Assembly: GCA_019637095.1 (NCBI GenBank)
Contig: JAHBWG010000034.1
Span: 1 to 64,000 of the forward strand
Origin: Sandaracinaceae bacterium
GTDB lineage: Bacteria > Myxococcota_A > Polyangia > Polyangiales > Sandaracinaceae
Length of the DNA stretch: 64,000 nucleotides
Direction: 5' to 3'
This document shows, piece by piece, positions 1 to 64,000 of the stretch. Every line of letters starts with the position of its first letter. The stretch's first letter is position 1. A program made the position numbers and the translations under genes. The notes beneath the pieces are model-generated. The model did not search any database. It saw only the letters and a list, made by a program, of their open reading frames with translations, and was not told the DNA's origin.

Positions 1-44
1 TTCGTCATTCCCAGGAGAATGACGAAATGACGAGGATCGTCCCC
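1..44 (+). repeat. Dispersed hairpin repeat, copy 1
   Basis: A perfect 10-bp inverted repeat (TTCGTCATTC, 6-base loop, GAATGACGAA, positions 1-26) runs into the block TGACGAGGATCGTCCCC at 28-44. A 27-base stretch (18-44) recurs on the minus strand at 62650-62676 with only two differences. In both places it reads toward a gene whose start codon lies 50-60 bases further on. It may be a REP-type element or an upstream regulatory element. The left edge of the window may cut it off. Confidence 0.6.
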
Positions 45-104
45 TCGGTACCGGCGCGACAATTCGCCGCCGGGCGCCGGTTGGTGGTACCAAGGTCGCC
101 GTCG

Positions 105-788
105 ATGGAGTCGCTCCTGGCCATCCTGCCCTGGGCCCTGTTCGGGGTCATGGTCCTCTTCGGGATCATCTTCGCGATCGTGGCCTGGAGCGCGACGCGA
201 CGCGCGGCCGCGGCCGAGGAGCGCGCCGAGCAAGCGAGCGGCGCGTACGGGTACGTGGAGGCGCGGGCGCGCAGCGCGGAGCAGCAGATCGCGGTCGCCG
301 AGCAGCGCGCGACGCTCGCAGAGCAGCGGATCGCGCACGCCGAGGATCGGATGCAGAAGGCGCGCGACGTCGCCAAGGCCGCCGAGCAACGAGCCGCGGA
401 GGCCGAGCAACGCGCGGCGGACGCGCTGCGCGAGGCCCAGCGCGCGGACTCCGAGCTGCGCGAGCGCCGGGACGCGGCGAGCGATCGCGCGCGACAAGCC
501 GAGACGCGCGCGCGCGCGCTCCTCGATTGGGCCAAGGGGCAGTGGGAGGCGCGCCGCGAGCCCGACCGGCAGCAGGCGCAAGCCGTCCAGGGCCCCTTCC
601 AGGCGCAGCTCGACGCCTACCTCGCGTACCGCGCCGCGCCGATCGTGTTCCGGGTCGACGGGGACGTGGACCGGCTCGCCGGGCCGCTCATCGAGCGCTA
701 CGCGGCGCCCGGTCAGCACGTCGCGCTCGACGGCGACGTCGTGCGGGTGACGTTCCCCGTCGACCCTTCCCTCGGCTTCCGGGCCTGA
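105..788 (+). CDS. Membrane-anchored coiled-coil protein of unknown function
   Basis: 227 residues. Residues 3-26 form one hydrophobic segment (LLAILPWALFGVMVLFGIIF). It is followed by about 120 residues rich in Ala, Glu, Arg and Gln with heptad-like AEQRA repeats, which should form a long coiled coil. The last 55 residues are a small globular domain (PIVFRVDGDVDRLAGPLIERY). I chose the ATG at 105, because an in-frame ATG at 27 would put the upstream hairpin repeat inside the coding sequence and add a non-membrane leader. The gene stops one base before fdhD starts, so the two are probably co-transcribed. No enzymatic motif is visible and I do not recognise the family. Confidence 0.75.
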   Translation: MESLLAILPWALFGVMVLFGIIFAIVAWSATRRAAAAEERAEQASGAYGYVEARARSAEQQIAVAEQRATLAEQRIAHAEDRMQKARDVAKAAEQRAAEAEQRAADALREAQRADSELRERRDAASDRARQAETRARALLDWAKGQWEARREPDRQQAQAVQGPFQAQLDAYLAYRAAPIVFRVDGDVDRLAGPLIERYAAPGQHVALDGDVVRVTFPVDPSLGFRA

Positions 789-789
789 C

Positions 790-1605
790 GTGGACGGCCC
801 GGCCGTCACGCGGCGCGAGGTCCTGCGCGACCCGGACGGGGGCCCCGCCGAGGCGGACGCCGTCGCGGTCGAGGAGCCGCTCGAGATCCGCGTCGGCGGC
901 GAGCCGCTCGTCATCACGATGCGCACCCCCGGCGAGGACCGGTTCCTCGCCGTCGGCCTGCTCTTCGCGGAGGGAGTGCTCGAGTCGCTCGCCGACGTCG
1001 GCACCGTCGCGCACTGCGGCCGCGCCGGCGACGAGGGGTTCGAGAACGTCATCGACCTCACCGCCGGGCCCGGGGTGGCGCTCGACGCGAGCCGGCTCGA
1101 GGGGACGCGGCGCGGCACGCTCACCACCGCGAGCTGCGGGGTGTGCGGCCGCCGCTCGATCGACGACCTGCTCGCGCGCATCGGCCCCCTCGACCACGCG
1201 CGCAAGGTGCCCCGCGCGATCGCGCGCGCCGCCCCGGAGATCCTCGCACGATCGCAAGACGCCTTCCCTCGCACGGGCGGCGTCCACGCGGCCGCCGCGC
1301 TCACCGCGGACGGCGCGCTCCTCGCCGCGGCCGAGGACGTCGGGCGCCACAACGCGGTCGACAAGGTGGTCGGCAAGCTCCTCTACGCGGGGACGCTCAC
1401 CGACGCCGCGCTCCTCGTGGTGAGCGGCCGCGTGAGCTTCGAGATCGTCCAGAAGGCCGCCGCGGCGCGCGTCGGTGTCGTCGTCGCGGTGAGCGCGCCG
1501 ACCTCGCTCGCGATCGATCTCGCGAGGCGCGCCTCGATGGCGCTGGTGGCGTTCGCCCGCGACGGCCGGATGAACGTCTACGCGGGCGCCGAGCGGCTCG
1601 AGTAG
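790..1605 (+). CDS. fdhD: FdhD, sulfurtransferase for formate dehydrogenase maturation
   Basis: 271 residues, the usual FdhD length. FdhD relays sulfur from IscS to the molybdenum cofactor of formate dehydrogenase. The sequence shows the conserved CxxC at C116-G-V-C119 (TASCGVCG), the upstream RFLAVGLLFAEGV block and the DVGRHNAVDKVVG block near residue 190, all FdhD signatures. It starts with GTG one base after the preceding stop. No formate dehydrogenase subunit lies in the window, so the client enzyme must be elsewhere. Confidence 0.93.
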   Translation: MDGPAVTRREVLRDPDGGPAEADAVAVEEPLEIRVGGEPLVITMRTPGEDRFLAVGLLFAEGVLESLADVGTVAHCGRAGDEGFENVIDLTAGPGVALDASRLEGTRRGTLTTASCGVCGRRSIDDLLARIGPLDHARKVPRAIARAAPEILARSQDAFPRTGGVHAAAALTADGALLAAAEDVGRHNAVDKVVGKLLYAGTLTDAALLVVSGRVSFEIVQKAAAARVGVVVAVSAPTSLAIDLARRASMALVAFARDGRMNVYAGAERLE

Positions 1606-1647
1606 CCCGGGCTCGGCGAAGGGGGTCGAACGGCGTTCACTCGGTGT

Positions 1648-3324
1648 ATGATGAACCCCGTTCATCCTGACACCTGGGAGCGCCACTTGAAGAAGTTGAG
1701 GAGCGGCCACTTCCGCGTCGGTCGCCGGAATTTCGTTCGAATCACCGCGGCCGGCGCCGCGGGCGTCTACTTCACCGGCTGCGATGGCGGCGGCGGCGCC
1801 GACGCGAGCGTCCCGAGCGACGGGGGCCTCGACGCGTCGGTCGCGATCGAGCGCGTCCGCGCGCTCGTGATCGGGAGCGGCTTCGGCGGCTCGATCGCGG
1901 CGCTGAGGCTCGCGGAGGCGGACGTGCCCGTGACGATCCTCGAGCGCGGCCGGCGCTGGGATCTGCAGGACGACTTCGACACGTTCACTACCACGCAGCG
2001 CCCGGACCGGCGCTGCGCGTGGATGCACCGCGAGCCGGTGCTGCCGGGCTTCCCGCCGGTCTCGCTGCGGGGCTCGCCCTACGTGGGTCTGCTCCAGCGC
2101 ATCTTCGGCGCGAACATCGACGTCGTCTGCGCCGCCGCGGTCGGCGGCGGCTCGCTCGTCTACTCCGGCCTGATGCTCCAGCCGCCGCGCGCGGCGTTCG
2201 AGTCGGTGTTCCCCTCCGAGCTGAGCTACGAGGAGATGGACACCGTGTACTACCCGCGCGTGCGCGCGATCATGCGGCCAGGGCGGCTCTCCGATCGCGC
2301 GCTCGGCGCGCCGCAGTATGCCGGCGCGCGCATCTTCATCCGCGACGCGGAGGCGGCCGGGCTCGACGTCGAGCGCGTCCCGTGCGCGTTCGACTTCGAC
2401 CGCATCGACGAGGAGCTCGACGGCGCGTTCCCGTTCGCGCAGGCCACCGTCGGCGACTACCTCTACGGCCTCAACAACGGCGCGAAGCACTCGATCGATC
2501 GCGTCGGCTACCTGACCATGGCCGAGGCGACCGGCCGCGTCACCGTGCGCCCACAGCACCAGGTCGTCGAGGTCGGCGCGCGGCCCGAGGGCGGCTACTA
2601 CGCGATCGCCGAGGTCATCGACGAGAACGGGCGCCCGCAGTCGGTCACGCGCTTCGAGGCGGACGCGCTCTTCATGGCCGCCGGCTCGATGAACACCACC
2701 AAGCTGCTCCTCAAGGCGCGCCGCGACGGAACGCTGCCGGGCCTGCCGGACTCCGTCGGCCAGTCCTGGGGCAACAACGGGCAACGCATCTTGCTCCGCG
2801 GCAACCTGAGCGAGGACACCGGCGCCGAGCAAGGCGGGCCCGCGTGCATCTTCATCCACCACCACGACAACCCCGAGGGCGTGATCGGGATGGAGTACGG
2901 ACCCGCGCCGATCGGGTTCGAGCACAACTGCCTCGTGCACGCGACGCAGGGCGTGCCGGAGCGGCTCGGCTCGCTCCAGCTCGACGCGATGGGTGAGGTC
3001 GAGCCGGTCTGGGATCGGGCCAACGACGCGTCCGCCGGCCGCGCGGCGCACCACACGATGCAGGCGATCATGGACGCGAGCGAGGGCGCGATCGTCACGC
3101 TGCCGGGGCTGAACGATCCGTCGATCACGTTCCACCCGCTCGGCGGCGCGGTGATGGGCCGCGTGACGGACACGTACGGCCGCGTGAACGGGCTCGCGCA
3201 CCTGTACGTGGTCGACAGCGCGCTCATCCCCGGCTCGACGCCCGCGTCGAACCCCTTCTGGACGATCGCCGCGATCGCGGAGCGCTGCATGGACACGATC
3301 GTCGCCGAGGACTTCGCGCCCTGA
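1648..3324 (+). CDS. GMC-family FAD oxidoreductase (cholesterol-oxidase-like) with Tat-type signal
   Basis: 558 residues. A twin-arginine signal is visible (R26-R27 in GRRNFVRITAAGAAG) and ends in FTGC, so the protein may be exported folded and possibly lipidated. The FAD-binding GxGxxG is at 76-81 (VIGSGFGGSIAA). The C-terminal GMC block carries HPLGGAVMG and VDSALIPGSTPASNPFWTIA, typical of cholesterol oxidase-like alcohol oxidases. The substrate cannot be read from sequence. An alternative TTG start at 1687 has a GGGAG ribosome site and would place the RR pair at 13-14. A TATGAT hexamer at 1645-1650 could be its -10 box. Confidence 0.85.
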   Translation: MMNPVHPDTWERHLKKLRSGHFRVGRRNFVRITAAGAAGVYFTGCDGGGGADASVPSDGGLDASVAIERVRALVIGSGFGGSIAALRLAEADVPVTILERGRRWDLQDDFDTFTTTQRPDRRCAWMHREPVLPGFPPVSLRGSPYVGLLQRIFGANIDVVCAAAVGGGSLVYSGLMLQPPRAAFESVFPSELSYEEMDTVYYPRVRAIMRPGRLSDRALGAPQYAGARIFIRDAEAAGLDVERVPCAFDFDRIDEELDGAFPFAQATVGDYLYGLNNGAKHSIDRVGYLTMAEATGRVTVRPQHQVVEVGARPEGGYYAIAEVIDENGRPQSVTRFEADALFMAAGSMNTTKLLLKARRDGTLPGLPDSVGQSWGNNGQRILLRGNLSEDTGAEQGGPACIFIHHHDNPEGVIGMEYGPAPIGFEHNCLVHATQGVPERLGSLQLDAMGEVEPVWDRANDASAGRAAHHTMQAIMDASEGAIVTLPGLNDPSITFHPLGGAVMGRVTDTYGRVNGLAHLYVVDSALIPGSTPASNPFWTIAAIAERCMDTIVAEDFAP

Positions 3325-3342
3325 CCGCGCGCGCGGGCGCGC

Positions 3343-4332
3343 TCAGGGCGCCGGCGCGCCGTCGAGCTCCGGGATCGTCACGTCGCGCCGGCGAGCCCAC
3401 GCGCCCTCGACGAAGTTCGGGCACTCGCTCTGCGATCGCAGGCCCTCGATCCCCTCGAGCTCGACGTCCTCGGCGCCCGACGGCCAGCGCACGCGGACCT
3501 CGACATCGCGCCGCGCGCGCGCCCACACGGGGCCGCCCGGCGCGAGCCGCACGAGCGTCCCGGCCCGCAACGTCGCGGGGCCGTGGTAGGTGTGCGAGGC
3601 GCCGCGCAAGCAGCCGCCCATCGCGTCGACCAGCGTGCCCATGAGCACCTCGCTGAGCTCGGCCTCCTCCGCCACGGCGAGCTCCGCCTCGCGCACCCAC
3701 CCGTCGAGCACGCTGCCGTCGAAGAAGTCGCGGCGCACGCGCACCCAGCCGCCGCGCCGCGCGCGCTCGACGAGCCGCAACGGCTCTTGCTCGATGCGGA
3801 TCGAGACGAAGCTCGGGCCGCCCGGCGTCCCGTGGACCCGTAGCCGCGGGCCGACCGTCACGAGCGCGCCGCGCGTGGGCGCGTCGGGCGCGAGGGCGGT
3901 CGGCTCGACCGCCGGCCCGAGACGCAGTGCCCGACACGGCAGGCCGACCGCCGCGTACACGCCCTCCGTGAGCCGGGCGTCCGCGCGCACGTGCGCCCCC
4001 GTGAAGCGCGGCCGCTCGAGCGCCGTGCCGGGCCGCAGCGCGAGCGGCCCGAGCGCGACCGCGCGGGCGAGGGCGACCGGGACGGCGTCGCGAGCGGCGC
4101 GGCCCGAGAACGCGAGCGCGCCGCGCGACCGCACGACGAGCGGGCCGCGCGGCCCGGCGTCGACCGCGACCTCGTGGTCCTCGAGGTCGACGACGAGGCG
4201 CGCGCCGCCGGGCACGTCGATCTCCACGCCCACGATCGACGCCGTCCCCGCGAGGGTGCACTGCGCCCGGGCGGGCGCGACCGAGAGGGGCCCGAGCATG
4301 CAGAGCAGGACGAGTCGCAGCAGCGCACGCAC
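3343..4332 (-). CDS. Secreted protein of unknown function
   Basis: 329 residues with a clear signal peptide (MRALLRLVLLCMLGPLSVAPARAQC, cleavage near residue 23). The mature part is beta-rich. Segments such as GWVRVRRDFFDGSVLDGWVREAEL resemble SH3-like ligand-binding strands, but the match is too weak for a family call. It starts with GTG and has no Shine-Dalgarno sequence. It is convergent with the GMC oxidoreductase, whose stop lies 18 bases away. Location is probably periplasmic. No function is assigned. Confidence 0.75.
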   Translation of the reverse strand: MRALLRLVLLCMLGPLSVAPARAQCTLAGTASIVGVEIDVPGGARLVVDLEDHEVAVDAGPRGPLVVRSRGALAFSGRAARDAVPVALARAVALGPLALRPGTALERPRFTGAHVRADARLTEGVYAAVGLPCRALRLGPAVEPTALAPDAPTRGALVTVGPRLRVHGTPGGPSFVSIRIEQEPLRLVERARRGGWVRVRRDFFDGSVLDGWVREAELAVAEEAELSEVLMGTLVDAMGGCLRGASHTYHGPATLRAGTLVRLAPGGPVWARARRDVEVRVRWPSGAEDVELEGIEGLRSQSECPNFVEGAWARRRDVTIPELDGAPAP

Positions 4333-4368
4333 GGAGGAGCTCGACCGCGGCCGGGCCCGGAGGTTCCC

Positions 4369-5262
4369 TCACATGAGGTAGAAGCCCTGGGGCGGGAGCG
4401 GCTCGGGCACCGGCTCGAGGTCGAGGAGCTGGCGCAGGTTGATCTCGATCGTGCGGGCGATCGCGGTGACCGACGTGTCGGTCGGGCGGTTCGTGAAGGG
4501 GTCCTGCAGGTGGACCGCCGTCTTCTCGAGGAGGAAGAACGGGATCGCGATCGCGGTCGTCACCGCGATCTGCCAAGGCCCCTCGACCTTCGTCAGCGTG
4601 ATGGAGAGGACGGTGATGAACAGGTAGATGAACCAGTGGAGGAAGGTGCGGTACGTCCGCGGGAACACCGTGCTCTTGATGCGCTCCGCCTTGCCCATGT
4701 GGTCGGTCAGGCGCGTCAGCGTCTCGTCGAGCGCGACGCGGCGGAAGTCGCTGAGGTGCCCGCCCTGCGCGAGCGCCGCCACGTCGCGCGCGTGGAGCTG
4801 CAGGAGCGCGACCGGCTTGTTCGCGTGCCTCTCGCACTCGATCGCGTCGTCTTCTTCGAGGTGCTCGACGGCGCCGACGCGCCAGTCGAGCCCGCGCAGG
4901 CTCTGACCGAGCGCGTAGCACCACGCGATCTGCCGCAGGCCGGCGCGGCGCACCACCTCGTGCGCGCCCGGCTCCGTGAACGACAGCAGCTGGCGCACCA
5001 GCGTGCGCGAGTCGTTCACGATGGAGCCCCAGATCTTGCGCGCCTCCCACCAGCGCTCGTAGCTCTGGTTGAGCTTGAACGAGAGCAGGAGCGAGATCGC
5101 GGTGCCGAGGAAGGTCGGGATCTGGACCGGGATCGCGGGGAGGTAGTCTCGGTTGAAGCCGATGACGAGCTCCACGAGCGTCGCGATCACGAGGACGGTG
5201 AGCGAATCGCGCCACGACTTCTTCGCGATGTACCCGAAGGGGATCCGCGTGTTGAGCAGCAT
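4369..5262 (-). CDS. Bestrophin-like membrane protein (UPF0187/RFP-TM family)
   Basis: 297 residues from the ATG at 5262; a TTG at 5301 would add 13 residues and is less likely. The N-terminus (NTRIPFGYIAKKSWRDSLTVLVIATLVELVIGF) and the SLLLSFKLNQSYERWWEARKIWG block are hallmarks of bacterial bestrophin homologues. These are pentameric anion or cation channels of the inner membrane. Hydrophobic segments lie near residues 20-36, 55-67, 210-232 and 240-250. The family is clear, but ion selectivity cannot be read. The neighbours do not suggest a pathway. Confidence 0.88.
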   Translation of the reverse strand: MLLNTRIPFGYIAKKSWRDSLTVLVIATLVELVIGFNRDYLPAIPVQIPTFLGTAISLLLSFKLNQSYERWWEARKIWGSIVNDSRTLVRQLLSFTEPGAHEVVRRAGLRQIAWCYALGQSLRGLDWRVGAVEHLEEDDAIECERHANKPVALLQLHARDVAALAQGGHLSDFRRVALDETLTRLTDHMGKAERIKSTVFPRTYRTFLHWFIYLFITVLSITLTKVEGPWQIAVTTAIAIPFFLLEKTAVHLQDPFTNRPTDTSVTAIARTIEINLRQLLDLEPVPEPLPPQGFYLM

Positions 5263-5315
5263 CGTATGAACGCGAATATCGCCCCCTCGGCGCGCGAGCA
5301 AGCGGCCGAGGTGCG

Positions 5316-6095
5316 TCAGGGGCCGGCGAAGCGCGGATCATCGGACCGCCGGTACGTCCGGGTTCGCGCGAGCCGCTCGGTCCCGGCGAGCCGCGCGCGG
5401 TAGCCCATCGTGGCGAGCCCGTCCTCGATCTGACCGTAGAGATCCCCCTCCAGGGCGCGCGCCAGGCCCGCGTAGATCGCCTTCATGTGGCCCTGGCCGC
5501 GATGCGAGGGCGTGACCGCGAGCGCGAACACCGAGTGCCCGTCGCGGAACGGGATCGCGGCCACCGTCCCGATCGGCTCTCCGCCCACCTCGTAGAGGAA
5601 GGGCACGAGCTGGCCACGCTCGGTCGCGCCGTGGATGCGCCCGATCCCCTCTCGCGCGAGCCGCTCGCGCATCGGCGGCGGGATCTGGCTCGGCAGCGAG
5701 AGGGTGACGAAGCGCGTCGCGTCCTCGAGGCCCTCGCAGCGTCGGAGCGTCGCGCTGTCGAGCATCGGGCGCGCGAAGCTCGCGAGCGGGGTGCGGACGT
5801 GCTCGTAGGCGGGACCGACCACCGTCCATGCGCCGGCCTCGGGCGGCGGCGTGAGCGGCTCCGGCAGCTGCAGGGTGAGGGCGCGCTCGAGCCCGGCGAA
5901 GTGCGGCTCGTGCTCGGCGACGAACGCCGCCCAGTCGATCGACGCGAGCGCCTCGGCGGACGCGACGCGCACCGCGTTGAAGCGCCGGTTCCCGTCGGCG
6001 AAGCAGTAGCGCGTCCCGTAGCCGTAGCGCTCGAACGAGACGAACAGCGCGAGGAACGCGTCCTCCGCCGCCTCCCAGGGCAGCCCACCCGCCAT
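5316..6095 (-). CDS. GNAT-family N-acetyltransferase
   Basis: 259 residues. The C-terminal half has the GNAT acetyl-CoA-binding core: GEPIGTVAAIPFRDGHSVFALAVTPSHRGQGHMKAIYAGL. The RGQGHM stretch corresponds to motif A (Q/RxxGxG/A). The N-terminal 120 residues are not recognised and probably form a second, degenerate GNAT or substrate domain. The substrate is unknown. A TACCAT hexamer (minus strand, 6102-6107) ends six bases before the ATG, fitting a near-leaderless transcript. Confidence 0.85.
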   Translation of the reverse strand: MAGGLPWEAAEDAFLALFVSFERYGYGTRYCFADGNRRFNAVRVASAEALASIDWAAFVAEHEPHFAGLERALTLQLPEPLTPPPEAGAWTVVGPAYEHVRTPLASFARPMLDSATLRRCEGLEDATRFVTLSLPSQIPPPMRERLAREGIGRIHGATERGQLVPFLYEVGGEPIGTVAAIPFRDGHSVFALAVTPSHRGQGHMKAIYAGLARALEGDLYGQIEDGLATMGYRARLAGTERLARTRTYRRSDDPRFAGP

Positions 6096-6107
6096 CGGCC
6101 GATGGTA

Positions 6108-7397
6108 CTACGCGCGCGCGCCGCTGCGGCGACCCCCGCGGCCGCGCCGGCGGCCGCCGCGGGGCGGACCGCCTCCGCTCGGACGGGACCCCGGCGGGCG
6201 CGGCCCGCCGCTCCTCGGCGGACCGCCGCTCTTCTTCGGCGACAGATCCGTCGGCGGCGGCGGCGCCTCGCGCGCCGCGAAGGGGTGCCCCTCCGCGCGC
6301 TCGAGGTGCTCGCCGAGCAGGCGCTCGATGTCGGCGAGGAACGGGCGCTCCTCGGCCTCGCAGAACGAGAGCGCGGTCCCCGACGCGCCGGCGCGCGCGG
6401 TGCGGCCGATGCGGTGGACGTACGTCTCGGGCACGTTCGGCAGATCGAAGTTGATCACGTGCGTGATCCCCTCGACGTCGATCCCGCGCGCCGCGAGGTC
6501 GGTCGCGACGAGCACGTTGAGGGTGCCGGCGCGGAAGCCGTCGAGCGCCCGCGTGCGCGCGCCCTGCGACTTGTTGCCGTGGATCGCCGCCGCCTCGATG
6601 CCCGCCTTCGCGAGGTGCTCGACGACGCGGTTGGCGCCGTGCTTGGTGCGCGTGAACACGAGCACGTGCTCGAGCGCGGCCTGGCGCAAGAGCTCGACGA
6701 GCAGCCGCCGCTTGTCCGCCTTGTCGACGAAGTACACCCGCTGCGCGATCGCGTCGGCGCGCGAGGAGATCGGCGCGACCGCGACGCGCGCCGGATCGTG
6801 CAGGAGATCCTCCGCGAGCCGCTGGATCTCGGGCGGCATCGTCGCGGAGAAGAACAGGGTCTGCCGCTTCTTCGGCAGCTTGGCGATGACGCGGCGGACG
6901 TCGGGCAAGAAGCCCATGTCGAGCATGCGGTCCGCCTCGTCGAGGACGAAGATCTCGATGTCCGCGAGCGAGACGGCGCCGCGACCCATCAGATCGAGGA
7001 GGCGACCCGGCGTCGCGACGAGCGCGTCGACGCCGCGCCCGAGCTCGGCGATCTGCGGTTTGTCGTTGACGCCGCCGAAGACGACCGTGTGCCAGAGCTC
7101 GAGGTTCGCCCCGTAGGTCGTGAGGCTCTCCCCGATCTGCGCGGCGAGCTCGCGTGTCGGCGTCAGCACGAGCGCGCGCAGCACCGTGTCCTCACCGGCG
7201 GTCGCGTCGAGGCGCTGCAAGAGCGGCAGCCCGAACGCGGCGGTCTTCCCGGTGCCCGTCTGCGCGCAACCGAGCAGGTCGCGGCCGGCGAGCACGTGCG
7301 GGATCGCCTCCACTTGGATCGGGGTCGGGGTGGTGTAGCCGGCCGCCTTCACGGCGCGGCAAAGGGGCGGGCTGAGGCCCAACGTCTCGAAGCTCAC
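6108..7397 (-). CDS. DEAD-box RNA helicase, RhlE-like
   Basis: 429 residues. All core motifs are present: Q-motif (TPTPIQ, 24-29), Walker A AQTGTGKT (45-52), PTREL (80-84), DEAD (153-156), SAT (184-186), the [15 protein letters not shown] block and [10 protein letters not shown]. The last ~55 residues are Gly/Arg/Pro-rich ([18 protein letters not shown]), an RGG-like RNA-binding tail common in cold-shock and ribosome-assembly helicases of the RhlE group. It remodels RNA in the cytoplasm using ATP. Which bacterial paralogue it is cannot be decided from one sequence. Confidence 0.93.
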
Positions 7398-7442
7398 GCG
7401 CGCTCACTCGCAGAATTCGAGCGCGGCGCAAGCCGAGCGTGC

Positions 7443-8453
7443 TCACGGATCGCAGCCGACGCGCGCGCCGTCGACGACGACCTCGTCGACGTAGACGAGC
7501 TGGGCCTCGTCGGTCGGGTCCTTGTAGATCACGCCGACGAAGAACGTGTCGAGCCGCCGCATCGGGTCGCCGCGTCCGTCGAGGGTGAGCTCGCCGTGCC
7601 GTCGCACGCCCTCGACGAAGAGCTCCGCGCCTCCCTCCGTGGCGTCACGCGACACGTGCAGCTCGACGCAGACCCAGCGGTCGAACCCGATCGCGTACAT
7701 CACGTCGTGGTACGCGCCGCCCAGGTAGTTGTGCGCGTGCCAGTTCACGACGCTCGCGTTCCAGACCGAGCCGACGACCGTCTGGTGCCCTTCGTCGTCG
7801 CCGATCTGGATGAGCTCGAGCGACGGAGGGTGCGTGCTCGGGAAGTAGAAGTAAGCGCGCAGCCAGAGGTCGGAGGGCAGCGTCCGGCCGGAGCCGTAGC
7901 GCCCCACCGCCGCGCTGGCCCACTGGCAGCCGCGCGGGCAGTCGAAGCGCATCGCGTGGGTCCCGCGGTACACCGGCTCGGTGACCGCCCGGACCGTCCC
8001 GCCGACCCCCGTGTCGGAGCGCGTCCAGCGAGAGAGGTCGCCGGTGTCGAAGCCGTCGCAGAACTCGCGCGACGCGTGCGTGGTGCCGCAGAGCGAGGGC
8101 GGCGGTGGTGGTCCGGCGTCGGGCGCGGCGGCGTCCGAGCCGGCGTCGAGCGACGCCGCGTCCGCGCCGGCGTCATCGCCGGCGTCCAGCGCGCCCGCGT
8201 CGGTCCCCGCCTCCATCGCGCCGCCGTCCATCGCGCCGCCGTCCGTCGCGCCGCCGTCCGTCGCGCCGCCGTCCGTCGCGCCGCCGTCCCTCGTCCCCGC
8301 GTCCGCCACGCCGCCGACGGGCACGCACACGTCGCGCGCCACGTCGCACACCCAGCCCTCGACGCAGGGGCAGCGCCGCCCCTCGAGGTCGAGATCCGGC
8401 ACCGCGCAGCCGGCGAGCGCGATCAGCGCGAGGGCGCCGATCCGCCCGATCAC
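7443..8453 (-). CDS. Lipoprotein with DGGAT-repeat linker and concanavalin-like (laminin-G/lyase-like) domain
   Basis: 336 residues. It starts at the GTG at 8453, which overlaps the kinase stop by 4 bases (GTGA), implying translational coupling. The signal ends in a lipobox (ALAGC16). A short Cys-rich segment (RRCPCVEGWVCDVARDVC) follows, then about 70 residues of DGGATDGGATDGG/DAGSDAAAPDAG linker written as 15-base DNA repeats. The C-terminal 210 residues (FCDGFDTGDLSRWTR ... VDEVVVDG) look like a beta-jelly-roll of the kind found in polysaccharide-lyase and laminin-G proteins. It is probably a surface carbohydrate-binding protein. Catalysis is not evident. Confidence 0.8.
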   Translation of the reverse strand: MIGRIGALALIALAGCAVPDLDLEGRRCPCVEGWVCDVARDVCVPVGGVADAGTRDGGATDGGATDGGATDGGAMDGGAMEAGTDAGALDAGDDAGADAASLDAGSDAAAPDAGPPPPPSLCGTTHASREFCDGFDTGDLSRWTRSDTGVGGTVRAVTEPVYRGTHAMRFDCPRGCQWASAAVGRYGSGRTLPSDLWLRAYFYFPSTHPPSLELIQIGDDEGHQTVVGSVWNASVVNWHAHNYLGGAYHDVMYAIGFDRWVCVELHVSRDATEGGAELFVEGVRRHGELTLDGRGDPMRRLDTFFVGVIYKDPTDEAQLVYVDEVVVDGARVGCDP

Positions 8454-10057
8454 TGGAACCTCCGGAAGGGCGAGCCGCCCACCTCGCGCGGCGCCTCCTC
8501 GGGCGTCGCGCTCGAGGCGGCGCCGCGCCGGCCGCGGCCGGGCCGCCGCGCGTCGGCGACGAGCTCGACGCGGAGCTCCTGATCCTGCGCGGGCACCACC
8601 TCGAGCGTGCGCGTGGCGAAGCCGGCGCGCGTCACCTCGACGCGCACGACCTCGTCGGCGCGCGGGACGGAGAGGTCGATCGGCGTGACGCCCCGCTCCT
8701 CGCCGCCGACGCGCACCGTCGCGCCCGCGGGCGTCGAGACGACGGCGAGCCGCACGCGCACCTGCGCCGCCTCCGCCACGGACGGCTCGGTCGGCGGCGC
8801 CGCGGGGCGCGCGGACTCGTCCGGCGGCGCCTCGATCGGCGGCGCGGGCGCCGCCGCGTGCGCCGCGCCCTCCTCGGAGGACGCCTCGGGCCCGCGCGCG
8901 GCGATCCCGAGCACGAGCCCCGCGCCCGCCGCGAGCGCGAGCGCCGCCGCGGCGACGTACACGAGCCGCGGCGGACGGCGCGCCGGGCCGCTCGGCTCGA
9001 CGACCGCCATCGGCGTCCCGCGCTCCACGTCGGGCACGTCCACGGAGATGTCGACCTCGAGCGAGGGCATCTGCGTGATCTCGGAGCCGGCCTGCACGCG
9101 CCGCAGCAGCTCGCGCTTCTCCTCGAGCCGCTCGGGGAAGCGCGCCGCCATCACGGCGGCGAGCTGCTCCTCGAGCAGCGCCGGGGCGTCCATCGCGCGG
9201 AGCGCCTCCGCGAGGTCCGCGCGCATCGCGGCCGCCGTCGGGTAGCGACCCGCCGGATCGCGCGTCAACGACTTTTCCACGATACGGTCGAGGCTCGCGG
9301 GGTAGTCCCCCTTGGCGCCCTCGCTCGGCCGCGGGATGCGGTCCTCCGTGATCGCCCTCATCGAGAGCAGGCTCGTCGGCCGCGCGAAGAGGCGGCGCCC
9401 CGTCGTCAGCTCGAAGAGCACGACGCCGAGCGCGAACACGTCGGCGCGCCGATCGACCTCGCGGCCGAGGCACTGCTCCGGGGACATGTAGGCGAACTTG
9501 CCCTTCATCTGCCCGGCCTCGGTCTCGGTCGAGCGCTCCTTGAACTTGGCGACGCCGAAGTCGATGAGCTTCACGCCGCCGTCGTAGGTGACGAACACGT
9601 TCGACGGAGTCACGTCGCGGTGCACGACGTGGAGCGGCTGCCCGTCGTCGCCCGTGAGCTCGTGCGCCGCGTGCAGCCCCGCGCACGCCTGCATCACGAT
9701 GTAGGCGCCGAGCATCGGACCGAGCGGCGCCTCGTCCCGGATCGAGCGGCGCATGAGCGAGACCGCGCTCTCGCCTTCGAGGTACTCCATCACGAGGAAG
9801 AGCTCGCCGGCCTCCTCCGCGAGCTCCTGCACGTGCACGACGTTCGGGTGGCGGAGCCGCGCGACGACGCGCGCCTCGTCGAGGAACATCTCGACGAACT
9901 CCCGCTTGCGCGCGAGCGACGGCAGGATGCGCTTGATGACCACCGGCCGCTCGAACCCGCTCGGGCCGAGCACCTTGCCCAGGAGGATCTCCGCCATCCC
10001 GCCCGTCGCGAGGCGGCCGACGACGTGGTACCGGCCGATGCGCGGCGGAAAGCTCAT
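8450..10057 (-). CDS. Membrane Ser/Thr protein kinase with extracytoplasmic PEGA domain
   Basis: 535 residues. The kinase core is complete: Gly loop GRLATGGMAE (14-23), catalytic Lys42 (VIKR), HRD at 146-148, Asn153 and DFG at 166-168. A single membrane segment (LVYVAAAALALAAGAGLVLGIAA) is followed by a Pro/Ala-rich spacer and a PEGA domain (VVSTPAGATVRVGGEERGVTPIDLSVP), which usually binds surface polymers. This is a typical myxobacterial Hanks-type kinase, with an outside sensor signalling to an inside kinase. It is coupled by a 4-base overlap to the lectin-like lipoprotein downstream and divergent from the TPR membrane protein at 10091. Confidence 0.93.
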   Translation of the reverse strand: MSFPPRIGRYHVVGRLATGGMAEILLGKVLGPSGFERPVVIKRILPSLARKREFVEMFLDEARVVARLRHPNVVHVQELAEEAGELFLVMEYLEGESAVSLMRRSIRDEAPLGPMLGAYIVMQACAGLHAAHELTGDDGQPLHVVHRDVTPSNVFVTYDGGVKLIDFGVAKFKERSTETEAGQMKGKFAYMSPEQCLGREVDRRADVFALGVVLFELTTGRRLFARPTSLLSMRAITEDRIPRPSEGAKGDYPASLDRIVEKSLTRDPAGRYPTAAAMRADLAEALRAMDAPALLEEQLAAVMAARFPERLEEKRELLRRVQAGSEITQMPSLEVDISVDVPDVERGTPMAVVEPSGPARRPPRLVYVAAAALALAAGAGLVLGIAARGPEASSEEGAAHAAAPAPPIEAPPDESARPAAPPTEPSVAEAAQVRVRLAVVSTPAGATVRVGGEERGVTPIDLSVPRADEVVRVEVTRAGFATRTLEVVPAQDQELRVELVADARRPGRGRRGAASSATPEEAPREVGGSPFRRFQ

Positions 10058-10071
10058 GGCACGCGCGAGTC

Positions 10072-10081
10072 AGTGTACACT
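10072..10081. promoter_or_regulatory. Palindrome AGTGTACACT, candidate bidirectional -10 or operator
   Basis: A perfect 10-bp palindrome sits in the 33-base gap between the divergent kinase (start 10057) and TPR gene (start 10091). Read either way it offers a TACACT -10-like hexamer, ending 9 bases from the plus-strand ATG and 14 bases from the minus-strand ATG. One element may therefore serve both promoters or bind a dimeric regulator. No convincing -35 box is visible. Confidence 0.4.
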
Positions 10082-10090
10082 AGCGCTGCG

Positions 10091-10828
10091 ATGCGGGCTC
10101 GCTTGCTCTGGACCCTGCTCCTCGTGGCGAGCCCCGCCGCGGCGCGGGCGCAGCCGGCCGCCGACGAGGCCTCGCTGCGCCGCGCCGTCGTCCTCTTCGA
10201 GGAGAGCGAGACGCTCTACAACCAGGGCGAGTTCGTCCAGGCCGCGGCGCTGCTCCGGCGGGCGTACGCGCTGCACGCCGACGCGACGCTGCTGTTCAAC
10301 CTCGGGCGCGCGCTCGAGGGCGCGGGCGATCTCGATGGCGCGATCGACGCGTACGCGCGCTATCTCGCCGAGGCGGCCGACCCGCCGGATCGCGGCGCGG
10401 TCGAGGCGCGGCTCGCCACGCTGCGCGCGCAGCGCGAGGCGCTCAGCGAGCGCGGCGCGAGCGAGGTCGATGACGCCGACCGCGCGCCGATCGCCGCGTC
10501 CACCGCGAGCGGCGGCGGGATCGATCCCGTCCCTTGGGTGGTCCTCGGCGTCGGGCTCGCCGCCCTCGGCGTCGGGATCGGGCTCGGCGTCGCGATGCAG
10601 GGCGTCTCCGATCGCGCCGCGACCGAGCCGGTGCAGCGAGAGGCGCAGGCGCTCTACGACGAGGCGCAGGGGCTCGCCATCGGCGCGAACGTGCTGTTCG
10701 TCGTGGGCGGCCTCGCGGCGGCGGCGGGGCTCGTGTGGGGCGTCGTCACCCTCGCCGACGGCGGCGGCGACGCGACGGCGCACCTGCGGTTCGGCCCCGG
10801 CTCGGTCGCGGTCGCGGGCACGTTCTGA
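10091..10828 (+). CDS. TPR-containing membrane protein
   Basis: 245 residues with a signal peptide (MRARLLWTLLLVASPAAARAQ). A TPR-like helical stretch at about 30-110 includes YNQGEFVQAAALLRRAYALHADATLLFNLGRALEGAGDLDGAIDAYARYLA. Two hydrophobic segments near the C-terminus (VVLGVGLAALGVGIGLGVAM and LFVVGGLAAAAGLVWGVVTLA) are separated by a short loop. The architecture is common beside myxobacterial Ser/Thr kinases. It is divergent from the kinase gene with a shared 33-base promoter region, so it may be co-regulated with it or be a partner. The exact role is unknown. Confidence 0.8.
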   Translation: MRARLLWTLLLVASPAAARAQPAADEASLRRAVVLFEESETLYNQGEFVQAAALLRRAYALHADATLLFNLGRALEGAGDLDGAIDAYARYLAEAADPPDRGAVEARLATLRAQREALSERGASEVDDADRAPIAASTASGGGIDPVPWVVLGVGLAALGVGIGLGVAMQGVSDRAATEPVQREAQALYDEAQGLAIGANVLFVVGGLAAAAGLVWGVVTLADGGGDATAHLRFGPGSVAVAGTF

Positions 10829-10902
10829 AGGTCCGCATCCGTTGCGGCGCGCCGCTTGGAAGACGGAGCGAAGGCCCGTACGCTGAGCGCGAGGAAGTGC
10901 CG

Positions 10903-11847
10903 ATGCGAGAGAGGATCCTCGCGGTCGCGTGCGTGCTCGGGGTGCTGGGCGCGGGGTGTCGGCGCGCCGACGACCGCACGGACGCCGGCCCAGGGCGCGA
11001 CGCGGGCGCGGCGGACGCGGGCGCAGACGCCGGCCTCGACGCCACGGTACCACCCGACGCGGCAGGCTCGTCCGACGCGGGCGCCTTCGATGCGGGCACC
11101 AGCGCCGAAGACGGCGTCGCGCTCGTCACGGTGCTCGAGCGCGCAGTCACGATCGCCGCGCTCGCTGCCGGCCCGCTCGTCGCGGAGGCCACCCAGGTCG
11201 ACGCCGACGGCGAGGGTGCCAGCGACACGCGGCTGCGCGACCGCGTCGAGAACGGCGTCGCCGGCGACTCGATCGTGGCCGACGGCGCGTGCGTGACGTT
11301 CGCGTGGAGCGCGCGTACGGCCACCATCACGTTCGACGGCTGCACCTCGGAGATGACCGGCCTCTCGATCGACGGAACGCTCCGCCTCGCCGTCACGTAT
11401 CGGCCCACGACGTTCACCGCGACCTTCGACGCCCTCACCATCGGCGCCACGACCACCTCGGGCTCGGTCGCGCTCGCCGTCGACCGTCGAGACGACGGCG
11501 CGCGCTTCGTCGTGAACGCGGCGCTCGCGTGGACCGACGGCGCGACGGATCAGGCCGTCTCGCTGACCGCTCTCTCGCTCGCGGTCGACGCCGGCGCGAT
11601 GGCGACGACGCTCGATGGCGCGTTCGACGTGAGCACGGGCGCGACGCGCGCGGCGGGCACCGCGATCGCGGTACGATGGCGCCACGGCGACTGCCACCCC
11701 TCGAGCGGCAGCGCCCGCTTCACCATCGACGGAGGCCGCGAGGTCGTCGCGACGTTCCTCCCGGCGACACCGACCGACGGCGTCGTCGCGATCGCGATCC
11801 CTCCTCTGCCCGCGGTGGAGACGGCCGTGCTCGCGCCGTGTCCGTGA
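10903..11847 (+). CDS. Lipoprotein of unknown function with DAG linker
   Basis: 314 residues. The signal has a lipobox (LGAGC19), then about 60 residues of linker (DAGPGRDAGAADAGADAGLDATVPP). The remaining ~230 residues are Thr/Ala/Asp-rich with alternating strands (TATITFDGCTSEMTGLSIDGTLRLAVTYRPTTFTATFD), suggesting an extracytoplasmic beta-sandwich or beta-helix. Cysteines near 130, 146, 265 and the C-terminus could pair. I do not recognise the family. A GAGGAAG element 5-6 bases before the ATG is a reasonable ribosome site. Confidence 0.75.
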   Translation: MRERILAVACVLGVLGAGCRRADDRTDAGPGRDAGAADAGADAGLDATVPPDAAGSSDAGAFDAGTSAEDGVALVTVLERAVTIAALAAGPLVAEATQVDADGEGASDTRLRDRVENGVAGDSIVADGACVTFAWSARTATITFDGCTSEMTGLSIDGTLRLAVTYRPTTFTATFDALTIGATTTSGSVALAVDRRDDGARFVVNAALAWTDGATDQAVSLTALSLAVDAGAMATTLDGAFDVSTGATRAAGTAIAVRWRHGDCHPSSGSARFTIDGGREVVATFLPATPTDGVVAIAIPPLPAVETAVLAPCP

Positions 11848-11977
11848 CGCGGCGAGCACCGCCCGGGATTCGAGCGCTTCACGCCCGTGCCTGCCCTGGG
11901 GGCGTACGCGAGCTCGCCGTTCGAGTCCTGCGACGCCGCTGGACGGCGGGAGGCGCGCGGGGCACCCTCTGAGACCG

Positions 11978-12172
11978 ATGCATCCCTCGAAGCTCTTCCA
12001 CACGATCGTCGTCGTGGGCGCGGCGCTGACCGGCGGCTGCGACGGCGGACCGGCCGGCGACGACGCGGGCGGCGCGCTCGCCGACGCGGCGATGGACGCG
12101 GCGGCCGCCATCGACGCCGGCGAGCCCGTCGACGCGGGCGAAGAGGAAGACGGCATGGTCTTGATCCTCTAG
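11978..12172 (+). CDS. Mini-lipoprotein consisting only of signal, lipobox and DAG linker
   Basis: 64 residues. The signal peptide ends in LTGGC with Asp at +2, followed by an Asp/Ala/Gly tract (DAGGALADAAMDAAAAIDAGEPVDAG) and an acidic end (EEEDGMVLIL). There is no folded domain after the linker. It may be a genuine short lipoprotein or the stub of a longer one, but no continuing open frame is visible in another phase. Codon use matches its neighbours. It lies seven bases before the ferritin-like gene and is probably co-transcribed with it. Confidence 0.6.
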   Translation: MHPSKLFHTIVVVGAALTGGCDGGPAGDDAGGALADAAMDAAAAIDAGEPVDAGEEEDGMVLIL

Positions 12173-12179
12173 ACCCGTG

Positions 12180-12830
12180 ATGCACGCGGAGGTCGGCGCG
12201 ATCTGGCGCGAGCGCGCGCAGTCGGAGCTGAACGCGGCGAGCGGCTTCGCGATCGTCGCGACGGAGCTGTTCGAGCTCGGCGCGCCGAGCGCGGTGCTCG
12301 AGCTCGCGACGCGCGCCGTGCACGACGAGGTGCGCCACGCGGAGCTGTGCCGCGGCCTCGCGGAGCGCTACCTCGGCGAGCCCGTCGCCCCACCCGTCGC
12401 GAAGCGCGTGTCGATGCCGCGCCACGCGGGCGCCGACGCCGAGCTCGTCAAGCACCTGCACGTCGTGGGGCTGTGCTGCGTCAACGAGACGCTCGCCGCC
12501 GGGTTCCTCGAGGCGTGCCTCGAAGCGACCGACGCGCCCGACGTGCGCGAGCTCGCGCGCCAACACCTCGCCGACGAGGTCCGCCACGCGCGCGTCGGCT
12601 GGGCGCACCTCGCGTGGGTGGACGCCGCCACGCGGCGCGCGATCGGTGGCTTCGTGCCGCGCATGCTCACCGCCAACGTCGCGCGCTGGACGCGGCGGCT
12701 CCACATCATGCCGCGCGCGGGCTTCCCCGGCCTCGGCGTCCCGGCGCGCGCGCGCGCGCTCGCGAGCCTCGAAGAGACCGTGCGCGAGGTCGTGCTGCCT
12801 GGCTTCGCGGCGGTCGGCGTCCCGTTGTGA
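12180..12830 (+). CDS. Ferritin-like diiron protein
   Basis: 216 residues. Two four-helix-bundle half-sites are visible: E16 with E50-xx-H53 (HDEVRHAE) and E103 with E133-xx-H136 (ADEVRHAR). This is the EX(n)EXXH...EXXH pattern of rubrerythrin/ferritin-like diiron carboxylate proteins. Probable roles are iron or peroxide handling, or an oxygenase. It starts at the ATG at 12180; a GTG directly before it would add one residue. The AraC-type regulator follows closely on the same strand and may control it. Confidence 0.78.
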   Translation: MHAEVGAIWRERAQSELNAASGFAIVATELFELGAPSAVLELATRAVHDEVRHAELCRGLAERYLGEPVAPPVAKRVSMPRHAGADAELVKHLHVVGLCCVNETLAAGFLEACLEATDAPDVRELARQHLADEVRHARVGWAHLAWVDAATRRAIGGFVPRMLTANVARWTRRLHIMPRAGFPGLGVPARARALASLEETVREVVLPGFAAVGVPL

Positions 12831-12876
12831 GATCGTGGAGCGCGCGGGCGCGGCGCACGACGCGGGGGCCGCGCAC

Positions 12877-13809
12877 GTGAGCGCGGCCGACACGGCGCAC
12901 CGCCCGCGCGTCGAGCGCGCGATCCGCTTCATCGCGGAGCACCTCGACGAGCCGATCACGCTCGCCGACGTCGCGCGCGTCGCGCACCTGAGCGAGCACC
13001 ACTTCCACCGCGTCTTCGCGGCGGTGACCGGTGAGCCGATCGGCCGGTTCATCACGCGGCGGCGCCTCGAGCTCGCGGCGCTGCGCCTCGCGTACGAGCC
13101 CGCGCGCAGCGTGACGGAGATCGGGCTGAGCGTCGGCTACTCGTCGCCCTCGAACTTCGCCAAGGCGTTCTCGGCGCACTTCGGCTGCACGCCGAGCCAC
13201 GTGCGCGCGCCGGGCGCCGCGCTGCCCGCCGCGCTCGGTCGGCTGGCGACGCGCTACGGCCGATCGTTCGATCCGCTCGCGCTCCACGCGCTGCCCCCCG
13301 ATGCGCCGCCCGCGCGCGTGCGCGAGGAGCTGGCGCGGCTGCGCGCGAGCCTGCGCTTCGAGACGCGCGACGCGCCGCTCCCGCTCGCGTGCCTCGCGAG
13401 CCCCGACGGCTACGACACCGACGCGATCGGCGAGACGATCGCGAGGCTCGTCGAGCACGCGCTCGCGCGCGGGCTCTCGGACGAGGCCGTCGACGTGTGG
13501 GGCATCGGCTACGACAGCCCGGTCCTCACCGCGCCCGAGCTGCGCCGCTACCACGCCGCGGTGCCGTGCCCGGCCGGCAGCGAGCTGCCCGCGCCGTTCT
13601 TCCCCGGCGCCGTCGGGCCCGGTCGCTTCGCCGTGTTCGACTACGACGGCCCGGTCGACGGCGTCGAGGCGCGCTGGCTCTCCGTCTACTCGACGTGGCT
13701 GCCCGCGAGCGGGCTGCGCGCCGGCGCGCACGTGGCGCTCGACCGCTACGTCGGTGACTGGCCCGAGGACGGCCGCGTCCGCATGGAGCTCTGGCTCGCC
13801 GTCGAGTGA
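12877..13809 (+). CDS. AraC-family regulator with GyrI-like effector domain
   Basis: About 310 residues from the GTG at 12877; a GTG at 12835 would add 14 residues. The N-terminal ~100 residues are a double helix-turn-helix AraC domain (ITLADVARVAHLSEHHFHRVFAAVTGE ... SVTEIGLSVGYSSPSNFAKAF). The C-terminal ~170 residues, ending FAVFDYDGPVDGVEARWLSVYSTWLP ... ELWLAVE, match the GyrI/SOUL-like small-molecule-binding fold often fused to this domain (Rob/BmrR type). It should activate or repress transcription in response to a lipophilic ligand. It follows the ferritin-like gene by 46 bases. Confidence 0.87.
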   Translation: MSAADTAHRPRVERAIRFIAEHLDEPITLADVARVAHLSEHHFHRVFAAVTGEPIGRFITRRRLELAALRLAYEPARSVTEIGLSVGYSSPSNFAKAFSAHFGCTPSHVRAPGAALPAALGRLATRYGRSFDPLALHALPPDAPPARVREELARLRASLRFETRDAPLPLACLASPDGYDTDAIGETIARLVEHALARGLSDEAVDVWGIGYDSPVLTAPELRRYHAAVPCPAGSELPAPFFPGAVGPGRFAVFDYDGPVDGVEARWLSVYSTWLPASGLRAGAHVALDRYVGDWPEDGRVRMELWLAVE

Positions 13810-13834
13810 GCGCGCGAGCCCCTCGGTGCTCCGC

Positions 13835-14875
13835 TCACCGCGTCCAGTGCGCGAGCAGCGCCTGGGACTCGGACGGCAGGCTCGCGTACCCCGGATCGCT
13901 CTCCACCGGCAGCTCCGCCACCACCGCGAAGAGCAACGCGCGGTTGAGGGGGTCGACCGCCGCGTCGGCTGCGAGCGCGCGCAGGCGGGCGGCGAAGCTC
14001 GGCCCGAGGTCGGGCGCGATGCGGCGCGCGTCGGCGAGCCCGATCACGCTCCGCTGCGAGGCCAGCGCGACGAGCAGGCCGAGCATGAGGCGCTCGGGGT
14101 CCACGCCGACCATCTCGAGCAGCTCGAGGTGACCGGACGGATGGCTCTGGCCGTAGCTCGACCAGGCCATGCGCGAGCTCGAGAAGTAGGCGACCGTGTC
14201 GACCCAACCCTGGACGGCCCAGCCGCTGCGGCCGGCCTGCGCGGCGGCGGTCGCGCGCATGCGCGCGACGAGCTGCGGACCCTCGTCCATCGAGCACCCG
14301 CCGACTGGGTGGTAGCGGCGGAGCTGCTCCAGGTAGGGCACGAGGTCCGGCGCGGCGCGGGGCGTGGCGAACGACCACGCCGAGTCGGGCAGGCCGGGCA
14401 CGTCGTAGCGATCGGTGTCGGCGTCGGGCTCCAGGCTCAGCGGGCCCTCGAACGCGAGCAGGGTCCGCGCGTAGGCCACCGTCTCGATGAGCTCGGCGGG
14501 CAGCGGGGGCGGCTCCGCGAGCGGGCGCACCGGGGTGAGCGAAACAGGCCAAGGGCACGGCGCACGCTCGCAGCCCGAAGGGAGCGTTCCGTCGTGGAAC
14601 AGCGCCGAGAGCTGCCACCCGCCGTCCTCCCGGCGGGCGAGCGCGACCGCCGTGTCGTCGCCGCGCCGAACGAGCGCGAGCGTCACCGGCGGCCCGAGCG
14701 AGGTCGCCGTCTCGGCGAAGCGCTCGGGCGCCGGCCAGCTCGGGGGGCCCGCCGGCGCCCGCTCCCCGCTCGCGTCGGCAGCCGGCGCGCGCGCGTCCCG
14801 CACCGGTACGAAGGCCTCGGTCGCGCAGGACGCGAGCACGAAGCAAGAGACGATCCCTGATCCGACGCGTCGCAT
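13835..14875 (-). CDS. Lipoprotein of unknown function
   Basis: 346 residues with lipobox (FVLASC17). It starts at the ATG at 14875, preceded by a strong GGGAGG ribosome site six bases upstream. The mature protein has conserved-looking motifs (HPVGGCSMDEGPQLVARM and YGQSHPSGHLELLEMVGVDPERLMLGLLVALASQ) and a mostly helical second half, but I cannot assign a family. It is divergent from no close gene on its 5' side, where pirin is co-directional 71 bases upstream. Confidence 0.75.
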   Translation of the reverse strand: MRRVGSGIVSCFVLASCATEAFVPVRDARAPAADASGERAPAGPPSWPAPERFAETATSLGPPVTLALVRRGDDTAVALARREDGGWQLSALFHDGTLPSGCERAPCPWPVSLTPVRPLAEPPPLPAELIETVAYARTLLAFEGPLSLEPDADTDRYDVPGLPDSAWSFATPRAAPDLVPYLEQLRRYHPVGGCSMDEGPQLVARMRATAAAQAGRSGWAVQGWVDTVAYFSSSRMAWSSYGQSHPSGHLELLEMVGVDPERLMLGLLVALASQRSVIGLADARRIAPDLGPSFAARLRALAADAAVDPLNRALLFAVVAELPVESDPGYASLPSESQALLAHWTR

Positions 14876-14946
14876 GGGCACCTCCCCGTGTGAATCACTC
14901 GGACGATGACGCCGCGCGATCCTTGGGTCGAGCGACGCGCGCGCAC

Positions 14947-15867
14947 CTACTCCGCTGCGTTCAACCGGAGGAGCGGGCGGGCGGCGTCGGGCGGCGCGGG
15001 CGTGAACGACTCGGTGTCGCCCGGAGGAAGGGGCGTGCGGCCCTCGCGCCACGCGGCCTTCGCCTCCTCGAGGCGCTCGAGCGACGAGCTCAGGAAGTTC
15101 CACCAGAAGTACCGCGGGCCGGGCGGCGCGCCTCCGAAGGCGAGGAGCCGCGCGGGCCCACCGGCCTCGCCCGCCTCGACGGACGCGGGCCCCTCGCGCA
15201 GGAGCGCGACGCGCTGTGCGTCGACGCGGGCGCCCGCCAGCTCGATCGCGCCGCGCAGGACGTAGACCGCGCGCTCGCCGATCCCGTCCGGGAGGTGGTG
15301 ACGGGCGCCCGGCGCGAGCTCGATGTCCCAGAGGAACAGTGGCGCGGGGAAGCGCACGGGCGCGTCGCCGCCCTCGGCGCCCGCGGCGAGCCGCCGCACG
15401 ATGGCGCCGCCTTCGGTGTGCGTCGGGACGCGCGAGGGATCGATCGCCTCGAACGAGGGCTCGGCGTCCTCCGCGCCATCGGGTAGCGGCATCAGGATCT
15501 GGACGAGCTCGAGCCGGCCGCCGAGCGCACGCAGCCGCTCGAAGCGCTCCGAATGCACGATGCCGCGCCCCGCGACCATGTAGCCCATCGCCCCCGGGCC
15601 GAGCTCCACGCAAGAGCCGAGCGAGTCGCGGTGCGTCACGTGGCCCTCGAGCACGTACGTGATCGCCGCGAGCCCGATGTGCGGGTGCGGGCGCACGTCG
15701 TAGTCCGGGGGCACCCCGAGGGGCTCGACCTCGCGAGGCAGCGCGTGCGCGACGAGGCCGAACGGCCCGATCGTGCGCGGGCGCGCCTCGGCGCCCATCG
15801 GCGCCGCGAGCGCCGTCTTCACCATGCCCGCGTGGAACGTCCGCGCGTCGACGATCTGCTCGATCAT
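14947..15867 (-). CDS. Pirin-family bicupin protein
   Basis: 306 residues, normal for pirins. The N-terminal cupin carries the metal-binding set: DVRPHPHIGLAAITYVLEG gives His-x-His, and HRDSLGS plus GRGIVHSE give the remaining ligands. The second cupin (ARHHLPDGIGERAVYVLRGAIEL) and the end (GGAPPGPRYFWWNFLSSS) are also typical. Pirins bind Fe or Ni, and some have quercetinase activity or act as redox-responsive co-regulators. It is divergent from the SDR gene with 150 bases between them, which hold a pair of direct repeats. Confidence 0.92.
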   Translation of the reverse strand: MIEQIVDARTFHAGMVKTALAAPMGAEARPRTIGPFGLVAHALPREVEPLGVPPDYDVRPHPHIGLAAITYVLEGHVTHRDSLGSCVELGPGAMGYMVAGRGIVHSERFERLRALGGRLELVQILMPLPDGAEDAEPSFEAIDPSRVPTHTEGGAIVRRLAAGAEGGDAPVRFPAPLFLWDIELAPGARHHLPDGIGERAVYVLRGAIELAGARVDAQRVALLREGPASVEAGEAGGPARLLAFGGAPPGPRYFWWNFLSSSLERLEEAKAAWREGRTPLPPGDTESFTPAPPDAARPLLRLNAAE

Positions 15868-15947
15868 GCCCACCCCGAGGCGCCACTCAACCACGACGCG
15901 GACCTCTTGTCGACGGCGACGGCGCGCCTCCGCAGGGCGCGCGCGGA

Positions 15948-15983
15948 CCGCAAGCGAGGAGCACCGCTCCGCAAGCGGGGAGC
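15948..15983. repeat. Pair of 15-bp direct repeats between pirin and SDR genes
   Basis: CCGCAAGCGAGGAGC (15948-15962) and CCGCAAGCGGGGAGC (15969-15983) differ at one base and are 21 bases apart start to start, two helical turns. They lie between divergent starts at 15867 and 16018. This geometry suits a regulator bound to one face of the DNA, but chance in GC-rich DNA cannot be excluded. Confidence 0.35.
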
Positions 15984-16017
15984 CGCGCGCCGCCGCGCCG
16001 CGCGCCACGCTCGGTCC

Positions 16018-16818
16018 ATGAGCCACCCCATCGAATCGTCCCGCCGCGTCCTCGTCACCGGCGCGTCCCGTGGCATCGGGCGCGCCACCGCGCTCGCGCT
16101 CGCCCGCCGCGGCGAGCGCGTCGTCCTGTGCGCGCGCTCGCGCGAAGCGCTCGAGGCCCTCGCCCGCGAGGCCGGCGAGCGCGCCGAGGTCGCCATCCTC
16201 GACGTCACCGACGACGAGAGCGTCGAGCGCGCGCTCGCCGAGATCCTCGCGCGGGGCCCCGTCGACGTCCTCGTCAACAACGCGGGCGTCTACGAGCAGC
16301 AGCTCTTCCTCGCGCAGGACCCCGCCTGGCAGCGGCGCGAGATGGAGGTGAACTACTTCGGCGCGCTGCGCGTGACGCGGGCCGTGCTTCCCTCGATGCT
16401 CGCGCGCGGGCGCGGGACGATCGTCAACGTCTCGTCGCTGATCGGCGCGATCCCGTGCCCCGCGACGGCGAGCTACTGCGCGAGCAAGGCCGCGCTGAAC
16501 GCGTGGACCCACGCGCTGCGCGGCGAGGTCGCGCACCGCGGCGTGCGCACCGTCGTCTTCATGCCGAGCCACACCGCCACCGAAGAGGCGCAGGCCACCT
16601 CGTACGACGGCGTGTACGCGCTCCCCGTCGAGTACGTGGCGGCGGAGCTGGTGCGCGCGATCGATCGGGCGCCGAGGAGCACCGCGGCGAGCCCCGTCTT
16701 CCGCGCGTTCCTGCGCCTCGCCGGCCTCTTCCCGGGCTGGGCCGAGCGGCGGGTCGCCGGCTCCACCACGCGCCTCGTCCACGCGCTCGAGGCCGCGGCG
16801 CTGCTCCCTCGAACCTAG
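16018..16818 (+). CDS. Short-chain dehydrogenase/reductase
   Basis: 266 residues. It has the NAD(P) motif TGASRGIG (14-21), NNAG (87-90), catalytic Ser139/140 (NVSS), and the YxxxK pair Tyr153/Lys157 (SYCASK). The C-terminal segment has a hydrophobic stretch (FRAFLRLAGLFPGWAERRV) like membrane-associated SDRs such as the DltE/YqjQ and 17-beta-HSD-like groups. The substrate is unknown. The Arg after TGAS suggests NADPH preference. Confidence 0.92.
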   Translation: MSHPIESSRRVLVTGASRGIGRATALALARRGERVVLCARSREALEALAREAGERAEVAILDVTDDESVERALAEILARGPVDVLVNNAGVYEQQLFLAQDPAWQRREMEVNYFGALRVTRAVLPSMLARGRGTIVNVSSLIGAIPCPATASYCASKAALNAWTHALRGEVAHRGVRTVVFMPSHTATEEAQATSYDGVYALPVEYVAAELVRAIDRAPRSTAASPVFRAFLRLAGLFPGWAERRVAGSTTRLVHALEAAALLPRT

Positions 16819-16859
16819 AGCGCGGCGCGCGCGAGCTTCGGGAGCCACCGCGCGGACGA

Positions 16860-18077
16860 CTACTCGGCGTACATGCGCACGTCGGTCGCGGCGGCGAAGC
16901 TCATCCGCTTGGCCTCCTCCCAGTCCGGGTGGCGCACCATCAGCCAGCCGTCGCTGAGCAAGGTCTGCTTCCAGTCGCGCCGCGGCGTGCCCGGGCGCAG
17001 CAGCCGCTCCTCGACCACCCATGGGTGGCACTGCTCGAGCCAGCGCGTGAGCCCCTCGATGCGCGTCACGCGCCCGCGGCCGAGCGCGCGCTTGAAGATG
17101 ATCCCGCAATTGTACTTGCGCTCGGTCGGCGCCTCGAAGCGGCCCCAGCACGCGACTCGCGCCCACTCGCGGAAGAGGTCGACGTCGCCCGTGTAGTTCA
17201 TCTGATCGACGAGGCGCGCGCCGCCCGGGCGGCAGCCGATCTCTCCGAACACCGCCTCGCCCTTGGGCGTGAGGAACCACTCCATGTGCGTGAAGCCGTC
17301 GCCCATCCCGAGCGCGTCGAGCACGCGCCGGCCGAGCGCGACCCCCTTCTGGATCTTGGGCTGCGACAGATCGCGCACCGTGATGATCACCGGGCTGATC
17401 CACTCCTCGCTGCGCGCCTCGATCGGCTTGGGCAAGTACTGCGCGACGTTCTCGTAGACGGGGCGGCCGCCCACGCAGACGGTGTCGTAGGTGTACTCCT
17501 CGCCCTCGACGTACTCCTCGACGCTCACCTCGGGGACGCGCGCCGTCCGCGCGAGCACGTCCTCGAGCTCGGCCGGGGTGCGGCAGAGGTAGGTGTCGGC
17601 GCTGCCGGCGCCGGCGATCGGCTTGAGCACGAGCGGGAAGCCGACGCGCTCGGCGGCGGCGCGCGCCTCGCTCGCGCTCCGCGCGCGCGCCGAGCGCGGC
17701 ACGCGCAGCCCGGCCGCCGCGACGCGCTCCTTCATCAGCTGCTTGTCGCGGAACCCGCGCACGGCGTCCACGCTCATGCCCGGCACCTTCCAGCGCTCGC
17801 GCAGGCGCGCGGCGAGGATCACGAGCGGCTCCCAGTTCGTGAGCACGCGGTCGACCGAGCGGCCACGGAACCACGCCGTCGCGCGCGCGATGACGTCGTC
17901 CTCGTCCATGATGCGCGGCACCTCGAGGTAGTCGTCGACGTGCCGCGCGACCTCGGGGGGCAGGCGCGCGCGCGGCGTGTCGCCGACGCCGTAGACGCTC
18001 GCGCCGACCTCGGCGAGGCCGCGCGTGTACTGCTGCATCTCGGGGGGGTAGACCGGCGAGAGGAAGACGACCCGCAT
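16860..18077 (-). CDS. ATP-grasp ligase, THMEWF family member 1
   Basis: 405 residues. An N-terminal pre-ATP-grasp domain (MRVVFLSPVYPPEMQQYTRGL) is followed by the ATP-grasp core: VGFPLVLKPIAGAGSADTYL (ATP Lys), SVEEYVEGEEYTYDT, and the metal site FTHMEWFLTPKGEAVFGEIGCRPGG. The family joins a carboxylate to an amine via an acyl-phosphate. It is clearly paralogous to the proteins at 19642 and 37957 in this window, which share THMEWF, VGFPxxLKP and EIxxRPxG. A TAGCGT hexamer (minus strand, 18086-18091) ends 8 bases before the ATG. The substrate is unknown. Confidence 0.87.
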   Translation of the reverse strand: MRVVFLSPVYPPEMQQYTRGLAEVGASVYGVGDTPRARLPPEVARHVDDYLEVPRIMDEDDVIARATAWFRGRSVDRVLTNWEPLVILAARLRERWKVPGMSVDAVRGFRDKQLMKERVAAAGLRVPRSARARSASEARAAAERVGFPLVLKPIAGAGSADTYLCRTPAELEDVLARTARVPEVSVEEYVEGEEYTYDTVCVGGRPVYENVAQYLPKPIEARSEEWISPVIITVRDLSQPKIQKGVALGRRVLDALGMGDGFTHMEWFLTPKGEAVFGEIGCRPGGARLVDQMNYTGDVDLFREWARVACWGRFEAPTERKYNCGIIFKRALGRGRVTRIEGLTRWLEQCHPWVVEERLLRPGTPRRDWKQTLLSDGWLMVRHPDWEEAKRMSFAAATDVRMYAE

Positions 18078-18203
18078 CGAGCGCGACGCTACACCGCGCG
18101 AGGCAGGTTCGGCGAGAGGCCGTTGCGTGGCCCGCCGCGTGCTTGGATCGTCGAGGTGCGGCGACCATGGCGCACGCTGGCACGGCGCCGCGAGGAGGCA
18201 GCG

Positions 18204-18848
18204 ATGGGAAGGCTCGAGATCGTGGTGCTCGCGGCGCTCGTCGCGGGCTGTAGCGCGTCGCACGCGGCCGACGACGCGGGTCGTCCCGACGCAGGCCGCG
18301 CGGACGACGGCGGGCCGTCGATCGACGCGAGCGCGCCTCGCGACGCCGGTCCCGCCCCGATCGACGCCGGCCCCGCGTGCGCCGCGGGCGAGGCGCGCTT
18401 CGAGCCCGGCTGCGCGAGCGGCACCGACCGCGTGGTGGCGGCGGGCTGCTATCGCCCCTGCACGAGCGCGAGCGACTGCGCGGGCGGCCTCGCGTGCCAG
18501 ACCGTCGTCGTGAACCCGTGCGTCTGCCGGCCGGGCGAGCCCTGCTGCGGCGCGTGCGGCGCCGAGCAGGGGCTCTGCCTGCCGCCGGCGCTCCCGGTCG
18601 GCTGCGAGGGCCGGAGCTTCTGCGACTGCGCGGACGGGTGCGAGCCGCTCGTCGACCTGACGCCCGGCTGCATCTGCCCGTGCGACGACCCGTTCAACTG
18701 CACCGGCGCGATCTGCGACTGCGCGTGCGGGGGCGCCGAGTACCTCGGCTGCGGTCCGGCCGGCGCGTGCCCGACCACGGAGCTGCACTGCGACCCGGGC
18801 TGCCGGGCCCACCTCGTCGACGGCTGCCCCGCCTGCACCTGCCCGTGA
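18204..18848 (+). CDS. Cysteine-rich lipoprotein
   Basis: 214 residues with a strong GAGGAGG ribosome site. The lipobox is LVAGC16, followed by a DAG-type linker (DAGRPDAGRADDGGPSIDASAPRDAG). Over 150 residues it then carries some thirty cysteines in CxC, CxxC and CC patterns (CDCADGCEP, CICPCDDPFNCTG, CDCACGGAEYLGCG). This indicates a small-disulfide-domain protein on the cell surface, of a kind common in myxobacteria. No known enzymatic or toxin motif is visible. Confidence 0.78.
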   Translation: MGRLEIVVLAALVAGCSASHAADDAGRPDAGRADDGGPSIDASAPRDAGPAPIDAGPACAAGEARFEPGCASGTDRVVAAGCYRPCTSASDCAGGLACQTVVVNPCVCRPGEPCCGACGAEQGLCLPPALPVGCEGRSFCDCADGCEPLVDLTPGCICPCDDPFNCTGAICDCACGGAEYLGCGPAGACPTTELHCDPGCRAHLVDGCPACTCP

Positions 18849-18855
18849 GGACGCT

Positions 18856-19086
18856 TCAGCGCTCGGCTCGGCGCGAGCGGCGCATGCGCTCGATCGTCTG
18901 CGCCTCGCGCGCGGCGTCAGCCTCCTCGATGGAGCGGAACTTCGTCACGCCGCGCGGCGCCGTGAGCGGGGGCGCGAAGAGGCGCGCGCGCGCCATCACC
19001 GCCCGGATGCGCGCGAGGAGCTCTGCGTCGGCGACGCGCTCCGGCCTCGGCATCTCCTGGACGGATCGGTACTTCGTGACCGGCAC
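18856..19086 (-). CDS. Small protein with duplicated TK(Y/F)RS(V/I)(Q/E)E motif, partner of the nucleotidyltransferase
   Basis: 76 residues. The same short motif occurs twice: VTKYRSVQEM near residue 3 and VTKFRSIEEAD near residue 46. The C-terminus is Arg-rich (ERMRRSRRAER). The GTG start directly abuts the stop of the upstream nucleotidyltransferase gene, so the two form a tight operon. Small partners next to AbiEii-like nucleotidyltransferases often form toxin-antitoxin pairs; that role is inference. It does not resemble an AbiEi antitoxin. Confidence 0.65.
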   Translation of the reverse strand: MPVTKYRSVQEMPRPERVADAELLARIRAVMARARLFAPPLTAPRGVTKFRSIEEADAAREAQTIERMRRSRRAER

Positions 19087-19569
19087 TCATCCCTCCCACG
19101 GCTCGTCGATCGCGAAGGCGCGCCGCAGCGCGCTCGCGTCGGCGTGATCGATCGGCCGGACGGTGTCGCGCTTCATCCGGTAGAGCGTGCGCGGCGTCGC
19201 GACCCGGACCCGCACCCCCCCGACGTCTCGGTCCTCAGCGACGAGATCGGCGTAGGCGGTCGCCTCGCCGAGCCGCGTGAGGATGTCGATGTAGAAGCTG
19301 CCGGTGGGAGGCCCGTAGCGGACCGCCGGGTAGTCGCCGCACAAGTCCTCGGCGGTGATCTCCTCGATGGACGGGTCCGGCCACAGCGCGTGGAGCGCCC
19401 GGCGGAGCCGCGCGACGTTCTCCGGCGCCGGCCGGATGAATACGACGAGGTCCTCCGTCGCGCGGACGAGGCCGTGGAGGTTCATCGCCACGCCGCCGAC
19501 GACCACGTACTCGACTCCCTCCGCGTTCAAGCTCGCGATGACCCGGAGCGCCTCGTCGACCGTCTCCAC
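19087..19569 (-). CDS. Nucleotidyltransferase-fold protein (AbiEii/DUF6036-like), possible toxin
   Basis: 160 residues, GTG start. The fold signature is GVEYVVVGGVAMNLHGLVRATEDLVVFIRP: a GG-x-A motif, HG and an R-x-T block. In active enzymes R-x-T leads into a D-x-D metal site. Here the site reads E39-D40-L-V42, so the second Asp is replaced by Val. A later YIDIL may supply the third carboxylate. It could be an active variant or a degenerate enzyme. It forms a two-gene unit with the small protein downstream. TAGCCT ends 9 bases before the start codon. Confidence 0.72.
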   Translation of the reverse strand: METVDEALRVIASLNAEGVEYVVVGGVAMNLHGLVRATEDLVVFIRPAPENVARLRRALHALWPDPSIEEITAEDLCGDYPAVRYGPPTGSFYIDILTRLGEATAYADLVAEDRDVGGVRVRVATPRTLYRMKRDTVRPIDHADASALRRAFAIDEPWEG

Positions 19570-19578
19570 CTCTGCTCG

Positions 19579-19584
19579 AGGCTA
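19579..19584 (-). promoter_or_regulatory. Candidate -10 hexamer TAGCCT of a short-leader promoter
   Basis: TAGCCT on the minus strand, 9 bases before the GTG of the nucleotidyltransferase gene, with no purine-rich ribosome site between. Fits the recurrent TANNNT pattern in this window. Confidence 0.35.
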
Positions 19585-19626
19585 ACACACCCGCGAGGAG
19601 CTTCCCCTGTGCGGCGCGGTTCGCGG

Positions 19627-19632
19627 TAGGAT
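19627..19632 (+). promoter_or_regulatory. Candidate -10 hexamer TAGGAT of a short-leader promoter
   Basis: TAGGAT ends 9 bases before the ATG at 19642, leaving no room for a normal leader with a ribosome site. It is one of the clearest examples of the pattern, and it would drive the ATP-grasp/glgA operon. Confidence 0.4.
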
Positions 19633-19641
19633 CGCGCTCGC

Positions 19642-20856
19642 ATGCGCCCCGTGGTGTTCGTCGCGCCGTTCCCGCTCGAGACCACCTTGCGCTTCGCGCG
19701 CGCCGCCGCGCGCCTCGGCGGCGTGACGCTGCTCGGTGTCGTGCAGGAGCCGCCGAAGGGGCCGGATCACGGCGTCTTCCGCGAGATCGTCACCGTGAAG
19801 GACGCGCTCTCGACGCGGCAGATCATCCTCGCGATCGAGGCGCTCGCGCGGCGGCACGGGCCCCCCTCGCGCATCGTCGGCGTGCTCGAGCCGCTGCAGG
19901 AGCAGCTCGCGCACGCGCGCGCGCACTTCGGTGTGCCCGGCACCGACCCGACGACCGCCGAGCTCTTCCGCGACAAGGCGAAGATGAAGGATCGCCTGCG
20001 CGCCGCCGGGCTGCCGGTCGCGCGGCACGCGCTGCTGACGAGCCGCGCGGACGCGGCGGCGTTCGCCCGCGACGTCGGCTTCCCGATGGTGCTCAAGCCG
20101 CCCGCCGGCATGGGCGCGAAGGCGACGTTCCGCGTGCGCGGCGAGGGCGAGCTCCTCGGCGCGCTCGAGGGCATGCGCGCGAGCGCGAGCTCGCCGGTCC
20201 TCGCCGAGGAGCTGCTCGTCGGCGAGGAGGGGAGCTTCGACACCGTCACGATCGGCGGCACCCCGCGCGTCGCCTCGATCTCCCACTACCTGCCGACCCC
20301 GCTCACCGTCCTCGAGAACCCGTGGATCCAGTGGTGCTGCGTGCTGCCGCGCGACGTGAGCGGCCCCGCCTACGACGCGGTGCGCGCGGTCGGGGTCGCC
20401 GCGATCCGCGCGCTGGGCCTGCGCGACGGCATCACGCACATGGAGTGGTTCCGCCGCCCCGACGGCTCGGTGGTCATCGGCGAGATCGCGCAGCGGCCGC
20501 CAGGCGCGAACATCACGCGCATGATCGGACTCGCCTATGACGTCGATCCCTACCGCGCGTGGGCGCGGGCGGTGATCGACGGCGCCATCGACGGCGAGTG
20601 GGAGCGCCGCCACGCGGTCGGCTGCGCGTTCTTCCGCGGCATGGGGCGCGGCCGGGTGAGCGGCGTCGACGGAGCGCACGAGACGCACGTCGCCATCGGC
20701 CGGCTCGTCGAGGAGGTGAAGCTCCCCGCGCTCGGCGCCCCCAAGAGCGACAGCTACGAGGGCGACGGGTACGTGATCGTTCGGCACGAGCGCACCGAGG
20801 TCGTGCAAGACGCCTTGCAGTACGCGATCGAGCACGTCCGGGTGCGCTACGCATGA
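19642..20856 (+). CDS. ATP-grasp ligase, THMEWF family member 2, upstream of glgA
   Basis: 404 residues. The core motifs are VGFPMVLKPPAGMGAKATF (ATP Lys), VLAEELLVGEEGSFDT and GITHMEWFRRPDGSVVIGEIAQRPPGANI (metal site). It is a clear paralogue of the proteins at 16860 and 37957. The stop overlaps the start of glgA by 4 bases (ATGA), so the two are translationally coupled. It may therefore act on glycogen-related material or on a shared metabolite; that link is inference. The substrate is unknown. Confidence 0.87.
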   Translation: MRPVVFVAPFPLETTLRFARAAARLGGVTLLGVVQEPPKGPDHGVFREIVTVKDALSTRQIILAIEALARRHGPPSRIVGVLEPLQEQLAHARAHFGVPGTDPTTAELFRDKAKMKDRLRAAGLPVARHALLTSRADAAAFARDVGFPMVLKPPAGMGAKATFRVRGEGELLGALEGMRASASSPVLAEELLVGEEGSFDTVTIGGTPRVASISHYLPTPLTVLENPWIQWCCVLPRDVSGPAYDAVRAVGVAAIRALGLRDGITHMEWFRRPDGSVVIGEIAQRPPGANITRMIGLAYDVDPYRAWARAVIDGAIDGEWERRHAVGCAFFRGMGRGRVSGVDGAHETHVAIGRLVEEVKLPALGAPKSDSYEGDGYVIVRHERTEVVQDALQYAIEHVRVRYA

Positions 20857-22316
20857 GGCCGCTGCGCATCTTGTTCGTCAGCTCCGAGGTCGCGCCGTTC
20901 GCCAAGACGGGCGGCCTCGGCGACGTCGGCGCGGCGCTCCCACGCGCGCTGCGCGCGGCGGGCCACGACGTGCGCGTCGTGCTCCCGTTCTACGCGCGCG
21001 TCGCCGAGGGCGGCCACGAGGTGCGGCCGACCTGGGGCGCGCTCGAGCACCAGCTCGGCCCGCACCGCCTCTCGTTCACGACGCTCGAGGGGACGCTGCC
21101 CGGCACGGACGTCCCCGTCTACTTCGTCCACTGCCCGCGGCTCTACATGCGGCCGTCGATCTACACGATGGACGTCGACGAGCACCTTCGCTTCGCGCTC
21201 CTGGGCTGGGCCGCGCTGCGCATCGCCCAGCAGCTCCGCTTCGCGCCCGACATCGCGCACGTCAACGACTGGCAGAGCGCGCTCGTCCCTCTGACCCTGC
21301 GGTCGGTGCTCGCGTGGGACCGCCTCTTCGAGCGCACGCGCACCGTCCTGACGCTCCACAACGTCGGACACCAAGGCACCTTCGGCGCGCACGTCCTGTC
21401 CGAGCTCGGCCTCGAGGCGGCGCGCGGCATGTTCCACCAGGACGAGCTCGGGGCCGGGCGCCTCTCGTTCCTCTTGCACGGCATCCTCTACGCCAACGCG
21501 ATCACCACCGTCAGCCCGACCTACGCGCGCGAGATCACCACGCCCGAGCAGGGGGTCGGGCTCGACGGGTACCTGCGCGGCCGCGCCGACGTGCTCTTCG
21601 GCATCCTCAACGGCATCGACGGCCGCGAGTGGAGCCCCACGCACGATCCCTACCTTCCGCACCGCTACACGGCGGACGATCTCTCGGGCAAGGCGCGTTG
21701 CGCCGAGGAGCTGTCACGCCGCGTCCGGCTCCCGCATCGGCCCGGGATCCCGCGCATCGGGATGGTCTCTCGCCTCACCTGGCAGAAGGGGCTCGACCTC
21801 TGCTTCGAGGTGCTGCCGTGGCTGCTCGCGCGCCACGACGCGCAGCTCGTCGTGCTCGGCTCGGGCGAGCGCAAGTACGAGGACTTCTTCGCCCGGCTCG
21901 CCCACCTCGCGCCCGACCGCGTCGCGTTCGCCAACACCTTCAGTGAGCCGCTCGCGCACCTCATCGAGGCGGGCAGCGACATGTTCCTCATGCCCTCGCG
22001 CTACGAACCGTGCGGGCTCAACCAGATGTACAGCCTCGCGTACGGCACGCCGCCGATCGTGCACCGGACCGGCGGCCTCGCCGACACGGTCCAGCACTTC
22101 GACCGCCGCACCGGCCGCGGCAACGGCTTCGCGTTCGAGCACTTCGACGCCCGCGGCCTCGCGTGGGCGCTCGATCAGGCGCTCTCGACCTACGACGACC
22201 CCACCGCGTGGCGCCGCCTCGTCGACAACGGCATGCGCGAGGACTTCACCTGGGACCGCCGCGTCGCCGAGTACGAAGCCGTCTACGCCAAGCTCGTCCC
22301 CGAAGCCGCGCGTTGA
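20853..22316 (+). CDS. glgA: Glycogen synthase (ADP-glucose type), GT5 family
   Basis: 487 residues, the normal length. It transfers glucose from ADP-glucose to growing alpha-1,4-glucan. The N-terminal KTGGLGDVGAALPRAL is the nucleotide-sugar Lys motif. HVNDWQSALVPL, TLHNVGHQGTFG and the C-terminal SRYEPCGLNQMYSLAYGTPPIVHRTGGLADTV (catalytic Glu in EPCGL) are all GT5 signatures. The start overlaps the stop of the preceding ATP-grasp gene. No other glg genes lie nearby, so the pairing with a ligase is unusual. Confidence 0.95.
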   Translation: MRPLRILFVSSEVAPFAKTGGLGDVGAALPRALRAAGHDVRVVLPFYARVAEGGHEVRPTWGALEHQLGPHRLSFTTLEGTLPGTDVPVYFVHCPRLYMRPSIYTMDVDEHLRFALLGWAALRIAQQLRFAPDIAHVNDWQSALVPLTLRSVLAWDRLFERTRTVLTLHNVGHQGTFGAHVLSELGLEAARGMFHQDELGAGRLSFLLHGILYANAITTVSPTYAREITTPEQGVGLDGYLRGRADVLFGILNGIDGREWSPTHDPYLPHRYTADDLSGKARCAEELSRRVRLPHRPGIPRIGMVSRLTWQKGLDLCFEVLPWLLARHDAQLVVLGSGERKYEDFFARLAHLAPDRVAFANTFSEPLAHLIEAGSDMFLMPSRYEPCGLNQMYSLAYGTPPIVHRTGGLADTVQHFDRRTGRGNGFAFEHFDARGLAWALDQALSTYDDPTAWRRLVDNGMREDFTWDRRVAEYEAVYAKLVPEAAR

Positions 22317-22330
22317 GCCGCGCGTCCGCG

Positions 22331-23893
22331 TCAGCGCGCGCTGCAGCCGCGCAGGCGCGCGAGCTCGACGCGCATCGTGTCGTCGGTGTTGCGCACGGTC
22401 ATCGCGACGAGCAAGTCCGCGTGCCCGCCGCCAGCCGCGCGCGGGATGGTCACCGCGTCCATCCCCTCGATGGAGGCGGTCATCGCATCGACGGTCCAAG
22501 GCATGACGGAGAAGCTGTCCCCGAGCGGCGCTCCGGCGGTGGACGTGAAGCGCACCTCGATCCCATGCGCGGTGGGGTCATCCCCTTGGACGCGCGTGAG
22601 GAGGGCGGCGGCCGAGCCCCAGCGGACGAGCGACCGGAAGCCCCCAGGGGCTGTGGGGACATCTCGGGCCGCGAGCTCGACGCACCCCTCGGAGCGGTTG
22701 CAGTCGAGGTGGCGCATCGTCGCGACTCCCCAGCTGTCGTCGGCGGCCAAGAGGTACTCGCCATCGCTGGTGGCCAGCAACGACGAATCGCCCAGAGAAG
22801 GGACTTGGAGTGGCTGCGGGCCGAACACCCCCCCCGGCTTCCACACGAACGCCGCGTCCGCGACCCCGCCGCGGTTCTGCCCGAAGACGACGTTCCCCGC
22901 CGCAACGATTCCCACCTGCGGGCTGAGCGGAAAGCCCGCCGCGCCGACGTCCGCCACGCAGCCGAGGGAGCCCGTGGCGTCCACCGCGTGGAGCGAATAG
23001 ACGGTACGGCCGGCGTCGACGCCGACGAACGCGAACCAGTTCCCGCGCGCGGACCAAGCTTCTCGGACGATCGCGGAGAACGGACACGCCGTGCGGTCCG
23101 GCTCGACGGGGGAGACCTCCGCGCTCACCCGGCCGACCTCGAAGCCCCCGAGGTAGGGGACGTCGATCGAGCCGACCGGCTCGATCACATCGCCAGTGAG
23201 CGCGACGGTCGCCGCGACAGGCGAACGCTGCCAGACGCGAAAGCTGGAGACGGACCAGAACTCGCGCGAGGTCGCCGCGGCGACGACGGGGGCCGCGAGG
23301 GGCGCCGGGCTCGTGTGGTCGAACGGGAGCAACCAGCCGGCGAAGCGACCGTCCGGCTCACGCACCCGCGCGGCGACCGCCGAGTTGAGCTCGCCGCCCG
23401 AGGACTGCAACGCGACCACCGTCGGCGACTCCAGGCCCACCTCGGGCGCGGTGAGGTAGAGGGTGAGGGAGGGCAGCACCCCGAGCTCCTCGACGCTGAG
23501 GGCGCGGCCGACGTCCTCCGGGACTCCCGCGCACGCGTTGAGCGCCCCGTCGCCACACACGACTGGCGCGCCGGGGTGGACGTCCGCGCGGGCGTCGTCG
23601 CAGTCCACCAAAGCCTCACCGCGGACCGCGTCGCAAGCGCCGTCTCCGGCGGTGAACCCGTCACCGTCCGCGTCGCAGTCGAGGCAGCGGCCGCTGGCCG
23701 CACACACGGGGAGATTGCCGGCGCAGTCGGTCGCCGACGCGCACGGCGGTCCAGCATCGGCCGGCAGGCTCCCGTCATGGAACGTCGCGCCCCCGTCCGC
23801 CCCACCGGCGTCTCGGAAGGTCGGCGCGGGGCCCAGGAGGAGCGAGCACCCCGCGCACGCGAGCAGCGAAGGCGCGAGGACCCAGCGCGTCAC
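22331..23893 (-). CDS. Large lipoprotein with DAG linker and Cys-rich metal-motif segment
   Basis: 520 residues from the GTG at 23893, giving MTRWVLAPSLLAC13 with lipobox LLAC. An in-frame ATG at 23968 would add 25 residues (RPS repeats) encoded by 9-base DNA repeats, which are probably non-coding. After a DAG/DGG linker comes a Cys/Asp segment (CLDCDADGDGFTAGDGACDAVRGEALVDCDDARADVHPGA), similar to the MopE-type putative metal-binding motif. The remaining ~400 residues suggest a beta-propeller-like repeat (LLATSDGEYLLAADDSW). It is probably surface-exposed. Function is unknown. Confidence 0.75.
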   Translation of the reverse strand: MTRWVLAPSLLACAGCSLLLGPAPTFRDAGGADGGATFHDGSLPADAGPPCASATDCAGNLPVCAASGRCLDCDADGDGFTAGDGACDAVRGEALVDCDDARADVHPGAPVVCGDGALNACAGVPEDVGRALSVEELGVLPSLTLYLTAPEVGLESPTVVALQSSGGELNSAVAARVREPDGRFAGWLLPFDHTSPAPLAAPVVAAATSREFWSVSSFRVWQRSPVAATVALTGDVIEPVGSIDVPYLGGFEVGRVSAEVSPVEPDRTACPFSAIVREAWSARGNWFAFVGVDAGRTVYSLHAVDATGSLGCVADVGAAGFPLSPQVGIVAAGNVVFGQNRGGVADAAFVWKPGGVFGPQPLQVPSLGDSSLLATSDGEYLLAADDSWGVATMRHLDCNRSEGCVELAARDVPTAPGGFRSLVRWGSAAALLTRVQGDDPTAHGIEVRFTSTAGAPLGDSFSVMPWTVDAMTASIEGMDAVTIPRAAGGGHADLLVAMTVRNTDDTMRVELARLRGCSAR

Positions 23894-23927
23894 CCTCCCG
23901 CGTGCGCCGCGCGGCGCGCGGCGGCGC

Positions 23928-23963
23928 CGAGAGGGTCGAGAGGGTCGAGAGGGTCGCGAGGGT
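23928..23963. repeat. Four 9-base tandem repeats CGAGAGGGT
   Basis: Units at 23928, 23937 and 23946 are identical and the fourth (23955) has one change. They lie just upstream of the chosen start of the lipoprotein gene on the minus strand and would encode RPS repeats if an upstream ATG were used. They may be slippage-prone leader DNA. Confidence 0.7.
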
Positions 23964-24032
23964 CGCATCGCACGAGCATTCCACGGAGCCCTCTGCCCGG
24001 GAAGCGCCGCAGAGCATCGGCTTGTCGAGGCC

Positions 24033-25421
24033 TCAGCGGCAGGCTTGCCTACGCATCTCCGTCGTACGAACGCAGGCCGTCCCGGTATCGTGACAGTACG
24101 AGTAGAGGGCCGGCCCCGCACCGCACGCGGGGGCGGTCGCGCCCGCCCAGCCCCCCGAAGGGAGGCCCGGCGAGCAGCACGGAGGGAAGGGACACAAGAA
24201 ACGTCCCGAGCACCCGAAGAGACGATCGCGCACCGGGCAGCCGCCGGTCGTGCTCACGTTGACGCACGTCACCTCCTGGGTCTCGATCCCGTCGCAGTTG
24301 TAGTCGTAGTCGACGGCGGGCGGCGCGCCGGAGATCGCGCTCGTGAAGAACATCGTCTGGTTCGGCCGGACGTTCGCGTTGTTGTCCCGGCAGTCGGAGT
24401 TGCTCGGCGAGGTCGGCGCCAGGGTGATGCAGCCGCAGGTCGGGCCGCCGCAGTTGGCGGGTGCCATGCACGCGGGCAGGCCGCTCGCGCCCATCGACGC
24501 GAAGCCGTCGTTGTCGCAGTCGGGGTAGTAGAGCGTCATCGCCGCGTCGGACGTCGCGGGGTCGCAGTCGTCGTCGATGCCGTTGCCGCAGATCTCGACG
24601 TTGCCCGAGCGGCGCTCCGGGTTGCGATCGTCGCAGTCCGTCCCGCACGCGCCGAGGGTGGCGGGGGCCTCTCCGTCCATGTCCTCGTCGATCAGCGTCT
24701 CGATGCACCCACCGTCGAGGTCCGAGCACGACGCGACGTGGCACGCGTCGCTCGCGGTGCAGGTCGGCGGGGTGCCAGCCACGCAGGTGTGCGTCGCGAC
24801 GTCGCAGGTCTCCTCGCCGTTGCAGGCTGCGCTGTCGAGGCAGTCCGCGTCCTCGGTGCAGGTGAAGGTGCAGTCCGGCTCGCAGCCGTCGCCCGGCGTC
24901 ATGTTGCCGTCGTCGCACTCCTCGCCGGCGTCGACGACGCCGTTGCTGCAACCGGCCGGCACGCAGAGGCCGGCCGCGCTGCAGACGCCGTCGGCCACGG
25001 TCGCCGTCGTGCACTCCGTCCCGGCCGCGGGGGGCGTGCCCGGCACGCAGAAATGCCGATCCGCCGGGCAGTCCTCGACACCGTTGCACGGGTTCGCGTC
25101 GGCGCAGTCGGACGCCTCGCGGCAGGTGAAGCGACAGGTCGTCGGCTCGCAGCCGTCGAACGCGACGTCGTTGCCGTCGTCGCACTCCTCGGACGAGTGG
25201 ACGACGCCGTCGCCGCACACGACGCACTCGCCGCCTCGGCAGGTGCCCGACGTGCCGCACGCGGCGCCCTCGACGCAGCCGGGCGTGCCGCCACCATCCT
25301 GCTCGCCGGCGTCCATCGCGCCCATCGAGCCGCCGTCGGGCGGCGGCGTCTCGCCGTCACAGCCGACGACCCCGAGCAGCACCCACAAACAAGCCCCGAG
25401 CCACGACCTGCGCTTCTGCAT
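24033..25421 (-). CDS. Lipoprotein with Myxococcales Cys-rich (DUF4215-like) and MopE-type metal-binding repeats
   Basis: 462 residues. The lipobox is GVVGC21 with Asp at +2, then a DGGS linker. At least two copies of the CGDGVVHSSEECDDGN... / CSNGVVDAGEECDDGN... repeat (Myxococcus Cys-rich/DUF4215 type) are visible. They are followed by the DTDCDDRNPER...EICGNGIDDDCD motif, the putative metal-binding repeat of MopE and related proteins. These are calcium- or copper-binding surface modules. It is tandem with the previous lipoprotein gene on the same strand, 139 bases away. Function is adhesion-like or unknown. Confidence 0.82.
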   Translation of the reverse strand: MQKRRSWLGACLWVLLGVVGCDGETPPPDGGSMGAMDAGEQDGGGTPGCVEGAACGTSGTCRGGECVVCGDGVVHSSEECDDGNDVAFDGCEPTTCRFTCREASDCADANPCNGVEDCPADRHFCVPGTPPAAGTECTTATVADGVCSAAGLCVPAGCSNGVVDAGEECDDGNMTPGDGCEPDCTFTCTEDADCLDSAACNGEETCDVATHTCVAGTPPTCTASDACHVASCSDLDGGCIETLIDEDMDGEAPATLGACGTDCDDRNPERRSGNVEICGNGIDDDCDPATSDAAMTLYYPDCDNDGFASMGASGLPACMAPANCGGPTCGCITLAPTSPSNSDCRDNNANVRPNQTMFFTSAISGAPPAVDYDYNCDGIETQEVTCVNVSTTGGCPVRDRLFGCSGRFLCPFPPCCSPGLPSGGWAGATAPACGAGPALYSYCHDTGTACVRTTEMRRQACR

Positions 25422-25548
25422 GCCCCGAGTATCCCCTCGGGCCGCGGGGTTGCCAAGGAACGGCCCGAGCGGCCGCGACCCGGCCGGGTGGACGGGCGGC
25501 GCGCGGAGGACTAGGGTCGGCGCTTTCCGACCTCTCGGGGGAACTTCC

Positions 25549-26718
25549 ATGAATCGACTGACGACCGCGCTCGCAGCCCTCGCGCTCGCGAGCGGCGCGA
25601 CCACCGCCTCCGCGCAGGGCACCATCACGAGCGGCACCGCCGAGTTCGAGTACACCTTCTTCAGCACGACGACCGGCGCGAGCGTCGACCTGACGGCGAG
25701 CACCGGCGGCGACGACCACATGTTCGGGACGTGGTGGTGGTACCGCCTCGCGGGCGCGACCAGGGAGACGCCGCTGCCGCCGCCGACGACGGACACCTAC
25801 GCGGGCAACGTCGCCACCCTCACCTGGATGGACCTCGACGGGACCGGCTTGAACGCGACGCTCGTCGCGACGCTGACCTCCACGGGCGCCGGCCTCGCCA
25901 CGCTCACCCAGGTCCTGACGGTGACGAACGGCAACCCCACGGGCAGCGTGGCGTTCAACGCGTTCGGGTACGCGGACATCGAGATGGACGGCACCGCGAG
26001 CGGCGACCTCGGCACGGCGGGCGCCTCCGCGACCGAGCTCGTCGTCACCGAGACGAGCGTGGCGCGCTTCACCGGGATGGGCGCGAGCGCGTTCCAGGTC
26101 GGCACGTTCTCGACGATCCGCGACCTCCTGAACGACGCGATGGTGACGAACCTCGACAACAGCGGCGCGATGTTCGGGCCCGGCGACTGGACGGGGGCGT
26201 TCCAGTGGATGGCCCGGCCGATCGCGGCGGGCGCGAGCACGAGCTTCACGATGACGATCGCGCTCACGGAGCTGGCGCCGATGGACGCCGGCGTGCCGAT
26301 GGACGCGGGCACCGCGGTCGACGCGGGCGCCGCGATGGACGCGGGCGAGGTCGCCGACGCGGGCGAGGCCACCGACGCGGGTGAGGACGTCGACGCGGGT
26401 GAGGACGTCGACGCCGGTGAGGACGTCGACGCCGGTGAGGAGACCGACGCGGGCGCGGAGACGGACGCGGGCGCCGACGCCGACGCGAGCGTGCCCCCGC
26501 CGGACGACGCGGGCGCGATGATGGGGATGGACGCGGGCGTCACGCCCTCGACCGACGGCGGCACGACGCCGGGCAGCGACGCGGGGCCGACGGATCCGGG
26601 CGGGAGCGACGGCTGCTCCTGCCGCGTGCAGGCCGATCCGCGCCCGAGCCCCGCCGGGCCGCTCGCCGCGATGCTCGCGGTCGGCGCGCTCGCGTGGCGG
26701 CGCCGCCGCGCGCGCTGA
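25549..26718 (+). CDS. Secreted protein with DAG repeats and MYXO-CTERM-like sorting tail
   Basis: 389 residues. A signal peptide (cleavage near ASAQG, residue 23) is followed by ~220 residues of Thr/Gly-rich beta domain of unknown family and ~110 residues of DAGE/VDAG repeats. The tail is GCSCRVQADPRPSPAGPLAAMLAVGALAWRRRRAR. Cys motif, hydrophobic helix and Arg cluster match the MYXO-CTERM anchor known from myxobacteria. The protein should be exported and tethered to the surface. Three 18-base repeats at 26383-26436 encode EDVDAG units. Confidence 0.82.
   Translation: MNRLTTALAALALASGATTASAQGTITSGTAEFEYTFFSTTTGASVDLTASTGGDDHMFGTWWWYRLAGATRETPLPPPTTDTYAGNVATLTWMDLDGTGLNATLVATLTSTGAGLATLTQVLTVTNGNPTGSVAFNAFGYADIEMDGTASGDLGTAGASATELVVTETSVARFTGMGASAFQVGTFSTIRDLLNDAMVTNLDNSGAMFGPGDWTGAFQWMARPIAAGASTSFTMTIALTELAPMDAGVPMDAGTAVDAGAAMDAGEVADAGEATDAGEDVDAGEDVDAGEDVDAGEETDAGAETDAGADADASVPPPDDAGAMMGMDAGVTPSTDGGTTPGSDAGPTDPGGSDGCSCRVQADPRPSPAGPLAAMLAVGALAWRRRRAR
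26383..26436. repeat. Three in-frame 18-base repeats encoding EDVDAG
   Basis: GAGGACGTCGACGCGGGT and two near-identical copies lie within the linker of the MYXO-CTERM protein. Copy number is likely to vary between strains by slippage without shifting the frame. Confidence 0.75.
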
Positions 26719-26790
26719 GCCATCTCTGCCGCGGCCTCGAAGACGCGGCGACGCGTCTTCGAGGCGGCGTGAGCGCCGCGACGTCCGAGG

Positions 26791-26796
26791 TACGCT
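26791..26796 (+). promoter_or_regulatory. Candidate -10 hexamer TACGCT of a leaderless promoter
   Basis: TACGCT ends 6 bases before the GTG at 26803, the spacing expected if transcription starts at the start codon. No ribosome site is visible. Confidence 0.35.
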
Positions 26797-26802
26797 GCGC
26801 GC

Positions 26803-29319
<2,517 letters not shown>

Positions 29320-29328
<9 letters not shown>

Positions 29329-30411
29329 CGGCGCCGCCCGGTCGAACAGGGAGGCGTAGCGGCCGGAGAGCGCGTAGCGCGCGAGCGGCAGCAAGAGGCG
29401 GTGCGAGAGCCGCGGCGCGTGCGCGCTGCGCAGCGGTCCCAGCGGCCGCGACGAGCGCTCGATCGCGCGTAGGTACGCGCCGAAGCCGACGTAGGCCGTC
29501 GCCTCCCAGAGGAAACGGTTCACGACCCCGAGCGGCTGCTGCGGCGCGAGCGTCGCGCCCGCCGCCGCGACGTAGTCGCTCGACGCGAGCAGGCTCTCTG
29601 CGGCCAGCGCGCCCGAGGCCATCGCCTTGTGGATGCCGAAGCCCCAAACGAAGTCCTGCAGGCCCGCCGCTTCGCCCACACGAGGCCGGCGCGGCGCACC
29701 GAGCTCGGGGTGGAGACGGAAGGAGCCGTACCCGCCGAGCGGCGCCGCGTCGCGCACGTCGAGCCCGAGCTGGCGCGTCAAGATCGCTTGTGCGATCGAG
29801 AGCTGCTCCTTCGCGCGGTCGAACCCGCCGAAGCACACGACGCAGAGGCAGCCCCAGCCCTCGTGCACGAGGAGGTACGCGTAGCCGCGGTGCGCGGCGC
29901 GCGGGTGCACGAGGCCCACCGCGACGTCCGGCGACGAGGTGCGAAACCGGATCCCGGTCTCGACGCAGAACCGGTGCTTCGGGTCGGGCCCCGTGGCGAC
30001 GACGTCCGCGCGCTCGGGCGCCACCGCGGAGCCGAGGTGGAGGCGCGCGCCGAGCGCCTGCGCCTGCTCGGCCAGCCCTCGCTCGAGGCTGCCCGGCCCG
30101 TCCCCGCGCGCGACGAGGTAGAACACCGGCCGCTCGCTCGCGACCGTCGCCACCCGCCGCCCGTTGCTCAGAAGCACCGAGCGCACCGGCTCGAAGAGGA
30201 AGCGCCGCTCGATCCCCCAGCGCGCGAGCGCCTCGGCGACGTCCTCGTCCGCCGACCAGTTCTCGACGCCGTGGTAGTCGCCGCAGAAGCGATGACCGAG
30301 CCGCTCGCGCCGCTCGTGGACGTCGACGCCGACGCCGGCGCGCGCGAGCACGATCGCGCACGTGAGCCCGGCCGGCCCGGCGCCGGCGATCTGCACGCGC
30401 GGCGCGCTCAC
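29320..30411 (-). CDS. FAD-dependent oxidoreductase (geranylgeranyl-reductase-like)
   Basis: 363 residues. N-terminal FAD motif GAGPAG (10-15, VQIAGAGPAGLTCAIVLARAG), then an ERR motif at the end of the second strand, and DVVATGPD in the middle. The GWGCLCVVCFGG and WGFGIHKAMASGALAAESLL regions resemble the geranylgeranyl reductase/halogenase-type flavoproteins. It starts with GTG overlapping the stop of the preceding fusion gene by 4 bases (GTGA), so the two are translationally coupled and probably act in one pathway. Confidence 0.82.
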
Positions 30412-33400
30412 AACAGCGTCTCGTTCTCGCCCCAGAGGGGGTAGCCCGCGCCGAGCAGCTTGCGCGCGGCGATGCGGCCGCTGGTCACCGCCGCCTCGAG
30501 CGCGCCGGCGTTCATGCCGTTGTCCGTCCAGTCGCCCGCGAGGAGCAGGTTCGCGAACGTCAGCGCGTCGGGCCGCAGGCGGCTCGTGATCGTGCCCGCG
30601 AAGGAGGTGACGTAGCGCTCGGACGCCGAGACGTTGCCGCGGAAGTACTGCGCGAGCAGGCGCGCCTCGCCGCGCGCGCCGCGCGGGTCCGCCAGCTTGT
30701 CCCAGTCGATCGCGCCGTTCACGACCAGCCCCGGGAAGAGGTACGCGACGTTCTCCTTCGTCCACTCGACGCCGTAGCGCGTAGCCGCCTCGCGCACGCG
30801 CGCCATCAGCCCCGGCACCGGCGTGTCGCAGCCGGGCGGCAGATCGGGCGGCGGAGGCAGCGCGCCGCAGAAGTACACGCTGCTCTGGGGCGTCGCGTCC
30901 TTCGGCCAGCGCTCCGTCGCGATCACGTGGCTCATGTCGTCGACGGTGCCGAGGTCGTCGACGTAGGAGCCGACGAGCGGCGCCTCGTCGGAGCCCGAGC
31001 GCGCCTTCCAGCCGCCGAGCGCCTCGGTCGTCTCCGTCATCCAGAGCTCCATCGCGCGCGTCGGCACGCCGGTCACGTTCGCGAGCATCTCCTCCCAGCG
31101 CGGGCTCACCGCCGCGAGGGGTGCGGTGATCTGGCCGAGCGCGGGCGCGGGGATGGCGAGCACGAGCGCGTCGAAGTCCCGGCCCGCGACGAGCTCGATC
31201 GTGGCCACGTCGGGCCACGTCGTGTAGCTGGACTCGAGGTCGAAGCCGCCGCCGGGCAGCTCGTCCGAGCCCCGCAGCGCCTCGCCCTGCGCGAGCTGGT
31301 GGTAGTCGGGCTTCTCGCCGAAGCAGCGGATGCCCGCGACGTTCTTCAGCGGCGCGTACGGCGAGCCGTTCGTCGTCGCCTGCACGCCGATGCGCACCTT
31401 GTCGATGCGCGTCCCGTCGCTCGACGGGACGAGCTCGCGCACGCGGTGGAAGAAGTGGAACGCGGTGCCCGGCGCGCGCCTTCGGATCGCCTCGTAGTAC
31501 GGGACGATCGCGGTCTCGCCCATGCCGGCGGCCATGTCGTAGGTGATGTTGCCGACGTAGCGGAGCACGAGGCGCGTGAGCCCGACGACCGCGACGCCCG
31601 CGGCCAGGTTCGGCCGGCTGGAGTCGCCGTTCTCGAACGCGAAGACCAGCTCGTACACCATCCGCAGCGGACCCGATTCGCGCGTGACCTTCGTGAGCTT
31701 GCCGAGCACGGCGTTGGCGTCGAGCCACGCGGTGAGCTCCTGCGTGTCGAGCGAGCGGACGGGCTGGCCGGAGAGGAGCAGGCGGCCGAGGCCCAGGCCG
31801 AACGCGGTGAGCAGCTCGACGGTGATCCAGAGCTTGCGGACGGGGAAGCTGCTCTCGACCTCGCCCTTCACGAGCTCCCAGATCGTCTTCTCGAGCAGCG
31901 TGATCAGGTCGGTCGCGAGGTCGGCGGGGGCGCCGGCGCCCGCGTCGATGGCCGCGTTGATCTCCGCGGCCGCCGCCTCGAAGGGCTTCACGGCGAGGTG
32001 CTCGGCCAGCTGATCGAGCAGCGGGTGCCCCGCGAGGATCTCGTGGACCACGCGCTCGAGGTAGCCGAACAGCGCGGTGATCACGTCGCGCCAATCGAAC
32101 GCCCACCCGGGCTCGCCCATCAACGCGCGGGCGCGATCACCCGGGATCCCGTCGCGCTCGCCGAAGTGGAATGGCCAGTCGTGCCAGCCGTCGCGCATCT
32201 TCTCCTGCAAGACGAGCGTCGTGCGCCCGATGAACGCCTCCTGCCAGGTCGCGAGCGGGGTGCCGGGCGGCCGCGCGAGCAGCTCGTACGCCGCGCGGAT
32301 CTGGTCGAAGAAGTTCTCGTAGAAGCCCATCGGCAGGTGCAGGCCGTGCTCGAGGTTGCGCTCCCACGCCGCGCCGTCGCGCGCGCTCGCGCACTTGCCG
32401 CCCAGCCGCCAGCCCATCGTGTGCACCGAGATCTCGAACCGATCCGGGTGCGCCGCGAGATCGAGCGCGGCCGCGAGGGCCGACGGCCCGCCGCCGAGGA
32501 TCGCCACGCGCTGCTTGCCCTTCGGCAGCTCCATGTCGAAGTCGAAGTCGACCTCGAACGCGAACTTCACGTCGAGCGTCTGCGCGCCCTGGCCACCGCC
32601 GTTGCCGAGGCCGAGCTCCTGGGCGATCGGGTGGCTGGCGAAGTCCGCGAGCCACACGTGGTGCTCGCCGATTAGAGGCCACGCGCCGCGCAGCCCCGAG
32701 AGCGGCAGGACTCCGTCGGCGACGAACACCTCCTGCACGACCGCGCGCGAGTTGTCGTAGGCGTCGCGCAGCTGCTTGAGGAACACCGTCGGCACGCGCA
32801 GGCCGCCGCCCTCGAGCGTCTCCGGCAACAGGTGCGCGATCTCCTCCTCTGCGAAGAGCGCCGCGTCCTTCACGAGCCCCTGGGCGACGCCGCGCAGCAG
32901 CTCGGTCGGCGTCGCCCACGGCGCGCCGCGCTCGGACTTGCCCGAGCGGATCTCGAAGACGCGGCGGTTGACGAGCTCGCTGTCGCGCGCCGGGATGACC
33001 CACGCGTCGACGTGCGTCAGCGCGCGCGCGTGCGTGACCTTCGTGTCGTCGCCGTCGGAGAACGAGGTGCCGATCTCCTTGCGGAACGCGAGCACCTCGC
33101 GGCCGGTGATCATGGGCCAGTCGTTGTTGACCCAGAGGTAGGGCATGAACGTGGCGACGCCGCTCGGGAGCTTCGCGCCCGGCGCGTACCGCAACACGGG
33201 CATCTGGAACGCGCCGTCGATCTCGTGCATGTACCCGAGGCTCGGATCGCCCGCGCTGACGTGCTCCATGTTCAGCATCGTCAAGAGCACGGTGCGACCG
33301 AGCGGCCTGTAGATCCACGGAGAGCCGGGCCGGTTGAGATACCGGTCGCACGTCGCCTGGAGCGCGGCGGGATCGCCCTCGAGCGCGAACGCGCGCAGGG

Positions 33401-33485
33401 TGACGCCCCGCTGGTGGTAGGGGCCGGCGAGGGCGAGGTCGTAGCCCGTCGGGCGCTCGACGTAGGGGGGAAGCTGAGTTGACAC
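30408..33485 (-). CDS. Fusion of acetoacetate-decarboxylase-like domain to FAD/NAD(P) amine-oxidase-like domain
   Basis: 1025 residues, GTG start with GAGGAG ribosome site six bases upstream. Residues about 1-320 look like an acetoacetate decarboxylase fold (FMPYLWVNNDWPMITGREVLAFRKEIGTS; Lys136 is a candidate Schiff-base lysine). From about residue 325 the protein continues with a Rossmann FAD domain (KQRVAILGGGPSALAAALDLAA, GGGPSA 331-336; MGWRLGGKCA) and an amine-oxidase-like body. The reaction is unknown. A decarboxylase-like and a flavin domain in one chain suggest a two-step conversion of a hydrophobic acid or polyene. The separate FAD gene downstream is coupled. Confidence 0.78.
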   Translation of the reverse strand: MSTQLPPYVERPTGYDLALAGPYHQRGVTLRAFALEGDPAALQATCDRYLNRPGSPWIYRPLGRTVLLTMLNMEHVSAGDPSLGYMHEIDGAFQMPVLRYAPGAKLPSGVATFMPYLWVNNDWPMITGREVLAFRKEIGTSFSDGDDTKVTHARALTHVDAWVIPARDSELVNRRVFEIRSGKSERGAPWATPTELLRGVAQGLVKDAALFAEEEIAHLLPETLEGGGLRVPTVFLKQLRDAYDNSRAVVQEVFVADGVLPLSGLRGAWPLIGEHHVWLADFASHPIAQELGLGNGGGQGAQTLDVKFAFEVDFDFDMELPKGKQRVAILGGGPSALAAALDLAAHPDRFEISVHTMGWRLGGKCASARDGAAWERNLEHGLHLPMGFYENFFDQIRAAYELLARPPGTPLATWQEAFIGRTTLVLQEKMRDGWHDWPFHFGERDGIPGDRARALMGEPGWAFDWRDVITALFGYLERVVHEILAGHPLLDQLAEHLAVKPFEAAAAEINAAIDAGAGAPADLATDLITLLEKTIWELVKGEVESSFPVRKLWITVELLTAFGLGLGRLLLSGQPVRSLDTQELTAWLDANAVLGKLTKVTRESGPLRMVYELVFAFENGDSSRPNLAAGVAVVGLTRLVLRYVGNITYDMAAGMGETAIVPYYEAIRRRAPGTAFHFFHRVRELVPSSDGTRIDKVRIGVQATTNGSPYAPLKNVAGIRCFGEKPDYHQLAQGEALRGSDELPGGGFDLESSYTTWPDVATIELVAGRDFDALVLAIPAPALGQITAPLAAVSPRWEEMLANVTGVPTRAMELWMTETTEALGGWKARSGSDEAPLVGSYVDDLGTVDDMSHVIATERWPKDATPQSSVYFCGALPPPPDLPPGCDTPVPGLMARVREAATRYGVEWTKENVAYLFPGLVVNGAIDWDKLADPRGARGEARLLAQYFRGNVSASERYVTSFAGTITSRLRPDALTFANLLLAGDWTDNGMNAGALEAAVTSGRIAARKLLGAGYPLWGENETLL

Positions 33486-33564
33486 AGGGGCTCCTCGGTC
33501 GCGGGGGGCGCGCCAGGATAGCCCGCGCGCGCCTCGGCTCGCGAGCTGGTATCGTCGGAGCACG

Positions 33565-33891
33565 ATGTCGCGCGCCGCCCTCGCGCTGTCGGGAGCGCTC
33601 GCCCTCGCGGGCTGCCAGTCCCGGCCGGTCGCGGCGTGCATGGAGACGGTCGACGTCCTCGCCGACGCGTTCGAGCGCTGCGGTGAGACCACCCCGCGCG
33701 CCGACCTCGAGGCGGAGATCGAGGCGGCCGCCACGATGCGGATGGGGTGCCGGTCCGTCGTCGGCATCCGAGACGAGCGCGCGCTGCGTCGCGAGTGCTT
33801 CCCCGCGCTCGAGGCGATCGACTGCGCGACCCTGACCGGCGGCGCCGTCCCCGAGCCGTGCCGCGCGCAGATCCTCGTCCGCGCCGAGTAG
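33565..33891 (+). CDS. Small lipoprotein of unknown function
   Basis: 108 residues. The signal has a lipobox (LALAGC17), followed by an ~85-residue domain with five cysteines (ACMETVDVLADAFERCGETTP, MGCRSVV, RECFPALEAIDCATLTGG, EPCRA), probably disulfide-bonded. A TATCGT hexamer ends 9 bases before the ATG. It is convergent with the large cyclase-ATPase gene, the two stops being one base apart. Function is unknown. Confidence 0.72.
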   Translation: MSRAALALSGALALAGCQSRPVAACMETVDVLADAFERCGETTPRADLEAEIEAAATMRMGCRSVVGIRDERALRRECFPALEAIDCATLTGGAVPEPCRAQILVRAE

Positions 33892-33892
33892 C

Positions 33893-36800
33893 TCAGGAGA
33901 CCGCGAGCGCGTCCGCGGTCGCGCCGATGCGCTCGAGGAGCGCGTCGAGCGACTGCTGGTGCGCGCGGCCCGCCTCGCTCGTCTCGCCGTGGAGCGCGCT
34001 CAAGCGCGCGTGCCCGAGCGCCTCGGCGTACGGCATGCCGCGCCGCGCGGCGAGCGCCACCGCCTCGCCGAGCACCTTGCGCGCGCGCTTCTCGCGCCCC
34101 TCGATCGCGGCGAGCTCACCCGCCGCCAGGAGCTCGTACGGCTTGCCGATCGGGAAGACGAAGGAGTAGCGCCCGAAGTCTTTCACGGCAGCGAGCGCCG
34201 CCGCGCGCGCCGCCGGCCACTCGGGCCCGCCCTTGGCGCGCCGCGCGACCACGAGCCGTACGCGGCCCGCCGCGATGTAGCCGCTGAGCTCGCTGAACAC
34301 CGCCGGCGGCGCCTCGCGGATGCGGCGCGTCGTCTCGTCCGCCGCCGCGACGGCCGCTTCGAGGTCCCCCGCGGCGAGGTGCACCTGCGCGAGCAGGCCG
34401 TGGCAGATGAGCTCGCTGATCGGCTCGGGCACCTCGCGGTAGAGCGCGAGCGCGCGCTCGACACAGGCGCGCCCGCGCTCGATCTCGCCGAGCAAGATCC
34501 AGCTCCGTCCGGCGCCGTAGAGGCCCCACGCCTCGTGCTGGAGGTTCGCGCGCCGGCGACCGGACTGGTAGACGCGCTCGAAGCGCTCGCCCGAAGCGCG
34601 CAGCTCGCCCGTGAGGTACTCGAGGTTGGCCGCCGCCGTCTCGACCACCTCGAGCTCCTGGAGATCGTGCACCTCGTGGGCGAGGCGGCGCGCCTCGTCG
34701 ATCGACGCGCGCGCGACGTCCCATGCCCCGTTGCCGAGCTGGTAGACGGCGTGCGCGTACCCTATGAACACGGCGCTGCGCTCGTCGCCGTGCTGCTCGG
34801 CGGTCTGGCGGGCGCGCGCGAAGTAGCGAGCGCCGAGGGCCTCGAGCCTCGCGACGCCGAGCGAGAACCCGAGCATCGCGTAGCAGCGGGCGACGCCCTC
34901 GCGGGTGCGCCCGCGCTCGGCGTGGTTCACCGAGATGAGCGTGCACGCGAGCATCTGCACGCCCTTGCGCTGCCACATGAAGCCCTCGCTCAACCGCTGC
35001 GCGGCGAGCGCCACCGTGTCGTGCGCCTCGGGCGCGCACGTGGCCGTGCCGACGCCGAGCGCCTGCGCCGCCGCACCCGTCGCGAGCGCCCAACCCCAGC
35101 CGGCGCCCGAGCCGGGCACGCGGACCCCGAGCGCCTCCATCGCGCCCGAGAGACGCGCCGCCGACCCGGTGAGGTCTCCGAGCGCGTACAGCGCGACGCC
35201 GAGATGGCACGACCACCGCGCACGTCGGACCTCGTCGAGCCCGTGCTCCGCGAGCGCGGTGGGATCTTCGATCGCGAGCAGCCGCTCGTAGTGAGACGCG
35301 GCCTCGCGGCTCGCGCCGGTCCGCAGCGCGCGCTCCGCCGCGCGCTCCGCATGGCGGATCATCGCGCCGAGCTCCCCCGCGTGCTGGAAGTGGTGCGCCA
35401 AGAGGGCGTCGTCGGCGCCCCCGGCCGCCTCGAGCCAGCGCGCGACGCGACCGTGGAGCTCCCGGCGCTGCGCGAACGGCATGCGCGAGTAGACCGCCGC
35501 GCGCGTCAGGTCGTGGTGAAACGCGAAGCCGTCCTCTGCGCGGTCGAGCAGCGAGAGCGCCGCGAGCCGATCGAGATCGTCTGCGAGCTCGGCGGCGCCG
35601 CGGCCGGTCGGGTGCACCTCGCGGACGTCGTCGGTGGTGAAGCGCGCGCCGAGGAGGCTCGCGACCTTCAGCGCGAGCGTGGCCTCCGCCCCGAGGTGCT
35701 CGAGGCGGCGGGCGACGAGCCCCTCGACGGTGTCCGGGAGCTCGACGGCGTCGAACGCGGGCGCGCCCACGGGGACGCGGCAGTCGCGGCCCACCATCTT
35801 GACGCACCCCGCCTGCCGCAGCGCGAGCGCGAGCTCGCCGCTCACGAGCGGGTGGCCGGCGCCGCGCGCGTGCACGAACTCGATGAGGGCGGGCGGCAGG
35901 TCGTCGGCGTCGAGCGCCGCGAGCAGGAGCGAACGCAGGCCCTCGCGAGGGAGCGGATCGAGCCGCATCCGCTCGTCCGGGTCGCGCAGCGCGGCGCGCG
36001 CGCTCGGGTCGAGCGCGTCCCAAGCGTACGGCCGGGTGACGACGACGACGAAGTGCGGCGCGAGCGAGGCGCGCAGCCCGGCCAGGAGCGTCCACGACGC
36101 CGAGTCGAGCCAGTGCGCGTCCTCCGCCACGAGCACGAGCGGCTGCTCGTCGAGGGTGCGCGCGAGCACGTCGCCGACGAGCTCGACGATCGCCAACGTG
36201 CGCGCAGGGCCCGCGAGCTGCCGGGTCAGCGGGGTGTCTTGCGCGGCGATCCCCAGCGCCTCGAGGAGGAGCGGCGCGCGCTCGTCGGGGACACCGAGCC
36301 CGCGGAGCCGCGTCTCGTCCGCGTCGTGCAACGCGAAGAGGTCGCGCAACGCGCCACGCCACGCGGCGTAGGGCGAGGCGAGCTCGACCGGGTCCCCCGC
36401 CGCGACGAGCAGGCGCAGGCCGCGCTCGCGCGCGTCGCGCAGGTGCTCGCGCAGGAGCGAGGACTTGCCGATCCCCGCCTCGCCCTCGACCACCACGAGC
36501 GGCGAGCGCCCGTCGGGCGCGCGCTCGAGCCAGCGCGCGAGGGCACGTCGTTCCCTCGTCCGCCCGAACAGATCGCCCTCCGGCGGCGGCGAAGACGTGC
36601 GCTCGACCGCGAGCGGGCGGCGCGCGAGGACGGGCTCGGTCTTGCCCTTGAGGCGCAGGCTCTCGCCCTCGTCGAACCCGACGCGGTGCCCCGCCGCCTC
36701 CGCCGTCGCGCCGTAGACGAGGATCTCCCCGTCCGCGGCGTGCTGCATGAGCCGCGCGGCGACGATCACGCGCTCACCGATCACCGCGTACTCGGCGCGC

Positions 36801-37795
36801 CGCGCGTTGCCGCGGATCCCGCACAGCGTCCGGCCGCTCGCGACCCCGCAGCCGACGCGCACGCCCTCGCACGCGAGGCGCCCGACCGCCGCGTTCGCGG
36901 CGCGCACCGCGCGCGCCGCGTCGTCTTCGTGCGCCGCGCCGGGCACGCCCCACGCGGCGAGCACCGTCGTCGCCTTGTCGTCGCACACGACCTGGCTGAC
37001 GAAGCCACCGAAGCGCGCGACCTCCTCCTGCGCGACGCGCACGGCGGCGTCGAGACGGGTGAAGCGCGCGGCCTCGTCGAGATCGATCCCGCGCAGGCCG
37101 AAGAACACGATCGTCGCGTGGCGCAGCTCCGCGAGCCACTCCATGTGACCCGCCTCGGCGGCCGTCAGGACCGGCAGCGGCGCGAGGGCGCGGAGCCGCG
37201 CGACGTCGAGCGGCGCGGCCGGCGACGCGGCGACGGCTCGCGCACGGCGCGCCGCATCGCCGAGCGCGCGCGCCGCCTCGGTCCACGCGAGCTGCCCCGT
37301 CGCGGACGCGGAGCAGGCGGCGGCGGTCGCGACGACCTCGGCGCCGCCGAGCGCGACGAGCGCGCGGCCCTCGTGACCGCCGAGCGCGCCGCCGCTCACC
37401 ACGCCAGCCCCGACGGCGACCTTGAGGCCGAGCTCCGCGCCCGCCTCGTCGCGGCGCAAGAGCGCCTCCGCGCAGCGGACGGCGCCGCCGAGCGCCGGCG
37501 CGAGCTCGCCGTCGTCCGCGTACCAGAGCGCCTGGATCGCGTCGCCCGCGAAGGCGACGACCTCTCCGCCCGCCTCCGCGACCTCGTCGATGACGAGGCC
37601 GAGGCGCGCGTCGAGCATCTGCCCGAGCTGCTCGGCGCCGAGCGCGCCGCGCTGCGCGAGCCGCTCGGACAGGGCCGTGAAGCCCGTGAGATCGGCGACG
37701 AGCACCGCCGCGGGGAGCCGGCGCCAGGCCCCTGGCGCGGCCGCGATGGCGCCGACGAGCCGGGTGGGAACATAGCGCTCGAGCGCCTCGGTCAC
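33893..37795 (-). CDS. Adenylate/guanylate cyclase-AAA ATPase-TPR protein, soluble-adenylyl-cyclase-like
   Basis: 1300 residues from the GTG at 37795, which has a GGAG site; a TTG at 37840 is possible. First cyclase domain ~25-190 with two metal Asp candidates, D35 (VADLTGFTALSERL) and D85 (AFAGDAIQALW). The second cyclase domain, ~225-370, keeps GNARRAEYAVIGERVIVAARL but lacks an obvious first metal Asp (FFGLRGIDLD). An AAA/NACHT-like NTPase follows with Walker A GEAGIGKSS (438-446), then a long TPR region. This order is that of mammalian ADCY10-type cyclases. It likely makes cAMP or is a degenerate signalling scaffold. Substrate specificity is not readable. Confidence 0.85.
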   Translation of the reverse strand: MTEALERYVPTRLVGAIAAAPGAWRRLPAAVLVADLTGFTALSERLAQRGALGAEQLGQMLDARLGLVIDEVAEAGGEVVAFAGDAIQALWYADDGELAPALGGAVRCAEALLRRDEAGAELGLKVAVGAGVVSGGALGGHEGRALVALGGAEVVATAAACSASATGQLAWTEAARALGDAARRARAVAASPAAPLDVARLRALAPLPVLTAAEAGHMEWLAELRHATIVFFGLRGIDLDEAARFTRLDAAVRVAQEEVARFGGFVSQVVCDDKATTVLAAWGVPGAAHEDDAARAVRAANAAVGRLACEGVRVGCGVASGRTLCGIRGNARRAEYAVIGERVIVAARLMQHAADGEILVYGATAEAAGHRVGFDEGESLRLKGKTEPVLARRPLAVERTSSPPPEGDLFGRTRERRALARWLERAPDGRSPLVVVEGEAGIGKSSLLREHLRDARERGLRLLVAAGDPVELASPYAAWRGALRDLFALHDADETRLRGLGVPDERAPLLLEALGIAAQDTPLTRQLAGPARTLAIVELVGDVLARTLDEQPLVLVAEDAHWLDSASWTLLAGLRASLAPHFVVVVTRPYAWDALDPSARAALRDPDERMRLDPLPREGLRSLLLAALDADDLPPALIEFVHARGAGHPLVSGELALALRQAGCVKMVGRDCRVPVGAPAFDAVELPDTVEGLVARRLEHLGAEATLALKVASLLGARFTTDDVREVHPTGRGAAELADDLDRLAALSLLDRAEDGFAFHHDLTRAAVYSRMPFAQRRELHGRVARWLEAAGGADDALLAHHFQHAGELGAMIRHAERAAERALRTGASREAASHYERLLAIEDPTALAEHGLDEVRRARWSCHLGVALYALGDLTGSAARLSGAMEALGVRVPGSGAGWGWALATGAAAQALGVGTATCAPEAHDTVALAAQRLSEGFMWQRKGVQMLACTLISVNHAERGRTREGVARCYAMLGFSLGVARLEALGARYFARARQTAEQHGDERSAVFIGYAHAVYQLGNGAWDVARASIDEARRLAHEVHDLQELEVVETAAANLEYLTGELRASGERFERVYQSGRRRANLQHEAWGLYGAGRSWILLGEIERGRACVERALALYREVPEPISELICHGLLAQVHLAAGDLEAAVAAADETTRRIREAPPAVFSELSGYIAAGRVRLVVARRAKGGPEWPAARAAALAAVKDFGRYSFVFPIGKPYELLAAGELAAIEGREKRARKVLGEAVALAARRGMPYAEALGHARLSALHGETSEAGRAHQQSLDALLERIGATADALAVS

Positions 37796-37936
37796 GCGCG
37801 CTGCTCCATCGAGATCCCCAGGCGAGCGAGGATCTCGCAAGAGCGCCGCCGATGTAAAGCGACCTGCGGTGCGCCGACACGCCGCCCCGCGCGAGCGCGC
37901 CCCACGCGACCCCTCCTCGCGCGCCTCGCGGCCTGA

Positions 37937-37942
37937 TACGCT
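37937..37942 (+). promoter_or_regulatory. Candidate -10 hexamer TACGCT for the five-gene ligase/hydrolase operon
   Basis: TACGCT ends 14 bases before the ATG at 37957. No -35 box is convincing. The leader would be at most about eight bases long. Confidence 0.3.
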
Positions 37943-37956
37943 GGCGTTCCCCGAAC

Positions 37957-39186
37957 ATGCCGGTCGACGTCGTCTTTCTCGAGCCGTGCTTCCCCGCCAA
38001 CCAGCGCGAGTTCGTCCGCGCGCTCCACGCCGTGGGCGCGCGCGTCACCGGCATCGGCGAGCGCCCCAAGGGCGCGCTCGACGACGAGCTGCGCCACTGG
38101 CTCTTCCACTACGAGGAGGTCCCCAACGTCACCGACGTGGCGCGCGTGACCCAGGCGGTGCGCTGGGTGCAAGAGAAGGTCCGCGTCCACCGCCTCGAGG
38201 CGGTCGTCGAGGCGCACGTGATGTGCGCCGCGCGCGTGCGCGAGGCGTGCGGCATCCCGGGCACGAGCGTCGAGACGACGTTCCTGTGCCGCGACAAGCC
38301 GAGCATGAAGGAGCTGCTCCGCGCGCGCGGCGTCCCGACCGCCCGCTCCACGGGCACCGCCGACCCGGACGCGGTCCGCGCCTTCGCGAAGCAGGTCGGC
38401 TTCCCGCTGATCCTCAAGCCGCGCGACGCCGCGGGCGCCTCCGGCACCTACCGCGCCGACGACCCGGCCGACCTCGAGCGCGCGATCGCCGCGTGCGGCG
38501 TCGGGCGAGGGGCCGACGTCGCGGTCGAGGAGTTCGTCGAGGGGCACGAGGGCTTCTGGGACACGATCACCATCGGCGGCGAGGTCGCGCACGAGTTCGT
38601 CACGCACTACTACCCCAACGTGCTCGAGGCGATGCGCACGCGCTGGATCAGCCCGCAGTTCATCACGACCAACCGCGTCGGCGCGGCGGGCTACGACGAG
38701 CTCAAGGCGATGGGCCGCGAGGTGATCGCCGCGCTCGGCATCGAGACGAGCGCCACGCACATGGAGTGGTTCTTCGGGCCCAAGGGCCTGAAGTTCAGCG
38801 AGATCGGGGCGCGGCCGCCGGGCGTGCGGGCGTGGGACCTCTACGCGGCGGCGAACGACTTCGACATCTACCGCGAGTGGGCGATGGCCGTCGTGCACGG
38901 CCGGCCGAGCCAGACGCTCTCGCGCCGCTGCTCGGCCGGCATCATCGCGCTGCGGCCCGATCGCGACGGACGCATCGCCGGCTACGAGGGGCTCGGCGCG
39001 ATCGAGCGCTCGTTCGGCCCCTTCATCCTCGACGCGCACCTGCCGCCCGAGGGGACGCCGACCCAGCCCGTCGAGGCGGGCTACATGGCCAACGCGTGGA
39101 TCCGGATGCGACACCCCGACTACGACGAGCTGCGGCGGATGCTCGACTTCGTCGGCCGCACGGTGAGGGTGCGCGCGACTCCATGA
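37957..39186 (+). CDS. ATP-grasp ligase, THMEWF family member 3, first gene of the operon
   Basis: 409 residues. Motifs: FLCRDKPSMKELL, VGFPLILKPRDAAGASGTY with ATP Lys154, adenine-side VEEFVEG (190-196), and metal site SATHMEWFFGPKGLKFSEIGARPPGV with Glu270 and Glu282. It is paralogous to the proteins at 16860 and 19642. It probably couples a carboxylate to an amine, forming an amide and consuming ATP. The stop overlaps the next start by 4 bases (ATGA). It is the first gene of a five-gene set with a peptidase-like protein, two hydrolases and a second ATP-grasp. Confidence 0.87.
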   Translation: MPVDVVFLEPCFPANQREFVRALHAVGARVTGIGERPKGALDDELRHWLFHYEEVPNVTDVARVTQAVRWVQEKVRVHRLEAVVEAHVMCAARVREACGIPGTSVETTFLCRDKPSMKELLRARGVPTARSTGTADPDAVRAFAKQVGFPLILKPRDAAGASGTYRADDPADLERAIAACGVGRGADVAVEEFVEGHEGFWDTITIGGEVAHEFVTHYYPNVLEAMRTRWISPQFITTNRVGAAGYDELKAMGREVIAALGIETSATHMEWFFGPKGLKFSEIGARPPGVRAWDLYAAANDFDIYREWAMAVVHGRPSQTLSRRCSAGIIALRPDRDGRIAGYEGLGAIERSFGPFILDAHLPPEGTPTQPVEAGYMANAWIRMRHPDYDELRRMLDFVGRTVRVRATP

Positions 39187-40139
39187 CCAAGGTGCTGCTC
39201 GCGGGGGCACAGCGCTTCGAGCCGACGATCGGCCCAGCGCTCGCCGCGCTCGGCGTCGCCGGGCGCGTCGCGCTCGTGACCGCCGGCTGGCAGGAGCGCG
39301 AGGCCGAGGACGAGGAGCTCGCCGCGCACCTCGGCGGAGACACGGTGAACCTGCGCCTGCACGAGCGGGCCGATCAGGTCTTCGCGGCCGACGCGGGGCT
39401 CCGCGCCGCCCACCGCAAGCGTCAACGCGTCTTGCGTCACAAGCAAGACTTCTACCGCATCCGCCTCGAGCACGAGCTCGAGGCCAACCACGTGATCCGC
39501 CAGCGCACCGCGCCGGCGGAGATCCTCGCCGAGGAGGAGCGCACCTCGACGCTCGCCATCCGCATCCTCGACGACTTCCACCTCGGCCAGTGCGCGCGGA
39601 TCCACCGCGAGTTCGACGAGGCGCACCGGCCCCTCGAGCGCCCGCACGTCGCGCGGCACCGCGAGGAGATCGCCGCCGCCCTCGAGGGCACCGTCGCGCT
39701 CGCGATCGCGGGCGGGCACGTCGCCTCGCTGCTCAACCGGCTCGAGCTCTTCGGGATCGCGGAGCTGCTGCGCGACCAGGTCGTGGTCGCCTGGAGCGCA
39801 GGCGCGATGGCGATCGCGACGCGCGTGATCCTCTTCCACGACGCGCCGCCGCAGGGCCCGGGCGCCTCGGAGATCCTCGACCGCGGCCTCGGGATCGTGC
39901 GCGGCGCCCTGCCCTTCCCGCAGCCCGAGACGCGGCTGCGCCTCGGCGACCCGGAGCGCGTCGGCGTCCTCGCGCGCCGCTTCGCCCCCTCGCTGTGCCT
40001 CGCGATGCCCGCCCGCTCGACGCTCGCCATCGAGGGCCAGCGCGTCCTCGCGACCGAGGGCGTGTCCGTGCTCGGCGAGGACGGCTCGGTCTCGCCGCTC
40101 GCCGCCGACACCCCTCTGCCCTCGACGGAGCGCGCATGA
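39183..40139 (+). CDS. Peptidase E/cyanophycinase-like protein (S51, class I glutamine amidotransferase fold)
   Basis: 318 residues. The fold signature is VALAIAGGHVASLLNRLELFGI then VVVAWSAGAMAIATRVILFHD, where Ser205 in W-S-A-G-A sits at the nucleophile elbow of peptidase E and cyanophycinase. The usual GLGLLPG-DQH block is changed: GLGIVRGALPFPQPETRLRL has no His where the catalytic His is expected. The enzyme may use another residue (H219 in LFHD is possible) or be non-peptidolytic. An extra helical, charged region fills residues ~70-165. It overlaps both neighbouring genes by 4 bases. Confidence 0.78.
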   Translation: MTKVLLAGAQRFEPTIGPALAALGVAGRVALVTAGWQEREAEDEELAAHLGGDTVNLRLHERADQVFAADAGLRAAHRKRQRVLRHKQDFYRIRLEHELEANHVIRQRTAPAEILAEEERTSTLAIRILDDFHLGQCARIHREFDEAHRPLERPHVARHREEIAAALEGTVALAIAGGHVASLLNRLELFGIAELLRDQVVVAWSAGAMAIATRVILFHDAPPQGPGASEILDRGLGIVRGALPFPQPETRLRLGDPERVGVLARRFAPSLCLAMPARSTLAIEGQRVLATEGVSVLGEDGSVSPLAADTPLPSTERA

Positions 40140-41278
40140 CCGAGCGGCTCGCCATCGAGGTCCTCTGCGACGCGAAGCCCGACGCGGCCGCCGTCGACGC
40201 CTTCCTCGCGGCGCACCAGGTCCCGATCGTCGAGGGCCACCGCGCCACGTTCCTCTGGCGCGGCCAGGCCGACGCGGTGAAGCTCCGCCACTGGATCTTC
40301 GGCCTCGAGTCCGCGCAGCCGCTCGCGCGCCTCGAAGGCACCGACCTCTTCTACCTCGTCGTCGAGATCCCGCCGCGCTCGCGCGTCGAGTACAAGCTCG
40401 AGGTCCGCCGCGGCGAGCACGTGGAGTGGATCGAGGACCCCCTCAACCCGCACCGCGCGCGCGATCCCTTCGGCGCCAACAGCGTGCTCGCCACCGCGGG
40501 CTACCAGCTGCCGGAGTGGGCGCGCGAGGACCCGCTCGCGCGGCGCGGGCTGCTCGAGCCGTTCTCGTTCCATAGCCGCACCCTCGGGGGCCCACGCTCG
40601 GGCCACGTCTACATGCCGGCGCGCTGGCGCAAGACGCGCCGCTACCCCCTGCTCGTCGTGCACGACGGAAGCGACTACCTGCGCTACGCGGGGATGCGCG
40701 CCGTCCTCGACAACCTGATCCACCGGCTCGAGATCCCGTCGCTCATCGCCGTGTTCGTCGACTCGCCCGATCGCCTGCACGAGTACGCCGACCACGAGGC
40801 GCACGCGCGCTTCCTCTGCGAGGAGCTCGTGCCCGACCTCGAGCGGCGCCTGCCGATCGTGTCGGAGCCGCGCGCGCGCTGCCTGATGGGCGCGAGCTTC
40901 GGCGCGGTCGCCTCGCTCTCGACGGCGGTGCGCTACCCCGGGTTCTGGGGGAGGCTCCTCTTGCAGTCGGGGTCGTTCGCCTTCACCGACATCGGCTCGC
41001 GCAACCACCGCGGCCCGGTGTTCGATCGGGTGGTGGCGTTCATGAACGCCTACCGCGAAGAGCCGACGGCGGTCAGCGAGCGCGTGTTCGTGAGCTGTGG
41101 CGTGTACGAGTCGCTCATCTACGAGAACCGCTCGCTCATCCCGATCCTCGACGCGACCGGCATGCAGGTGCGCCTCGTCGAGGCGCGCGACGGTCACAAC
41201 TGGGAGAACTGGCGCGACCGGCTGCGCGAGGGGCTCTCGTGGCTCTTCCCCGGCCCGCTGATGATGATCTATGAATGA
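40136..41278 (+). CDS. Enterochelin-esterase-like alpha/beta hydrolase with N-terminal early-set (CBM48-like) domain
   Basis: 380 residues. The N-terminal ~130 residues (RATFLWRGQADAVKLRHW ... YLVVEIPPRSRVEYKLEV ... EDPLNP) resemble the immunoglobulin-like early-set domain of Fes/IroD-type esterases. The hydrolase domain carries GASFGA with nucleophile Ser254, and a terminal EARDGHNWENWRDRL supplying the catalytic His. Such enzymes cleave esters or amides of catechol siderophores and other conjugates. It starts within the preceding stop (ATGA). It is probably cytoplasmic, as there is no signal peptide. Confidence 0.82.
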   Translation: MTERLAIEVLCDAKPDAAAVDAFLAAHQVPIVEGHRATFLWRGQADAVKLRHWIFGLESAQPLARLEGTDLFYLVVEIPPRSRVEYKLEVRRGEHVEWIEDPLNPHRARDPFGANSVLATAGYQLPEWAREDPLARRGLLEPFSFHSRTLGGPRSGHVYMPARWRKTRRYPLLVVHDGSDYLRYAGMRAVLDNLIHRLEIPSLIAVFVDSPDRLHEYADHEAHARFLCEELVPDLERRLPIVSEPRARCLMGASFGAVASLSTAVRYPGFWGRLLLQSGSFAFTDIGSRNHRGPVFDRVVAFMNAYREEPTAVSERVFVSCGVYESLIYENRSLIPILDATGMQVRLVEARDGHNWENWRDRLREGLSWLFPGPLMMIYE

Positions 41279-41308
41279 CACGACCCAGAACGTGGAGACG
41301 CGACGTCG

Positions 41309-42553
41309 ATGACGGAGATCACGAGGACCATCGGCCTCTCGCTCGGCGCCGACATCTGTTGGCCGCTCTGCTACGAGGCGATCATGCAGCGGCTCGATCT
41401 GCGCATCCCGGTCGGTGACGACACGGTGCGCCTCGACGTCGAGCGGGTGTTCATCGAACCGTTCGACCTGCGCCAATCGTGCAAGTACGACGTCGTGATC
41501 GACCGACTGACCCACTGGTACCACACGAGCCGCGAGTGGATCAAGAAGGCCGTCCTGATGAACGACCTCTACGTGTTCAACAACCCGTGGTCCGTTCAGT
41601 CGATGGAGAAGCACACGAGCTACGCGGCGATGATGCACCTCGGGATGCCCGTCCCCGAAACATGGATGATCCCACCCAAGGAGTACGACGAGACGCCCGA
41701 CCTCAAGCCGACGCTGCATCGCTACGCGAAGCTCTTCGACATCGGCCGGCTCGGCCCCAAGCTCGGCTACCCCATGTTCGTCAAGCCGTACGACGGAGGC
41801 GGTTGGCGCTCGGTGACGCGTTGCAAGGACGAGGCGTCGCTGCGCGCGGCCTACGAGGAGAGCGGGCGCGCGGTGATGCACGTCCAGGCGGCGGTCGAGC
41901 CGTTCGACGAGTTCGTGCGCTGCATCGGCTTCGGACCTCAGACGCGCCTCGTGAGCTACGACCCGGACGCGCCGCTCCACGATCGCTACACGATGAAGGA
42001 GGACTTCGTCGCCCCCGCCGACGTGGAGCACCTGCGCAAGGTCACCCTCACCATCAACTCGTTCTTCGGCTGGGAGTTCAACAGCTGCGAGGCGCTCCGC
42101 AAGAACGGGATCTGGTACCCCATCGACTTCGCCAACGGGTGCCCCGACTCGCAGGTGACGAGCCTCCACTACCACTTCCCGTGGCTCGTGAAGGCGTACA
42201 TCCGCTGGAGCGTCTACTGCGCGGCGACGGATCGCAAGATGCGCATGAACCTCGACTGGGCCCCCTTCTACGAGGTCGCGCGCGAGGGCGGCACCTACGA
42301 AGAGAAGCTCGACCGCTACGCCGCCATCGCCGACGAGCGCTTCGAGACCGCGCGCTTCGAGGAGTTCTGCGAGAAGCACCTCGCGCACCTCGACGACGTC
42401 GCCGCCGAGTTCTTCCGCAGCCGCGAGGCCGAGGACGCGATCCGCCAGAAGGTGACGGCGCTCTTCCCCGCGCACGAGGTCGATGCGTTCACCGACCTGT
42501 TCGTCCGCCGCGTGCACAGCTACATCGACACGCACTCACCGAAGGAGCCATGA
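41309..42553 (+). CDS. ATP-grasp protein of a second, different family
   Basis: 414 residues, preceded by GGAG at a reasonable distance. ATP-grasp features: GYPMFVKPYDGGGWRSV (ATP Lys159 and Gly loop), AAVEPFDEFVRCIGFG, and metal site FNSCEALRKNGIWYPIDFANGCPD. It does not carry the THMEWF/EIxxRPxG motifs of the other three. It probably performs another carboxylate-amine ligation, or activates a carboxylate. Long helical C-terminal region with paired Cys and His residues (YCAATDRKMRMNLDWAPF). It overlaps the next gene by 4 bases. The substrate is unknown. Confidence 0.8.
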   Translation: MTEITRTIGLSLGADICWPLCYEAIMQRLDLRIPVGDDTVRLDVERVFIEPFDLRQSCKYDVVIDRLTHWYHTSREWIKKAVLMNDLYVFNNPWSVQSMEKHTSYAAMMHLGMPVPETWMIPPKEYDETPDLKPTLHRYAKLFDIGRLGPKLGYPMFVKPYDGGGWRSVTRCKDEASLRAAYEESGRAVMHVQAAVEPFDEFVRCIGFGPQTRLVSYDPDAPLHDRYTMKEDFVAPADVEHLRKVTLTINSFFGWEFNSCEALRKNGIWYPIDFANGCPDSQVTSLHYHFPWLVKAYIRWSVYCAATDRKMRMNLDWAPFYEVAREGGTYEEKLDRYAAIADERFETARFEEFCEKHLAHLDDVAAEFFRSREAEDAIRQKVTALFPAHEVDAFTDLFVRRVHSYIDTHSPKEP

Positions 42554-43299
42554 CCGTGTTCGTCAGATCGCGTTGGCACTCGGAGCGCCTCGGACGCGAG
42601 ATCACCCTCGCGCGCTGGGGGCACTTCGGTCAGCCCGTCCTCGTGTTCCCGACCGCCGGCGGCGACGCCGAGGAGATCGAGCGCTTCCAGCTCATCCGGG
42701 CCCTGGGTCCGCTGCTCGAGGCGGGGCGCATCAAGGTCTACAGCTGCGACAGCGTCGCCGGGCGCGCCTGGTTCGAGCGCGAGGGCCCGCCCGGGCACCG
42801 CATGTGGCTCCAGCACCAGTTCCACCAGTTCGTGAAGCACGAGGTCGTCCCCGCGATCCACGCGGACTGCCAGACGACCGACGTCGGCATCTGGGCGACG
42901 GGCGCGTCGATCGGCGCGTTCCACTCCGTCGCGGTGGTGTGCCGCTTCCCCGATCTGTTCCACCGCGCGCTCGCGATGAGCGGCACCTTCGACCTGATGC
43001 GGTTCATCGAGACCGACCACAAGAGCGAGCACTACTACGTCTCGTCTCCGCGCGACTTCGTCCCCGCGCTCTCAGGCCGTCACCTCGAGGTGCTGCGCAC
43101 CCGCCACATCCACTTCGCGTCGGGGGCGGGCCGCGCCGAGAACATGGGCGAGACGTGGGCGATGGCCGACATCCTCGGCAAGCAGGGGATCCCGAACCGC
43201 GTCGACCCGTGGGGCCCGGACTGGCACCACGACTGGCCGACGTGGCGCGAGATGCTGCCGAAGTACCTCGACGAGTGGACCAAGGGTCGAGTTGGCTGA
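42550..43299 (+). CDS. Alpha/beta-hydrolase (esterase), last gene of the operon
   Basis: 249 residues. The start ATG overlaps the preceding stop and is preceded by a perfect GAAGGAG ribosome site. Nucleophile motif GASIGA with Ser120 (GIWATGASIGAFHSVAVVCRFPDLF), and a terminal WGPDWHHDWPTWREMLP offering the catalytic His. It has no signal peptide and no lid insertion, resembling small esterase/feruloyl-esterase-like proteins. It is probably a cytoplasmic thioesterase or esterase acting on the product of the two ligases; that is inference. Confidence 0.82.
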   Translation: MTVFVRSRWHSERLGREITLARWGHFGQPVLVFPTAGGDAEEIERFQLIRALGPLLEAGRIKVYSCDSVAGRAWFEREGPPGHRMWLQHQFHQFVKHEVVPAIHADCQTTDVGIWATGASIGAFHSVAVVCRFPDLFHRALAMSGTFDLMRFIETDHKSEHYYVSSPRDFVPALSGRHLEVLRTRHIHFASGAGRAENMGETWAMADILGKQGIPNRVDPWGPDWHHDWPTWREMLPKYLDEWTKGRVG

Positions 43300-43305
43300 C
43301 GGCCC

Positions 43306-44100
43306 TCAAGGGCAGTCGCACGCGAAGGCGTCGCGCGACGGCCCCTCGTAGTAGGTCGCCCCGCACCCCGAGCCCGGGAACGAGTCGAACAGGACCAGCG
43401 GCAGCTCGGCCCCCGCGGCGAGCCCGAGCGCGGCGACGCACCGCGCAGGCCACGCGAACGCGTGCGTCTCGGGCGGGAAGAACGCGTGCGCCTCGCCGTC
43501 GGGGGTGAACGAGACCGAGAGCGCGACGTCGACGAGCCCACAGCCCGTCGCGGCGCCCTCGACCGAGAACGACTCGATCCGCGCGCGGCCCGGGAGCTCG
43601 TTGTAGGTGCAGGTGCACCCCGCGCCCATCACGAGCGCCACCGCGCGGCGGACCGTCACCGCCGCCCCGCGCGTGTCGGTCACCGTCACGCGCAGCGTCG
43701 CCGCGCGCGGGAACGAGAAGTCGGCCGGCGCCACGTAGCTCCCGAAGTCCCCGAAGCTCGCGATGAGCCCGTGCGCCTCGGCGCCCTGCGCCGTCGCCTC
43801 GAGGCGCAGCGCGGTGTCGACCGGCATCGGGCCGCCCTCGACCACCACGCGCGCCGTCGCGCCGCGCAGCGTGCCGCCGCGCACCGCGCGGACGTCGAGC
43901 TCGACGTGCGCCCCGCCCTGGCAGCCGAAGTCGACCTCGAGCGGCCCGTCCTCGGTGACCGGGACGCCGCGACGCTCGACGAGCACCTCGAAGTCCCCCG
44001 GCGGCGCGTCCGCGCTCGCCCCGCCGTCCGAGCCCGGAGGCGCGACGTCGCAGCCCGCGAGCGCCCCCACGATCACCACCATCCACTCGATCCCGCGCAT
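43306..44100 (-). CDS. Lipoprotein of unknown function
   Basis: 264 residues. Start ATG at 44100 gives MRGIEWMVVIVGALAGC17 with Asp at +2, a candidate inner-membrane retention signal. A short DGG/DAP linker is followed by a beta-rich domain (VELDVRAVRGGTLRGATARVVVEGG), a CTCTYNELPG motif and a C-terminal CGATYYEGPSRDAFACDCP. It resembles immunoglobulin-like extracytoplasmic domains, but no family is recognised. It is convergent with the ligase/hydrolase operon, the stops being 6 bases apart. Confidence 0.75.
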   Translation of the reverse strand: MRGIEWMVVIVGALAGCDVAPPGSDGGASADAPPGDFEVLVERRGVPVTEDGPLEVDFGCQGGAHVELDVRAVRGGTLRGATARVVVEGGPMPVDTALRLEATAQGAEAHGLIASFGDFGSYVAPADFSFPRAATLRVTVTDTRGAAVTVRRAVALVMGAGCTCTYNELPGRARIESFSVEGAATGCGLVDVALSVSFTPDGEAHAFFPPETHAFAWPARCVAALGLAAGAELPLVLFDSFPGSGCGATYYEGPSRDAFACDCP

Positions 44101-44203
44101 GCGCGGGCGCGGAGCAAGGCCCAGGCCATCTTCACACGCGTGCGCCGCCACGCTTCGCGTGGCACGGACCGCGTCACCGGCGCGCGCCGGCGCCCAGGAA
44201 GAC

Positions 44204-44839
44204 TCAGTCCTTCCCGCCCTGGCCGACGAAGCCGTCGCGCTTGGCGTCCTTGAACAGCGCGTTGAACGTGGTGAGCGAGCCGTAGCAGCCGGTGATGTAC
44301 TGCTGCAGCTGGACCTTCTCCTGCTCGCTCAGCCCGGTGTGCGCGTTGATCTTCTGCTCGAGCACGCGGAGCTTGTCGCGGATACCGACGATCTTCTTGA
44401 AGAGCTGATCGATCGGGACGCTCTTCTCCGCCGTCCCCTCTCGCCCCGGCTTGATCACGATCTCGCCCCCGCGCCACCGATCGAGCATCGGCGGGTCGCC
44501 GACCCCGAGCTCCTCCTGGAGCACCTCGCGCAGCACGGCCCTGAACTCGTCGATGTCCATGTCGATGTCCACCTCGTCTGGGAGCGAGCGCTTCACGGGC
44601 GCGTGCTCGTCCTCGTCCTCGCGCATCCGACGCGGCGTGCCCGCCGCCTTCTTGCGCTTGAGCGCGCCGTCCCAGCTCGTCCCGCGCGGCTTGTGGTGCG
44701 CGCAGGTCGCCGAGTCGCCGAGGGGCGAGGGCCAGCAGTTGAGCCGACACTCTCCGGTCCAGCGACCCGTCGGCTCGTCGAACCAGATCGCGGTGAAGAA
44801 CGAGCAGGTCCCGCACCGTCCCGTCAGATCGCGCTCCAC
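44204..44839 (-). CDS. Conserved-looking cytoplasmic protein with Cys-rich N-terminus
   Basis: 211 residues. The first 50 residues carry CGTC, CRLNCW and CAHH motifs suggesting a zinc-binding finger (RCGTCSFFTAIWFDEPTGRWTGECRLNCW). The middle is strongly acidic (DEDEHAPVKRSLPDEVDIDMDIDEF). The end forms a predicted helical bundle (IRDKLRVLEQKINAHTGLSEQEKVQLQQYITGCYGSLTTFNALF). There is no signal peptide. I do not know the family. The shape suggests a protein- or nucleic-acid-binding regulator. Confidence 0.75.
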   Translation of the reverse strand: MERDLTGRCGTCSFFTAIWFDEPTGRWTGECRLNCWPSPLGDSATCAHHKPRGTSWDGALKRKKAAGTPRRMREDEDEHAPVKRSLPDEVDIDMDIDEFRAVLREVLQEELGVGDPPMLDRWRGGEIVIKPGREGTAEKSVPIDQLFKKIVGIRDKLRVLEQKINAHTGLSEQEKVQLQQYITGCYGSLTTFNALFKDAKRDGFVGQGGKD

Positions 44840-44934
44840 GCGGCACGCACTCTAGCAGGCGCCGCGAGGCGCCCCAAGCCGCTTCGCGACGCGCGGATGC
44901 CGGATCCCGGGCGGGCTGAGGTAGCCTGAGCGCG

Positions 44935-45888
44935 ATGGCGGAGCCCGAGCTGCTCGCGACCCCGTTGCGCTACTTCCGCGAAGTCGCCGAGCAGGGCAGC
45001 TTCACCGCGGCCGCGCGCGCGCTCGCGATCAGCCAGCCGTCGCTGAGCGTCGCGGTGAAGAAGCTCGAGGAGGCGCTCGGCGCCGAGCTGCTCCACCGCG
45101 GCCGCCAGGGCGTCTCGCTCACGCGCGCCGGGCACATCCTGCTCGAGCGCACGCGCGAGGCCGAGCGCGCGCTCGGCGCCGCGCGCGAGGAGCTGCGCGC
45201 GCTCGAGACGATCCCGCGCGGGCGCTTCACCCTCGGCGCGCACGAGAGCCTCGCCGCGTACTTCCTGCCCGGCTTCATGGCGCGCTTCCTCGCCGCCCAT
45301 CCGTCCGTCGCCATCGACCTCAGGAACGGCAACTCGCGCGAGGTCGAGGAGGCGGTCGTCGAGCGCCGGCTCGACGTGGGGCTCGTGGTGAACCCGGCGC
45401 GCCACGACGACTGCGTGGTCGTCGATCTGTTCCGCGATCGCGTGGGCTTCGTCGTGGCGACGGAGCTGCTCGCGACGCGGCGCGGGGCGGGGCGCGCCCT
45501 GCTCTCGCAGCACCCGCTGATCCACGTGCCCGTCCTGCGCCAGACGCAGTCGCTCGTGCGCAACCTCGCCGACGAGGGCATCGCCCCGCCGAGCCAGCTC
45601 ACGTGCTCGAGCATGGAGCTGGTCAAGAGCCTCGTCCTCGACGGCGTCGGCGTCGGCATCCTCCCGTTCCGCGTCGCCCGCCACGGCGTGAACGCCGGGC
45701 GGCTCGCCGTGCTCGATCCCGACCTGCCGGTGTTCGAGGACGTGATCACGCTCGTGCGCCGCTACGACCTGCCGATGACCGCCGGCGCGCGCGTGCTCGT
45801 CGACGCGCTGCGCGATCACGGCTGCGCGATGCCGCCGCTCGACGAGGTGCTCGACTCGCCCCGCGGCAAGAAGCGCCCGCGGGCGTGA
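44935..45888 (+). CDS. LysR-family transcriptional regulator
   Basis: 317 residues. N-terminal winged helix: YFREVAEQGSFTAAARALAISQPSLSVAVKKLEEALGAELLHR, with ARALAISQPSLSVAVKKLE as the recognition helix region. The effector-binding part of ~220 residues follows (GRFTLGAHESLAAYFLPGFMARFLAAHPSV). It likely controls itself or the acyl-CoA dehydrogenase gene 48 bases downstream. TAGCCT ends 7 bases before the ATG, a candidate near-leaderless promoter. Confidence 0.93.
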   Translation: MAEPELLATPLRYFREVAEQGSFTAAARALAISQPSLSVAVKKLEEALGAELLHRGRQGVSLTRAGHILLERTREAERALGAAREELRALETIPRGRFTLGAHESLAAYFLPGFMARFLAAHPSVAIDLRNGNSREVEEAVVERRLDVGLVVNPARHDDCVVVDLFRDRVGFVVATELLATRRGAGRALLSQHPLIHVPVLRQTQSLVRNLADEGIAPPSQLTCSSMELVKSLVLDGVGVGILPFRVARHGVNAGRLAVLDPDLPVFEDVITLVRRYDLPMTAGARVLVDALRDHGCAMPPLDEVLDSPRGKKRPRA

Positions 45889-45920
45889 GCGCACGCCTAG
45901 GTCGGGCGCGCGCAGCGGCG

Positions 45921-45927
45921 TATACCT
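45921..45927 (+). promoter_or_regulatory. Candidate -10 element TATACCT
   Basis: TATACCT ends 8 bases before the ATG at 45936 and 33 bases after the LysR stop. It is the most AT-rich such element in the window and would give the acyl-CoA dehydrogenase gene its own short-leader transcript. Confidence 0.42.
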
Positions 45928-45935
45928 GTCGCGCG

Positions 45936-47627
45936 ATGACCCCGTTCAACCAGCCTCCGCCCGCGCTCGGCAACCAGTACGACGACGACCGCGCGCTCCG
46001 CCAGTACCTCGCCCGCGTGCTCGGGCCCGACGTGCTCGCCGAGGTCGAGCCGTCGCTGCGCGCGATGGGCGAGCTCGCGGGCGGCGAGCTCTACCGGATG
46101 CAGCTCGAGGACCGGCTCAACGAGCCCGTCGTCACGCACTTCGACGCCTGGGGCGAGCGCGTCGACCACATCGAGGTCTCGCCGCTCTGGAAGCGCGCCG
46201 AGCGCATCGCGGCGGAAGAGGGCCTCGTCGCGACCGCGTACGAAGCGAAGCACGGCGCGCTCTCGCGCGTGCACCAGTTCGCGCTCGTCTACCTGTTCAA
46301 TCCGTCGACGGATGTCTACACGTGCCCGCTCGCGATGACCGACGGCGCCGCGCGTACGATCGTGTCACTCGACAACCCAGCGCTGATCGAGCGCGCGCTG
46401 CCGCACCTGACCTCGCGCGATCCGGCGTCGTTCTGGACGAGCGGGCAGTGGATGACCGAGTCGACGGGCGGCTCCGACGTGGGCCTCTCCGAGACGATCG
46501 CGCGCCGCGACGCCGACGGCACCTGGCGCCTCGAGGGCCGCAAGTGGTTCACGAGCGCGACGACCGCGCAGATGGCGCTCACGCTCGCGCGGCCGGAGGG
46601 CAACGGCCCCGGCGGGAGCGGCCTCGCGCTCTTCTACGTCGAGACGCGCGACGAGCGCGGCCGCCTGCGCGACATCGAGCTCTTGCGCCTCAAGGACAAG
46701 CTGGGCACGCGCAAGGTCCCGACCGCCGAGCTCATGCTGCGCGGCACGCCGGCGATCCCGGTCGCCGGGCTCGACTCGGGCGTCCGCAACATCACGCCGA
46801 TGCTCAACGTCACGCGCACCTGGAACGCGGTCTCGAGCGTCTCGGGGATGCGCCGCGCGGTCGCGCTCGCGCGCGACTACGCGCGGCGGCGCGTCGCGTT
46901 CGGCGCGCCGCTCGCCGACAAGCCGCTGCACGTCGAGACCCTCGCCGGCCTGCAGGCGGAGCTCGAGGGCGCGCTCGCGCTCGCGTTCCTGACCGTGGAG
47001 CTCCTCGGCCGCGCCGAGCAGGGCGTCGCGAGCGAGCGGGACCTCGCGATCCACCGCCTGATCACGCCGATCGCGAAGCTCACCACCGCCAAGCAGGCGG
47101 TCGCCGTCGCGAGCGAGGTGCTCGAGTGCTTCGGCGGCGCGGGGTACGTCGAGGACACCGGGTTGCCGACGCTGCTCCGCGACGCGCAGGTCCTGCCGAT
47201 CTGGGAGGGCACCACGAACGTCCTGAGCCTCGACACGCTGCGCGCGCTGAGCCGCGACCACGGCGCGCTCGAGGCGCTGATCGCCGAGGCGCGCGGCTGG
47301 GTCGCCGACGCCCGCGACGAGGCGCTCGCCGCCGCGGGCCAGGGCGCGATCCACGCGATGCGGCGCGCGGCGGGCTGGCTCCTCGAGACGATGCGGCGCG
47401 ACCCGCTCGACGTGGAGGCGGGCGCCCGGCGCTTCGCGATGACCCTGGGGCGCTCGGTGGAGCTCGCTCTGTTGGTGCGGCAGGCGCAACACGCGCTCGA
47501 CGCGCACGGGGATGCGCGCACGCGACGCGCGGCTTTGCGCTTCGCGACGGAGCGCTACGATCTGCTCGGCGCGGCCGGCGACGTGGACCGCGCAGAAGCG
47601 CGGGCCCTCGCGATGGACGAGCTCTGA
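45936..47627 (+). CDS. Acyl-CoA dehydrogenase, AidB-like
   Basis: 563 residues, long for the family and close to AidB/DNA-alkylation-response-type acyl-CoA dehydrogenases. Visible features are the FAD/substrate block WMTESTGGSDVGLSETIARRDADGTWRLEGRKWFTSA, the middle KDKLGTRKVPTAELMLRG, and LLRDAQVLPIWEGTTNVLSLDTLRAL, where the AidB-type family has its Glu/Thr motif. An extra N-terminal segment of ~130 residues is present. It uses FAD to dehydrogenate a thioester or amine-like substrate. The upstream LysR gene is a plausible regulator. Confidence 0.9.
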   Translation: MTPFNQPPPALGNQYDDDRALRQYLARVLGPDVLAEVEPSLRAMGELAGGELYRMQLEDRLNEPVVTHFDAWGERVDHIEVSPLWKRAERIAAEEGLVATAYEAKHGALSRVHQFALVYLFNPSTDVYTCPLAMTDGAARTIVSLDNPALIERALPHLTSRDPASFWTSGQWMTESTGGSDVGLSETIARRDADGTWRLEGRKWFTSATTAQMALTLARPEGNGPGGSGLALFYVETRDERGRLRDIELLRLKDKLGTRKVPTAELMLRGTPAIPVAGLDSGVRNITPMLNVTRTWNAVSSVSGMRRAVALARDYARRRVAFGAPLADKPLHVETLAGLQAELEGALALAFLTVELLGRAEQGVASERDLAIHRLITPIAKLTTAKQAVAVASEVLECFGGAGYVEDTGLPTLLRDAQVLPIWEGTTNVLSLDTLRALSRDHGALEALIAEARGWVADARDEALAAAGQGAIHAMRRAAGWLLETMRRDPLDVEAGARRFAMTLGRSVELALLVRQAQHALDAHGDARTRRAALRFATERYDLLGAAGDVDRAEARALAMDEL

Positions 47628-47662
47628 TATAGCATCGACGATAGAGAAGGAAGCGCGACACG

Positions 47663-50512
<2,850 letters not shown>

Positions 50513-50532
50513 TCGACTCGTCGCACAGTAGC

Positions 50533-50587
50533 CGCGGCGCCGGCCGGTACCTGGGGGGAGGGAAGGTGAGGCTCGGCCGGCGCCGCG
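50533..50587 (+). terminator. Long inverted repeat downstream of sucA, candidate bidirectional terminator
   Basis: A perfect 13-bp inverted repeat: 50533-50545 (arm begins CGCGGCGCCGGCC) pairs with 50575-50587, loop 29 bases. It lies 20 bases after the sucA stop and ends about 114 bases before the Hsp20 stop on the opposite strand. There is no T-tract, as is usual for such GC-rich genomes. It could equally be an RNA stability element. Confidence 0.5.
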
Positions 50588-50700
50588 TGTGGGAGAGCTA
50601 TGGGGCCCCGGGGTGGGGAGCGGGAGTCCGTCCGCGGGAGGAGTCGCACGGCGCCCGCGCCCCGGGGAGGCAGTGATCCGGAGGCTCGATCTCCGACGGC

Positions 50701-51108
50701 TCAGTTTCCGACGGCGATGCGGCGGCGCTCGGCGGCCGCGCGCTTGGGCAGCCGCAGGCGCAAGATGCCTTCCTCGAGCTTGGCCTCGATGGCGTCGGCG
50801 TCCACCGTCTTGGGCAGCGCGAACGCGCGGCTGAACGAGCCGTACGAGCGCTCGATGCGGTGGTAGCCCTCCTTCTTCTCCTCGCTCTCGAGGCGGCGCT
50901 CCCCGCTCAGCGTCAAGACGTTGTTCTCGACGTGCACGTGGACGTCCTCGGCCTTCAGGCCCGGCAGCTCCGCGGTGAGCAGGATCGCGTCCTCCTCCTC
51001 GAGGATGTCCACCGCGGGGCTGAAGCCCAGGCGCTGCTCGCCGCGCATCCGGTTGAGGTCGTTCTGCATCCGGCTCAGCTCGGCGAAGGGGTCCCAACGG
51101 GTCAGCAT
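50701..51108 (-). CDS. Small heat-shock protein of the Hsp20/alpha-crystallin family
   Basis: 135 residues. Alpha-crystallin domain: FSPAVDILEEEDAILLTAELPGLKAEDVHVHVENNVLTLSGERR ... YGSFSRAFALPKTVDADAIEAKLEEGILRLRLPK. The C-terminal RRIAVGN keeps an IxV motif for oligomer assembly. It is an ATP-independent holdase in the cytoplasm. The ATG at 51108 has a GAGGAGG site (about 9 bases upstream). A promoter-like pair lies about 110 bases upstream (51219-51246). Confidence 0.93.
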   Translation of the reverse strand: MLTRWDPFAELSRMQNDLNRMRGEQRLGFSPAVDILEEEDAILLTAELPGLKAEDVHVHVENNVLTLSGERRLESEEKKEGYHRIERSYGSFSRAFALPKTVDADAIEAKLEEGILRLRLPKRAAAERRRIAVGN

Positions 51109-51218
51109 GATCGTATCCTCCTCGGCTGCGGGGAGGCCCCCGCGCCGCGCGTCGTTCTTCGGTTCGCGAGCGGGCCCGTCGCGCCCACTCGCGGGCGCGG
51201 CTCCCACCGCGTGCGGCC

Positions 51219-51246
51219 AAGATAAGCAGCCGCTCCGACGGGTCAA
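51219..51246 (-). promoter_or_regulatory. Candidate promoter of the Hsp20 gene
   Basis: On the minus strand TTGACC (51246-51241) and TATCTT (51224-51219) are separated by 16 bases, close to the sigma70 pattern; CTTGACC is also near the sigma32 -35. The predicted start lies about 100 bases before the Hsp20 ATG. Confidence 0.45.
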
Positions 51247-51302
51247 GAGGCCGAGAAAACGTGCCAATTCCCACACCCGCGGGCTTGACGTAGGCTTGCC
51301 TC

Positions 51303-51713
51303 GTGCGCAGCGCGCTCTTGGTTCAAGTCGCTTGCTCCGTCACGCTCGCCGCCTTCGGCGGGTGCATCGTGCGCGTCGGCTTCGACCCCGTCGGAGTCGC
51401 CGCGAGCGCGGAGGGGAGCTGGACGATCGACGGCGCGCCGCCGACCGCCGCGTCCTGTGGCGAGGTCGCGTACGTCCGCGTCCGCTTCTTCGAGGGCGGC
51501 GAGCACCGCGATCACGCGGGGCTCGTCTTCGAGTGCGCGCGCGGCGCCTTCGACACGCGCCCGGAGCGCGTGATCGCAGAAGGCCAGTGGGAGGTGGCGC
51601 TCGTCGCGATCCGCGCCGACGGGTCGATCGTGCGCGAGGGCGTCCACCAGACGATCGAGACCTCCGAGGGCCACGTCGAGCTCGCCGCGCTCGATCTCGA
51701 GGGCCCCGGGTGA
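51303..51713 (+). CDS. Lipoprotein, FDPVG pair member 1
   Basis: 136 residues, GTG start. The signal is MRSALLVQVACSVTLAAFGGC21, a lipobox. The domain has VGFDPVGVAASAEGSWTIDGAPPTAASCGEVAYVRVRFF, a beta-rich fold. The same frame is found in the next gene (FDPVG...WxIDGxPP...V.VRF/TFxx), so the two are paralogues. Its last stop base overlaps the next start (TGATG). TAGGCT ends 6 bases before the GTG, fitting a leaderless message. Confidence 0.72.
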   Translation: MRSALLVQVACSVTLAAFGGCIVRVGFDPVGVAASAEGSWTIDGAPPTAASCGEVAYVRVRFFEGGEHRDHAGLVFECARGAFDTRPERVIAEGQWEVALVAIRADGSIVREGVHQTIETSEGHVELAALDLEGPG

Positions 51714-52495
51714 TGCGGCGCGCGGCGCCCGCCCTCGCCCTCGCCCTCGCCTCCTGCGTCGCCGTCGAGGGGTTCGACCCGGTCGGCGATCAGGCCGCGG
51801 TGTCCGGGGAGTGGCTCATCGACGGGCTGCCGCCGAACACCCGCGTCGACGGGCTCGGATCGAGCAACCGGCTCTGCGAGGCGCTCGGCGCCACGCGCGT
51901 CCGTGTGACCTTCCTCGACGACCGGCGGCCGGTCACCCACTCGGGCCTCTTCTTCCAGTGCTCCCTCGGCCAGTTCGACACGCGCCTGGGCGCAGGCGCG
52001 GTCGTCGCCGCAGGCGAGTGGACGATGCGGCTCGACGCGCTCGATGGGAGCGGCGAGGTCGTCGCCGTCGGGACGCCGATCACGCAGACCGTCGAGCAAG
52101 GCACGTACGACCCGGCCACCGGGACGCCGCTCATCGACCTCTCGGGAGAGGGCGAGGACCACCCCGCCGACTTCCTCAGCGCGACGATCAGCGCGCGCTT
52201 CCGGCTCGGTGCCCAGGACGCGAACGGCGAGCGATGCGCGGCGCTCGGCGTCGCGACGGTCGGGCTCGTGTTCGACGATCTCGGCGGCGGCCGCGTGCGG
52301 CGCGCCGAGCCGGAGGCGTGCGCGCTGGGCCTCGTCGGCACGCGGGTGCTGCCCGGGCACACGTACACGGTGCACCTGAGCGCGTACGACGCGGGCGGCG
52401 GCGTGCGGTTCGAGACCGCCCCGCGCGCGTTCACGGTCGCGCGCGGCGCCGACGTCCGCCTCGACGACGCCGGCCCGGTCGCGCTCGGCCCGTGA
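51713..52495 (+). CDS. Lipoprotein, FDPVG pair member 2 (longer)
   Basis: 260 residues. The signal is MRRAAPALALALASC15 with lipobox. The first half repeats the FDPVG...SGEWLIDGLPPN...RVRVTFLDDRRPVTHSGLFFQC architecture of the upstream protein. The second half is a further copy of the same unit (ISARFRLGAQDANGERCAALGVATVGLVFDDL). So the protein contains two repeats against one in its neighbour. It is co-transcribed and overlapping by one base (TGATG). Function is unknown. Confidence 0.75.
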   Translation: MRRAAPALALALASCVAVEGFDPVGDQAAVSGEWLIDGLPPNTRVDGLGSSNRLCEALGATRVRVTFLDDRRPVTHSGLFFQCSLGQFDTRLGAGAVVAAGEWTMRLDALDGSGEVVAVGTPITQTVEQGTYDPATGTPLIDLSGEGEDHPADFLSATISARFRLGAQDANGERCAALGVATVGLVFDDLGGGRVRRAEPEACALGLVGTRVLPGHTYTVHLSAYDAGGGVRFETAPRAFTVARGADVRLDDAGPVALGP

Positions 52496-52538
52496 GGCGC
52501 TGGCGGCGCGCGGCGCGAGCGGGTACATCGAGGGAGCC

Positions 52539-53258
52539 GTGAGCTTCAACTTCCCGCCGCTGACGCCGCTCGTGAAGAGGCTGCTGATCTTCCTCGGCGT
52601 CGCGTTCGTGCTCGTCGCCGTGCTCGACGTGCTCGGCGTGCACCTCTACCCGCTGCTCGCGCTCACGCTCTCGTACGCCGACGGCGTCCCGTGGTCGCTC
52701 GCGTGGGAGCCCTTCACGTACTGGGCGATCTACCCGCCAGCGCCGCCGTCGCTCGTCGACGTGTTGCTCACGCTGTTGATGCTCTACTTCTTCCTCAGCC
52801 CGTTCGAGGCCACGTTCGGCGCGAAGCGCGCGGTGATCCTGTCGGTGCTCGGCGTGCTCGCCGCCGCGCTCGTCGCCGTCCCCCTCGCCTTCTTCTTGCC
52901 GCGCCCGCCGCTCGCCGGCGCCTCGGCGATCTCCGCGGCCGCCTTCGGCGCGTTCCCGGTCCTCTTCCGTGACCGCGAGATCATGCTCTTCCCGCTGCTG
53001 ATCAAGATGAAGCCCTGGACGGCGCTCCTGATCGGCCTCGGGATCTCCGCGCTGATGGCCGTGCTGTACCGCGACCCGCACGTGTTCGCGGTGCACGCGG
53101 CCGCGATGGGCGCAGGCGTCGCGTACGCGACGTGGCTCGTGCGACCGGCCAAGCCGAGCGCGCGCCCGCAGCCGCGCAAGCGTGGCAAGGGCGGCCCGGA
53201 CCTCCGCGTGATCGAGGGCGGCGCGGATCGGGACGACGACCCGCGGTGGCTGAACTGA
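52539..53258 (+). CDS. Rhomboid-family membrane protein with variant GASA active site
   Basis: 239 residues, GTG start after an AGGGAG site. About six membrane segments. The rhomboid core is visible: PFTYWAIYP, SPFEATFGAKRAVILSVLGV, PLAGASAISAAAFGAFPVLF (Ser in G-A-S-A where rhomboid proteases have GxSG) and FAVHAAAMGAGVAYATWLV, which keeps the catalytic His and Gly pattern. The C-terminal tail is basic and cytoplasmic (KPSARPQPRKRGKGGPDLRV). It may be an active protease with a variant loop or an inactive homologue (iRhom-like). Confidence 0.78.
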   Translation: MSFNFPPLTPLVKRLLIFLGVAFVLVAVLDVLGVHLYPLLALTLSYADGVPWSLAWEPFTYWAIYPPAPPSLVDVLLTLLMLYFFLSPFEATFGAKRAVILSVLGVLAAALVAVPLAFFLPRPPLAGASAISAAAFGAFPVLFRDREIMLFPLLIKMKPWTALLIGLGISALMAVLYRDPHVFAVHAAAMGAGVAYATWLVRPAKPSARPQPRKRGKGGPDLRVIEGGADRDDDPRWLN

Positions 53259-53337
53259 TCTTGCTGAGGGGTGCTTCGCACTCCTCCCCCGCTGCGGCAG
53301 AGCCGCAGCGGCGCCCCCTCCCCAGTGCGAACGCGGC

Positions 53338-53640
53338 GTTGCCGCGTTCGACCCCATCGCGGGGCGATGCGGCCCCCTCGGCCGACGGCCATCGCGATGC
53401 GATGGCCTGGCCTCGACTGGCGCCGTCAGCCGCGTGCGCGCTCTGGCGGCGTCGCTCGCGTGCGCGCCCGGTTGCCGCGTTCGACCCCATCGCGGGGCGA
53501 CGCGGCCCCCTCGGCCGACGGCCATCGCGATGCGATGGCCTGGCCTCGAGTGGCGCCGTCGGGCACGTGCGCGCTCTGGCCGCCGGTTGCGTGCGCGCTC
53601 GATTGCCGCGTTCGACCGCACCGCGGCGCGTGGCCGCTCG
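53338..53640. repeat. ~133-bp direct tandem repeat, two copies plus a partial third
   Basis: Copy 1 is 53338-53470 and copy 2 is 53471-53603. Their first ~90 bases are nearly identical and the rest diverges (CTCGACTGG vs CTCGAGTGG, then mostly GC-rich differences). A third start (TTGCCGCGTTCGACC) appears at 53603, 132 bases later. The 9-bp hairpin lies at 53388-53408 in copy 1 and 53520-53540 in copy 2. Confidence 0.6.
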
Positions 53641-53749
53641 ATCCATCGACGGGCGCTCGAGGATCGAAGCGAGCACCGACTGCCCCGCGACCTCGGACTT
53701 CGAGCACGAACGACGCGCACGATCGGTGACAACGCCGCCGGGAGCGGTC

Positions 53750-53755
53750 TATCCT
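53750..53755 (+). promoter_or_regulatory. Candidate -10 hexamer TATCCT
   Basis: TATCCT ends 7 bases before the ATG at 53763, immediately following the repeat region. No ribosome site is present. Confidence 0.4.
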
Positions 53756-53762
53756 CCGCGGC

Positions 53763-54248
53763 ATGCGTGTACGGCACGTCGTCTCCTGGCTTCTCCTCCT
53801 CTCCCTCCTGGCCGCCGGCTGCGCCGAGCAGGCGCAGTGCGTGGAGCGCCGCGTCGGCGGGCGCGATCAGGTCGTCGTGGAGTGCAGCACGGGGAAGGTC
53901 GCCATGTGCGGCGACCGGCCCGAGCTGCTGTACGACGAGAACACCGGCGCGCTCCTGCCCACGCCGGCGATCACCGAGTCGAACCCGACCGGCTCGTGCG
54001 ACGGGATCTCGGGGCCGTGTCGGCCGAGGCCCGTGTGCGGGGCCGCCGGACAGGCGCCGATGTGCGCGAACGGGGAGACGGCGATCTGCCGCCTCGGCCG
54101 CGTGCAGGAGATCACCCCCGGGCGCGACGCCGGACCGCCGCCCGAGCTCGACGCGGGCCCGATGGAGGAGGACGCGGGCCCGATGGAAGAGGACGCCGGC
54201 CCGATGGAAGAGGACGCCGGCCCGATGGAAGAGGACGCCGGCCCGTAG
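53763..54248 (+). CDS. Lipoprotein with DAGPMEE repeats
   Basis: 161 residues. The signal is MRVRHVVSWLLLLSLLAAGC20 (lipobox AAGC). A Cys-rich segment (CVERRVGGRDQVVVECSTGKVAMCGDRPELLYDENTG; CDGISGPCRPRPVCG; CANGETAICRLG) follows, then DAGPPPELDAGPMEEDAGPMEE... The last ~30 residues are encoded by four 21-base repeats (54150-54233) plus a partial unit. Probably surface-exposed and variable in repeat number. Function is unknown. Confidence 0.75.
   Translation: MRVRHVVSWLLLLSLLAAGCAEQAQCVERRVGGRDQVVVECSTGKVAMCGDRPELLYDENTGALLPTPAITESNPTGSCDGISGPCRPRPVCGAAGQAPMCANGETAICRLGRVQEITPGRDAGPPPELDAGPMEEDAGPMEEDAGPMEEDAGPMEEDAGP
54150..54245 (+). repeat. 21-base coding tandem repeat (DAGPMEE)
   Basis: Units begin at 54150, 54171, 54192 and 54213, with a partial fifth to 54245, right before the stop codon. 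The first unit differs from the rest by silent changes, so copies have begun to diverge. Confidence 0.8.
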
Positions 54249-54323
54249 CGCGAGCGCACGCGAGACCACGCGCGCCCGCGTCCTTTTCTTGGAGACCTCG
54301 CCTCGACTGCCTACCCTCCCGGG

Positions 54324-55466
54324 GTGAGCTTCGCGAGACGTACCCTGCCCGCGCTCGCGCTCGCGCTCGCGTGGCCGGGCGTGGTGAGCGCGGATCGGCG
54401 CGTCCACGTCGTGAGCGCAGGCGACACGCTGGGCGCGCTCGCGGCGCGCTACCACGTGACGATCGACGAGCTGCGCCGTTGGAACGAGCTCGCCGACGAC
54501 ACCATCCGCGTCGGCCAGTCGCTCTCCGTCGAGCAGCCCCCGACGCTGCGCTACCGCGCCGTGGCAGGCGACACGCTGAGCTGCATCGCGACGCGCTTCG
54601 GCGTCCCGATCGAGCAGCTCCGCGAGGACAACCCGGGCGTGGGGCGCCGGCTCGAGGTCGGGACCGTCGTCGTCATCGTCGGCGGCGTGGACTCGCGGGC
54701 GAGCGAGACCCCCGACGGCAGCGAGCCCGTCCGATATCGCGTCGTCGCGGGGGACAACCTCGCGCGTATCGCGCGCCGCCACGCGCTCTCGGTCGAGGCG
54801 CTCGTCGAGCTCAACCCGGGGCTGACCCCCGATCGCGTGCGCGTGGGGCAGACCCTCGTCGTCGGTCAGACGACGCGCAGCGAGAGCCTCGGCGTGCCGT
54901 GGTGCGGGCACGTGCGCGGCGCGCGCCAGCTCGGAGAGCATCCCGGCTACGTCGTGCGGAACCCGGCGAGGTCTTGGGCGACCGCGCGCACGATCGAGCG
55001 CCTGCGCCGCGCGTTCGACGTCGTGACGCGCCGCGATCCGCGCGCGCCGCGCGTCCGGGTGCACGATCTCTCGCTCGAGGGCGGCGGCGCCATCGACGAT
55101 CACCGCAGCCACCAGTCGGGGCGCGACGCGGATATCACCTACTACCGGCGAAGCGGCTGCGGGCCGGGCGGGTGCCCGCTCGAGCGCATGGACCCCGATC
55201 AGCTCGACGTGCGACGCCAGTGGACGCTGTTCCACGCCTGGCTCCGGGCGGGCGACGCGGAGGCGATCTACGTCGACTACGCGCTGCAGGCCGTCCTCCA
55301 CCGTGAGGCGCGGCGCCGCGGCGCGACCCCCGCCGAGCTCGCGGCGTGGTTCCAATACCCGCGCGGGCCTCGGCACGCGGAGGGCGTCATCCGACACTTC
55401 CCGAACCACCGCGACCACTTTCACGTCCGGTTCGGGTGCGCGCGCGGCGAGCGGAGCTGCCGCTGA
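54324..55466 (+). CDS. Secreted penicillin-insensitive murein endopeptidase with three LysM domains
   Basis: 380 residues, GTG start. After a signal peptide come three LysM units: VHVVSAGDTLGALAARYHVTIDELRRWNEL (~34-75), YRAVAGDTLSCIATRFGVPIEQLREDNPG, and YRVVAGDNLARIARRHALSVEALVELNPG. The catalytic domain is MepA-like (LAS metallopeptidase): HRSHQSGRDADI and the C-terminal NHRDHFHVRFGC carry the zinc-binding His/Asp set. It cleaves D,D cross-bridges in peptidoglycan. TACCCT ends 6 bases before the start codon. Confidence 0.92.
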   Translation: MSFARRTLPALALALAWPGVVSADRRVHVVSAGDTLGALAARYHVTIDELRRWNELADDTIRVGQSLSVEQPPTLRYRAVAGDTLSCIATRFGVPIEQLREDNPGVGRRLEVGTVVVIVGGVDSRASETPDGSEPVRYRVVAGDNLARIARRHALSVEALVELNPGLTPDRVRVGQTLVVGQTTRSESLGVPWCGHVRGARQLGEHPGYVVRNPARSWATARTIERLRRAFDVVTRRDPRAPRVRVHDLSLEGGGAIDDHRSHQSGRDADITYYRRSGCGPGGCPLERMDPDQLDVRRQWTLFHAWLRAGDAEAIYVDYALQAVLHREARRRGATPAELAAWFQYPRGPRHAEGVIRHFPNHRDHFHVRFGCARGERSCR

Positions 55467-55573
55467 CGTTTCTCGGCACCCGGCTGCCGCGCTTCGTCGA
55501 TCCCGCTCGCCCGAGCGGCGCGAACGCGCTCGTTCCGCGCGGCCCTGATCGTGCTTGCTACACCAGAAACCGC

Positions 55574-56131
<558 letters not shown>

Positions 56132-56133
56132 GC

Positions 56134-56170
56134 CGGCTCCTCCGGAGCCCCCGCAGGGGCTCCCGAGCCG
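56134..56170. terminator. Convergent hairpin between prepilin and barrel genes
   Basis: GGAGCCCC (56144-56151) pairs perfectly with GGGGCTCC (56156-56163) across a CGCA loop. GGCTCC (56135-56140) with GGAGCC (56144-56149) is a competing stem. It lies between the stops of convergent genes (56131, 56180). There is no T-tract; a bidirectional terminator is likely but not certain. Confidence 0.5.
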
Positions 56171-56179
56171 AGCGTCCGA

Positions 56180-58033
56180 TCAGAACACGAAGGCGATGCG
56201 CGACTGGAGCGTCCAGAGGATCGAGCTCTGCAGGCGCGGCCCGAGCGCGGGGCCGGCGCCCATGATGCCGAACTCGTTCGACCAGCGCATCTCGTCGTTC
56301 GGGCCCCAGCTCAGCTTGAGCGCGAAGTCCGCCTCCCAGCCGAGCAGACACTCCTCCGCGATCCCGCAGCCCTGGGTCCCGTCCGTGCGCGTGTTCTCGA
56401 GCGTCGTGTCGAGCTGGTCCGCGAACGCCACGAGGAACTGACCGACGAGCTCGAGGCCCGGGATGGGGCGCACGCGGATGTTCGGCAGGAAGTACACCGA
56501 GTTCCAGACGCCGCCGTTCGACCACACCGCCGAGAACGTGTCGGTGTACTGGTTGGCCGTGCGCACCGCGAGCGCCGTCGGGTAGAGCAGCAGGCCGACG
56601 ATGTAGTTCGGGTTGTTCGGGCGCTGCGTCAGCGTCTGGTAGCCGCCCACCTGCGTGACGGGCACGTCCTGCTGGCCGGTCGAGAAGCCCGACTCGAGGT
56701 GGAACGCCCACGTCGAGAAGGTCTGGCCGGGGCGGTTGTTCGACTGATCCGGGATCGACCACGCGTTCTCCGCGGACTCGAGCCCGAGCCGCACCGCGCC
56801 GCCCCAGATGTTCGCGCCGCCCTGACGGCCGGTACGGCCGGTGTCGGGGTCGATCGGGCCGATCAGCGCGACGCCGTTGGTCGTGCCCTGGATCGTGTAG
56901 AGCTCGCCCTCCGAGTAGAGCGACACCGAGCGGCGGCCGAACGCCGACCAGCGCAGGCGGTAGAAGAAGTCGCCGATCCAGATGTCGCTGCGCGTGGAGT
57001 CCTGCCCGCGGTGGACCATCACGAGGCCGGCGGTGAGCTCGTCGCGCGCGTTCACGCTCGAGTTGAAGTCGAGGTCGCGCCAGACGAGCGCGAGCGTCGT
57101 CTGCCAGACGTCGTCCTCGCCGCCCGTCAGCCACGCGAACGGCTGCGAGCGTCGCGGCAGCGCGTCACGGCCCACCCCGAGCGTGTCCTCCGCGAGCCAG
57201 CTGTAGGCGACGGCGAGGATGAGCGGGGTCGGCCGCGAGTCACCGCGCGTGAGCGCGTTGAAGATGGAGATCGGGCGGGTGGCGAAGAGCAGCGTGTCGA
57301 ACGTCGTCCCGGCGAGCGCGTCGCCGAAGTCGTTGCGGAACCCGTTGCCGTCGTTGAACAGCAGGCCGAGCCCGCCGTGGTTGGCCTGGCGACCGATGCG
57401 GATCTGGCCGATCGGGATGAGGAACTGGAGCCAGAGGCGGCGCAGGTGGAACGCCGACTCGAGGTCACCCGCGAGCAGGCTCGTCTGCGAGGGATCGGCC
57501 GCGAACAGCGGCGTACCCGCGATGCGCGCGTTGTCGCCGAACACCACGTTGTCGAGCACGTCGATCTGGGCGTGCAACGCGGCGACCGGGTTCTCCTGGT
57601 CGCTGCCGTAGAGGATCGACGGCTCGAGGCGCAGGCGCATGAAGCCGTACGCTGCGTGGGCCGCTCCGTCGCGGCCGGCGGTCGGCCCCGGCACGGGCTG
57701 CGAGTCCATCGTGACGAGGCGCGCGCGGTAGTAGCCGTGCAGGTGGAAGTTGATCGGGATCCCGGTGCTCGCGCCCGCGCCGCTCGATCCGCTCGAGGCG
57801 GCCGGCGGCGGCGGCGGCGGTGGAGGAGGAGGAGGAGGCGGCGGCGGCGGTGGAGGAGGAGGTGGCGGCGGCGAGTCGACGCCGTTCGGCCCCTCGACCT
57901 CGTCGTGCCCGAGCATGTGGTCGGGCGTGTCCCCGTCCGTGCCCGTGCCGTCCTCGTCGTCCTGCGCGAACGCCGTCGGCGCCGCGAGCATCACCGCGAT
58001 CAAGCAGGCGATCTGAAGCCAGTGCTTTCGCAT
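56180..58033 (-). CDS. Outer-membrane beta-barrel protein, polyproline-linked (family member A)
   Basis: 617 residues. Start ATG at 58033 with GGAGGAG site. Signal peptide MRKHWLQIACLIAVMLAAPTAFAQ, an acidic spacer (DDEDGTGTDGDTPDHMLGHDEVEGPNGVDS), then a run of 23 prolines and AASSGSSG. The remainder reads as beta strands: RIGRQANHGGLGLLFNDGNGF, IVGLLLYPTALAVRTANQYTDTF, NGGVWNSVYFLPNIRVRPIPGLELVGQFLVAFADQLD, terminal aromatic IAFVF, typical of a barrel. It is clearly related to the gene at 60807. Porin-like function is inferred. Confidence 0.8.
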   Translation of the reverse strand: MRKHWLQIACLIAVMLAAPTAFAQDDEDGTGTDGDTPDHMLGHDEVEGPNGVDSPPPPPPPPPPPPPPPPPPPPPPPAASSGSSGAGASTGIPINFHLHGYYRARLVTMDSQPVPGPTAGRDGAAHAAYGFMRLRLEPSILYGSDQENPVAALHAQIDVLDNVVFGDNARIAGTPLFAADPSQTSLLAGDLESAFHLRRLWLQFLIPIGQIRIGRQANHGGLGLLFNDGNGFRNDFGDALAGTTFDTLLFATRPISIFNALTRGDSRPTPLILAVAYSWLAEDTLGVGRDALPRRSQPFAWLTGGEDDVWQTTLALVWRDLDFNSSVNARDELTAGLVMVHRGQDSTRSDIWIGDFFYRLRWSAFGRRSVSLYSEGELYTIQGTTNGVALIGPIDPDTGRTGRQGGANIWGGAVRLGLESAENAWSIPDQSNNRPGQTFSTWAFHLESGFSTGQQDVPVTQVGGYQTLTQRPNNPNYIVGLLLYPTALAVRTANQYTDTFSAVWSNGGVWNSVYFLPNIRVRPIPGLELVGQFLVAFADQLDTTLENTRTDGTQGCGIAEECLLGWEADFALKLSWGPNDEMRWSNEFGIMGAGPALGPRLQSSILWTLQSRIAFVF

Positions 58034-58122
58034 CGCTCCTCCCGGCGAGCGCACGCTCGCCAAGCGCGGTTTTCCCGCGAGCCGGGGCCCTGAGTCAACG
58101 ATTTCGTTCGCGATCGTGGCGA

Positions 58123-59064
58123 TCAGCGGCACGCGGGGTCGGGGTCCGCGCGCATCGGCCCGATATTCAGGATCGTCACCGAGTCCGCGTAGAGGCGCGC
58201 CGTCTCACAGCCGTAGCGCTGGTAGGCCCCGTCGAAGTTGGCCCAAGCCTCCACCCGGTACGGGCGATCGTCGACCAGCGGGACCTGCGGCGCCACGTAG
58301 AGCCCGTCGGCCGCGGTGTGCTCCGCCGTCTGGTCCGGCACGTTCCCGCGCACGAGGCCCATGAAGTAGTGGTAGCGCGGATCGTTCGGCCGCGTGCCGG
58401 GCTCGATGTAGTTGCCGTCCGGGTCGTAGATCCGGATCTGCACGTTGCGGACGTTGTTCGTGTCGACGCAGTCGTGGACGCGGCCCGCGACGATCGCGCG
58501 TCCCGGCTCCCGGGTGATGCCGAGCAGCGCCGGGATGAGCTCGATCGTCGAGCCCGAGACCGAGTTGCCGTCGACCGCGCCGCCGGCGCTCGCCGGGGTC
58601 GGCTTGTTGTACTGGAAGACACCGAACACCGTCGTGCGCGCGGTCGGGCCCTCGAGCGGGAGCACGCGGTACGCGTACCAGCCGCCCGCCGGGAGCCGCG
58701 CGGCCGCGTTGCCCATCGCGTCCGTCGTGAGCCGCTGACAACCTCCCGTGCAATCGTCCGCGATGACGTTGTCCCCGAACAGCCACACCTCCGCGCCGAC
58801 CACCTCGAAGCCGTCCTGGAAGTCGCGCAGCTCGAAGCGCACGTCGACGGGCGCGCCACCGACGGGCGCCGTGCGCGTCCCGAAGCAGCCGAGGCTCCCG
58901 CCCGTCGCGACGTAGGACATCGCGCTCTCCTCGTAGATCTCGATGGGCGGCAGATTGGGCGTCGCCGCGTCGGTCCCCGTCCCCGCGTCACTGCCCGAGC
59001 CGCCGTCACAGGCCGCGAGCGCCGCCGCCGCGAGCAAGCCAAACACCCAACCACGTCCAGTCAT
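58123..59064 (-). CDS. Lipoprotein of unknown function
   Basis: 313 residues. Start ATG at 59064 gives MTGRGWVFGLLAAAALAAC19 with Asp at +2. An ATG six bases upstream is possible. A DAGTGTDAATPN linker is followed by a beta-rich domain with CFGTRTAPVGGAPVDVRFELRDFQDGFEVVGAEVWLFGDNVIADDCTGGCQRLTTDAMGNAAARLPAGGWYAYRVLP, resembling a carboxypeptidase regulatory-like (Ig/SdrD) fold. It sits between two genes of the barrel block and is probably co-transcribed with them. Confidence 0.75.
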   Translation of the reverse strand: MTGRGWVFGLLAAAALAACDGGSGSDAGTGTDAATPNLPPIEIYEESAMSYVATGGSLGCFGTRTAPVGGAPVDVRFELRDFQDGFEVVGAEVWLFGDNVIADDCTGGCQRLTTDAMGNAAARLPAGGWYAYRVLPLEGPTARTTVFGVFQYNKPTPASAGGAVDGNSVSGSTIELIPALLGITREPGRAIVAGRVHDCVDTNNVRNVQIRIYDPDGNYIEPGTRPNDPRYHYFMGLVRGNVPDQTAEHTAADGLYVAPQVPLVDDRPYRVEAWANFDGAYQRYGCETARLYADSVTILNIGPMRADPDPACR

Positions 59065-59077
59065 CGTCATCCCTCGT

Positions 59078-60799
59078 TCACTCCGCGCTCCACGTGAGCA
59101 ACGCCTCGAGCTCTCGGCGGATCGTGGGCCACCCATCGACACCCACCGAGTTCGTCTCTTCGTAGTGGTCCCCGTCGGCCTCGTCGAAGTAGGGCGCCGA
59201 GGAGCTCAGCACGTAGTTGTACTCGCCCATCAGGTACCCGAGATAGTCGTTCGTCATGCCGAGCAACCAGACTTGCGTCGCGTCCGACCGCGCGAGGTCG
59301 CGCAGGTAGGGCGGCGCCGGCGCGCGGTCGAGCGCGGGCGGGTTCGGGTTGGCGGGATCGACGATCATCGCGGTCGGCGGCGTGTACGCGCCGTCGTAGC
59401 CGCCGTGGAACAGCTCGGGCTCGAGCTCACCCGGCGCGGTGATCATCGTCGCGCGGCCGACGTCGATCACGGTGACCTCCGTGAGCAGATCGGGCTGGTT
59501 CTCGTCCGGGATGAGCGCGCGGCGAGGGTCCCAGTTGTGCCCCTCGCGGTCGAAGAGGCCGAGCACGATCGCGAGGTGGAAGCGGGTGTTCTGCACGGGC
59601 ACGAAGAAGCTCCGCGTGCGGTAGCCGAGCGCCGCGGTCTCGTCGGTGACCGAGCCGCCGTCGGGCCCGAGCGCGCGCAGGCAGTGGTAGGCGAGCTGCT
59701 CGCCCACCGTGCGCGTGAACTCCCAGACGTCGTCGCGCTGGACCACCGGCGTTCCGTCCCAGCGGCGTACGTCGAGCTGGTTCGGCCCGATCTGACCACC
59801 CACTGCGCCGTTCATCCAGAGCGTGATGCCGCCCACGCCCTCCGTCGCGGCGCCGTCGGGCGCGGGCACGCCGGCCTCGATGCCCGCGCGCAGGAAGTGT
59901 CCGACGTCGCCGGAGATGCGGGTGTTGCGCGAGCCGAGGTACTCGGGGTGCGCCGCGAAGTTGACCACCGTGGCGATCGTCGAGTCGTCGCTCGCGTCCA
60001 CGAAGCGCATCAGCCGGATGAACGGGTCGAGGATGATCGGGTCGCGCAGGTCACCGACGAGGCGCGCGGGCCCACCCTCGATCGTGCGCAGATCCACGTC
60101 CGCGTACTGCACGTGCGCGGGGCGCAGCGCCGCGACCGCGTCGCGGATCGCCCGCGCGGCCTGCTGCCGGACGTGCTCGTTGTACGCCTCGGAGCGCCCG
60201 CTCCGGTCCGCCGAGATGCCCCAGATCCCGATCGTGTCGCGGTTTTGGTGGACGTGGGTGGAGCTGATGGCGACGTGATCGATCGCGAGGTCGGCGACGA
60301 GCTCGCGGATGCGCTCCATGTCGGGGCGGAACCAACCGATCACGTCGAGCGCGACGAGCACGATCGTGGTGTCCGCGTTGCGCAGCGCGACCGCCGTCGC
60401 GTGGACGTCGTCGTGCGCGTCGCTCGCCGGCCGCGCGTTGCCGAACCCGGCGATCCACACGCCCTGGAAGCCCGGCTCGCCGTCGCGGTCGGCGAACTCG
60501 TCGCCGGTGTCGAAGGTGCCGTTGCCGTTGACGTCGAGCGTCATGACGTCGGTGCGCTCGTCGATCGTCGGCGTGATCGACGCGCGCGCCGCGCCGACCT
60601 CGAACGTCCCGCCCTCGCCCGCCGCGCAGCCGGGCGCGCCGGGACAGAACGAGTCGGGCGCGAACGGCGGAGGGCCCGCGTCCTGTGTGCCCGCGTCGAG
60701 CTGACCGGGCCCGGCGTCGGTGGGTGGCGGGGTCTCGCCGTCACAGCCGGCGAGGGGGACGAGCGCGAGCGTCAGGAGCGCGATGTGTCGGATCATCAC
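59078..60799 (-). CDS. Neutral/alkaline ceramidase-like hydrolase, lipoprotein
   Basis: 573 residues. Signal MMIRHIALLTLALVPLAGC19 with Asp at +2 and a DAG linker. The metal-binding segment VGAARASITPTI and HVAISSTHVHQNRDTIGIWG (HxHQN), together with VVNFAAHPEYLGSRN, match the neutral/alkaline ceramidase family, which hydrolyses the amide of ceramides. No second ceramidase-type C-terminal domain is evident, so a related hydrolase is possible. It lies 14 bases downstream of the lipoprotein gene's 3' neighbour region, and the block is tightly packed. Confidence 0.8.
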   Translation of the reverse strand: MMIRHIALLTLALVPLAGCDGETPPPTDAGPGQLDAGTQDAGPPPFAPDSFCPGAPGCAAGEGGTFEVGAARASITPTIDERTDVMTLDVNGNGTFDTGDEFADRDGEPGFQGVWIAGFGNARPASDAHDDVHATAVALRNADTTIVLVALDVIGWFRPDMERIRELVADLAIDHVAISSTHVHQNRDTIGIWGISADRSGRSEAYNEHVRQQAARAIRDAVAALRPAHVQYADVDLRTIEGGPARLVGDLRDPIILDPFIRLMRFVDASDDSTIATVVNFAAHPEYLGSRNTRISGDVGHFLRAGIEAGVPAPDGAATEGVGGITLWMNGAVGGQIGPNQLDVRRWDGTPVVQRDDVWEFTRTVGEQLAYHCLRALGPDGGSVTDETAALGYRTRSFFVPVQNTRFHLAIVLGLFDREGHNWDPRRALIPDENQPDLLTEVTVIDVGRATMITAPGELEPELFHGGYDGAYTPPTAMIVDPANPNPPALDRAPAPPYLRDLARSDATQVWLLGMTNDYLGYLMGEYNYVLSSSAPYFDEADGDHYEETNSVGVDGWPTIRRELEALLTWSAE

Positions 60800-60806
60800 G
60801 GCTCCG

Positions 60807-62597
60807 TCAGTAGCGAATCCCGAGGCGCAACCGCAAGAGACCGACGACGTCCATCGGCTGGCCGCTCTCGTCGTCGAAGGCGCGGCCCGGGATCAGCACG
60901 CCGCCCTCGACGCCGCCCGAGAGCTCGATGCCCTCCGCGATCGGCCCACGCGCACGGATGGCCCCGTCGAACTCGACGCCGAGGTCGCGGCGCGTCGGAT
61001 CGCCCCCGAGGTAGCTCTGGTTCCGCGAGCGCGCGCGCTGACTGTAAGGATCGACTAAGTCGGTCGAGGCCCACGCGATCACCATCCCGAGGCGGCCTTC
61101 GAGCCACTCGAGGGGGCGCCACATCGCGTAGGGGAACAGGTAGTAGGCGCCGCTGACGCCGCCGTTCGTGGGCAAGAGCTCGAGCCCGCGCGCCGGCCTC
61201 CCGAACGTCTCGGGGCTCGCGGCGAGCGTCGCGGAGCGCGCGGTCATCGCGGCGAGCACCTCGGGGAACAGGATGAGCCCGACGCGGTGGTCCGGGTCCA
61301 TGGTGGCGCGCCTCTGGAAGCGGTCGTCCGCGTTGCTGTCGCCCGACGCGTACCCGGCCTCGAAGATCACGTCGAGGTCGGTGGCGACGCGGCCGATCTG
61401 ACCGACCGCCATGAGCTGCTCGACCTCGTGCTCGGGGTGCTCGACGGTGCGCGTGAACGTGGTGACGCCGCGCACGTACGCGACCTCGGCCGAGACGCGG
61501 ATGCGCCCGCCGCTCGGCTCGTCGAAGTGGAGGTTCGCGTAGAGATCGGCGACCACGATGGAGAGCTCGTCGCCGAGGCGGTTGGTCTGGTGGCGGTACG
61601 CGACGTAGCCGCCGACGCGGTCGTCGCCCTCCTCCCAGAAGCCGGCGACGAGGCCTTGGAACGCGAGATCCTCGCGGCGCTCGAAGTCCGCGATGAGATC
61701 GTACGCGACCCAGTCGCCGGCGATCGCCACCGTGAAGGAGCTGTCCGGGCCCGCCGGCTTCGTGGCGAACAGCACGCGGCGCACGAGGTCCCCGAAGCGG
61801 TAGTCGCCGAAGGGCGGCGGGGTGTCGCCGCCGTTCGCGATGATCCCGAGCCCCCACGAGAACGCCTGCTGGCCCACGCGGAGCAAGCCGATGGGCGTGA
61901 GCCACTCGAGGTAGAGCTGGCGGAAGCGGAGCCCGGGGTAGCCGTACTCTTCGCGCGTCCACGCCGCCGGCCCCTGGCCGATCGCGGTGTCGCCGTACGC
62001 CACGCCCCAGAGCAGATCGAGCTCGCCCACGAGGCGCAGGATCGGCTCGAGCCGCAGCTCGCCGCCGACGCGCAGCCACTGCTCGCCCCACGCGTTCGCG
62101 CCGTAGCGCCCCGTCTCCTCGGCGCTCGTGCGCGGCAACGGCGGCAGCGGGATGTCGCTCATGCCGATGAAGCGGTGCCGGTACTCGCCGTGGATGCGCG
62201 CCGCGAGGCGGTACTCCCCGTCGGCGAGCGGCGGCTCGCCGCCCTCCTCCTCCTCCTCTCGCTCGCTCCCCTCGCCCTGGTCCGAGCTCGCGCTCGGCTC
62301 GTCGCCCGCGCTCGGCGCGTCGTCCGCGCTCGGCTCGTCCGCGCTCGGCGCGTCGTCCGCGCTCGGCTCGTCCGCGCTCGGCTCGTCCGCGCGCGGCTCG
62401 TCCGCGCTCGGCTCGTCCGCGCTCGGCTCGTCCGCGTCAGCCTCGCCGTCGCTGGCGTCGTCCGCGCTCGCCCCTTCGACCTCTGGCGCGTCCTCGGCCG
62501 GCCCGTCGGCGTCCTGCGCGCGCGCCGCGGCGGCGATGGCGACGGTGCACAGCGTCGCCAGGATCGCGAGGGCGCGCGGGAGTGCGGACACCGGCAC
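60807..62597 (-). CDS. Outer-membrane beta-barrel protein with DEPSA repeats (family member B)
   Basis: 596 residues. The signal peptide MPVSALPRALAILATLCTVAIAAAARAQ is followed by ~90 residues of DEPSADEPSADEPRADEPSADDAPS acidic repeats, encoded by 15-base DNA repeats. The barrel half shares motifs with the protein at 56180: LLRVGQQAFSWGLGIIANGGDTPPPFGDYRFGDLVRRVLFATKP and GLILFPEVLAAMTARSATLAASPETF...NGGVSGAYYLFPY. It ends RLRLGIRY. Probably an outer-membrane porin or adhesin-type barrel. The repeat at 62650 lies upstream. Confidence 0.8.
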   Translation of the reverse strand: MPVSALPRALAILATLCTVAIAAAARAQDADGPAEDAPEVEGASADDASDGEADADEPSADEPSADEPRADEPSADEPSADDAPSADEPSADDAPSAGDEPSASSDQGEGSEREEEEEGGEPPLADGEYRLAARIHGEYRHRFIGMSDIPLPPLPRTSAEETGRYGANAWGEQWLRVGGELRLEPILRLVGELDLLWGVAYGDTAIGQGPAAWTREEYGYPGLRFRQLYLEWLTPIGLLRVGQQAFSWGLGIIANGGDTPPPFGDYRFGDLVRRVLFATKPAGPDSSFTVAIAGDWVAYDLIADFERREDLAFQGLVAGFWEEGDDRVGGYVAYRHQTNRLGDELSIVVADLYANLHFDEPSGGRIRVSAEVAYVRGVTTFTRTVEHPEHEVEQLMAVGQIGRVATDLDVIFEAGYASGDSNADDRFQRRATMDPDHRVGLILFPEVLAAMTARSATLAASPETFGRPARGLELLPTNGGVSGAYYLFPYAMWRPLEWLEGRLGMVIAWASTDLVDPYSQRARSRNQSYLGGDPTRRDLGVEFDGAIRARGPIAEGIELSGGVEGGVLIPGRAFDDESGQPMDVVGLLRLRLGIRY

Positions 62598-62649
62598 GAC
62601 GGTGCGCCACGATATTCCCGCCTCGGCGAAAAGGGAATGGCCCAGCCCC

Positions 62650-62700
62650 GGGGACGATCCTCGTCACCTCGTCATTCGTGTCCTCTCGAGAGGAATGCCC
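62650..62700 (-). repeat. Dispersed hairpin repeat, copy 2
   Basis: The minus strand of 62650-62676 matches 18-44 at 25 of 27 positions, ending in TGACGAGGATCGTCCCC. Beside it (62681-62694) sits the 14-bp palindrome TCCTCTCGAGAGGA, where copy 1 has a 10-bp hairpin. It lies 53 bases upstream of the start of the beta-barrel gene at 62597, in the same orientation as copy 1 upstream of its gene. Confidence 0.6.
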
Positions 62701-62765
62701 ACGCCCTGCCGCCCGTTCGATCGTTCGCCGAGGAGCCTGCCGCCTCGCCCCCGACCACGCCCGTG

Positions 62766-62771
62766 TACTAT
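62766..62771 (+). promoter_or_regulatory. Candidate -10 hexamer TACTAT
   Basis: TACTAT ends 9 bases before the ATG at 62781. No Shine-Dalgarno sequence is present. Confidence 0.4.
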
Positions 62772-62780
62772 GACCGCCTG

Positions 62781-64000
62781 ATGCGCGTCGCCCTGCTCGG
62801 GCTCCTGCTGTTCGGATGCAGCGACTGCGATGGCCCCGCCGTCCCGTTCGGGCTCGACGCGTCCGCGCGCCCGCTCCCCGAGGCGCGTCCGGCGGCGGAG
62901 ACCCCGGCGGCCGGCGGCGGCGTCGCGCGGCGCTACGAGGAGGGGACGACGAGCGTGGACCTCGACGGTGCGCGCCTCGCCCTCGACGGCGCGATCCGCG
63001 CGACCTACGCGCGCGACGTCGACGGAGACGGTCACGCGGACGTCTTCGCGATCGCGGACGGGCCGCCGCGCGTCGTCTATCTGCGCCGCCGCGGCGAGCG
63101 GTTCGAGGCGCCGGTCGAGCTCGCGCGCCCGAGCGCGCCCGAGGGCTGCCGCGTCGGCGACGCCGCGCTCGAGGCGCTCGGGCCGACGTGGGCGCACGCG
63201 CGCCTCGCGCTCGCGTGCGCGGGCGACGCCACCGCCGAGGCGGTGCACCACGTCGTGCTCGACGCGGAGCGCGCGACGCGGCGGCTCGAGCACCTGTCGG
63301 TGTCGGCGGGCGACGAACGCTCGCCGGGTGCGCTCACGCTCGCGCTCGATCGCGACGACCGCGACGAAGACGGCCACGACGACCTCGTCGTGCGCGCGAC
63401 GCTCGAGCACGAAGGCGCGCGAGTGGAGATCGCGCTGGTCTGGCTCGATCGGCCGAGCGGGCTCGCGCGCCAGCCCGGCGAGCCCGAGGCGACGCTCGGC
63501 GAGCGCTCGCTCGACGCGCTCCGGCGCCTCGAGCGGCGCCCCCGCGAGGCGCTCGCGCGCTCGCGCGAGGTGCTCGCGCTGCACCGCGCGCTCTGCCGCG
63601 AGCCCGGCGTCGCGCGGCTCGCCGTCGGAGGCGTGGCCGGGCTGCCGTGCGCGCAGAGCGAGGGCGCCGGGCGCGCCGCGACGACGGTGGTGCGCGCGCA
63701 CGCCGCGCTCGGCGAGACGCAGGCCGCCCTCGACGCGCTCGACGCGCTGAGCGAGCCGGGCCTGCGCATCAACGACGAGCGCCGCCGCTTCGCGCGGCGC
63801 GCCCTCGGCTCGCTCCCGGCCAGCGGGGACGCGACGCTCCGCGAGGGGCCGCCGGTCCGCGTCGCGCCGGCGAGCGGCGCCGCGCTCAGCGCGCTCGGGT
63901 TCCTCGACGAAGACCGGATCCTCGTGCGCAGCGCCCCGCCGAGCGTGTGGGACCTCGCGAGCGGCGAGCTGCGCGCCGCGCAGGGCGAGCGCGCGGAGCG
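62781..64000 (+). CDS. Lipoprotein, partial, runs off the right edge
   Basis: At least 406 residues with no stop before the end of the window. Start ATG gives MRVALLGLLLFGC13, a lipobox. The mature protein has VDGDGHADVFAIADGPPRVVYLRRRGERFEAP and LDRDDRDEDGHDDLVVRATLEHEG, both FG-GAP/VCBS-type calcium-binding repeat motifs of surface proteins. A tandem of helical, Arg-rich segments (RSLDALRRLERRPREALARSREVLALHRALC) follows. Function is unknown. Confidence 0.75.
   Translation, partial: MRVALLGLLLFGCSDCDGPAVPFGLDASARPLPEARPAAETPAAGGGVARRYEEGTTSVDLDGARLALDGAIRATYARDVDGDGHADVFAIADGPPRVVYLRRRGERFEAPVELARPSAPEGCRVGDAALEALGPTWAHARLALACAGDATAEAVHHVVLDAERATRRLEHLSVSAGDERSPGALTLALDRDDRDEDGHDDLVVRATLEHEGARVEIALVWLDRPSGLARQPGEPEATLGERSLDALRRLERRPREALARSREVLALHRALCREPGVARLAVGGVAGLPCAQSEGAGRAATTVVRAHAALGETQAALDALDALSEPGLRINDERRRFARRALGSLPASGDATLREGPPVRVAPASGAALSALGFLDEDRILVRSAPPSVWDLASGELRAAQGERAE

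Follow-up and report, generated by a model that had tools for sequence, protein, structure and literature searches.

The described systems that come closest to the locus analysed here are the L-amino acid ligases, cyanophycin metabolism, the Fes and CBM48-CE1 esterases, the GlgCAB operons and an animal ligase-esterase fusion. In the amidoligase survey of Iyer et al. from 2009, genes for ATP-grasp, GCS2 and peptidase-fold proteins and for hydrolases reportedly share conserved neighbourhoods. ATP-grasp enzymes are able to form esters, as is known from microviridin (PMC5934393), and the animal fusion of an ATP-grasp ligase with an esterase has been predicted to modify a surface polymer (PMC2824669).

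Here we analyse a set of five genes in a window of 64,000 nucleotides (the whole stretch of DNA under study) from a Sandaracinaceae bacterium, contig JAHBWG010000034.1. We find that these genes belong to a multi-enzyme system that is ancient, spread over many phyla and apparently undescribed. Searches of open-access literature found no description of this gene combination, nor is it mentioned in the paper on the CDC123 ATP-grasp. An earlier interpretation made from the DNA letters alone, hereafter the sequence-only reading, knew of no published pathway of this kind, and in the same searched literature we likewise found none with a named product.

Gene content and co-inheritance of the system

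Independent gene calling by codon usage returned the same five starts and stops for g1 to g5 (Table 1). Together with the coordinates, it bears out the five overlapping or closely spaced reading frames that the sequence-only reading had placed at 37957-43299: g1/g2, g2/g3 and g4/g5 overlap by 4 bases, and g3 and g4 are separated by a gap of 30 bases. By inspection, the five N-termini contain no hydrophobic signal-like stretch, in agreement with the absence of signal peptides noted before.

Table 1. Genes of the window considered in the text, with position, strand, protein length and assignment
Feature	Position	Strand	Length (aa)	Assignment
g1	37957-39186	+	409	Predicted ATP-grasp ligase, L-amino-acid-ligase (RizA/BL00235)-like
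g2	39183-40139	+	318	S51 (peptidase E/cyanophycinase) fold with long helical hairpin insert; triad lost
g3	40136-41278	+	380	Esterase with E-set N-terminal domain, Fes-like/CBM48-CE1-like
g4	41309-42553	+	414	Predicted divergent ATP-grasp ligase without Pfam family
g5	42550-43299	+	249	Small alpha/beta hydrolase (PF00756)
gA	16860-18077	-		Second predicted g1-type ATP-grasp ligase; 38% identity to g1
gB	19642-20856	+		Third predicted g1-type ATP-grasp ligase; 35% identity to g1; 4-base overlap with GlgA
GlgA	20853-22316	+		Glycogen/starch synthase (GT5) of the system's own clade
Cys-rich ORF	18204-18848	+		Between gA and gB; lipoprotein-like signal, no Pfam family
Cyclase/AAA/TPR ORF	33893-37795	-	1300	Divergent from g1; cyclase, AAA and TPR domains

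The g4 protein served as query for one scan and g2 for a class-wide search; with the flanks of the hits added, this gave 67 distinct loci. Analysis of these loci reveals that g2 adjoins g3 in 55/55 cases, g3 adjoins g4 in 53/58 and g4 adjoins g5 in 49/50; g1 precedes g2 in 29/44 and is elsewhere divergent or downstream. The hosts belong to Myxococcota, Acidobacteriota, Planctomycetota, Pseudomonadota, Krumholzibacteriota and Eiseniibacteriota, with one further MAG labelled Gemmatimonadetes. This neighbourhood search over 67 loci from several phyla shows the gene order to be co-conserved, and firmly excludes the objection, anticipated by the sequence-only reading, that the genes merely happen to lie together in one genome. 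Two MAG contigs labelled Klebsiella pneumoniae also carry the system; their genes resemble those of environmental bacteria, which makes mislabelling probable.

Prevalence was counted among Myxococcota genomes (n=282). A strong match to g4 is present in 81 of them and a match to g3 in 79. Both genes occur together in 78 genomes, g4 alone in 3, g3 alone in 1 and neither in 200 (Fisher p 7.5e-65, uncorrected for shared ancestry). In about 27 of the 78 genomes with both, g3 and g4 are located on separate contigs, and several families have the system divided into g1-gA/g2-g3 and g4-g5-gB blocks. That the genes co-occur even where linkage is lost is the strongest indication of a single function, and we conclude that g1 to g5 are parts of one functional system.

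The five genes, which had been presented as a whole set, are nevertheless incomplete. Two more g1-type ligases (gA and gB) and a dedicated GlgA lie upstream in the window, 15-20 kb from g1, and the distance of about 15.6 kb between GlgA and g1 is filled by a P-type ATPase, oxidoreductases and other genes. In a locus from the same order as the window genome (L145), gA-gB-GlgA-g1-g2-g3-g4-g5 are contiguous, and in one from the same family (L068) the sole interruption of this block is a pair of kinase genes that separates gA from gB. These joined blocks indicate that the two halves in the window form one system separated by other genes. A pirin, an SDR and the Cys-rich ORF near gA and gB were considered as further parts and rejected, since they are not conserved with the system. 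The 1300-residue protein encoded divergently from g1 is likewise not co-conserved and is possibly a local regulator.

Genes for GCS2-CBS, FGase, GlgC and GlgB recur at the loci of relatives. GCS2-CBS (18/67 loci) and FGase (16/67) are common in just one group of Myxococcota lineages, and both were dropped as candidates for a universal core on this ground. Sulfatase, CHRD, WS/DGAT, CotH, N-glycanase-like and kinase neighbours were each seen once and were therefore discounted. That eight to ten genes recur together in many phyla, almost without exception even when they are not linked, and that the searched literature gives the system neither name nor product, implies that a common metabolite or polymer has escaped notice.

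Ligases, esterases and the S51-fold protein

An ATP-grasp domain with the Mg/ATP-binding residues is present in g1, gA and gB, and in their alignment Lys154 is kept in 31/32 sequences and Glu270, Glu282 and Arg286 in 32/32. In the Pfam search, g1 exceeds the cut-off of PF02222 (33.1 bits, cut-off 27; PF02222/CPSase_L_D2), and its best PDB match is 4wd3, an L-amino acid ligase (E 2.4e-11). On the strength of these similarities, g1, gA and gB are predicted to be amide- or ester-forming ligases. They fall into three separate clades (SH-aLRT 100), and the presence of several phyla in each clade argues that these three distinct ligases are ancient as a set. In one locus, the gA/gB pair is duplicated in tandem (L034:10941-15214; gA-, gB+, gA+, gB+).

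The Pfam search gave no match for g4. Its profile matches D-Ala ligase (E 1.8e-4) and, by hhalign, the g1 family (probability 95%, E 2.8e-8), and judged by these profiles g4 is a remote ATP-grasp. Lys159, Glu261, Asp273 and Asn276 are found in 33/33 sequences, along with many further invariant residues. The two different ATP-grasp families seen by the sequence-only reading are thus both recovered, g1 above the PF02222 cut-off and g4 as a distant member by profile only. Eight genomes that lack the five-gene system contain another g4-like family, which is shorter (most frames about 310-345 aa; E about 1e-35 to 1e-53). Where the cluster occurs in Gammaproteobacteria and Acidobacteriota, g1 can be adjoined by a fifth ligase type, a PGM1/BesA-like peptide ligase (L049:12969-14507, L050:1907-3478; BesA 166 bits, cut-off 750).

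Both g3 (68.8 bits) and g5 (40.3 bits) exceed the PF00756 cut-off of 22 and are alpha/beta hydrolases, as expected. Ser254, Glu325, Asp352 and His354 of g3 are present in 32/32 sequences, and Ser120 and His227 of g5 in 28/28. The AlphaFold2 model of g3 (pLDDT 88) consists of two domains and, taken whole, matches Fes with Z 34 and CBM48-CE1 esterases with Z 27, in line with the enterochelin-esterase-like N-terminal domain previously assigned to it. Since this domain is somewhat closer to Fes than to CBM48-CE1 (Z 34 vs 27), glycan binding is not implied. That the best fold match of g3 is the enterobactin esterase Fes would fit a siderophore-type ester/amide metabolism. We consider such a metabolism very improbable: g3 reaches 101.7 bits against the Fes equivalog NF007758, whose cut-off is 222, and the recurrent neighbours include no transporter, TonB receptor or catechol/hydroxamate genes. 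It was discarded because those neighbours lack transport genes.

The description of g2 as peptidase E/cyanophycinase-like holds for its fold, although the S51 Pfam model scores 18.4 bits, below its gathering cut-off of 23.9. The AlphaFold2 model (pLDDT 92.4) matches cyanophycinase and PepE with Z 16-17, while the next unrelated folds reach at most 9.4, and it contains an inserted two-helix hairpin at residues 71-148. The catalytic positions were mapped on the E. coli pepE triad S120/H157/E192. In the window g2, Ser205 corresponds to pepE S120, Gln247 stands at H157 and Ala276 at E192. Among 28 orthologues, the Ser is kept in 24 and the His in 12, and Gly177-Gly178, Asp220, Arg186 and Arg251 are invariant. 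The loss of the S51 triad makes a peptidase or cyanophycinase role unlikely, and g2 has the S51 fold but most likely not the S51 peptidase mechanism. The cyanophycinase reading was rejected for the same reason, the Ser-His-Glu triad not being kept. A sister S51-fold family, unlinked to the system, shares about 27-36% identity with g2 where the two align; both the Ser and the His are intact in 7/7 copies, all from Sorangium-sized genomes.

An S51 fold that looks non-catalytic would also suit a regulatory arrangement, in which the proteins yield no product of their own, polymer or metabolite, and instead govern glycogen synthesis or breakdown by modifying a protein or signal, for instance with an amino-acid tag on GlgA, and ATP-grasp protein-tagging systems do exist. 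However, four ATP-grasp ligases and two esterases, all with their catalytic residues kept, are many for a regulator, and the neighbours include no conserved acceptor for a tag. We regard regulation as improbable.

Association with alpha-glucan synthesis genes

The GlgA of the window reaches 515.5 bits against TIGR02095 (ADP-glucose type; cut-off 328) and, as E. coli GlgA, keeps the KTGGL and EPCGL motifs. GlgA occurs in 10 of the 26 loci whose sequence reaches 6 kb beyond the core in both directions. These loci were found via g4 or g2 and not via GlgA, and we estimate that about 0.1 would contain GlgA by chance, given 1-2 copies per 7 Mb genome. GlgA stands immediately before g1 in 22/28 cases. 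The GlgAs of the system form one clade (support 98/97), drawn from Planctomycetota, Krumholzibacteriota, Gammaproteobacteria, Acidobacteriota and Myxococcota, and this clade is apart from the other myxobacterial GlgAs and from E. coli GlgA; its members retain the motifs of the ADP-glucose type. In addition, gA runs into GlgB in two loci (L039, L041), GlgC adjoins GlgA or gA in three (L042, L053, L058), and a GlgA of a different type together with GlgC lies beside the system in two (L064, L139). L058 also has GT4 and GH57 beside g1.

Many Myxococcota families with g1 to g5 have no GlgA nearby and only other GlgA types in the genome. The dedicated GlgA was accordingly rejected as an obligatory part, and the glucan link, strong as it is, falls short of proof of a glucan substrate; the genes may lie close together through joint control by carbon status, and in the window itself 15.6 kb separate GlgA from g1. 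We tentatively favour, at a little below an even chance, a cytoplasmic ligase/esterase cycle, comprising g1 to g5, gA, gB and GlgA, that would attach and detach amide- or ester-bound groups on an alpha-glucan or a small conjugate of it. Of the build-then-process pathway proposed by the sequence-only reading, the set of ligases and esterases persists and the S51 peptidase cleavage falls with the lost triad. That reading had missed the one strong indication of the substrate, namely the association with alpha-glucan synthesis.

Alternatively, the genes may make and turn over a free small molecule, such as an oligopeptide, an amide/ester osmolyte, a thiol or a storage oligomer. GlgA and GlgC would then lie nearby through a common storage or stress regime, or the compound would be glucosylated. 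A stepwise peptide pathway would fit with three conserved L-amino-acid-ligase-like paralogues and g4, the neighbourhood repeatedly contains GCS2, FGase and a BesA/PGM1-like ligase, and g1 to g5 are kept in families without a nearby GlgA. A free small molecule is the main rival and only slightly less probable than the favoured cycle. Yet it leaves unexplained a dedicated GlgA clade of five phyla, as well as the separate associations with GlgB, with GlgC and with the second type of GlgA.

A putative cycle and its relation to known systems

The ligase/esterase cycle on an alpha-glucan or conjugate, whose substrates, linkage chemistry, reaction sequence and product are all putative, could proceed as follows: (I) the dedicated GlgA would use ADP-glucose to lengthen an alpha-1,4-glucan, (II) g1, gA, gB and g4 would convert carboxylates (amino or other acids) into acyl phosphates, (III) the ligases would couple the activated acids to amines or hydroxyls, giving an acyl or peptidyl group, (IV) this group would decorate the glucan or a glucosylated small carrier, and (V) g3, with its E-set, CBM48-like N-terminal domain, and g5 would remove or move the groups. 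The g2 protein may serve as a binding or scaffold subunit, or as one with redirected chemistry. In some lineages, GCS2-CBS and FGase would make or trim gamma-glutamyl or N-acyl amino-acid precursors.

A narrower version, which we consider rather unlikely, is that amino acids or short peptides are attached reversibly to a dedicated cytoplasmic alpha-glucan, which the four ATP-grasps would load and the Fes-like esterases unload; this would represent a new storage-polymer chemistry. If the glucan link is true, bacterial glycogen would carry amide- or ester-linked groups placed by dedicated enzymes. If the glucan is indeed decorated, carbon and nitrogen (or acyl groups) would be stored in one granule, by an ancient system of at least six phyla.

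Comparison with known systems reveals both shared and distinct features. Similar to the L-amino acid ligases (RizA, BL00235/YwfE-BacD), g1, gA and gB have the same ATP-grasp family, length and catalytic residues; in contrast to them, they are three paralogues that separated long ago and are retained alongside GlgA, esterases and g4, and they score far under every equivalog cut-off. Cyanophycin metabolism (CphA and an S51 cyanophycinase) likewise places an ATP-grasp beside an S51-fold protein, whereas the present system is without CphA or the S51 triad and has an extra helical hairpin, esterases and GlgA. In fact, g1 reaches only 26.2 and 31.8 bits against CphA cut-offs of 850 and 877, and the loci of relatives contain no CphA-like neighbour family. 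With Fes and the CBM48-CE1 esterases, g3 shares domain order, fold and the conserved Ser/His, but its identity is about 20%, the Fes cut-off is missed, siderophore genes are absent and the setting is intracellular. The C7orf58-type animal fusion (PMC2824669) also combines an amino-acid ligase with an esterase and is a predicted polymer modifier; unlike the system described here, it is secreted and pairs a TTL-type ligase with a PC-esterase, which has an unrelated fold. Finally, as in GlgCAB operons, the GlgA is of the ADP-glucose type, and GlgB or GlgC adjoin in some lineages, but here it constitutes a separate clade tied to ligase and esterase genes.
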